Positions 1-33,843 of a DNA stretch of 33,843 nt are shown piece by piece. Made by a program: the position numbers and the translations under genes. Numbering within the stretch: the first letter of the stretch is position 1; each line of letters opens with the position of its first letter. This stretch comes from Dehalococcoidales bacterium. GTDB taxonomy: Bacteria; Chloroflexota; Dehalococcoidia; Dehalococcoidales; RBG-16-60-22. The notes below the pieces were generated by a model, which saw nothing but the letters and a program-made list of their open reading frames with translations, ran no database searches and was not told where the DNA came from. The stretch lies in assembly GCA_016926115.1 (NCBI GenBank), contig JAFGPF010000012.1:1-33843 (forward strand). Reading direction: 5' to 3'.

Positions 1-2
1 AA

Positions 3-1424
3 CTCGCCAAAGCCGCCGAGGCAGCGTCTGATGCTGCCACCAGGGCATCGGAGTCAGCCAGAATGGCATCGGAGTCAGCCATGAGAGCCGCCGGCGAAGA
101 AGCGGCCGCCAAGGCTGAAGAAGCCAAGCGTGCCGCCGAGGAAGCCGGTCTCAAAGCGGAGACGGCCGCCAGGCAGGCAAGAGAAGCCGCCGAAGCCGCC
201 ATGACTGCCGTCGGCGAGGAAGCCGCGCGGAAAGCCGAGGAAGCCAAGCGTGCCGCCGAGGAAGCCGGTCGCAGGGCGGAGGAAGCCGCCCGACGCGCCA
301 TCGAAGCTGCCGAGGCTGCCATGAGAGCCGCCGGTGAAGAAGCCGCCCGGAAAGCCGAGGAAGCGATGAGAATCGCCGAGGAAGCCGGTCGCAAGGCGGA
401 AGAAGCCGCCAGGCAGGCGAGGGAAGCCGCCGAAGCTGCCAGCCGTTCCGCCAAAGAAGAGGTAGTTACCAAGGCGGAAGAAATCAAGAAGACCGCCGCG
501 GAAGCGGTGGAAAAGGCTAAAGAAGCCAGCACCGGCATATCCGCGGTTACGGAAGCGGAAGCCGTCAGGGCGGAACGTATCGCCAAGCTCGCTCAGAAAG
601 CCGTCGAAGCCGCGATTAAAGAAGCTACCGTTGCCGGGACCCTGGCAGAGAAAACCGCTGCGGGCGCTAAAGAAGCCCGCGAGGAGACGAGAAAAGCCCC
701 GTCCGTGATTGCAGCCGAAAAAGCGGACGAAGCGGGTGAAAAAGCCAAGAGCGCCGCTGCTGCCGCCTATCGCTCGACGGAAGAGCTTGAAAGGAAAGCA
801 GATACAGCTGCTATGGCTGCCGAAGAAGCTATCGACGCCGCCAGCAGGTTGTCGGGCAAGTTAGCGGAAAGAGTGAAAACCGCCGGTGAGAAATCGCTGG
901 CTACCACTGATACCGGCATAAAGACAGCCGAGGAAGTGCAAAAGAAGGCTAAAATCGCCGATACTGCCGGTGACGACGCCATCGATGCCGCCACCCAGAC
1001 GCTGCATAAACTGGTGAAGCAGGCGGAAGAACTGGCACGCAAAGCCAGAGAGTCCGCGGATGCTGCCTCCAGAGCCGCAGCAGAAGCCAGAAAGTCCTCA
1101 GAGCTTGCCGGCAAGACGTCGCTCAGCGCATCCAAGAAGGCGGAAGAGGCCGCCCAGGGCGCCAAGACCCTTGCCGCCGACGCTATCAGGAAAGCCGAGG
1201 AAATGGCTTCACGGATAGAGAAGGCCCACCAGGCAACCATCGAGGAGGTAAAGACCCTCTCCGCCAGGGTGGACGAAGCTATGGGCATGGCCAAGGAAGC
1301 CCTGGACAAAATCAAGGGTCTATCCCAGAAACTGCTTACCAGCTGGGAAATGGGAATCATTATCGTCGCGGTAGTCGCCGCCGCCACCATGATAGGTTTC
1401 GGTCTGGCTGCCGTGTTACCCTAG
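3..1424 (+). CDS. Alanine-rich repeat coiled-coil protein with C-terminal membrane anchor (5' partial)
   Basis: The frame is open to the left edge of the window with the same Ala/Glu/Lys/Arg composition, so the gene starts outside; an internal ATG at 63 is not a credible start. The visible part (473 residues) is almost wholly Ala, Glu, Lys and Arg, with no Pro in the first half, as expected for a very long helix or coiled coil. Three tandem 40-residue units lie at 81-440, followed by degenerate continuation. The last 25 or so residues form one hydrophobic segment (GIIIVAVVAAATMIGFGLAA) ending two residues before the stop, so the protein would be anchored by its C-terminus with the rod on one side of the membrane. 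The composition resembles LEA-like or apolipoprotein-like helical repeats, but I recognise no family. A 24-codon membrane peptide gene follows 27 bp downstream. Confidence 0.85.
   Translation, partial: LAKAAEAASDAATRASESARMASESAMRAAGEEAAAKAEEAKRAAEEAGLKAETAARQAREAAEAAMTAVGEEAARKAEEAKRAAEEAGRRAEEAARRAIEAAEAAMRAAGEEAARKAEEAMRIAEEAGRKAEEAARQAREAAEAASRSAKEEVVTKAEEIKKTAAEAVEKAKEASTGISAVTEAEAVRAERIAKLAQKAVEAAIKEATVAGTLAEKTAAGAKEAREETRKAPSVIAAEKADEAGEKAKSAAAAAYRSTEELERKADTAAMAAEEAIDAASRLSGKLAERVKTAGEKSLATTDTGIKTAEEVQKKAKIADTAGDDAIDAATQTLHKLVKQAEELARKARESADAASRAAAEARKSSELAGKTSLSASKKAEEAAQGAKTLAADAIRKAEEMASRIEKAHQATIEEVKTLSARVDEAMGMAKEALDKIKGLSQKLLTSWEMGIIIVAVVAAATMIGFGLAAVLP
81..440 (+). repeat. Three tandem 120-bp (40-codon) repeats
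   Basis: Units start at 81, 201 and 321. Each encodes 40 residues beginning M-R/T-A-A/V-G-E-E-A-A and ending E-A-A-E-A-A. The units are of identical length, in frame and highly similar in DNA, which indicates tandem duplication within the coding sequence. A fourth, degraded unit begins at 441. Forty residues is not a multiple of seven but equals 11+11+11+7, so a hendecad-type coil is possible. Confidence 0.9.
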
Positions 1425-1451
1425 CAGGACTCCGAGGAAAGAGGAACTGAC

Positions 1452-1526
1452 ATGAAGGTCTTATACGGACTCCTGGCACTTGGTATAATAGCAATAATAG
1501 TGGGAGTTGTGCTGCTGGTAACGTAA
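1452..1526 (+). CDS. 24-residue hydrophobic membrane microprotein
   Basis: A 24-codon ORF starts at ATG 1452 behind a purine-rich GAGGAAAGAGGAAC site and ends at TAA 1526. The product begins MKVLYGLLALG, continues as an unbroken hydrophobic run (IIAIIVGVVLL) and ends V-T: a single transmembrane helix with almost no soluble part. It lies 27 bp after the coiled-coil membrane protein and before a strong terminator, so it is probably the last gene of that operon. No family is recognised. The good ribosome site and the pure transmembrane composition make it more likely real than chance. Confidence 0.55.
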   Translation: MKVLYGLLALGIIAIIVGVVLLVT

Positions 1527-1550
1527 TAAGCGGCTGGTCTAACGAAAATC

Positions 1551-1590
1551 AAAGCTGTTCCCGGGGGATACTAATCTCGGGAACAGCTTT
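1551..1590. terminator. Bidirectional intrinsic terminator between convergent genes
   Basis: A perfect 13-bp stem is formed by AAAGCTGTTCCCG (1551-1563) and CGGGAACAGCTTT (1578-1590) around a 14-nt loop. The arms begin with A-runs and end with T-runs, so it can work in both directions, serving the operon ending at 1526 (+) and the one ending at 1606 (-). Confidence 0.85.
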
Positions 1591-1605
1591 CGTGTTTGAT
1601 ATAAC

Positions 1606-2874
1606 CTAGCAAGCCTTTTCCACAAGCTCGACGATATCGTACACCTTGAGGCGGCTGTCGCCTGACTTGGCGGCTTCGCCCAGAAGCTTTTCGCACCACG
1701 GACAGGCGGAAACGATTGCCTCCGCTCCGGTAGCCTCCGCCTCCCTGATTCTTTCCATCGCCGTCCACATCGCAAATTCCGGATTGGACTCATTGACGCC
1801 GCCGCCGGCGCCACAGCACCAGGCATACTCCTTAATCCGGTCCATTTCCATGAGCCGTATACCCGGTATAGCCTTGAGGATATCGCGCGGGGGTTCGTAA
1901 ACGCCGTACGTGCCCCGCCGGAACTCTTTAGGCGGGTCGAACCTACGCTGGATGCCCGGCAGCCGCTTGCCCTCCCAGTGTATCCACGGCTCCCCCAGCC
2001 TGCCAAGGTGACACGGGTCATGATAGGTAACGTTTATATTTACTTTCTTATTCAGCTTCAGCTTGCCCGCCTTGACAAGCCGGTCGAGGTATTCCGTAAT
2101 ATGCAGTACCTCGAGATCGCCTTTCAGATTATATTTGTCATAGAGCACCTTGAAAGCCTGATAACCGTCGGCACAGGAAGTCACCAGGGTCCGCACGCCG
2201 GCTTTCTTTATCATGGACATATTCTTCTCCGCCTGATTCAGGAAGTCGTGTAAATACCCCATCTGGTACGCCCTGCCGCCACAGCAGGTCTCGCTGTTGC
2301 CGGCGATGCCGAAGTCCACGCCTGCCTTTTCCAGCAGCCTCACCGTCGCCTTCGCCAGCTTCTGCATGTCCTTGTCATAGCTGGTAAGGCAACCGACGTG
2401 GTAAAGGACGTCCGCTTCCTGCTTGGCTACATTTTTTATGTTAAGCCCTTTTACCCAGTCGGCACGTTTTAGCCTTGCGCCCGGTACCATAGTGCCCTGC
2501 TTACGCAGGCTGTTTATTGCTTTTTCCAGGGCGGGGTGGGTATGCCCTTCCTCGACGGCTTTTATCCTGAATTCGTAAATGGGTTCGAGGACTTCCATGT
2601 CCATGGCATATTTACACGAGATATCACACCCGCCGCACATCTGGCAATTGCAGATGATATCTTTCAGCTTATCGGTATATTCAATACGGTTCTCCAGCAT
2701 CGCTACGCCGATACCCATCCTGCCACCACCGGAGTAAGCGTTGAAGTCATACCTGGAGATACTCGGGCAAATATTTGCGAGTTGGTTTCCCTTGACCTTT
2801 TCCAGGGGTATGAACTTGCAGATACTGCACTTATTGCAGAATTCCATGTCTTCCCGATAGTCTTCCAGTGCCAT
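1606..2874 (-). CDS. Heterodisulfide reductase D / GlcF-like Fe-S oxidoreductase (two CCG domains)
   Basis: This is a 422-residue soluble Fe-S protein. The N-terminal third carries ferredoxin-type clusters: C13-x2-C16-x2-C19 with a later C-P at 36-37, then a second motif C-x-C-x2-C-x2-C-x3-C around residues 75-86. The C-terminal two thirds hold two cysteine-rich CCG domains (first HVGCLTSYD... ETCCGG; second YHDPCHLGR... WCCGAGGG), as in HdrD, GlcF, GlpC and LutA. In this family the CCG motifs bind a non-cubane or additional Fe-S cluster and pass electrons from a flavoprotein partner to quinones, disulfides or ferredoxin. The partner is the GlcD-like gene directly upstream, whose stop lies 18 bp before this start. 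AGGAGG sits 8 bp before ATG 2874. The physiological substrate is not evident. Confidence 0.85.
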   Translation of the reverse strand: MALEDYREDMEFCNKCSICKFIPLEKVKGNQLANICPSISRYDFNAYSGGGRMGIGVAMLENRIEYTDKLKDIICNCQMCGGCDISCKYAMDMEVLEPIYEFRIKAVEEGHTHPALEKAINSLRKQGTMVPGARLKRADWVKGLNIKNVAKQEADVLYHVGCLTSYDKDMQKLAKATVRLLEKAGVDFGIAGNSETCCGGRAYQMGYLHDFLNQAEKNMSMIKKAGVRTLVTSCADGYQAFKVLYDKYNLKGDLEVLHITEYLDRLVKAGKLKLNKKVNINVTYHDPCHLGRLGEPWIHWEGKRLPGIQRRFDPPKEFRRGTYGVYEPPRDILKAIPGIRLMEMDRIKEYAWCCGAGGGVNESNPEFAMWTAMERIREAEATGAEAIVSACPWCEKLLGEAAKSGDSRLKVYDIVELVEKAC

Positions 2875-2892
2875 CCAGTTGCCTCCTTGGAA

Positions 2893-4359
2893 TTAAAAAC
2901 AGAGCTTACCCGGGTTCATGATGTTATTGGGGTCGAATATCGACTTTACCCTTTTCAGTGCCTCGACTGTCGCCGCGTCCCGGTTGACTACTAATCGGGC
3001 AGTATCACCGTAAGGTCGCGAAAAGAAAGCGCCGTGACTTTCCAGACTTTTAACAGCGTCTTCGGACATTTTCTTGACCTTCTCCGCTTCCTCCTGATTA
3101 GACGGGTCGTAGAACAGGTTGAACTCCACATGGCAGTTCGTCCCCTGCATGATAGGCTGGAGATAGATACCCATGCCGGACGCATCATAACCGGCGGCAA
3201 TTGCCAGGTCGTACATGGCGGCAATCAGTCCGGGGATTTTGTCATAGATGGTCACGAAAAATATATCATGGCAGGCGCCCCTGCCGCGCAGTTTCCAGTA
3301 CGGGTCGGCGGAAGGCTGGTTGACCACCTTGAGCAGTTCTGTAGCGGTCATTTTACCTATAGCTCCCGCTGGTTCCACACCAACCTTTTGCGCGACGTCA
3401 TTCACGTCCTTTACCTGATATTCCACCCTCTCTTCCGCCAGATATTCGTAACCCGCCACGTTATAGAGCAGTACGTACGTGGGCAGGCTACCCTTGATAT
3501 CCTCATAACCCGCCTGCGATTTCCTGGCCATCATCGCCGCCAGGTTGTTGCTATTCATCACGAAGCATTCGTTGACCAGCCGCAGCCGTATTATCCAGTG
3601 GATAAACTCGAATAGCTTATCAATATCGTCGGAACCAACCACGAAAGGTCTTTTGATGGTCGGGACTAATTCGCACCGCAGCGATGCCCAGGTAACGATT
3701 CCCATCGTCCCCTGTGCCCCGCCGATTACCCGGTACAGAGAGGTCTGCCCCGGACCCGCCGCCTCCTTCTGAGAACCTCCCGCCGACCACTGTTCTTCCA
3801 GTGTGCCCGGTCCCGCGGCGGCGCCGGTGCGGAATATTTCTCCGTTGCCGAAGATAACCTCGACGCAGGCAAGCGGGTCGGCGATGTCCCAGTGGTACTT
3901 GGGCATGATGACCGGCTCGCGCTCCAGCATGCTCCCAATGACCGACTTCGTTTTACGTGGCATCAGCGGCATGTTGAGTCGCAGTCCTTCCCTGGCCGCA
4001 GCGGGTATCAACTCGCCGTATGTCACCCCGGGCTCGCACATGATGACGCGGTTCTTGCGGTCTATCCTGATTATTTTCTTCATACCGCTTAAATCGACGA
4101 CGACCGCGCCGCCGATTCCGGGGACCGTATCGCCGCGGAAATGGGGAGGCCCCGAGCTTACCGGCACAAGCGGGGTGTTCGTTTTATTAGCCAGCCTGAC
4201 GATTTTCTCCACTTCCTTCGCGCTCTTCGGCTTGACGATGCAGGCCGGCTTGACCGGATTGACGAAACTGACATCGCGTGCATATTTGGCCAGTACGTCC
4301 GGCTGGCTGGTTACACCGTCAGCACCAACTATCTTCGCCAGTCTGGCTTTTTCAACCAT
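2893..4359 (-). CDS. FAD-binding oxidoreductase, GlcD/D-lactate dehydrogenase-like
   Basis: The product is 488 residues from the chosen start. The first half matches the FAD_binding_4 (PCMH-type) fold: an ARDVSFVNPVKPACIVKPKS segment, then a PLVPVSSG region and a GG-x-VVVDLSGM strand that packs on FAD. The C-terminal half matches FAD-linked oxidase domains of GlcD/LldE-type hydroxyacid dehydrogenases, ending in the typical FDPNNIMNPGKL signature. An ATG at 4401 would add 14 residues but has no ribosome site; ATG 4359 has GAAAGAG 6 bp upstream, so I use it. It is co-transcribed with the HdrD-like Fe-S gene, giving the classic pair in which a 2-hydroxyacid is oxidised on FAD and electrons leave through Fe-S clusters. 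Substrate unknown; glycolate and D-lactate are only family examples. Confidence 0.85.
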   Translation of the reverse strand: MVEKARLAKIVGADGVTSQPDVLAKYARDVSFVNPVKPACIVKPKSAKEVEKIVRLANKTNTPLVPVSSGPPHFRGDTVPGIGGAVVVDLSGMKKIIRIDRKNRVIMCEPGVTYGELIPAAAREGLRLNMPLMPRKTKSVIGSMLEREPVIMPKYHWDIADPLACVEVIFGNGEIFRTGAAAGPGTLEEQWSAGGSQKEAAGPGQTSLYRVIGGAQGTMGIVTWASLRCELVPTIKRPFVVGSDDIDKLFEFIHWIIRLRLVNECFVMNSNNLAAMMARKSQAGYEDIKGSLPTYVLLYNVAGYEYLAEERVEYQVKDVNDVAQKVGVEPAGAIGKMTATELLKVVNQPSADPYWKLRGRGACHDIFFVTIYDKIPGLIAAMYDLAIAAGYDASGMGIYLQPIMQGTNCHVEFNLFYDPSNQEEAEKVKKMSEDAVKSLESHGAFFSRPYGDTARLVVNRDAATVEALKRVKSIFDPNNIMNPGKLCF

Positions 4360-4423
4360 CGTTAGCTCTTTCAACTCTTTCAGGTATTGATAATATACCA
4401 TAAAAGTACGTTTAAATTGAAAG

Positions 4424-4432
4424 TGCTATAAT
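4424..4432 (+). promoter_or_regulatory. Extended -10 promoter for the ferredoxin-AOR operon
   Basis: TGC-TATAAT at 4424-4432 is a perfect -10 hexamer with an extended-TGn element; no convincing -35 box is seen at 17 bp. The start codon (4462) lies 29 bp downstream, behind GAGGAGGG (4448-4455). The short 102-bp gap from 4359 to 4462 must also hold the divergent promoter of the GlcD/HdrD pair. Confidence 0.6.
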
Positions 4433-4461
4433 AGAACTGTATATCTTGAGGAGGGCCCTGT

Positions 4462-4992
4462 ATGAAGAAACTTACGGTAATACCCGAGCAGTGTTCCGAC
4501 TGCCGTATATGCGAGCTGGTATGCGCAATAAAGCACTTCGGTGTAAATAACCCGAAGAAATCGGCGATAAGAATAATCAATGCCTATCCGCATCCGGTAA
4601 TGAGGATGCCGGTGGTATGCAGCCAGTGCCGCGTGCCATCCTGCGCGCAGGTATGTCCTACCGACGCCCTGCGATGGGTCGACGGAATCGTACAGCTGGA
4701 CGAAGAGCTATGTATTTCCTGTTTTAAATGCGCGGAGGCATGCCCCTTCGGGGCTATCTACGCCCATGAGGACTGCAACCTGCCCATCAAGTGTGATATG
4801 TGTGGCGGCGACCCCGAATGCGTAAAGTACTGCCCGCTGGGGGCTTTAAGATTGATACCGGAGCACGCTCTCGGCGAGACCAAGCGAATCGGCAACATCC
4901 TCAGCTATACGCAGATGCGCGAGATTGAGTTCTACGAGAAGGGTGAAAAGAAGACCATCCGCTACGCCGAGATAGGCAAGGAAGAGCTATGA
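4462..4992 (+). CDS. Four-cluster ferredoxin subunit of an AOR complex
   Basis: A 176-residue iron-sulfur protein of the HycB/DmsB type with four cysteine groups: CSDCRICELVC near residue 11, CSQCRVPSCAQVCP near 53, CISCFKCAEACP near 82 and CDMCGGDPECVKYCP near 108. These would hold up to four [4Fe-4S] clusters. Such subunits carry electrons between the tungsten enzyme and a soluble acceptor or membrane partner. Its last codons overlap the AOR start by 4 bp (ATGA), so the two are translationally coupled and most likely form one complex. A strong GAGGAGGG site precedes the ATG. A similar ferredoxin accompanies the second AOR, there on its 3' side. Confidence 0.9.
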   Translation: MKKLTVIPEQCSDCRICELVCAIKHFGVNNPKKSAIRIINAYPHPVMRMPVVCSQCRVPSCAQVCPTDALRWVDGIVQLDEELCISCFKCAEACPFGAIYAHEDCNLPIKCDMCGGDPECVKYCPLGALRLIPEHALGETKRIGNILSYTQMREIEFYEKGEKKTIRYAEIGKEEL

Positions 4993-6818
4993 GCATAAAA
5001 AGCGGATACTTTAAAAAACACCTCGCTGTAGACCTCACGAAGGGCAGCGCCGAGTACCTGGATTTATCGGATGCCTTCCTAGAAAAGTACGTCGGCGGGC
5101 GCGGCTTCGGCGCCAAGCTGACATGGGACAAACTCAAGAGACATAATTTCAAGATAGACCCTCTGGGCGACGAAAACCTGATAGCCATCGCCCCCGGACC
5201 GCTGACCGGTGTTTACCTGCCTTCCTCGGGCAAGAACTCGTTCATCGGCATATCCCCTGCTACCGGAATCTACGGCGATTCGTCAATCGGCGGAGGGTTC
5301 GGCGTGGAACTAAGGCAAACGGGAATAGACGTGCTGTCCGTCACCGGAAAAGCACTGGAGTTGTCTATTCTTCTCATAGATAACCACGACGCCCGTATAA
5401 TCCCCATGCCTGAACTCAAGGGCAAGACCTCGCTGGAAGCCGAGGGAATTATCCGTGAAACGCTGGACGTCCAGACGGCGCACATCGCCACCATCGGTCC
5501 CGCCGGTGAAAACCTGGTGAAGTTCGCCTGCGTCAATACGGACTGGGGAAGGAATGCCGGCAGGACGGGATTCGGGGCTATCATGGGCGCCAAGAACCTC
5601 AAGGCGATTATCGTGCGGGGACACGAAGACCTGCCCGTTCACGATATCAAGGGATTAGTGGAGGAGTCCAACCGGGCATACGGCTACCTGAAAGAACATA
5701 AATACTTTAAGCTCTGGCAGCAGGAAGGTCTCATGAACGTCATCGAGTATGCCAACGACAAGGGAATCCTACCGACCTATAATTTCAAGGACAGCGTCTT
5801 CGCCCGGCATGACCAGATAAACGGAGCGACCATGCTGGACGGCTTCAAGATAGGCGACAATGCCTGTTTCGCCTGCGCCATGTGCTGCGGAAATATCTGC
5901 CTGGTCAAGAACGGTAAATACGCCGGCACGGTGGTCGAGGGACCTGAATATGAGTCCTGCGCCATGCTCGGTTCCAACGTCGGCATCGACGACTTCGCGG
6001 CGATTCTTTCAGCTAACCAACTCTGCGATGAACTGGGGTTGGATACTATTTCCACGGGCAACCTCATTGGCGCGGTCATCGAGGGCTACGAGAAAGGCAT
6101 CATCTCCCTTGCCGACCTCGGCGGGCACGAGATTACCTGGGGAGAAGATGATGCCATTATCAACCTGATACGCATGATAGCCGCCCGGGAAGGCATCGGC
6201 GATATTATTGCGGACGGACCGCGCCGCGTCATCGAGCAATGGCCCGAGATGGATAAACTCATCCTGGAAGTAAAGGGACTGGAACAGTCTGCCTACGACA
6301 GCCGTGCCGGCAGTTCCATGGCGCTGGCTTATGCCACCTCGGACATCGGCGCCCACCACACGCGCGCCTGGACAATCGCCCGGGAGATGGAAGAGGGACA
6401 GGGCTGGTCCGACGACGAACGGGTAAAAACGGTGATATACCACCAGACGCTGCGCCCCCTGTTCGATATGCTGGGCGTCTGCCGCCTGCCCTGGATTGAA
6501 CTAGGCCTCAACGAAAGGCACTACGAGAATTTTTATAAGTACGTTACCGGCAATGAAAAGACGCTGGAAGAACTACTGGCTCTTTCTAACGATATCTATG
6601 ACATGACCCGCCTGATAAACGTGAAGCTGGGCGTCAGACGCAAAGACGACTCCCTCCCCTACAAGGTACATGCCAGCCCGCCGCTGACCGGACCCAACGC
6701 GGGCAAGGTGGTGGACAAGGACGCCTTCCAGAACCTGCTGTCGCTCTACTATAAGGAACGCGGCTGGAACGAGGAAGGCAAGCCGCCGGAAGGCACCGAG
6801 AAGAAGTTCGAGGACTGA
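4989..6818 (+). CDS. aor: Aldehyde ferredoxin oxidoreductase family protein (AOR 1, tungstopterin)
   Basis: The 609-residue product has the usual AOR length. The N-terminal AFOR domain (about residues 5-210) includes the YVGGRGFGAKLTWD, IAPGPLTG and GGGFGVELRQ segments that cradle the bis-pterin cofactor. The [4Fe-4S] site is C293-x2-C296-x3-C300 plus a fourth cysteine near 497 in GVCRLPW, matching the family pattern. AORs oxidise aldehydes to carboxylates, or the reverse, using ferredoxin and a tungsten bis-pyranopterin; relatives act on aromatic CoA-thioesters (BamB), so the substrate is open. It is coupled to the preceding ferredoxin by a 4-bp overlap. No residue of the metal site looks lost. 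No obvious terminator follows. Confidence 0.92.
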   Translation: MSIKSGYFKKHLAVDLTKGSAEYLDLSDAFLEKYVGGRGFGAKLTWDKLKRHNFKIDPLGDENLIAIAPGPLTGVYLPSSGKNSFIGISPATGIYGDSSIGGGFGVELRQTGIDVLSVTGKALELSILLIDNHDARIIPMPELKGKTSLEAEGIIRETLDVQTAHIATIGPAGENLVKFACVNTDWGRNAGRTGFGAIMGAKNLKAIIVRGHEDLPVHDIKGLVEESNRAYGYLKEHKYFKLWQQEGLMNVIEYANDKGILPTYNFKDSVFARHDQINGATMLDGFKIGDNACFACAMCCGNICLVKNGKYAGTVVEGPEYESCAMLGSNVGIDDFAAILSANQLCDELGLDTISTGNLIGAVIEGYEKGIISLADLGGHEITWGEDDAIINLIRMIAAREGIGDIIADGPRRVIEQWPEMDKLILEVKGLEQSAYDSRAGSSMALAYATSDIGAHHTRAWTIAREMEEGQGWSDDERVKTVIYHQTLRPLFDMLGVCRLPWIELGLNERHYENFYKYVTGNEKTLEELLALSNDIYDMTRLINVKLGVRRKDDSLPYKVHASPPLTGPNAGKVVDKDAFQNLLSLYYKERGWNEEGKPPEGTEKKFED

Positions 6819-6843
6819 TTTCGTACAGTCGTTAAGCAGGATA

Positions 6844-6872
6844 TTTACCGTAATAACATTTTGGTGTATAAT
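6844..6872 (+). promoter_or_regulatory. Sigma70-type promoter upstream of the DUF4870-like gene
   Basis: TTTACC (6844-6849, 4/6 match to -35), a 17-bp spacer, and TATAAT (6867-6872, perfect -10). The gene start at 6914 has GGAGG (6900-6904) as ribosome site. Confidence 0.6.
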
Positions 6873-6913
6873 CATGCCAAATACCGGAACAGACGGTAAC
6901 GGAGGCGCGGACT

Positions 6914-7435
6914 ATGGAACTGACACCTGAAGAAAGACAGAAAATCTACGAAGAAGAAAAGGCACGTATGGAAGCCCGTGAAAAACTGGAGCAGGAGAAG
7001 CGGGGAACGCCGCAGGACACCACCGTCAACATTGAGCCGAACCTTGCGGGATTACTCTGTTATGTCGGCGCGTGGATAACGGGCATCATCTTCTTCGTGC
7101 TGGAGCAGAAAAACAACTGGATACGCTTTCACGCCGCGCAGTCAATCGTTACCTTCGGGATTCTGTTTGTCGCCGGAATGATACTCGGCTGGATACCGTT
7201 CATCGGCCAGGCATTTTCCGCCATCATCGGCATCATCGGGTTCATCATGTGGATACTCCTCATGGTCAAGGCTTATAACGGCGAACGCTTCAAGGTAGTC
7301 TGGGCAGGCGACATCGCCGAGAGAATGATTACGGGACCGATACCGGAATACCGGAAACCACCGACGGCCTCTGAAACCAAAGAGGGAACTCCTCCTCCGC
7401 CTCCACCTGCCGATGAAGATGTAAAAAAAAACTAG
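6914..7435 (+). CDS. DUF4870/Tic20-like small membrane protein
   Basis: A 173-residue protein. A charged N-terminal helix (about 1-45, Glu/Lys/Arg-rich) is followed by three hydrophobic stretches: LAGLLCYVGAWITGIIFFVL, SIVTFGILFVAGMILGWIPF and an Ile-rich segment ending in IMWILLMVKAY. The N-W-I-R-F-H-A-A-Q-S motif after the first helix and the closing M-V-K-A-Y-N-G-E segment are typical of DUF4870 proteins, whose function is unknown. The tail is Pro-rich (five prolines in a row) and acidic and ends on an A9 run (7423-7431) just before the TAG. A -1 shift on that run would continue into the next membrane-protein frame. Own promoter and ribosome site are present. Confidence 0.8.
   Translation: MELTPEERQKIYEEEKARMEAREKLEQEKRGTPQDTTVNIEPNLAGLLCYVGAWITGIIFFVLEQKNNWIRFHAAQSIVTFGILFVAGMILGWIPFIGQAFSAIIGIIGFIMWILLMVKAYNGERFKVVWAGDIAERMITGPIPEYRKPPTASETKEGTPPPPPPADEDVKKN
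7426..7432 (+). promoter_or_regulatory. Slippery heptamer A-AAA-AAC at the gene junction
   Basis: In the frame of the upstream gene the codons are GTA AAA AAA AAC TAG, so a canonical X-XXY-YYZ heptamer sits inside an A9 run directly before the stop. A one-nucleotide backward slip enters the downstream frame, which has no start codon of its own. Confidence 0.4.
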
Positions 7436-7947
7436 CTAACGACCTCAGACGCCGCAGAGAAGCCCGCATCACCGGTTCCGCTTTCGCCATCGCCTGGTGC
7501 ATCATCCTGATAATCTTCTTTAACTTTTTCCACGAATACGCGGCTTATTACAGCGCCGATACCACGGGCGGCGTGGTCACCTGGACGAAGCAGTCCTTCT
7601 TTACCGGCGAAATCGGCTTGTGGCTGCCGATTCTTACCACCACCCTGGTAATTTCAATAATCGGGCACATCGTCCTCATCGTCGTGGACAGGCACGTCCT
7701 GCGGCGGGCGATTCACATCATCATCGACGGATTCAGCCTGGCGACGGTCGTCACTCTGGTTACCGTCTTCCCGTTCGACTTCGATATTATCCCCAGCGCG
7801 GTAGCCGCCGCTGGTACGCACATCGGGGTGACGGTCGTGCTGATATGTATCGCGGTGGGCATCGGGATAAGCCTGCTGGTAAGGATTATCAAACTGCTGG
7901 TGGACCTGGCGAAGCTGGCGGTGACGACACCCCCGGACTCCGACTAA
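7432..7947 (+). CDS. Four-helix membrane protein without a visible start codon
   Basis: The reading frame is open from 7417, but the first ATG, GTG or TTG is the GTG at 7573. The upstream part is clearly coding: residues L-A-N-D-L-R-R-R-R-E-A-R, then a hydrophobic segment FAIAWCIILIIFFNFFHEYA (about 7483-7542). Starting at 7573 would remove this first transmembrane helix. Three more hydrophobic segments follow (LWLPILTTTLVISIIG, IHIIIDGFSLATVVTLVTVF and THIGVTVVLICIAVGIGISL). No family is recognised. Either it is translated as a -1 frameshift extension of the DUF4870-like gene via the A9 run, or it is a separate gene whose ATG has been lost or misread (ATGTAAA at 7419 needs only one base removed to give ATG-AAA-AAA-AAA-CTA). 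Its stop overlaps the convergent msrA stop by 4 bp. Confidence 0.6.
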   Translation, partial: LANDLRRRREARITGSAFAIAWCIILIIFFNFFHEYAAYYSADTTGGVVTWTKQSFFTGEIGLWLPILTTTLVISIIGHIVLIVVDRHVLRRAIHIIIDGFSLATVVTLVTVFPFDFDIIPSAVAAAGTHIGVTVVLICIAVGIGISLLVRIIKLLVDLAKLAVTTPPDSD

Positions 7948-8852
7948 TCAGCGATTTGAGGTACCGGGCAGACCGGCGTAAGACCCTTTTCGGCGACGTC
8001 CGCTAATTTCGCCTGGCTCTTTTCAGACAGTCCGAGGCTGCCCAGCTCTTCCCGGAAAGCCTCCTCCGTGCCGTAACCGGCGGCGTATCCATTGACACGC
8101 GTCACGGCGGAAGACTTAACAAAATCGTTAATGTCCGGGTATATCGCCCTGTACTCGTCGTAAATGTCACGAACATGCTCGAGATAGTACTTCTGGTGGT
8201 ACTCCTCGGCGGGGTAAAAATCGGCGGCGGGGACTATATCCGTATATATCCTGTGTCCCGTTGCCGCTTCCAGGCTGCTGCGTTTCTCCAGAGCCAATTG
8301 CTTCTGCGCTTCGTCGTGATAGAAGATATTGGACATGTACTGACGCGACCCCGAAGGATAAACCGGATTATGCTGCTGCCAGAACACATCCAGCAGTTCT
8401 GCATACGATATTACCGAGGGGTCGTATTCTATTTGTATCGTCTCGGAATGGTCGCCGAGTTTATAGTATGTCGGATTTGCGGTGGTGCCCCCGGCGTACC
8501 CGACAACAGTACTGACCACTCCCCTGATACTCCCGAACCGGGAGTCCGGACCCCAGAATCAGCCAAGGGAAAAGGTTGCCGTCTCCGTTACAGCAGGCCT
8601 GTTGGCATCGATGAGAGGGATATTGCTGTTCTTTACTGTATCTTCTTTCATATCTTCTTTCACTCCACCGGATTCATCCGCCGGTTCTACGACTGCCGGG
8701 GTATCTCCTTCAACCTGCCCTTTAGCACCCGTATCGGCGGTCTTTTCTTCCCCCTCCACGTTTACCTCCGCCTCCTGGCACGAGCCCACCAGAGGTATCA
8801 GAGACATGCTCAGGATTAACACTATTCCCATGATTATAATCTTCGACTTCAT
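7944..8852 (-). CDS. msrA: Lipoprotein peptide-methionine (S)-S-oxide reductase with selenocysteine at the catalytic position
   Basis: Read through one UGA (8559-8561) this is a single 302-residue protein. Residues 1-25 are a signal sequence (MKSKIIIMGIVLILSM, then LVGSC with C25 as likely lipidated cysteine). Residues 26-90 are an acidic linker and residues 91-302 are MsrA. The family motif at the active site reads T-F-S-L-G-[UGA]-F-W-G-P-D-S-R-F-G, so the UGA stands exactly where MsrA has its catalytic Cys. Downstream come GYAGG, the IFYHDEAQ segment and FYPAEEYHQKYY, all typical. The only cysteine of the MsrA part is C295 near the end, a candidate resolving residue. MsrA reduces methionine-S-sulfoxide in proteins; the lipoprotein signal puts it outside the membrane. 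A SECIS-like hairpin follows the UGA. It is the third gene after FmdB and ferredoxin, only 3 bp from the latter. The alternative, two broken ORFs, needs a nonsense mutation precisely at the catalytic codon. Confidence 0.85.
8529..8545 (-). promoter_or_regulatory. Bacterial SECIS-like hairpin in msrA
   Basis: On the minus strand, 13 nt after the UGA, ACTCCC pairs with GGGAGT around loop GGTTC (a seventh C-G pair is possible, leaving GTT). The first loop base is G, 20 nt after the UGA. Published bacterial SECIS rules ask for a short apical loop with G in its first two positions about 16-37 nt from UGA, so it fits. No U-run follows, so it is not a terminator. Confidence 0.75.
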
Positions 8853-8855
8853 TTT

Positions 8856-9074
8856 TCAAACACTGAACATCTTAATGGCATTCAGAGAACAGGCGCGTAC
8901 GCAGTCCCCGCAGGCACGGCAGGCGGAAGGCTCCGGCTCGGGCGTGGTATAAGGGTATTCCTGCTTCAGCAGTTTCGAGGGGCACGCCAGTGCCGCGGCG
9001 CAGACACCGTCTTCGCACTCTTCCGGACGGCACATATGATAGTCCAGCAAAGCCAGCTTTCTCGCCATGTGCAT
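8856..9074 (-). CDS. Small 4Fe-4S ferredoxin-like protein
   Basis: A 72-residue protein with two cysteine groups. The first, near residues 15-30 (MCRPEECEDGVCAAALACP), resembles the N-terminal ferredoxin part of ABCE1/RLI proteins. The second, near 53-63 (CRACGDCVRACSLNAI), is a normal C-x2-C-x2-C-x3-C motif. It could carry two [4Fe-4S] clusters and act as a cytoplasmic electron carrier. It sits between the FmdB gene and msrA, with only 3 bp to msrA, so it belongs to their operon. ATG 9074 is preferred over ATG 9068 because GGGTGA lies 7 bp before it. Whether it feeds electrons to the lipoprotein MsrA is unknown; the two would be on opposite sides of the membrane. Confidence 0.75.
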   Translation of the reverse strand: MHMARKLALLDYHMCRPEECEDGVCAAALACPSKLLKQEYPYTTPEPEPSACRACGDCVRACSLNAIKMFSV

Positions 9075-9098
9075 ATCGGTTTCACCCGTCCTTACTTG

Positions 9099-9113
9099 GA
9101 AGCCTACGGCTTC
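9099..9113 (-). promoter_or_regulatory. SECIS-like hairpin after the FmdB UGA
   Basis: On the minus strand GAAGCC pairs with GGCTTC around loop GTA, with two further T-A pairs possible past a bulged C. The stem starts 13 nt after the UGA at 9127-9129 and the loop begins with G at nt 20, exactly as in msrA. It overlaps the second UGA (9112-9114). No U-tract follows. Confidence 0.6.
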
Positions 9114-9312
9114 AACAACCCGAGCCTCAGGTAGGAAAGTTCAGGTTGCCCGATTTCCCCGAGGGATTCCGGCTGAAAACCGCCGAGATAGTCCTGCGGG
9201 GGCCCTTCTCACCGCACTTCGGGCACTCCACGTTATCGTCACTATCCGTTATGGCGCGGAAAGACTCGAATCCTTCTCCGCATTTCCGGCACCGGTATTC
9301 GTATATAGGCAT
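9112..9312 (-). CDS. FmdB-family zinc-ribbon protein, candidate selenoprotein with C-terminal U-G-S-G-C
   Basis: The N-terminus MPIYEYRCRKCGEGFE is the FmdB/CxxC_CxxC_SSSS signature, with a zinc ribbon formed by C8, C11, C30 and C33. ATG 9312 follows AGGAGGAGAATTAT and is clearly the start; an upstream ATG at 9348 is not needed. The conventional product ends at UGA 9127-9129 after 61 residues (NLNFPT). Four sense codons G-S-G-C follow in frame, then a second UGA at 9112-9114. FmdB homologues often end in a Gly/Ser/Cys tail, so decoding the first UGA as Sec gives the expected kind of tail, U62-G-S-G-C66. A hairpin with the same geometry as the msrA SECIS lies 13 nt after the UGA. FmdB proteins are called putative regulatory proteins, with no firm role. 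The selenoprotein reading is inference, strengthened by msrA being in the same operon. Confidence 0.65.
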
Positions 9313-9391
9313 ATAATTCTCCTCCTGGTGGTCTCTATCGTTGTACATAGTCTAACCCGTTGTGACCTGTTTCGTATGTGATATAAGTCGC

Positions 9392-9412
9392 TTTGATGTA
9401 TTTGACATCAAA
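9392..9412. promoter_or_regulatory. Palindromic operator overlapping the -35 of the FAD oxidoreductase promoter
   Basis: TTTGATGT (9392-9399) and ACATCAAA (9405-9412) are perfect 8-bp inverted arms with a 5-bp spacer. The right arm overlaps the TTGACA box at 9402-9407, so a bound dimeric regulator would block RNA polymerase. The half sites resemble FNR/CRP half sites (TTGAT/ATCAA), but the spacing is 9 rather than 4. The regulator is unknown. Confidence 0.6.
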
Positions 9413-9429
9413 CCTGACTATCTTATATC
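9402..9429 (+). promoter_or_regulatory. Promoter of the FAD oxidoreductase pair
   Basis: A perfect -35 TTGACA (9402-9407), a 16-bp spacer, and -10 TATATC (9424-9429, 4/6). Transcription would start near 9436, leaving about 55 nt of leader before ATG 9491. Confidence 0.55.
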
Positions 9430-9490
9430 CTTTTCATTAGCACCGATTCCTCTTTATGATAATAACGTTTTTTCAACACAGGAGGCAGTC

Positions 9491-10939
9491 ATGAAAACGA
9501 TTAAAGAAGCCGCGAGAGAGACCAGGGTAGCCCGCGAGGCGGATGTTGTAGTGGTGGGCGGGGGACCCGGCGGCATCGGCGCCGCCGTATCGGCAGCCAG
9601 GAACGGCGCTGACACCGTACTCATCGAGCGATACGGACATCTCGGCGGCATGGGCACCGGTGGCTTGGTCACCATTATCCCCCTCTTGACGGATATTTTC
9701 GGCAAGCAACAGATTATCGGTCTTACTCAGGAGTGGATAGACCGGCTGGAAGTTAGAGACGCCGTGTTCTACCCCAAGAAAGAACACTGGGGCACGCTGG
9801 ACAAGGAACTCGTCAGGTACTATTTCGACCGCAGTTTCTTCATGTCAAGGTTGGACAGGGTGGTTTACGCCGCGATTATCGACGCCGAGATTTCAAAGTA
9901 TATTCTGAACGAGATGGTGGAAGAAGCCGGCGTCAAGACCTACCTGGATTCCTGGGGAACCGAGCCCATCATGGAAGGCAGCGAATGCAAGGGAGTCATC
10001 TTCGAGAGCAAGTCCGGACGGCAGGCGGTGCTGGGCAAGGTGGTCATCGATTCCACCGGCGACGGCGACCTGCTGCCCTACGCCGGAATCGAATTTGAGG
10101 ACAATATTCCACCCAATTTCCGCATCGCCAACCTTGCCCTCTGCTTCTGGGTGGACGGGGTCGACCTTAATAAGGCGATGGACTTTCGCAAGAACAACCC
10201 TAAGGAGTTCATGGAGCTTTCCCGTAAAGCTATGGAGTCCGGCGCCCAGGCCGGTTTTATGCCCAGCAACCTCCCCAACCAGGAATCTGTCGTCTGGTTC
10301 CACAACCGCTACCCCAACAAGAGCCAGGTAGACGTTGAAGAGCTCACCCGCGTCGAGTTCCAGGGGCGCAAGGTGGCAATTAAAACCCTTGATTTCTATC
10401 GAAAGAACATGCCGGGCTTCGAGAAAAGCTTCCTCGTCCTTACCTGCCCGCAGCTTGGCACCCGTAGCAGCCGCCGCCTCATCGGGGAGTACAAGCTGAC
10501 GCAGAAAGACCTGGCGGACAACCAACCCTTCCAGGACACCATCGCTATATTCCCTGACCTAGACCGCGGTCAGGAATCTTTGGACCACCCGTTGATGTAT
10601 ATCCCCTACCGCAGCCTGTTGACCAAGAACGTTGACAACCTGCTGGTTGCCTGTCGGGCGTTCTCCTCCGATGAACACGTCCAGGAATGGTTCAACCTCA
10701 TCCCGCACTGCATCGCCTTCGGCGAAGCCGCCGGTACGGCCTCGGCAATGGCTCTCCAGGCCGGTGTCAGCCCCAAAAAGGTGGACATCAAGGCACTACA
10801 AAAGCAGCTTGCTAAACAGGGCATTCCGCTGCCGGACGTTACCAAGAAGGTGGATTATAAATATGACGGTCCGGAACTGATATCCACATCGCCTTTCACT
10901 CTGGGACCACCACCCCCCGGAGGACCGGGAGGTAGCTAA
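9491..10939 (+). CDS. FAD-dependent oxidoreductase (FAD_oxidored family), copy 1
   Basis: The product is 482 residues from ATG 9491, which has AGGAGG at 9480-9485; the longer frame to 9362 crosses the promoter and is rejected. The N-terminus holds the Rossmann FAD motif VVVVGGGPGGIGAA (residues 19-32), then IERYGHLGGMGTGG, the GG-rich loop of the FAD_oxidored (PF12831) and HdrA-like flavoprotein group. The C-terminal part has the second FAD-binding segment (SRRLIGEY, then LLVACRAFSSDEH and GEAAGTASAMA). No cysteine motifs for Fe-S are seen. The tail ends in Pro/Gly repeats. It is paralogous to the next gene over its whole length, with long near-identical blocks at the N-terminus. Substrate unknown; family members reduce or oxidise C-C or C-N bonds. 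Confidence 0.82.
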   Translation: MKTIKEAARETRVAREADVVVVGGGPGGIGAAVSAARNGADTVLIERYGHLGGMGTGGLVTIIPLLTDIFGKQQIIGLTQEWIDRLEVRDAVFYPKKEHWGTLDKELVRYYFDRSFFMSRLDRVVYAAIIDAEISKYILNEMVEEAGVKTYLDSWGTEPIMEGSECKGVIFESKSGRQAVLGKVVIDSTGDGDLLPYAGIEFEDNIPPNFRIANLALCFWVDGVDLNKAMDFRKNNPKEFMELSRKAMESGAQAGFMPSNLPNQESVVWFHNRYPNKSQVDVEELTRVEFQGRKVAIKTLDFYRKNMPGFEKSFLVLTCPQLGTRSSRRLIGEYKLTQKDLADNQPFQDTIAIFPDLDRGQESLDHPLMYIPYRSLLTKNVDNLLVACRAFSSDEHVQEWFNLIPHCIAFGEAAGTASAMALQAGVSPKKVDIKALQKQLAKQGIPLPDVTKKVDYKYDGPELISTSPFTLGPPPPGGPGGS

Positions 10940-10990
10940 AACCAATTATATGGAAAAGTACAGCGCGAGGATAAAATAATTCGATAAATC

Positions 10991-11013
10991 AGGGGGTAGT
11001 AAAACTACCCCCT
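10991..11013 (+). terminator. Strong hairpin between the two FAD oxidoreductase genes
   Basis: AGGGGGTAGT (10991-11000) pairs perfectly with ACTACCCCCT (11004-11013) around an AAA loop. Only three T's follow, so termination would be partial. It lies just upstream of the second gene's ribosome site (GGAGG near 11022-11026). It may act as a partial terminator or mRNA stabiliser that sets different levels for the two proteins. Confidence 0.6.
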
Positions 11014-11031
11014 TTAAATTGGAGGTCCGAT

Positions 11032-12477
11032 ATGTCAGCCAGGTCTTCGGTTGAAACGATTAAGGAAGAAGCCCGCGATATTAAGGTAATCCGTGAGGCG
11101 GATATCGTGGTGGTGGGTGGGGGTCCTGGAGGCGTCGGCTCGGCGATAGCCGCGGCGCGCACCGGCGCCGACACGGTGCTCATCGAGAGATACGGGCACC
11201 TCGGCGGCATGGCTACCGGGGGACTTGTCAATATACTACCGAACCTCAGCGATATCAGCGGCAAGCAGCATATCTACGGACTCAACCAGGAGATAATCGA
11301 CCGCATGGAAAAGCGTAACGCGGCTTTTTATCCCGATAAAAAAGATTGGGGCACCACCGACAAGAAACTGGTCGACTTTTATAATGATACCGGGCTCAAC
11401 CTGTTTTACGTGCGCAAGGACCCTAACCTGGGCGGACAGGAACGCGTGATGTATACCGCCGTCGTAGACCCCGAGGTGCTCAAGGACGAACTGAACGACA
11501 TGGTGCAAGAGGCGGGAGTCGACCTGCTGCTGCATTCCTGGGGCACGCGTCCCATCATGGAGGGGGACACGGTCAGGGGCGTGTACTTCGAGAGCAAGTC
11601 CGGGCGGCAGGCGATTCTGGCGAAGGTGGTGATAGATTCCACCGGCGACGGCGATATCTTCGTCGAAGCCGGGGCGGAATTCGACCCCGAACTTAATAAC
11701 AAACGGAGGACGGCCTGGCTGGCATTTACGTTCTGGCTGACCGATGTCAATATCAAAAAAGCCGACGATTTTAAGAAGTCGCAGCCGGAGAAATACGCCG
11801 AGTTGATGCAGGAACTCCTGAAACTGGGAGGCTACCCGCATTACCTCAAGGGCATACTGGGCAACCAGCGCAACGTGCTCTGGTACCACAGCTTCCAGAT
11901 ACAGCCGGAGTCCTCCGACGGCAAGGACGTGAGGGTACTCACCCGGGTGGACATCCGGGGACGCAAGCGCGCCTTAATCACCTATGAATTCATGAAGAAG
12001 AACGTGCCGGGGTTCGAGAACTGCTATATCATGCAGACCGCCCCGCAGCTCGGCACGCAGGGCGGGCGGAGGGTCATCGGGGAATATATCCTCGACGACA
12101 AGGATATGATATCCGACGAGGTACACGAGGATACGATAGTCGTCCTGGCGAATAACGATAACGGCGAGATATCAGCCAAACACCCGTCAATCTGCATTCC
12201 CTACCGCTGTCTGGTGCCTAAGCGGGTGGACGGACTGCTCGTGGCCTGCCGGGCTTTCTCCTCGACGGACAGCGTCAACCAGTATTTCAACATCATCCCG
12301 CCGTGTATTGCCTACGGTCAGGCGGCGGGCACGGCGGCGGCGCTGGCGGTCGATGCCGGGGGCCAGCCACGTAAGGTGGACTATAAAAAGCTGCACGACA
12401 GCCTGGTCAAGCAGGGTGTGAACTTACCAGGGGTAAAGAGTAAGAAAGCAGGGTCATCTAAAGCTCAGGTTGCTTAG
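11032..12477 (+). CDS. FAD-dependent oxidoreductase (FAD_oxidored family), copy 2
   Basis: This 481-residue protein is parallel to the upstream gene: IVVVGGGPGGVGSA (residues 25-38), IERYGHLGGMATGG, VVIDSTGDGD in the middle, and LLVACRAFSSTDS plus GQAAGTAAALA near the end. The shared order and the lack of indels in the core show a tandem duplication, now diverged mainly in the middle third, the likely substrate region. A good GGAGG precedes the ATG. The two proteins may form a heteromer or act on related substrates. The stop at 12477 is only 4 bp from the convergent iorB stop, leaving no room for a terminator between the transcripts. Confidence 0.82.
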   Translation: MSARSSVETIKEEARDIKVIREADIVVVGGGPGGVGSAIAAARTGADTVLIERYGHLGGMATGGLVNILPNLSDISGKQHIYGLNQEIIDRMEKRNAAFYPDKKDWGTTDKKLVDFYNDTGLNLFYVRKDPNLGGQERVMYTAVVDPEVLKDELNDMVQEAGVDLLLHSWGTRPIMEGDTVRGVYFESKSGRQAILAKVVIDSTGDGDIFVEAGAEFDPELNNKRRTAWLAFTFWLTDVNIKKADDFKKSQPEKYAELMQELLKLGGYPHYLKGILGNQRNVLWYHSFQIQPESSDGKDVRVLTRVDIRGRKRALITYEFMKKNVPGFENCYIMQTAPQLGTQGGRRVIGEYILDDKDMISDEVHEDTIVVLANNDNGEISAKHPSICIPYRCLVPKRVDGLLVACRAFSSTDSVNQYFNIIPPCIAYGQAAGTAAALAVDAGGQPRKVDYKKLHDSLVKQGVNLPGVKSKKAGSSKAQVA

Positions 12478-12481
12478 CGAG

Positions 12482-13108
12482 TTACTTTGCAGCTACGCCT
12501 TTGAGCGCCTTCTGTACCGCCTCGTAACCCATATCGAAAGCCTTGATGTTTATCTCGCCGACCTTCGCCTTGAAGCGTGATAGTATCGACTCTTTGGCGG
12601 TCTCTTCCGATATCGGCATGAGTCCCGTCCCGAATAAAGCCCCCAGCATTACGACATTGGTAGACTGAAGACTGCCTGCATCTCTTGCGATACTGCTTGC
12701 GTCCAGCGTAATGACGCGGTCGGTGACTTCATGCAGCTTGTTTATTATCTCTTGCTGTTCGGGATACCCGCTCTTGCCGAGATAGACGGTATAAGGCAGG
12801 ACGGTGGTCGTGTTGAGGACGACCACGCTGTTTTTAGCAATATACTGGATATTACGCAGCGCCTCCGACGGCTCCACGGCGATTAATACGTCGCACTTGC
12901 CTTCCGGCGTCATCGGGGCGATGGCGTCGCCGCCCAGCCGGAGATTGCTGAACACGGAGCCACCCCGCTGCGCCATCCCCAGCACCTCGGAGCCTTTTAC
13001 CGCCACGCCGCCGCGTACCGCGGCGTTGCCCAGCAACTCGGACACCAGAACAACACCCTGGCCGCCGACCCCGCATATGATTATATTAATTTCGTTCTTC
13101 TTAACCAT
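12482..13108 (-). CDS. iorB: Indolepyruvate ferredoxin oxidoreductase, beta subunit
   Basis: A protein of 208 residues from ATG 13108; GTG 13117 is an alternative. The N-terminal GVGGQGVVLVSELLG motif and the GSEVLGMAQRGGSV segment define the gamma-type domain of 2-oxoacid:ferredoxin oxidoreductases found in IorB. With IorA it oxidatively decarboxylates aryl pyruvates to aryl-acetyl-CoA and reduces ferredoxin. The AGGTGAG before the ATG overlaps the stop of iorA, one base away, so the pair is translationally coupled. The length is normal for IorB. Confidence 0.9.
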   Translation of the reverse strand: MVKKNEINIIICGVGGQGVVLVSELLGNAAVRGGVAVKGSEVLGMAQRGGSVFSNLRLGGDAIAPMTPEGKCDVLIAVEPSEALRNIQYIAKNSVVVLNTTTVLPYTVYLGKSGYPEQQEIINKLHEVTDRVITLDASSIARDAGSLQSTNVVMLGALFGTGLMPISEETAKESILSRFKAKVGEINIKAFDMGYEAVQKALKGVAAK

Positions 13109-13109
13109 C

Positions 13110-16100
13110 TTACTCACCTGCCTTTATTGCGTCGTGCGGGCACACCTGGGCGCAGACCCCGCAGCCGGGACACTGGGTATCGTCCACCGCTGCCTTGCCG
13201 TTTTCATCGAGAATCAGCGCCGGACAGCTCAACAGATTGATGCAGATATGACAGTCGCAGGCAAGACAGCGTCCCGCCTCTTTAACCGCTTCTTCCTTAC
13301 TCAGACCTTGTTCCACTTCCTTAAAATTGCCTTTCCGCTGTGCGACCGGCAACGCCGGTATTTCCGACCGCGACTCTTTATCGACTCCCCACGTATCTAC
13401 GATTAGTTTACTCTCGAAAACCGCCTCGCCTTCACGTCCGGTATCCAGCGGTTCGCCATTGAAATACCTTTCTATGGATATAGCGGCTTTTCTACCCGCC
13501 GCCAGCGCCTGGATGACCGTAGCCGCCCCGGTGACTGCATCCCCGCCAGCGAATATTCCCTTTATACCGGTTTCCATCGTTACGGGGTCGGCTTTTATCA
13601 ATCCGTTTGAAATAGCCGAATTCATATCGCCGGTCATAAAATCGAGGTCGGGCGATTCGCCGACCGCGGCGATTATCAGTCCGGTATCGATAACGAACTC
13701 CGAACCCTTGACCGGCACGGGCCTCCGCCGGCCGCTTTCGTCAGGCTCCCCGAGCTTCATCTTGATGCACTCGAACCCGGTCACCTTGCCCCCCTCAGCC
13801 ACCACCTTACCGGGACCGGAAAGCAACGTCAGTTTGACGCCCTCGTTCTCGGCTTCGGCAATCTCGTCAGCGATGGCCGGCATCTCGGCACGGGAGCGTC
13901 GGTAAACGATATTCACATCCTTACAGCCGAGTCGCACGCAGGTACGGGCACAGTCGATTGCCACGTTGCCGCCACCCACCACCACTACCTTGTCCCCCAC
14001 CGGCACCTTCTCGCCCGTATTGACCTTATAGAGAAATTCGGTGCCGTCGATAACTCCATCGACCTCCTCATTCTCGATACCGAGGCTCCTGCCCTTATGC
14101 GCCCCCACGGCAATAAATACTGCATCGTAGTCTTTCTGTAAGTCCGCGAGCCTGACGTCTTTGCCGATTCTGGTATTGAGCTTAATTTCCACTCCCAGCT
14201 TTTTAATTATATCAATTTCTTTAGCCAGGATATCCCGGGGCAGGCGGAACTCGGGGATGCCCACCGCCATCATGCCTCCCAGCTTCGGTAATGCTTCGAA
14301 AACCGTTACTTTATAGCCGGCTTTCCTCAAGTCGTAAGCCGCCATGATACCGGCGGGACCGCCGCCGATGACAGTGACTCTCTCTTTCTTCCCGGCGACT
14401 ATCGTTAAATCATCACTATATTTTCCGTAGTCAGCAGCCGCCCGCTTGAGGGCGTTGATGGCTACCGCTTCCTCGACCTCGGAACGCTTGCACTTGCCTT
14501 CGCAGGGTCGGGTGCAGATTCGCCCGATTATGCCGGGGAAGGGTAAAGTCCCCTTTATCATCGCCAGCGCCTCGTCGAACTTGCCTTCTTTTATCAGTCC
14601 TATATAGCCCCGGATATCAATATGTAGTGGGCAGGTCGCCTGGCAGTACGGGGGACTCCCGGCCAGGCATTTCTCGGGGTCGACCACATAAGGAACGACC
14701 TTCTCACCCGCCCTTCGCTTGTTCCGCGCGTCCAGTATATTGCAGAGTCGGCGGGCGACCACCAGCGAGGGTCCCTCGAACCTGATGGCTTTTTCCATTG
14801 TCTCTATCATTTTAGGCAGGTCGAAGGCGTCCACCGTCTCGACGAATTTCACGCCGCTGGCTCTGGTGATGTCTTCGATTTTAATGTCGTGGGTTTCATC
14901 ACCAGTGGCGCCGGGGTGGGGTTGAAAGCCAGTCATGCCGGTAGTCGAGTTGTCCAGCACCACCATGGTCACGTTGGACTTGTTATAGACGGCGTTTATC
15001 ATCGGGGGGATGCCGGAATGGAAGAAGGTAGAATCGCCGAGGTGCGCCACCACCGGGGCGTCGATGACATGAGCAAATCCATTACCGAGTCCGAAGGAAC
15101 CGCCCATGCAGATGGCCACGTCGTCGGCGTTCAGTGGTGGGTTGGCGCCGAGGGCATAGCAGCCGATATCGCCCGTCTTGACCGGCTCTTTACCCGTCTC
15201 CTGTTCGTAGCAGCGGCAGGCGATGTTGATGGCGTAGAAGGAAGCCCGGTGCGGGCAACCGGCGCACATGGTGGGCGGACGCAGCGGTAAAAGCTCCGCC
15301 GTTTCCTCCCTGATTTTATCTATTTGCGCGAAATCAATGGGGGGTTTCACACCCAGCAGCTTGCAGAGCGCTTCGGAGACCTGGCGCGTGGAAAGCTCGC
15401 CTACCAGCGACAGGACGTCTTTGCCGTGGATTTTCACGTTGATATCGCTGTCCTCGGCGACGACCTTGACCGCTTCCTCGACGAAGGGTTCCAGTTCCTC
15501 CACCACCAGCACCCCCGGCACCGCGTTCAGGAGTGTCTTCGTCAGCTCGGCGGGCAGAGGGTAAGGCGTGCCGATTTTCAGCACAGAAACTTTATCCTCC
15601 AGTCGCAGCCAGCGGATAGCCTCCACTGCATACCCGTAGGAAATACCACTGGTGATTACGCCGAGCTTGGCGCCGTTTTTTATAGTCAAATGATTATATG
15701 GCAGCTTATCGACGGCTTTCTTTATCTTTTCCATCCGCTGCACGACGAGTCGGCGGTTGATGCGGAAATTGGCTGGCAGACAGACCAGTTTTTGCGGGTT
15801 CTTGACGAACTTACCCTTGCGCTTATCCTTGACCATGCCGCCGAAAACAACATCGCTGCGGGCATGACCGATGCGCGTCACCGACCGCAGCATGAACATC
15901 TGCCCGAACTCCTCGGAGAGGCGGAAGGCGTCCGCCATCATGTCCTTGGCTTCCTGTCCGGTGGCGGGTTCCAGCACGGGGATATATGCCTGCCGGGCGA
16001 GTAACCTGTTGTCCTGCTCGTTCTGGGAGCTCCACTGGCCGGGGTCGTCGGCGGAAATGAGCACCAGTCCACCCAGTCCCATATAGCTGGCGGACATTAA

Positions 16101-16406
16101 CGGGTCGTGGGCGACATTCACGCCCACGTGCTTCATAATCGCCAGAGAGCGCAGCCCGCTGATTGCCGCCGCCATGGCCACCTCCAGGGCTACCTTCTCG
16201 TTGACGGACCACTCGGCGTACATGTCCAGTTCGCCGGCGGCTTCCACCAGCGCCGCGGTAATCTCGCTGGAGGGCGTGCCGGGGTAAGACGCCACCAGCT
16301 GTACCCCCGCTTCAATAGCCCCGCGGGCGATAGCCTCGTTGCCAAGCATGAAGAGCCGGGCGCCGGGGACATCGGAAGTAATCGTTACATCAGCTACTTT
16401 ATTCAA
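13110..16406 (-). CDS. iorA: IorA-GltD fusion: indolepyruvate ferredoxin oxidoreductase alpha with an inserted NAD(P)H-linked flavoprotein module
   Basis: The product is 1098 residues, far above the roughly 600 usual for IorA. Residues 1 to about 575 are IorA: pyrimidine-binding domain with SYPGTPSSEI, then the TPP domain with CAGCPHRASFY, GDIGCYALG and HLGDST...DNSTTGMTG (Mg-TPP site near 450-485). At about 580, where IorA normally enters its ferredoxin tail, a GltD/NfnB-like module is inserted: a cysteine-rich N-terminal cluster (CQATCPLHIDIRGYI, CTRPCEGKC), an FAD Rossmann motif VIGGGPAGIMAAY near 680, an NAD(P) Rossmann motif VVVGGGNVAIDCA near 810, and GIFAGGDAVTGA. The C-terminal 55 residues return to the IorA ferredoxin (CPGCGVCAQVCP). 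It may link aryl-pyruvate oxidation to NAD(P) as well as ferredoxin. The start is TTG 16406 with AGGAGG 6 bp upstream. Confidence 0.9.
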   Translation of the reverse strand: MNKVADVTITSDVPGARLFMLGNEAIARGAIEAGVQLVASYPGTPSSEITAALVEAAGELDMYAEWSVNEKVALEVAMAAAISGLRSLAIMKHVGVNVAHDPLMSASYMGLGGLVLISADDPGQWSSQNEQDNRLLARQAYIPVLEPATGQEAKDMMADAFRLSEEFGQMFMLRSVTRIGHARSDVVFGGMVKDKRKGKFVKNPQKLVCLPANFRINRRLVVQRMEKIKKAVDKLPYNHLTIKNGAKLGVITSGISYGYAVEAIRWLRLEDKVSVLKIGTPYPLPAELTKTLLNAVPGVLVVEELEPFVEEAVKVVAEDSDINVKIHGKDVLSLVGELSTRQVSEALCKLLGVKPPIDFAQIDKIREETAELLPLRPPTMCAGCPHRASFYAINIACRCYEQETGKEPVKTGDIGCYALGANPPLNADDVAICMGGSFGLGNGFAHVIDAPVVAHLGDSTFFHSGIPPMINAVYNKSNVTMVVLDNSTTGMTGFQPHPGATGDETHDIKIEDITRASGVKFVETVDAFDLPKMIETMEKAIRFEGPSLVVARRLCNILDARNKRRAGEKVVPYVVDPEKCLAGSPPYCQATCPLHIDIRGYIGLIKEGKFDEALAMIKGTLPFPGIIGRICTRPCEGKCKRSEVEEAVAINALKRAAADYGKYSDDLTIVAGKKERVTVIGGGPAGIMAAYDLRKAGYKVTVFEALPKLGGMMAVGIPEFRLPRDILAKEIDIIKKLGVEIKLNTRIGKDVRLADLQKDYDAVFIAVGAHKGRSLGIENEEVDGVIDGTEFLYKVNTGEKVPVGDKVVVVGGGNVAIDCARTCVRLGCKDVNIVYRRSRAEMPAIADEIAEAENEGVKLTLLSGPGKVVAEGGKVTGFECIKMKLGEPDESGRRRPVPVKGSEFVIDTGLIIAAVGESPDLDFMTGDMNSAISNGLIKADPVTMETGIKGIFAGGDAVTGAATVIQALAAGRKAAISIERYFNGEPLDTGREGEAVFESKLIVDTWGVDKESRSEIPALPVAQRKGNFKEVEQGLSKEEAVKEAGRCLACDCHICINLLSCPALILDENGKAAVDDTQCPGCGVCAQVCPHDAIKAGE

Positions 16407-16482
16407 TAGAATCCTCCTGACCAGAGAATTATCTCTACTTCATCGGGCGCAAAGTTATTATGGACAATATAAATGCGGAGTC

Positions 16483-16523
16483 TACGCCTGTTTCTCTTCA
16501 CATTCTACACGCTTGCAGGCGTA
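16483..16523. repeat. 8-bp inverted repeat upstream of iorA
   Basis: TACGCCTG (16483-16490) and CAGGCGTA (16516-16523) face each other across 25 bp in the 159-bp gap between the alcohol dehydrogenase stop and the iorA start. On the minus strand a weak promoter (TTGTAA, 18 bp, TAGAAT) overlaps it. It could be a regulator site, but could also be chance. Confidence 0.3.
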
Positions 16524-16565
16524 TTTTACAAACGGACTATGAGTAAAACAAAGCTGGCTGACGGC

Positions 16566-17660
16566 CTACTCAAACATCAGCACGTTGCGGATTACCTCAC
16601 CCTGCTCCGACGATGCGAACGCCTCATTAATCTGCTCGAAGGGATAATGACCGGAAACCAGCTCGTCCAGCTTGAACCGTCCCGCCTGATACAGCTCGAT
16701 TATTCTCGATACGTCCATGCGCAGTCTCACCGCCCCCATGGCGCTGCCCGTCAGCTTCCTCCCCCGCATGAAGTCGGTGGGCGTCCAGGCGGAAAGCTGC
16801 TCCCCGTGGCCGTGGCCGATGACGCACGTGGTGCCATCCGGCGCGGACATCATGAAGCCCTGCCGCAGTATCTCGATTCCCGCCACCGCCACGATGACGA
16901 AGTCCGCCCCCCGTCCGTACGTAAGCTCATATACCGCCTTGATGGGGTCTTTCACCTCCGCCGCATTCACCGTATGCGTCGCCCCGAACTTCTTCGCCCT
17001 CTCCAGCTTGCTGTCGCGCACGTCCACGACGATAATCGGGAAAGCCCCCACATGGTACGCCCCCTGTATGGCGTTGAGTCCCACGCCACCGCAGCCGATA
17101 ATGGCGATGCTGCTGTTGGCGGTGACTTTAGCTCGATACAGCACCGCCCCGAAACCTGAAATAACGCCGCAGGCAATCAGGCACGCCCGGTCCATGGGCA
17201 GGTCTTCCGGTACTTTCACCAAATTGGGCTCGGGGATAACGGCGTACTCGGTAAAGCCCGCCACGTCGCCGGCATACTGCGCGATACGCTGTCCCGTCTT
17301 GCTGGTGAATCTGCCCTTCCCGAACAGGTAAAGCCGGTTGGTCTGGCACAGGGCGGGACTGCCGATGCGGCAGTAATAGCACTGCCCGCAGCCCTCCGGT
17401 ATGATGCTGGCGATAACATGGTCGCCGGGCTTGACGTAGGTGACTCCCTCCCCCACCTCCTCCACGTATCCGGCGATTTCATGCCCCGGTATCGCCGGGA
17501 GCGGGCAAGGGCCGTGCTCCCCCTTAATGGCATGGATATCGCTGTGGCAGATAGCCGTCGCCGCCATGCGTATTTTCACGTCGCCCTTCCCCACGGGGTC
17601 CAGGACGACCTCCTCTATCACCAGTGGTTTGCCGAACTCATAACAGACAGCCGCTTTCAT
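16566..17660 (-). CDS. Zinc-dependent alcohol dehydrogenase (MDR family)
   Basis: This 364-residue medium-chain dehydrogenase has catalytic zinc ligands at C38 (AICHSD) and H60-E61 (PGHEIAG), with a further cysteine in LIACGVISG. The structural zinc lobe has C91, C94, C97 and C105 (CGQCYYCRIGSPALC). The NAD(P)-binding loop is GCGGVGLNAIQGA near residue 193. It interconverts an alcohol and an aldehyde or ketone with NAD(P); the closest named relatives would be AdhP or class III-like enzymes. It is the first gene on the minus strand before iorA-iorB, 159 bp apart, so it may act on the aldehyde or alcohol end of the same aryl metabolism. AAGGAGG precedes ATG 17660. Confidence 0.88.
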   Translation of the reverse strand: MKAAVCYEFGKPLVIEEVVLDPVGKGDVKIRMAATAICHSDIHAIKGEHGPCPLPAIPGHEIAGYVEEVGEGVTYVKPGDHVIASIIPEGCGQCYYCRIGSPALCQTNRLYLFGKGRFTSKTGQRIAQYAGDVAGFTEYAVIPEPNLVKVPEDLPMDRACLIACGVISGFGAVLYRAKVTANSSIAIIGCGGVGLNAIQGAYHVGAFPIIVVDVRDSKLERAKKFGATHTVNAAEVKDPIKAVYELTYGRGADFVIVAVAGIEILRQGFMMSAPDGTTCVIGHGHGEQLSAWTPTDFMRGRKLTGSAMGAVRLRMDVSRIIELYQAGRFKLDELVSGHYPFEQINEAFASSEQGEVIRNVLMFE

Positions 17661-17694
17661 TTGTCCTCCTTGACAAGACGTATTTCAAATGCAG

Positions 17695-17722
17695 TCTATA
17701 CACCGCCGTTAATAATTGTCAA
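17695..17722 (-). promoter_or_regulatory. Promoter of the alcohol dehydrogenase gene
   Basis: On the minus strand TTGACA (17722-17717), a 16-bp spacer and TATAGA (17700-17695). The start codon at 17660 is 35 bp downstream. The same 133-bp gap also serves the divergent cupin-like operon. Confidence 0.6.
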
Positions 17723-17793
17723 ACACCATATGGTTGCTTAATTAATGAGCTAAAGAGTAAACTAATAATCAAGCAATAATTATGGAGGTTAAA

Positions 17794-18306
17794 ATGGCTT
17801 CAAAGAAGTACGATAAATACATCATCGAGTACGACTCCACCAAGTGGCCCATGGAACGCCGTCCGATTGTTTCGCACATGGATGACAGTGTCGCCAAGGG
17901 GAGTCATTTTTACATCATGCACTGGGTAGCGCCGGGCTTCGCCGATAACCTCGGGGCTTTCAAATACGCCGGGCATCCGCCGCATATTCACAAGGACGCC
18001 GAGCTGCTCTTTCACATCGGCGGCAACCCGGAAGACCCGATGGACCTGGGGGCGGAAGTAATAATGTATCTCGGCCCGGAAATGGAAGAACATCATATCA
18101 CCCGCACCTGCTGCATCTGGATACCGGCGAACTTCATTCACTCTCCCTGGCTCCCAGTCAGGGTAGACCGGCCGTTTTTATTCATCGAGGTGAACCAGGG
18201 ACCTTCTCATACGGAAAAGTCCTATCGCCAGCTTCTGCCCAAAGAAGCCCGGGAACGAATGGACTGGTCAATGTGGCCGGACGAGGGATATGAAATCCCG
18301 GCTTGA
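17794..18306 (+). CDS. Cupin-like protein A
   Basis: A 170-residue protein, start ATG 17794 with GGAGG 6 bp before it; the ATG at 17782 lies before this site and would make the site coding. A metal-type cupin signature is visible: H61-P-P-H64-I-H66-x3-E70, then H116 in PANFIHSP at the second motif position. It is rich in aromatic residues and has no signal peptide. Cupin domains bind a metal and serve as dioxygenases, isomerases, lyases or sensors; nothing here says which. It shares layout with protein B at 19063: K-Y-x-K-Y near the start, P-H-I-H-x-D, LG-A-E/K-x-x-M-x-x-GPEME and I-W-I-P-A-x-F-x-H. First gene of the AOR 2 cluster. Confidence 0.7.
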   Translation: MASKKYDKYIIEYDSTKWPMERRPIVSHMDDSVAKGSHFYIMHWVAPGFADNLGAFKYAGHPPHIHKDAELLFHIGGNPEDPMDLGAEVIMYLGPEMEEHHITRTCCIWIPANFIHSPWLPVRVDRPFLFIEVNQGPSHTEKSYRQLLPKEARERMDWSMWPDEGYEIPA

Positions 18307-18348
18307 TACATTCATTATATTTATATAAAGTAACAACTGGAGGTTAAC

Positions 18349-18561
18349 GTGGCTTATAAAATCAACCAGAAGAAATGTCTCAAGTGCGGTCTCTGCGTCA
18401 CCGAGTGCCCGGAAAAAGCTATCGTGGTGGATGATAAAGTGACGGAAGACGACGGACTTGTTCTCTATACCGTTAGAATCGACCCTGATAAATGTACCGA
18501 GTGCGGTGTCTGCGTCTCCTACGAATGGTGGTGCCCGGCGAAGGCAATCGTCAAAGCGTAA
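18349..18561 (+). CDS. 2[4Fe-4S] ferredoxin with unusual second cluster spacing
   Basis: A 70-residue ferredoxin with a GTG start at 18349 behind GGAGG. Cluster I has the standard motif CLKCGLCVTECPEKAI. In cluster II the third and fourth cysteines are six residues apart (CTECGVCVSYEWWCPAKAI) instead of the usual three, with an aromatic E-W-W insert. Extended loops like this occur in some anaerobe ferredoxins and can change the cluster potential. It sits between cupin A and the nucleotidyltransferase, and probably supplies electrons within this cluster. Confidence 0.85.
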   Translation: MAYKINQKKCLKCGLCVTECPEKAIVVDDKVTEDDGLVLYTVRIDPDKCTECGVCVSYEWWCPAKAIVKA

Positions 18562-18563
18562 AT

Positions 18564-19049
18564 ATGTCTGATATCCTGGAAATTACCGATTTCCCGCATG
18601 AATTACGAGATACCCTGCCAGAAACGTACCGACTGCTGAAGAAGGCTCATCTTAAAGTCCACCCGGACGTGCGAAGAATCTTCCTGCACGGTTCGAGGGG
18701 GCCGGCGGGGGGCTATCGTGACGATTCGGACCTAGACCTTTGTTTTCTCACCGACATCGACATCGCGGTTCTCCCCGGAGAAGAATTCGGTCACCGACTG
18801 AGAATGGTACTGTTAACAACTTTGGAAAACACGGAGTGTCCGGTCGAGCTTGATTTGGCGGTCGCCTTTGACCGCAGTAAATGCGGGCTGAAGTGCTTCG
18901 CTGTCGCCAGCTATGAAGAATTCCGATGTGAAAAAGAATCACAGGGCTGCATGGGCTTGTACAAGATTCAAAAAGGCTATGACGGCTTCGTACCGCCGAT
19001 AACGCTGGTAAGCGAAATTTTTCCCTTTTTAACGATATGGAATAGATAG
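18564..19049 (+). CDS. MNT/NTP_transf_2-type nucleotidyltransferase-like protein
   Basis: A 161-residue protein beginning MSDILEITDF, 2 bp after the ferredoxin stop and with no clear ribosome site, so probably coupled. It has the pol-beta nucleotidyltransferase signature: HGSRG at 42-46, D56 and D58 in DSDLDL, and a third carboxylate D97 in VELDLAV, giving a full catalytic triad. Such enzymes transfer a nucleotide to a protein, small molecule or RNA; MNT proteins often pair with HEPN toxins, but no HEPN gene lies beside it. The C-terminal 50 residues are Cys- and aromatic-rich. Its target within a redox operon is unknown. Confidence 0.75.
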   Translation: MSDILEITDFPHELRDTLPETYRLLKKAHLKVHPDVRRIFLHGSRGPAGGYRDDSDLDLCFLTDIDIAVLPGEEFGHRLRMVLLTTLENTECPVELDLAVAFDRSKCGLKCFAVASYEEFRCEKESQGCMGLYKIQKGYDGFVPPITLVSEIFPFLTIWNR

Positions 19050-19062
19050 AGGAGATGATGAA

Positions 19063-19563
19063 ATGGCGGAAATGAAATATAGTAAATACTTCCTCCACGA
19101 GCTCCCCGACGAGCAGCGCTTTAAGGGCTTCGCCAAGATGCCGACGATGGTCGCCTATACCGACAATGACATCATTGAAGGCAGTAAGTATTTCTCGGTG
19201 ATGATCATGGGTGAGGAAGCGACCAAGCACCCCGGACACGGTCCCCATATCCACCAGGACCCCGAACTGCTCGTGGCACTGGGCACCGACCCGGATAATC
19301 CCCGTTACCTCGGAGCGAAAATGGAAATGTGCATGGGGCCGGAGATGGAAAGCCACATCATTACCGAGTCTACGATGATATGGATACCGGCTAAGTTCGT
19401 ACATGCCCCGTTCCGCATACTTGAGGTAACCCGTCCCTTCATCTTCATCCAGTGCCAGTACGCCTCCAAACTCACCGAGACCTCGCTGAAAAAGCTAGTT
19501 GATAAAAAGATGTGGGACAAGATGGTCTTCATCGATGCGGACGGCACGGAAAAAGACTCGTAG
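19063..19563 (+). CDS. Cupin-like protein B
   Basis: A 166-residue paralogue of cupin A. Metal motif G-P-H62-I-H64-x3-E68 and second-motif H114 in PAKFVHAP; the GPEME block is shared with A. The start ATG 19063 has GAGGAG upstream at suitable distance. The substrate is unknown. It differs from A mainly in the C-terminal 30 residues. Two versions in one operon suggest either heteromer subunits or separate steps of one pathway. Confidence 0.7.
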   Translation: MAEMKYSKYFLHELPDEQRFKGFAKMPTMVAYTDNDIIEGSKYFSVMIMGEEATKHPGHGPHIHQDPELLVALGTDPDNPRYLGAKMEMCMGPEMESHIITESTMIWIPAKFVHAPFRILEVTRPFIFIQCQYASKLTETSLKKLVDKKMWDKMVFIDADGTEKDS

Positions 19564-19692
19564 CCAGGAAAATCACGTTGGCAATATCTCTTTAACAGCG
19601 CTGCTATTGTACGTAGCTGGGTTTTCTTGCATTGTTATACCCGGATGTCTTAGAATTTGCCTGTCCAGTCTTATAATGAAGAGAGAATTCCT

Positions 19693-20553
19693 GTGGCAGA
19701 TACAAAATACGGAAACCTGTTGACGACACTGAAATTCATGGAGGGACGCGGCGGAGCCAATGCCAGGGAGCTGGTATTCGTTGGCGGCGACCGACTGGCG
19801 GGGTTCGACCTTAATTTCATCATCGGAGTCTACGACCAGGTCGGTGACTGGGCTCCCGGGATGGGAGCGCACGTACACCCCTTCGACGAGTTACTGCTGT
19901 TCTTCGGTTACGACGATGAAGACATGAATATCCTCGGCTCTGATATGTCGCTGGCGCTGGGCAAGGAACAGGAAGTCCATCGCTTCAGCGTACCCACCGT
20001 CGCCGTGGCGCCCCAGAACCTGCCCCACTGCCCCCTCATCACCGAGAAGGCCCACCGGGACTTCGGGCATTTCCATCTGGCGCTCAGCGCCAAGTACTCC
20101 GGCGAAGGCGTGCCGCAGGAAGGCACGACCGACGGCACCAAGTACGCCCACCTGGTGAATAAGATGACTGCCAGGAAAGGCCCCGGCGGAGCGGATGCCA
20201 AACAGGTAATCGCCGTCTCCGGCGATGAGTTGGAAGGACTTAATATCAACTTCCGGATGGGACTCTATAACCAGCCGGGAGAATGGTATCCCGGTGAGGG
20301 CGCCCGGGTGCACCCGTACGACGAATGCCTGGTGTTCTTCGGGCACAAGACGGAAGACCTGAGCTACCTGGGGGCGGAAATAACCATAGAAATCGGGCAG
20401 GAGCATGAGAAACATACCTTCGACGTCCCCACCGTCGTCGCCCTCCCCAAGGGCACGCCGCACTACCCTATCACCTGCAATCGAGTCGAGAGGCCCTACG
20501 GCGTAATGAAGGTCGGACTCGGCGCCAGGTACCAGAGTTCACAGGCGGACTGA
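19693..20553 (+). CDS. Tandem double-cupin-like protein C
   Basis: A 286-residue protein made of two homologous halves, about 1-140 and 148-280. Each starts with T-K-Y, has a G-D-x-L-x-G-x-(D/N)-(L/I)-N-F strand and a (H/R)-V-H-P-(F/Y)-D-E metal loop, and ends with P-T-V-x-x-x-P-x-x-x-P-H. The first half has H60, H62, E66 and H112; in the second, R205 replaces the first His, so one of the two metal sites may be altered or lost. GTG 19693 is chosen because GAAGAGAG lies 7 bp before it; the TTG at 19657 has no site. A TATAAT at 19672-19677 lies too close to serve unless the mRNA is nearly leaderless. Its stop overlaps the next start by one base (TGATG). Confidence 0.7.
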   Translation: MADTKYGNLLTTLKFMEGRGGANARELVFVGGDRLAGFDLNFIIGVYDQVGDWAPGMGAHVHPFDELLLFFGYDDEDMNILGSDMSLALGKEQEVHRFSVPTVAVAPQNLPHCPLITEKAHRDFGHFHLALSAKYSGEGVPQEGTTDGTKYAHLVNKMTARKGPGGADAKQVIAVSGDELEGLNINFRMGLYNQPGEWYPGEGARVHPYDECLVFFGHKTEDLSYLGAEITIEIGQEHEKHTFDVPTVVALPKGTPHYPITCNRVERPYGVMKVGLGARYQSSQAD

Positions 20554-20753
20554 TGGAAGAGAAAAAGGGATATTCATTCCGGTGCATGCGCTGCCTCGGA
20601 GGAAGGATAACCGTACCCCGCGGCGAGACCACGGCCCATTGTCCGCACTGCGGACAGGGCTGGCGCATCACCTGGGTGACACCGGAGGTCGCCAAGATAA
20701 GGGGCAGACTCATCGAGGAAGGAAAGACGCATGGAACGTCTGGCAATAATTGA
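20553..20753 (+). CDS. Small zinc-ribbon protein
   Basis: A 66-residue protein with C11-x2-C14 and C30-x2-C33 (FRCMRC and HCPHCGQGW), a rubredoxin-like or zinc-ribbon knuckle pair, followed by a basic tail. It overlaps the previous stop by 1 base and the AOR 2 start by 23 bp, so it is tightly coupled to both. No family is recognised. It may be an AOR assembly or electron-transfer accessory, judged only from position. Confidence 0.7.
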   Translation: MEEKKGYSFRCMRCLGGRITVPRGETTAHCPHCGQGWRITWVTPEVAKIRGRLIEEGKTHGTSGNN

Positions 20754-22617
20754 CCTTTCCACCGAACAGGCGGTTGTTAAAGATATCCCGGATGATCTCC
20801 TGCGCATGTACCTCGGCGGCGAGGGACTCAACACCTACCTGCTGTACAATTATGCGGCACCGGGAGTCGACCCCCTCAGTCCGGAAAATCCCCTGATATT
20901 CGGGGCGGGGCTTATATCCGGGTACGATGTTTCATCGTCGCGATTCGAGGTCACCGCGAAATCGGTCGAGGGCGAAGGGGGATTCGGCACGAGCAACTGC
21001 GGCGGGCACTGGTCCGCCGAGCTCAAGTTCGCCGGATTCCAGCACCTCGTCATTAAGGGCAAGGCTAAACGTCCCACCTACCTGTATATCCATGACGGCG
21101 AAATCGAGTTCCGGGACGCCTCTTTCCTCTGGGGACACGATACCTACGAGTGCCAGGAGTTGATACAGGACGACCTCGGCAATACGCAGGTAAAGATAGC
21201 CATGATCGGGCAGGCTGGCGAAAACCTGGTGAAGTTCGCCAATATCATGCACGGACTCAAGAGGGCCGCCGGCAGGACGGGCATGGGCTGCGTGATGGGG
21301 TCGAAACTGCTCAAGGCGATAGTCGTCAGGGGCAGGCAGGGACTCCTGCCCCACGACCCCGACAGGCTGCTGGAGGTAAATACAAATCACCTCCGCCAGA
21401 TTACCAGCACCAAGATTTACCCCGTCATTTCCCGCTACGGCACACTTACTATCTTCTGCGTGGCGAACCAGAGCGGCACGATGTCTGTCAGGAACAACCA
21501 GTCCAATTATTTCCCCGAAGCTGAAGGACACCTCGACGACGAGATATTCGAGGAACAGTACAAGACCAAGACACTTGCCTGTTACGCCTGCCCGCTGCGG
21601 TGCAGCCACCGCTATAGAATCAACTCCGGCCCCTACGCCGGGGTCTGGGGCGAGGGCCCCGAGTTTTATATGATGGGTGGATTCGGCCCGGCGGTGGGCA
21701 ACGCTGACTGGGAACTGATACTTGCCGCCAATACTTTATTGAATCGTTACGGTCTGGATGTGGGTTCTTCCAGCGGCTACATCGCCTGGCTCATGGAACT
21801 GTGGCAGCGGGGTATTATCAACGAAAAGGATACGGGAGGCTTGAATCTTGAATGGGGCAACCAGGAATCAATACTCACCCTCCTCCACCAGATGGCCAAG
21901 AACGAAGGACTAGGTGGTATGATAGGACAGCGGGCATCGCAAGCTGTCAACGCGTTCGGCAAGGACGCCGGCAAGTACCTGTATACCCAGCGCGGAATGA
22001 TGCACGAGAGCCCCCAGAACTTCCGCGCCGCCCGGGCGACCGCCCTCGGCGAAGCTACCGCCAACCGCGGCAGCGACCATCTTAAAGGCAGGTGCTCTCT
22101 GGAGTTTTTCGGCATGCCTCCGGAAGTGCTTGAAAAGATATACGGCAGGCCTATCGCCTCCGCCCTCAACTCGTGGGATGGTAAGGCATGGATGGCGGCC
22201 TGGACGCAGCACTTCACCACCGTCATTGATTCGTTAGGCTACTGCAAGTTCGCCACCATCTGGCCTGGCTCCACCCACAACCTGAACTACGGTAATTTCT
22301 GTGAGACCATTAACGCCGTCAAGGGTTGGGATATCACCCCTGACGAACTCATGGAAATCGGGGAAAGGGTCTGGAACCTGCAAAGAATGTTTATCCAGCG
22401 CGAAACCGGCGCTCTCAGGCAACACGACATCCCGCCTTCCGTATATTTCCAACCCCAGCCGCTGGAACCCCTCAAGGGAGAGAAACTCGACCATGGCGAT
22501 TATAATCGTGCCCTTGACGAATACTACGATATCCGCGGCTGGACTAAGGAAGGCGCGCCTACTGCGGAAACGCTGGTCAAACTCAAGCTCGATAAGGAGC
22601 CGTCCAACCTGCTATGA
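20731..22617 (+). CDS. aor: Aldehyde ferredoxin oxidoreductase family protein (AOR 2)
   Basis: The 628-residue product is a distant paralogue of AOR 1. The N-terminal domain has MYLGGEGLNTYLLY and IFGAGLISG. The pterin-binding block FGTSNCGGHWSAELKF and the NIMHGLKRAAGRTGMGCVMG block are in order. The [4Fe-4S] ligands are C284-x2-C287-x3-C291 (CYACPLRC) with a fourth cysteine near 505 in LGYCKFA. The tungsten enzyme would oxidise an aldehyde or reduce an acid or thioester; an aromatic thioester role as in BamB is possible but unproven. GAGGAAGG stands 8 bp before the ATG. The 4-bp overlap with the following ferredoxin gene mirrors AOR 1, but the gene order is reversed. Confidence 0.9.
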   Translation: MERLAIIDLSTEQAVVKDIPDDLLRMYLGGEGLNTYLLYNYAAPGVDPLSPENPLIFGAGLISGYDVSSSRFEVTAKSVEGEGGFGTSNCGGHWSAELKFAGFQHLVIKGKAKRPTYLYIHDGEIEFRDASFLWGHDTYECQELIQDDLGNTQVKIAMIGQAGENLVKFANIMHGLKRAAGRTGMGCVMGSKLLKAIVVRGRQGLLPHDPDRLLEVNTNHLRQITSTKIYPVISRYGTLTIFCVANQSGTMSVRNNQSNYFPEAEGHLDDEIFEEQYKTKTLACYACPLRCSHRYRINSGPYAGVWGEGPEFYMMGGFGPAVGNADWELILAANTLLNRYGLDVGSSSGYIAWLMELWQRGIINEKDTGGLNLEWGNQESILTLLHQMAKNEGLGGMIGQRASQAVNAFGKDAGKYLYTQRGMMHESPQNFRAARATALGEATANRGSDHLKGRCSLEFFGMPPEVLEKIYGRPIASALNSWDGKAWMAAWTQHFTTVIDSLGYCKFATIWPGSTHNLNYGNFCETINAVKGWDITPDELMEIGERVWNLQRMFIQRETGALRQHDIPPSVYFQPQPLEPLKGEKLDHGDYNRALDEYYDIRGWTKEGAPTAETLVKLKLDKEPSNLL

Positions 22618-23108
22618 AAACCGACGAGAATACGTTGACGGAACAGAAGACATTCTTCATACGCGCCGAGTTCTGCACGGGCTGCGGACTCTGCCAGCTT
22701 GCCTGCTCCATGGTCAAGGAAAGACAGCCAAATCCCGCCAGGGCGAGGATTACGGTCAAGAGGCTTGTCATGGACGGCCTGATGATTCCCTATATCTGCC
22801 TTAACTGTAAGAATCCCGTCTGCATAGAGGCTTGCCGCCGCAAGGCTATCAGCAAAGACCCTGAAACAGGCTGGGTGACCATCGATAAAGAGAAATGCAA
22901 CAACTGTAAATTATGCGTTGCCGCCTGTCCGTTCTCGGCGATAGTGGTAACACCGGAAGATGAGGTGCTGCTCTGCGATGTCTGCGGAGGTAGCCCGAAG
23001 TGCGTGGAAATGTGCCCCACCGGAGCGCTTAGATTCGCCACCCGTTCCGAGGGGGTCGCCGGTTCAACGGACACAGCCGCCGTAAATGTCTTTAAGTCTC
23101 AGGATTAA
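22614..23108 (+). CDS. Multi-cluster ferredoxin subunit paired with AOR 2
   Basis: A 164-residue HycB-type protein with four cysteine groups: CTGCGLCQLAC, CLNCKNPVCIEAC, CNNCKLCVAACP and CDVCGGSPKCVEMCP. It is clearly homologous to the AOR 1 partner at 4462, including the C-D-x-C-G-G-x-P-x-C-V signature near the end. The start overlaps the AOR 2 stop (ATGA). It would pass electrons from AOR 2 to a ferredoxin pool. Confidence 0.9.
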   Translation: MKTDENTLTEQKTFFIRAEFCTGCGLCQLACSMVKERQPNPARARITVKRLVMDGLMIPYICLNCKNPVCIEACRRKAISKDPETGWVTIDKEKCNNCKLCVAACPFSAIVVTPEDEVLLCDVCGGSPKCVEMCPTGALRFATRSEGVAGSTDTAAVNVFKSQD

Positions 23109-23177
23109 AGGATAATATTCTAGGCGCGCTTGCCGATTATAATATATATACCCCACTCTTTTCCGGAGGGTAATACC

Positions 23178-23663
23178 ATGAAGGACATAGTGGAAATCAA
23201 TGAAGAAGACCCGGTTCTGAGGACATTCATCCTATTCACCCAGACCGCCCGCATATCAGCCAAGTATCAGGACGCTTATATGAACAGGAAAACGGGACTC
23301 TCGGACGTCAAGCTGATAGTGCTGATGGCCTTTTTTTATGACCCGACCACATCTATTACCCCCTCGCAGATTGCCCGGTGGACGGACACGGACCCTCACA
23401 ACGTTACGACACTGGTCAACCGGATGAAACGGGAAGGATTACTCGAGACCAGGCGTGACGATAAGGATAGAAGGTTCTTAAGAATTTCCATTACAGAAAA
23501 GGGGCGTGCGTCTCTCAAAGAGTCGATGCCGGCGGCGCAACAGGTCATCGACCACCTAATGGCATCGCTTTCTAGGGATGACATTCTCATGATGGAAAAG
23601 TCCCTCAAGGTCATCAGGCATAACGCCTACGAAGGCCTGGCAAGTCTAACGGAAAATAAGTAG
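23178..23663 (+). CDS. MarR-family transcriptional regulator
   Basis: A 161-residue protein from ATG 23178 (GGAGGG upstream; the ATG at 23130 is unlikely). The winged helix-turn-helix is recognisable: ITPSQIARWTDTDPHNVTTL is the helix-turn-helix, and ETRRDDKDRRFLRISITEKG is the wing with the family's D-x-R signature. MarR dimers bind short palindromes and release DNA on ligand binding. It is the last gene of the AOR 2 cluster and lies just before the palindrome at 23721-23736, a plausible target. TATAAT (23138-23143) upstream may give it its own promoter. Confidence 0.88.
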   Translation: MKDIVEINEEDPVLRTFILFTQTARISAKYQDAYMNRKTGLSDVKLIVLMAFFYDPTTSITPSQIARWTDTDPHNVTTLVNRMKREGLLETRRDDKDRRFLRISITEKGRASLKESMPAAQQVIDHLMASLSRDDILMMEKSLKVIRHNAYEGLASLTENK

Positions 23664-23694
23664 GTTCTCACGTATTCAATTTCCTCACACATTA

Positions 23695-23723
23695 TTGACT
23701 ATTGGAAATATATGATATATATT
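23695..23723 (+). promoter_or_regulatory. Promoter of the gene at 23829
   Basis: TTGACT (23695-23700, 5/6), a 17-bp spacer, and TATATT (23718-23723, 5/6) in an AT-rich stretch. The start would fall near 23730, inside the palindrome described next. Confidence 0.55.
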
Positions 23724-23736
23724 TCATATATGAAAT
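23721..23736. promoter_or_regulatory. Perfect 16-bp palindrome, likely repressor operator
   Basis: ATTTCATATATGAAAT is self-complementary over all 16 bases and overlaps the -10 and start region of the promoter at 23695-23723. Length and symmetry suit a MarR dimer, and a MarR gene ends 57 bp upstream. The pairing of regulator and site is inference. Confidence 0.55.
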
Positions 23737-23828
23737 CCGTTGACAATATATACATATTATATGTTTTAGTCGTTTTACACGCGTTTCCCGGAAAATCCAA
23801 TCGTTTGATATAAATCGAAGGAGGCATA

Positions 23829-24281
23829 ATGCGCAAAAAACCCCGCGAAGTATTCCTGGCAAATTTGCTTTCAGACCTTGTCTCACAATACCCGGACTGG
23901 CAGATAAAAGACCATTGCAGGATTGAGATAGATAGACAGCCCGGCAACCTCTGGCCACAGGCGGATATCCTCATCAGCATGCCCGGACGTAGGTTCATCA
24001 TAGAATATGACGAGGACAGCGACCCGGGTAGAAGCCTCGTGAAATACTGGCCCGTTCTGGACGATTCACGATACGCCATAACCATTATTGAAGTGTGGAA
24101 AGGCGGTCAAACAGTCGGCAGGGGCTATGCCACACTGGCCAAATGGATGGGCACGAGACTCATGAAACTCTACCCGGGGACCATATACGAATTCATCGAA
24201 AGAACTGACGAACCCTCCGAACAGATTACAGGGAGGATAGCCCGGATGATTCTGGGGAGAGAGAAATTGTTGAGTGAGTAA
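23829..24281 (+). CDS. Unrecognised protein, possibly PD-(D/E)XK-nuclease-like
   Basis: A 150-residue soluble protein with AGGAGG before the ATG. Around residues 42-62 it has A-D-I-L-I, then R-R-F-I-I-E-Y-D-E-D-S-D. An Asp followed by a hydrophobic strand carrying Glu is weakly reminiscent of the PD-(D/E)XK core, but no clear catalytic Lys follows. The rest includes a basic N-terminus (MRKKPREVF) and an Arg-rich C-terminal helix. I do not recognise a family. It has its own promoter with an operator palindrome and appears separately regulated. Confidence 0.65.
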   Translation: MRKKPREVFLANLLSDLVSQYPDWQIKDHCRIEIDRQPGNLWPQADILISMPGRRFIIEYDEDSDPGRSLVKYWPVLDDSRYAITIIEVWKGGQTVGRGYATLAKWMGTRLMKLYPGTIYEFIERTDEPSEQITGRIARMILGREKLLSE

Positions 24282-24607
24282 TGATTACCGGCCTTGATAA
24301 TCCCCAAGATTCTAACACATGATAGAAGTAGATATACCGGCCCTGCCAGATGATTTAATAGGAATGGTGGGCGGTACTGTACGATAGGTAGAACCTTTAA
24401 ACTTGTTTTTACCCTAATCCGGTTATTTTAAGTGTTGACCTATTAGATTAGATATGGAGACGGGAGAGGAACGGTCTTCATTTCCTACTATTCTTGGTTT
24501 ACCGTGCTCTTTCCTTCGTTACTCCTTTAGCGTTCGGTTTGAAGTTTCCTATATACTATCTTACCTTTATCGACGAAAATGCATTGAACACAGAAAAACC
24601 GTTAGAC
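24282..24607. other. 326-bp intergenic stretch without recognisable gene
   Basis: A plus-strand frame at 24454-24660 is open but has no ribosome site, its composition is not protein-like, and it runs into the acyl-CoA dehydrogenase gene. No hairpin terminator or promoter pair convinces. It separates the convergent unknown gene and acyl-CoA dehydrogenase. Confidence 0.5.
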
Positions 24608-25753
24608 CTACTCTACGAATTCCCTGCCTAACAGCTCGCGGCATATTATCAGTTTCATGATTTCTGCCGTTCCGTCCCCTAATTCCGTTAATATCGAATC
24701 CCGTAACCTTTGCTCGATAGGAAGGTCCTTACTATAACCATAATGTCCGTGGATTAATAAACACTCGTGGATAATATTAAAAGCGATACGCGGACACCAC
24801 CACTTTGCCATGGCGGATTCTTTCCGGTGTGGTAATCCGTTATCTCTCATCCATAATACCCGGTAGCAGAGCCATCTACCCAGTTCGAGGTATGTTGCCG
24901 CCTCGGCTATCCTAAATGACGTGCCTTGGAACTTCGAGATGGGTTTTCCGAATTGGACCCGCTGCTTCGCGTATTCTATGGTTTCCTGCAGTGTCACTTC
25001 TGCCTTGGATAATGATTGCAGGGCTCCGAAAATCCGGAGACAGTCGAATGCCCGCATCGTAGTCTGAAATCCCTTCCCTTCCTCATCGCCCAGCAGGTAC
25101 TTACTAGGCAGTCTCAAGTCTTCCAGGGATACTATACCGCCTTCGGTTGCTTCACATCCCATATCTTCTATCTTGCTGATACTGATACCAGGTGTATCAA
25201 ACGGAACTAGAAACGGAGTTATTCGTCTCGATGTAATATCTGATTTAGCCAGTACCATGACCGCGTCGCCCTGTGTTGCGAAAGTAACCCGGTTTTTCTC
25301 ACCGTTGAGAATGTAATAATCACCGTCATCCTTAAACGTGGTTTTCAGGTTTCCCAGGTCGGACCCGGCTTCGGCTTCCGTAGCTCCCATGCAAACGATT
25401 TTATCACCTGATGCCATAGCAGGCAGCCATTCTCTTTTTATCTCTTCACACCCAAGACCAATAATAGCTGCCAGGCCATAGTTATTAAAAACCAACCAGG
25501 ATGCATCATCTGCATATTTAGCTAATTCCTCCACTACTATACCATTAGTGACAGCATCTTTAGAGAAGCCTCCGTATTCTTCCGGTATATTCAATCCCAT
25601 TAATCCAAGGTCCGCCACTTTCCGAATTAATTCTGATGGTATTTTCGCCTCTTTAACCCTATCTTTATAGGAATCCGCCAGTTCCTTGGTCCCGAATTCC
25701 TTAATCATTGCCCTGAGCATGTTTTGCTCTTCGCTAAAGGTAAAATCCAACAT
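24608..25753 (-). CDS. Acyl-CoA dehydrogenase
   Basis: A 381-residue flavoprotein with normal length and domain order: N-terminal helical domain (FTFSEEQNMLRAMIKEF), beta domain with CMGATEAEAGSDLGNLKTT for FAD and CoA binding, and a C-terminal helical domain ending GDGTAEIMKLIICRELLG. At the place of the usual catalytic Glu of E-G-T the sequence has Asp (G-D-G-T), so the base may be Asp here or located elsewhere as in some subfamilies. ATG 25753 is preferred, with AGGAG 8 bp upstream; ATG 25759 is too close. It desaturates an acyl-CoA, probably one made by the two CoA-transferases encoded upstream on the same strand. Its codons are noticeably more AT-rich than the AOR and IorA genes. Confidence 0.9.
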   Translation of the reverse strand: MLDFTFSEEQNMLRAMIKEFGTKELADSYKDRVKEAKIPSELIRKVADLGLMGLNIPEEYGGFSKDAVTNGIVVEELAKYADDASWLVFNNYGLAAIIGLGCEEIKREWLPAMASGDKIVCMGATEAEAGSDLGNLKTTFKDDGDYYILNGEKNRVTFATQGDAVMVLAKSDITSRRITPFLVPFDTPGISISKIEDMGCEATEGGIVSLEDLRLPSKYLLGDEEGKGFQTTMRAFDCLRIFGALQSLSKAEVTLQETIEYAKQRVQFGKPISKFQGTSFRIAEAATYLELGRWLCYRVLWMRDNGLPHRKESAMAKWWCPRIAFNIIHECLLIHGHYGYSKDLPIEQRLRDSILTELGDGTAEIMKLIICRELLGREFVE

Positions 25754-25879
25754 ATGCATATCTCCTGATATTTAATATGAAATTATTATGGCTAGTTTTA
25801 CTCTGGTATTTCTTCTGAAGGCGTTTCTCTTATCTCTTGAAGCTGTTTTCATAGATATTATATGCTAAAAGCCGGAATA

Positions 25880-27109
25880 TTATTCGAATATCCTGTCTTG
25901 GATCAGGTTTTTATAGGTCTCATCGGATAGGCCAAGGATCTCTTTGCATATAAATTCATTATGCTCTCCAAGTATCGTAGACCTTCCTACCTCTGAATCC
26001 ACATCAGACAGCTTAATAGACGGTGGATGCGCATAGCTGATTTTACCCATAAATGGATGTTCTACTTCACGAAAATACCGATAGTGTTTTAGTTGAATAT
26101 CATCGTAAATATCTCGAGCGTCTGACACTACTCCAGCACCGACTCCGACATTCTGCATCATGGTCATCACCTGTTCCGGGGCGTAATTGATGGTCCAAGT
26201 CTCTACCAGTTTGTCCAGCTCATCACTATTTTTTAACCTGCCTTCAAGGTTACTAAAGCGGGAATACCGGGACCATTCAGGATTACCGATGACCTTACAA
26301 AAACTCTGCCATTCTTTATCTGTGAATACCTCGATTGCTACCCACCTTTCGTCACCTTTACATCGATATACTCCGTGCGGTGCAGCGTATTTACATTTAT
26401 TTCCCGATATCGTCAAATTACGCTTGTTAGCTGAATAATCCAGCACTAACGGAGTCAAGTAATTCAAGGTGGATTCTATTTGCGATTGGTCAATACACTG
26501 ACCTTTCCCCGTCCGTCGTCGGTAATCGATAGCCGCGACCATTCCCAGTATACTTAACAGGGGGGAAAGCTGGTCGGAATAATAGCTGGATACCGGCACC
26601 GGGCCTCGATCCGGCCAGCCAGCTATCGAATACATCATGGCGTAAGCCGCCAGGGTCATCCCGAAACCGGCTTGTTTTGACATCGGGCCGGTATGGCCGT
26701 ATCCGCAACTCCTGACCATGATGATGTCTGGCTTGATTTTTTTTAGTTCATCATAACCGAGGCCGAATCGTTCCATGACACCAGTTGGGAAACACTCCCC
26801 TAGAACATCTGACCAGGCAACCAGCTTTTTAAAGACTTCCAGAGCCTTTGGGTTTTTCAAATTCAGTGTTAGGCTATACTTGGGGGTTGGATGGCTGAAG
26901 GCGAACAAGGCGCCGCGATTTACTGCATTTGGTGAATCGTTAGTCACGTTTGTGTAGGTGAAGACACGCCTGATGGGATCGGGTTGCTTCATGCTTTCTA
27001 CTCTGACCATTGTGGCCCCAAAATGAGAAAGGAAGTTCATGATGAATACCCCGGCGCCCGACCAAGTCATATCGATTACTTTTAGTCCTTCGAATGGTTT
27101 ATCGACCAT
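25880..27109 (-). CDS. Class III CoA-transferase (CaiB/BaiF family), subunit with Asp
   Basis: The product is 409 residues, the typical CaiB/BaiF length. It starts GLKVIDMTWSGAGVF, a variant of the family start where others have D-L-(S/T)-x-x-x-A-G. It continues with GATMVRVES, DIIMVRSCGYG and later DYRRRTGKGQCID. The active-site region reads S-S-Y-Y-S-D-Q, with an Asp where family members form the aspartyl-CoA thioester. It transfers CoA between carboxylic acids. It lies 9 bp after the other CoA-transferase gene and has GAGGAG before ATG 27109. The two probably form a heteromer like benzylsuccinate CoA-transferase BbsEF. Confidence 0.88.
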   Translation of the reverse strand: MVDKPFEGLKVIDMTWSGAGVFIMNFLSHFGATMVRVESMKQPDPIRRVFTYTNVTNDSPNAVNRGALFAFSHPTPKYSLTLNLKNPKALEVFKKLVAWSDVLGECFPTGVMERFGLGYDELKKIKPDIIMVRSCGYGHTGPMSKQAGFGMTLAAYAMMYSIAGWPDRGPVPVSSYYSDQLSPLLSILGMVAAIDYRRRTGKGQCIDQSQIESTLNYLTPLVLDYSANKRNLTISGNKCKYAAPHGVYRCKGDERWVAIEVFTDKEWQSFCKVIGNPEWSRYSRFSNLEGRLKNSDELDKLVETWTINYAPEQVMTMMQNVGVGAGVVSDARDIYDDIQLKHYRYFREVEHPFMGKISYAHPPSIKLSDVDSEVGRSTILGEHNEFICKEILGLSDETYKNLIQDRIFE

Positions 27110-27118
27110 GTTTCTCCT

Positions 27119-28369
27119 CTAGATTACCTGACGATGTTTCAGAGTTACGAGTTCTTGCTTTGAAAAGCCTAGTTCTTTGCTGTAAATTTCCTCGTTATGT
27201 TCGCCGATTAGGGGCGCCCGGAATCTAATGCCACAATCTGCCTCGCTAAACTTCAGAAAACCTCCCGGATACGTCAAGTCAGTGCCAAGTTCCGGGTGAT
27301 TTATATCAACCCAGAAGTCCCTCTCGACGAATTGGGGGAATTCCATTGCTTCTTCAACATTCAGCGATATCCCTATATGGACACCCTTTTCGAGCGATAA
27401 TTGCAGGAGTTCCGCCTTGGTATGTAAAGCAAAGTATTTCTCAATAACAGCGACAATGGCATCAAGGTCTTCTCCGGTCCATTCTCCGTCATGGGGTTTG
27501 GTCCAGTCCCAGCGCTCCAACGCCGTGGTATCGATGCCGTCCTTTTTCATCTCTTCTATGATGGGTTTGTAGCTGGATGCCATCGCTGCGGTAGCTAATG
27601 TAAACGAAACATCACCGTCCTTGCATCGCCATAATATCGGCTGGTAATAGAGATCTCCATCCCGCATCTGGGTGGTGAACCGGTTCCGGCCCTTTCGCTC
27701 TGGAATGATTTTCTGCAATATCCAGGGTAGCTGCTGCTCCGCGTTACCCACGAATGTAAGTCCCTGTTGGGTAGGTGCATCTACCCACTGGCCTTTCCCA
27801 GAAAACGCGCGATAGTACAGAGCTACCATGGTACCGATGGCGGCATGGGCAGCTCCGACTAGATAAGAATGAAAATAACTGGTGGTCAATGGGGGTCTGT
27901 CCGGGTCCCCCACGGTGTAAATCATACCGCCCAAAGCACGTACGACGAGATCGGAAGCCTTGTAATCTTTATACGGGCCCTCCTGTCCGAAAGCGCTGAT
28001 TGATGTAAACACCAGTCCGGGATTGATCTGGCTTAGCGTCTCGTATCCCAGACCGATTTTCTGCATGTAGCCCGGATCGAATGACTCAATGACTGCATCG
28101 GCTTTCTCCACCAGTTGTTTGAAAATATCTTTACCTTCGGTGGTCTCGATATCGAGTGTGATGCCTCGTTTATTCGCGTTAACAGCGAACCAGTAGAGAC
28201 ATTTTTCCGGATCTTTGACATCGTGATAGAATGGCCCGATGTTTCTTGATTTATCTCCCCCCGGTGGCTCGACTTTTATAACATCCGCCCCCAAATCTCC
28301 GAGCAGCCTTCCGCAAAAGTAACCCTTTTCATTGCTGAGATCGATTACCCTATAACTACTTAACATCAT
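27119..28369 (-). CDS. Class III CoA-transferase (CaiB/BaiF family), subunit lacking the Asp
   Basis: This 416-residue paralogue has the family start YRVIDLSNEKGYFCGRLLGD, GADVIKVEPPGGDKSR, FTSISAFGQEGPYKDY and YRAFSGKGQWVD. At the position aligned with the catalytic Asp it has His (T-S-Y-F-H-S-Y), so it may be a non-catalytic partner of the neighbouring subunit. It is first in the minus-strand operon; no strong ribosome site is seen before ATG 28369. A TTGACA lies upstream on this strand, but no matching -10 box is clear. Confidence 0.85.
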   Translation of the reverse strand: MMLSSYRVIDLSNEKGYFCGRLLGDLGADVIKVEPPGGDKSRNIGPFYHDVKDPEKCLYWFAVNANKRGITLDIETTEGKDIFKQLVEKADAVIESFDPGYMQKIGLGYETLSQINPGLVFTSISAFGQEGPYKDYKASDLVVRALGGMIYTVGDPDRPPLTTSYFHSYLVGAAHAAIGTMVALYYRAFSGKGQWVDAPTQQGLTFVGNAEQQLPWILQKIIPERKGRNRFTTQMRDGDLYYQPILWRCKDGDVSFTLATAAMASSYKPIIEEMKKDGIDTTALERWDWTKPHDGEWTGEDLDAIVAVIEKYFALHTKAELLQLSLEKGVHIGISLNVEEAMEFPQFVERDFWVDINHPELGTDLTYPGGFLKFSEADCGIRFRAPLIGEHNEEIYSKELGFSKQELVTLKHRQVI

Positions 28370-28709
28370 AGTGTTCTCTAAACAACATGTGTAGATTAAT
28401 TGAACCTGTCAACGTACCACTGACCTGTCTCCAGGCGTGATACCTCTAGTAAAGTCAGTACCTCAGTTAGCGCACTCACTCTGACTTACGGGTCAATTAT
28501 ATATCATTTGCCTGAGGGTTGCATATATTCGAGGAGGTACGTTCCCGAGGGTTTCATGTAGTACTTATTTTATTGATTATGTGGTATAAAGGAGGTTGAA
28601 TAATGAAGTGATAGTAACCGATAACGAAGCAGCCTTATATTACACACTGGCTACCTTACCGGATAATCAGATCATAGAAAAGGAAGGAGTTCTAGCTACC
28701 GTATATCAT
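28370..28709. other. 340-bp intergenic region beside tRNA-Val with a possible gene remnant
   Basis: No intact gene. From GTG 28608 a frame encodes V-I-V-T-D-N-E-A-A-L, then Y-T-L-A-T-L-P-D-N-Q-I-I-E-K and becomes non-protein-like after an A5 run at 28678-28682. Shifting one base there restores a plausible E-G-V-L-A-T-V-Y-H before the tRNA 3' end. The piece resembles the N-terminus of a GNAT-like acetyltransferase, cut off by the tRNA gene. A strong AAAGGAGG at 28588-28595 precedes it. Low certainty. Confidence 0.3.
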
Positions 28710-28785
28710 GGTGGGCGGTAGAGGATTTGAACCACTGACCTCCGCGATGTCAACGCGGCGCTCTAACCAACTGAGCTAACCGCCC
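28710..28785 (-). tRNA. tRNA-Val (anticodon GAC)
   Basis: On the minus strand the acceptor GGGCGGT pairs with ACCGCCC. The D arm is GCTC...GAGC, and the anticodon stem CCGCG/CGCGG encloses TTGACAT, giving GAC. The T arm contains GGTTCAAATCC. The discriminator is A and CCA is encoded. Total 76 nt including CCA. Confidence 0.95.
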
Positions 28786-28797
28786 ACGCTCAGATTA

Positions 28798-28827
28798 ATT
28801 CTACTAGATACCCCCGTTTATCGTCAA
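28798..28827 (-). promoter_or_regulatory. Promoter of tRNA-Val
   Basis: On the minus strand TTGACG (28827-28822, 5/6), an 18-bp spacer, and TAGAAT (28803-28798, 5/6). It lies 12 bp upstream of the mature 5' end, which is suitable for a short leader. Confidence 0.6.
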
Positions 28828-28866
28828 CCTCCCCACCAAGCATATGCCCCGTACCTGATGATGTGG

Positions 28867-28872
28867 TAAAAT
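28867..28872 (+). promoter_or_regulatory. Extended -10 for the membrane-protein operon
   Basis: TGG-TAAAAT with the hexamer at 28867-28872 (5/6) and an extended TGn. No clear -35. The start codon at 28930 has GGGAGG upstream. Confidence 0.4.
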
Positions 28873-28929
28873 GGATAAATTTACATCTGTCCTTCACGGA
28901 CCGTTACTAAATACGGGAGGTCTTCACAA

Positions 28930-30030
28930 ATGAACGTTCTCAAGGGACTGGGCACTGCTATCCTGAGTCTTCTACTTTTCCTCTGTCTCAGCGTTTTCAG
29001 CATCGCTTTCCTCCTCCAGAGCACCGTGCTTAATCCCGACTTCGTCGTTAAACAGGTAGACAGAATCGACGTTTCGGAAATCGCCGACGAGTTTGCCGGG
29101 GACCTGTTCTCCGAAGACCTGCCCGGCGAAGCGCAGTTCCTGCGGGCAGCCGTATTCGATATCATCGATGACCAGGAACCCTGGCTTAAAGAGCAGTTCC
29201 GCTACGTTATTAACACGTTTTACGATTACCTACTAAGCGAGACCGATACACTGGAAATCACCATCGACCTGGCGGCGGTCAGAGAAGGTTTAAAGGAGAG
29301 TATCTGGGAATCACTTACCGAACAGGCGGCTGACTGGCTTCCCGACGTTGTAACGCACGAGCTTAGCCCGTACGTTGAGGAGCACTATGACGAGTACGTT
29401 CAGTTGATTCCGGACGAATACGTCCCGCCGGGGATTGCCGACCTGCCTGAAGAACAGCTTATGGGATTCCTCGACCTGTACTTACAGGACATCGGGCAGG
29501 AAATTGAGCAGCAGGACCTGGTGCCGGAAATAACCGGACTACTGGAAGTACTGCTCAAACCTTATTATGACGACTATGCCGATGAGTTCCTGGAGATAGT
29601 GCCTTCCGAGATAGAATGGAACGAGGACAACATTCCCGCCGACGTCATGGACCAGCTGCTTACCGCCAGGGAATACATCGGCTACTTCCAGGCCGGCTTC
29701 TACTGGCTCATCTTTATAATGGTGGTGCTGGCCGGCTTGATTTTCCTGGTAAACTGGAACGTCAGGAATGCCTGCCGCGCGCTGGGAATAGACCTGATTG
29801 TCTTCGGGGCACTGGACCTTATCGGAGTTATCATTGCCAGAGTTAACAGCCCGCTGGGCATGATATCGGACGTGCCTGCGACGTTTGAGTCGTGGCTGAC
29901 TGCCCTCTATAACGACGTCCTCTCTATAATGATGTGGTTCAGCATCGGCGTACTGATTATCGGGATAGCCTTACTCGTGGTATCAATCGTCGTCAAACCC
30001 AAGTCCGCGGAGCCAGCTTACGATGGCTAA
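28930..30030 (+). CDS. Membrane protein with large extracytoplasmic domain, unknown function
   Basis: A 366-residue protein. One N-terminal hydrophobic segment (LGTAILSLLLFLCLSVFSIA, about 6-25) is followed by some 220 mostly acidic residues (about 30-255), and then three hydrophobic segments: YWLIFIMVVLAGLIFLVNW, LGIDLIVFGALDLIGVIIA and MWFSIGVLIIGIALLVVSIV. The acidic domain is probably outside the cell and contains many Asp/Glu and Pro but no Cys pair. I recognise no named family. Its end overlaps the next lipoprotein gene by 8 bp, so the two are likely made together. Confidence 0.75.
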   Translation: MNVLKGLGTAILSLLLFLCLSVFSIAFLLQSTVLNPDFVVKQVDRIDVSEIADEFAGDLFSEDLPGEAQFLRAAVFDIIDDQEPWLKEQFRYVINTFYDYLLSETDTLEITIDLAAVREGLKESIWESLTEQAADWLPDVVTHELSPYVEEHYDEYVQLIPDEYVPPGIADLPEEQLMGFLDLYLQDIGQEIEQQDLVPEITGLLEVLLKPYYDDYADEFLEIVPSEIEWNEDNIPADVMDQLLTAREYIGYFQAGFYWLIFIMVVLAGLIFLVNWNVRNACRALGIDLIVFGALDLIGVIIARVNSPLGMISDVPATFESWLTALYNDVLSIMMWFSIGVLIIGIALLVVSIVVKPKSAEPAYDG

Positions 30031-30400
30031 ACGACTCGTTATCGTCGCGATCCTCCTGCTGTTTCTACTGGCTTCCGTATGCTCCTGCCTGGGATCGGGT
30101 CCGGCGCCCGTGGCGCAGCTGGCGATACTCCGGCAGGAACTGACTAAAGACGAAACAGGCGCGACGGTGGTCTATGTGACCGTGAAGAATAACAGCCAGA
30201 ACGTGGCCGAGCTTGCCGAGGTCAGTGTTGATTTCTACGACGCCAGCAAGAACTACGTAGACAGCGCCACGGACAGCGTCATCAACCTGAGACCCAATGA
30301 GACTTGGGACTTTACGTTCAGGTGTGAGGGGGAGCGCTGCAGCGATGTCACCAGCGCCGAAGTTAGAACGACCTCCGGGACAATCTCAGGGGGATTGTGA
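30023..30400 (+). CDS. FxLYD-domain lipoprotein
   Basis: The 125-residue product has an N-terminal signal (RLVIVAILLLFLLASVCSC) whose cysteine at about position 22 may be lipidated, although the lipobox is not ideal. The rest matches the FxLYD/DUF3426-type beta sandwich: VTVKNNSQNVAELAEVSVDF, then NLRPNETWDFTF. Such domains occur in surface proteins of unknown function. Two cysteines, C96 and C101, could form a disulfide. It is coupled to the upstream membrane protein and overlaps the convergent gene's end by 15 bp. Confidence 0.75.
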   Translation: MAKRLVIVAILLLFLLASVCSCLGSGPAPVAQLAILRQELTKDETGATVVYVTVKNNSQNVAELAEVSVDFYDASKNYVDSATDSVINLRPNETWDFTFRCEGERCSDVTSAEVRTTSGTISGGL

Positions 30401-31075
30401 AGACTTGCTCTTTAGCCACCACCCTACCCCACCGCATACCATAGCCCCCACCGCCGTGAACAGCCCGCAGAATACGGCGGCATCGGCGAAGAACTCCTGC
30501 GGAAACAGCCGCAGCATGTAGCCCTCCGCGTACCAGAACTCGTTGGTGAAAAAGACCAGGTGAAATCTATACCATAAATCGCCAAAACCCCAGAACACGT
30601 CCAGTAGCACCACCGCCACTATCAACACCAGCGACAGACCTCCCCCGTATAGCAACCCCCGCGCCAGCCTCCTCCTGTCTTTAAGCCAGAACACATTGAC
30701 CAAAACGTATGCCAGCAGATACGCAAATGTACCTATATACAGCCCGTAGTCCAGCCACATCAGATCTTTAACATCTTTGAAGTGGCTGGTTTCCTCGTCG
30801 GTAAACAGCCTGACCGGCTGCCCGCCGCTGACCACCGTAAGCTCTATATACTCCCCGCCGCAGTTGAAATAGTCGACCAGGCTATCGTAAGCGCGCTCTA
30901 TCTCCGGTTTTTCCAGCGGCAAACCGTAACTCGATAGCCTCTGGCTTACGTTATATTTATCATAGCCGAAATCACACAGCCAGAAGCTCAGGCTGTTCGC
31001 CATTATCCCGATTGCCGCCGTTAGCAGCATCACGGGCATGCAAATTATAAAAAGCCATTGCGCCGCTGTTTTCAT
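30386..31075 (-). CDS. DUF1461/TIGR01906-like integral membrane protein
   Basis: A 229-residue protein with an N-terminal helix, an extracytoplasmic loop, and further helices. The loop contains L-F-T-D-E-E-x-S-H-F-K-D-V, the diagnostic F-x-x-x-E-x-x-H-x-x-D-V block of TIGR01906/DUF1461. Its later helices are GLYIGTFAYLLAYVLVNVFW, LYGGGLSLVLIVAVVLLDVF and FCGLFTAVGAMVCGGVGWW. Family function is unknown. The end overlaps the convergent FxLYD gene by 15 bp, with no terminator between. Confidence 0.8.
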   Translation of the reverse strand: MKTAAQWLFIICMPVMLLTAAIGIMANSLSFWLCDFGYDKYNVSQRLSSYGLPLEKPEIERAYDSLVDYFNCGGEYIELTVVSGGQPVRLFTDEETSHFKDVKDLMWLDYGLYIGTFAYLLAYVLVNVFWLKDRRRLARGLLYGGGLSLVLIVAVVLLDVFWGFGDLWYRFHLVFFTNEFWYAEGYMLRLFPQEFFADAAVFCGLFTAVGAMVCGGVGWWLKSKSSQSP

Positions 31076-31143
31076 GACATCGTCACCGGTAAGTAGATTT
31101 TACATGAACAGAGCGGAAAACGCACTCGTTGGAGAAAAGCAGG

Positions 31144-32430
31144 CTAGCGAATTACTGCAATCTGCTTCGGGCGGCGGGCCATGAAGACGAAGATAAGTCC
31201 CGCCAGGCAGAAAATGGCAGCGGTAATAAAAGCGGGGGTATAGGTAGAGGTGGCGTCGAAAATAGCCCCGGCGACGGTTGTGGCGATAGCGTTGGAGCAG
31301 ACCTGGAAAGGCAGCACCATCCCCATAACCTGCGCATACCGCTGGCGCGGGTAGTAAGCGCCTATAAATGTCGGCATGGCGGCGGTCAGCGCTCCGTTGC
31401 TCATACCCTGGAATGCCGCGTAGACGTAAATCAGCCCCAGTTCCTTCGATGATAATAGAACCACTAATCCCATAAGCTGGATGGCAAAAAAGGCACTGGC
31501 GAGGTATCTCACCTTGAACCTCATTGCCAGAGCCCCGAAAACCAGGCTCCCCAAGATGCTGAACACGGACATAAAACTCATGGTCGTGGCGGCGGTCATC
31601 GCACTGAACTTGATATCCTGCAAATAGGCTATCTGGTGGGACACCATCGTTCCCATGGTAAACGTATTGGCGGCGGAAAAACCTCCGATAAGCCACGCCG
31701 TCGGGCCTTTCATTATCTGCCTGATACCCCATCCCGCAGCTTTGTCATCACTGACCGCCTGAGATTCCGCCGCCTCCAGTTCGGTGTATGCATCGGCGGG
31801 CATGCCGTCCGGCGTCAATCCCATGTCTTCCGGTCGGTTTCTCGTCAGAATGGTGGCGCCGAGCAGCACCCCGAATAACACAATCACGCCGGCGAGCACC
31901 AGCCATGTCTCCCGCCAGCCTATCGCCGATATCAGGGAGGTCGTCAGGGGCGGAAAAACGAATCCACCCATGCCCGCGCAGGCGATGAAAACCCCCAGCG
32001 CCAGGGAACGCTTCTTGATAAACCAGTTACTGATTACCGTAGTACAGGAAATATACCCCCCGAAACCTCCCCCTATCCCGATGAGTATGTACAGGATATA
32101 CATCTGCCAGATTTCCTGTACGAAATATACCCCGGCTATCCCCAGTCCCGCCAGCAGGTTGCCGGTTATGAGTGTTATTCTGGGTCGTAGTTTTGCCACG
32201 ATGATGCCGTAAAGCGGACTGGGCAGCCCGAAGGCGAGGATACCTGCCGAAAGCGCCCCCGCCACCATTGCCCGGCTCCAGCCGAATTCCACCGTTATCA
32301 CGGGCAGCAGCACGCCGAACGAGTTTACGAACACCCCGCCGACGACGAATATCACCAGCGCCACGCCGGCAAGCGCGAACCAGCCGTAAAATATCCTGCC
32401 TGTTCTGCCAGTTACTGTTTCAGGCACCAT
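31144..32430 (-). CDS. MFS transporter, oxalate/formate or monocarboxylate type
   Basis: A 428-residue, 12-helix major facilitator protein. The N-terminus FYGWFALAGVALVIF and the segment SFGVLLPVITVEFGWSRA are typical of the MCT/OxlT branch that carries organic acid anions. A central cytosolic loop (TPDGMPADAYTELEAAESQA) separates the two halves. It could import or export carboxylates used by the local CoA-transferases and AORs, but this is only neighbourhood-based. It is a single gene, divergent from dnaE. Confidence 0.88.
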   Translation of the reverse strand: MVPETVTGRTGRIFYGWFALAGVALVIFVVGGVFVNSFGVLLPVITVEFGWSRAMVAGALSAGILAFGLPSPLYGIIVAKLRPRITLITGNLLAGLGIAGVYFVQEIWQMYILYILIGIGGGFGGYISCTTVISNWFIKKRSLALGVFIACAGMGGFVFPPLTTSLISAIGWRETWLVLAGVIVLFGVLLGATILTRNRPEDMGLTPDGMPADAYTELEAAESQAVSDDKAAGWGIRQIMKGPTAWLIGGFSAANTFTMGTMVSHQIAYLQDIKFSAMTAATTMSFMSVFSILGSLVFGALAMRFKVRYLASAFFAIQLMGLVVLLSSKELGLIYVYAAFQGMSNGALTAAMPTFIGAYYPRQRYAQVMGMVLPFQVCSNAIATTVAGAIFDATSTYTPAFITAAIFCLAGLIFVFMARRPKQIAVIR

Positions 32431-32593
32431 CTATAATTCATTCCTGTTTTACTTCTTCCGGGAAAATGGTTGAGGACTGCCGGTTTAAAGACACCGGCGC
32501 TTATTTAATTATACGTCCCGCGGCTGTTTTACCGCAAATCTGAAAATGCGTTTTTCGTCATGCTCGACTCCGGTTTTTCCCGTATCGGGGCTG

Positions 32594-32602
32594 TGTTATA
32601 AT
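32594..32602 (+). promoter_or_regulatory. Extended -10 promoter of dnaE
   Basis: TGT-TATAAT with a perfect hexamer at 32597-32602 and an extended TGn. The region at the expected -35 place is only a T-rich run. The dnaE start at 32629 is 26 bp downstream, so the leader is short. Confidence 0.55.
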
Positions 32603-32628
32603 GATTGAAAACCGGTGCCGGATTGATA

Positions 32629-33843
32629 ATGTTTACCCACCTTCACGTTCACACCGAATACAGCCTGCTCGACGGGATGTGCCGTATCCGCCAGCTGGTA
32701 GACAGGGCCAAGGAGCTTGGCATGGACAGCCTGGCGATTACCGACCACGGCGTCATGTACGGGGTAATCGAGTTCTACCGGGAAGCCCGGGAAGCCGGCA
32801 TCAAACCCATCATCGGCTGCGAGGTCTATGTCGCCCCTAACGGAAGGTTAAGCCGCAACGCCGGGGACAAGAATAACTACCACCTAATCCTCCTCGCGAA
32901 AGACGTTACCGGCTATGAGAACCTCATCCAGCTTACTACCAAAGCTCACCTGGAGGGTTTCTACTACAAGCCGAGAGTCGATAAAGAACTGCTGGAACAG
33001 CACAAAGACGGGCTCATCGCCATGAGCGCCTGCCTCTCCGGCGAGGTATCCAGCCTTATCCAGAGCCGTCAGTATGACGAGGCTAAAAAGGCAGCCCTCT
33101 GGTACCGGCAGACCTTCGGCGATTTTTACCTGGAACTCATGAAGCACCCCATTCCAGAACAGGAAGGGGTTAACAACTACCTCATTCAGATAAGCCGTGA
33201 ACTCGGCATTCCCCTCGTCGCCACCAACGATACCCACTACATCAATAAAGAGGACGCCTCCGCCCACGATTTACTGCTTTGTATCGGCACCAACACCACC
33301 ATTCACGACGAAAAACGCATGAAAATGGCGGGGGATACCTTTTATCTCAGGAGTCCGCAGGAGATGGCGGAGCTTTTCAAGGACATTCCCGAGGCGCTTG
33401 AAAATACGGATAAAGTTGCCGCCAAGTGTAATCTCGACCTGGAGTTCGGGCGACTCCACCTGCCGGAAATCGAGCTTCCTGAAGGCAAGACCCCCGACCA
33501 GTTTCTCGCCGACCTCTGCCACGAGAGCTTCCGCACCTACTACCCCGACCCCACCCCGGAAATAGAACAGCGCCTGGAATACGAGCTTGACGTCATCAAG
33601 ACTACCGAGTTCGCCAATTACTTCCTCGTCGTCTGGGACATAATCTCGTTCGTAAAAAAACAAAAAATCCTCTTCGGCGTCAGGGGCAGCGCCGCCGCCA
33701 GCATCGTCCTGCACTGCCTCGGCATTACCCCCCTCGACCCCATCGAACACGGGCTGGTCTTCGAGCGCTTCCTGAACATCGAACGCAAGGAGATGCCGGA
33801 TATCGACATGGACTTCCAGGACGACCGCCGCGACGAGGTCATC
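32629..33843 (+). CDS. dnaE: DNA polymerase III alpha subunit (3' partial)
   Basis: The first 405 codons are present; the window ends inside the gene. The PHP domain starts at once (FTHLHVHTEYSLLDG, then LAITDHGVMYGVIEFY and TNDTHYIN). The polymerase palm follows: FGVRGSAAASIVLHCLGITP near residue 340-360 and the two catalytic aspartates in MPDIDMDFQDDRRDE near 390. It is the replicative polymerase. ATG 32629 has only a weak site, but the next residues fit the family start exactly. Separately promoted, divergent from the MFS gene. Confidence 0.95.
   Translation, partial: MFTHLHVHTEYSLLDGMCRIRQLVDRAKELGMDSLAITDHGVMYGVIEFYREAREAGIKPIIGCEVYVAPNGRLSRNAGDKNNYHLILLAKDVTGYENLIQLTTKAHLEGFYYKPRVDKELLEQHKDGLIAMSACLSGEVSSLIQSRQYDEAKKAALWYRQTFGDFYLELMKHPIPEQEGVNNYLIQISRELGIPLVATNDTHYINKEDASAHDLLLCIGTNTTIHDEKRMKMAGDTFYLRSPQEMAELFKDIPEALENTDKVAAKCNLDLEFGRLHLPEIELPEGKTPDQFLADLCHESFRTYYPDPTPEIEQRLEYELDVIKTTEFANYFLVVWDIISFVKKQKILFGVRGSAAASIVLHCLGITPLDPIEHGLVFERFLNIERKEMPDIDMDFQDDRRDEVI

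Follow-up and report, generated by a model that had tools for sequence, protein, structure and literature searches.

An apparently split gene on the minus strand of the analysed stretch of DNA (33,843 nt, hereafter the window) raises a simple question. Two adjoining open reading frames (ORFs) resemble the two parts of one MsrA, the methionine-S-sulfoxide reductase that repairs oxidised methionine, and a TGA codon stands where the catalytic residue should be. Is this a broken gene, a pair of genes, or a single gene in which UGA is decoded as selenocysteine (Sec)? We conclude that the window gene very probably encodes a Sec-MsrA of the Clostridium (Alkaliphilus) oremlandii type, with UGA decoded as Sec98 through a SECIS hairpin. 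The relevant features, all on the minus strand, are as follows.

9127-9348 (-): FmdB-family zinc-ribbon protein gene (profile matches), first of the presumed fmdB-fdx-msrA operon
8856-9074 (-): small ferredoxin-like gene upstream of msrA, with its stop 3 nt before the msrA ATG
7944-8852 (-): very probable Sec-MsrA gene, 302 codons, single in-frame TGA read as Sec98, TAG stop
8778-8852 (-): predicted lipoprotein signal peptide with lipobox LVGS-Cys25 (Cys25 at 8780-8778), from a pattern search
8559-8561 (-): UGA codon 98, very probably the catalytic Sec of GUFWG, aligned with catalytic residue 16 of C. oremlandii MsrA
8529-8545 (-): SECIS-type hairpin ACUCCCG-GUU-CGGGAGU, apical GGUUC, loop 19-20 nt after UGA
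8175-8585 (-): MsrA catalytic domain, approximately residues 90-226 (profile, PDB sequence, AlphaFold and Foldseek matches)
7989-8174 (-): C-terminal helical domain, approximately residues 227-288, as in C. oremlandii MsrA (AlphaFold model and Foldseek match to 4lwj)
7968-7970 (-): Cys295 in the tail, candidate resolving Cys (alignment column)

One reading frame and its relation to known MsrAs

The ORFs at 8559-8852 (97 aa) and 7944-8519 share a common frame, whose sole break is the TGA at 8561-8559. The first ends with TATFSLG and FWGPDSRFG resumes after the TGA, which places this codon at the catalytic Cys of the MsrA motif GCFWG. The initial annotation had read the two ORFs as one gene split at exactly this codon; its coordinates, frame and motif were all confirmed, and the assignment to the catalytic Cys agrees with the read-through frame, both profile matches and the alignment to C. 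oremlandii MsrA. Translating the TGA as Cys gives a product that matches Pfam PMSR at residues 91-229 (E 1.4e-42) and scores above the cut-off of NCBIfam TIGR00401 (msrA). The top PDB chains, by sequence as well as by fold, are those of C. oremlandii MsrA (CoMsrA; entries titled U16C and U16S), to which residues 90-288 of the window protein align free of gaps. The AlphaFold model (mean pLDDT 83.6) matches 4lwj in Foldseek over 202 columns with a TM-score of 0.90 by target length, and its five helices at 228-288 correspond to the C-terminal helical domain of the 1-Cys CoMsrA type. MsrA homology, in sequence and fold, extends across the catalytic domain, with the in-frame UGA at the catalytic codon of GxFWG.

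CoMsrA is natively selenocysteine-containing, according to the available part of PMC4479559. Its active-site residues Tyr47, Glu55, Gln89, Tyr90, His137 and Tyr140 (available part of PMC4333827) align with Y129, E137, Q171, Y172, H219 and Y222 of the window protein, and all six are retained past the TGA. CoMsrA (P0034; PDB 4lwj, 4lwk, 4lwl, 4lwm, 4u66, 4w8c) and the window protein, which are 54% identical over 66% of the query, are thus alike in the catalytic Sec of GUFWG, the active-site residues and the C-terminal helical domain. They differ in that CoMsrA has 209 aa and, in the portion of PMC4333827 available, is described as having no Cys, whereas the window protein carries 97 residues ahead of the Sec codon, including a predicted lipobox, and the tail Cys295. 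The 3-Cys MsrAs of Escherichia coli and bovine origin have the same catalytic fold and motif, but carry Cys in place of Sec, along with two resolving Cys (PMC4479559, available part).

The enzyme type is already known. Sec-MsrA is listed as a bacterial selenoprotein with the motif GUFWG/H (PMC13188914, in part), and the other bacterial Sec-MsrA genes in the accessible parts of PMC2398784 and PMC13188914 likewise have Sec at the catalytic codon. In C. oremlandii, the Sec form has 20 times the activity of the Cys form, as reported in the available text of PMC4333827 and PMC4479559. What the window gene adds is a set of variant features, namely the predicted lipoprotein-type signal and Cys295.

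The hairpin downstream of the UGA codon

In the bacterial SECIS model, as given in the Fig. 2 legend of PMC13188914 (a source available in part), the apical loop has 3-9 nt and the upper stem 4-16 bp, a G lies within the first two loop positions, the UGA-to-loop distance is 16-37 nt and the energy is -7.5 kcal/mol or lower. The initial annotation held that a hairpin obeying such rules follows the UGA, and it does: the stem has 7 bp, the loop has 3 nt (5 nt with the closing G-C pair open) and reads GUU or GGUUC, the distance from the UGA is 20 nt, and the energy of the hairpin alone is -9.8 kcal/mol.

Taken alone, this hairpin is modest evidence, because it was equalled in 2.0% of 5000 synonymous recodings and because, counting every frame on either strand, 13 of the window's 984 TGA triplets have an equally stable hairpin. 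In three of these 13, the msrA one included, the loop lies 18-20 nt from the TGA. The thermodynamic z-score for a 63-nt stretch was unremarkable (-0.29) and did not single out the SECIS; the rule-based hairpin search with comparison to Cys genes did. Fifteen window TGAs are flanked by at least 60 open codons on both sides, and among the three checked the hairpin was present only at the msrA TGA. As an internal control, no rule-fitting hairpin was found after the TGA stop of the ferredoxin-like gene.

The SECIS evidence for the window becomes strong because the hairpin is conserved across the family. We compared 66 Sec genes (52 scan loci, 13 further loci from the class described below, and the window) with 16 Cys genes of the subfamily, treating 24 distant Cys MsrAs separately. 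Loci L081 and L090 (the latter being the same gene as L010) were left out beforehand, L036, L078, L097 and L102 were left out for having no usable motif or flank, and L112-L119 lie outside the comparison. The best rule-fitting hairpin had its loop 18-20 nt after the UGA in 63 of 66 Sec genes, and a hairpin at the same place occurred in none of the 16 subfamily Cys genes and none of the 24 other Cys MsrAs. At the seven stem pairs, 82% of cells were paired in Sec genes vs 41% in Cys genes (22-58% for stems slid as controls), and changes on both sides of the stem numbered 40; the 2000 shuffles averaged 15.6 and peaked at 25. Among single sites, conservation is clearest at the third base of the Gly codon that occupies positions 28-30 (with the U of UGA numbered 1). 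This base, free at the protein level, is G in 63/66 Sec genes vs 1/16 Cys genes (p ~1e-12); of the 413 other Gly codons that the Sec genes have in the same 120 nt, 76 are GGG. Several results count against a uniform element. Three of the 66 Sec genes have their best hairpin elsewhere or none; the energy is weaker than -5 kcal/mol in nine and weaker than -7.5 kcal/mol in 24; the outermost stem pair is formed in 34. Rule-fitting hairpins at other distances are also present in 13 of the 16 subfamily Cys genes, 10 of them at -5 kcal/mol or lower. An in-gene hairpin that is conserved in Sec genes only nevertheless provides evidence that is independent of any one genome.

Spread of Sec-MsrA and of the Sec machinery

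A scan with one genome per species gave at least 591 matching stretches, at least 575 of them relatives, and we retained the best 80 loci. The catalytic codon in these 80 is TGA in 53 and TGT or TGC in 27. By record title, the TGA loci belong to Nitrospirae, Deltaproteobacteria and Desulfobacteraceae, Planctomycetota, Chloroflexi, Bacillota and Clostridia, Actinobacteria, Acidobacteriota, Synergistaceae, Spirochaetales and others. A marine metagenome table from 2008 has, as we read the row, nine Sec-MsrA sequences (PMC2398784, available in part), to be set against the 53 loci found here. The selenoenzyme with one well-studied bacterial example is thereby extended to many bacterial phyla; it looks commoner than that example implies, and the remark in the initial annotation that it is known in a few anaerobes and algae understates its spread. 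The Cys loci among the best 80 have a different make-up, 21 of 27 being titled haloarchaea, Bacilli, Patescibacteria or Thaumarchaeota, and 12 of the 27 Cys genomes have distant MsrAs from outside the subfamily. Since they come mostly from lineages of few groups, the Cys genomes are not independent. At least five Sec/Cys changes are needed on the tree of relatives; its backbone is weak (38 of 82 inner branches open), and we therefore claim no direction for these changes. L091 (genome G442, where no selB passes the cut-off) is a Cys form close to Sec-MsrAs of the same class; its active-site motif is GCFWC, which contains a CxxC, and Sec may have been replaced there by Cys with another Cys next to it. 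The scan of viral contigs gave a single match, a distant Cys homologue, and among the 10 plasmid matches listed of 1083, all below 46% identity, nine are annotated as MsrA and one is unannotated.

Ordinary gene calling was expected from the outset to lose the active site, and public protein sets often do so. Among the 82 close homologues aligned (of 120 matches listed), 45 have a gap in the Sec column, 30 have C and seven have W, so that the residue is missing or Trp in 52. The Trp entries (P0004, P0005, P0008, P0009, P0025, P0030 and P0071) read GWFWG, as if TGA had been translated as Trp, and a C in this column can also be Sec written as Cys, for example in the C. oremlandii entry P0034. The window's own entry, P0002, is a 191-aa piece without the catalytic residue.

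The Sec machinery was followed in relatives; within the 33,843-nt window, Rfam at gathering thresholds gave tRNA-Val only and no tRNA-Sec. The 53 TGA loci correspond to 51 genomes examined (two loci share one genome and one locus is without a genome). A selB gene (TIGR00475 over cut-off) was present in 44 of the 51 (18/19 plus 26/32) and in 2 of 27 Cys genomes (0/5 plus 2/22). tRNA-Sec (RF01852) was over its cut-off in 43/51 TGA and 5/27 Cys genomes, and at 60 bits or more in 38/51 vs 2/27. Scores near the cut-off are not specific, because 5 of 14 control genomes pass too; the matches in three Cys genomes without selB are barely above it. Where selB is missing from a TGA genome (seven cases), tRNA-Sec scores 68-78 bits in four and at best 47.6 bits in the remaining three (0.9, 1.2 and 3.3 Mb). 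This co-occurrence of selB and tRNA-Sec, together with the recurrent TGA and a hairpin confined to Sec genes, supports Sec decoding as initially proposed.

Three other readings of the locus deserve consideration. In the first, an ordinary Cys-MsrA has suffered a nonsense mutation or its sequence contains an error, so that the gene is broken and TGA is a true stop; it takes one base to turn TGC or TGT into TGA, and the window is a single contig, without reads to check. We regard such an accident as very improbable, given that TGA recurs at the same codon in 53 of the best 80 loci, that the hairpin and the Gly wobble base are kept in Sec genes but not in Cys genes, and that the residues on either side of the TGA codon are conserved. 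Mechanical ORF finding yields instead two genes, the first for a short lipoprotein of unknown function, the second for the 191-aa MsrA started from an internal GTG, which is the form deposited as P0002. That form has neither the catalytic residue nor the first strand and helix of the modelled fold, and the TATFSLG at the end of the upstream part is the active-site lead-in of MsrA relatives, so that a pair of genes has, in our view, only a slight chance of being correct.

The seven GWFWG homologues in the protein set would suit a third reading, in which UGA is read as Trp under code 4 or by a suppressor. Among the 32 window ORFs taken as genes, however, nine end in TGA, which argues against it; the ferredoxin-like gene just upstream stops at a same-frame TGA that has no hairpin, and the chemistry is impossible for Trp. 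We consider this reading extremely improbable. The window gene is accordingly treated below as a Sec-MsrA gene.

The class of the L010 genome (G003), which the window probably shares, is probably Dehalococcoidia. The window aldehyde:ferredoxin oxidoreductase (AFOR, 4989-6818) is 71-80% identical to its matches in 15 of 393 genomes of this class. Sec-MsrA occurs in at least 15 of the 393, a lower bound derived from the best 30 loci, and the codon is read as TGA in 14 of them; G408, counted among the 15, has msrA in two pieces, one with a TGA between residues 65 and 140. In these 15 genomes taken as Sec-MsrA carriers, we found selB in 13, selA in 13, selD in 12 and tRNA-Sec in 14, with all four components in nine and selB alone in G419. 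The 12 other AFOR genomes of the class, one of which (G455) has a C-terminal MsrA piece, contain selB in eight, selA in eight, selD in seven and tRNA-Sec in six. Another 25 genomes of the class served as Cys-MsrA controls, some assigned solely for want of a stop within the match; 13 of them have selB. Thus, sel genes are common in the class and not specific to Sec-MsrA carriers. The selD gene, found in 19 genomes of the class, has one in-frame TGA in 17 of them, the other two matches being without the N-terminal part, and SelD is probably itself a selenoprotein in these relatives. We take Dehalogenimonas alkenigignens to be a member of Dehalococcoidia. It has tRNA-Sec, Sec synthesis genes and a putative Sec-containing SelD and formate dehydrogenase, according to the available part of PMC4918011.

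Predicted export signal, tail cysteine and gene neighbourhood

The 97-residue N-terminal part opens with a hydrophobic stretch followed by LVGSC at residues 21-25, found by pattern search alone with what we take to be a lipobox pattern; the window Sec-MsrA is therefore probably an exported lipoprotein. Of the 65 other Sec genes 18 passed the same pattern test, as did a single one of the 16 Cys genes. Besides the catalytic residue, the protein has two Cys, Cys25 of the lipobox and Cys295 in the tail, and because of these we file it under Sec-MsrA and not under the 1-Cys CoMsrA type. The Cys295 column, in a tail that AlphaFold models with low confidence, holds Cys in 55 of 83 aligned rows (window included) and is the only column after Sec with at least five Cys among those rows. 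In the wider family, we defined tail Cys as lying +190 to +215 and loop Cys as lying +64 to +67 from Sec. Among 63 full-length Sec proteins, 14 have the tail Cys only, 18 the loop Cys only, none both and 31 neither (Fisher p 0.006, with kinship ignored). We hypothesize that the two may be alternative resolving Cys.

SelB-mediated Sec insertion is an established mechanism in bacteria. In the window transcript, SelB carrying Sec-tRNA-Sec would bind the hairpin, nucleotides 14-30 after the UGA, and Sec would be put in at residue 98 without termination. Given the lipoprotein-type signal, the product would probably be active on the outer face of the membrane. The sulfenic-acid chemistry of the MsrA family is likewise established, and by analogy Sec98 would attack methionine-S-sulfoxide, free methionine and be left as selenenic acid. 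In this sub-branch, Cys295 of the tail may then resolve Sec98 as a Se-S bond, which a thioredoxin-like reductant could open. CoMsrA, described as without Cys, is recycled by glutaredoxin and not by thioredoxin, and dimerisation via its catalytic residues is possible during catalysis, as stated in the available parts of PMC4333827 and PMC4479559.

More broadly, we offer a tentative proposal, to which we give somewhat less than even chances: helical-domain Sec-MsrAs would not all be 1-Cys enzymes, a resolving Cys having evolved either in the tail (Cys295) or in a loop about 66 residues past Sec, never in both, and the window branch would be a membrane-anchored, extracytoplasmic Sec-MsrA recyclable by thioredoxin-like proteins as opposed to glutaredoxin. 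A light literature search, covering few subscription papers, turned up neither a report of a resolving Cys in the tail or loop of Sec-MsrA nor one of a Sec-MsrA exported as a lipoprotein. The tail or loop Cys offers a testable idea for the recycling of Sec-MsrAs, and the predicted export suggests selenium-based methionine repair at the surface of anaerobes.

The ferredoxin-like gene is likely in the same operon as msrA. It has weak, sub-cut-off NCBIfam matches to 4Fe-4S proteins, RLI being the best, and no Pfam match; its terminal TGA lies 99 codons before the Sec codon in the same frame. In the synteny search, it matched one of 111 loci (L088), where a protein 55% identical to it is encoded directly upstream of a Sec-msrA, and the FmdB query matched one of 111, weakly (L005). 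At L088 (746-1414), a nitrous oxide-stimulated promoter family protein precedes the ferredoxin-like gene, hinting at a nitrosative or oxidative stress context.

Elsewhere in the window, positions 63-1424 encode a repetitive protein of 453 aa, rich in Ala, Glu and Lys, whose C-terminal end is hydrophobic and which matches no Pfam family. A TGA at 30388 (minus strand), after a Lit-like ORF, was dropped as a Sec candidate, there being no hairpin. Within 28930-31075, the minus strand encodes a Lit-like membrane protein (PF07314), and next to it the plus strand has an uncharacterised ORF of 366 aa.
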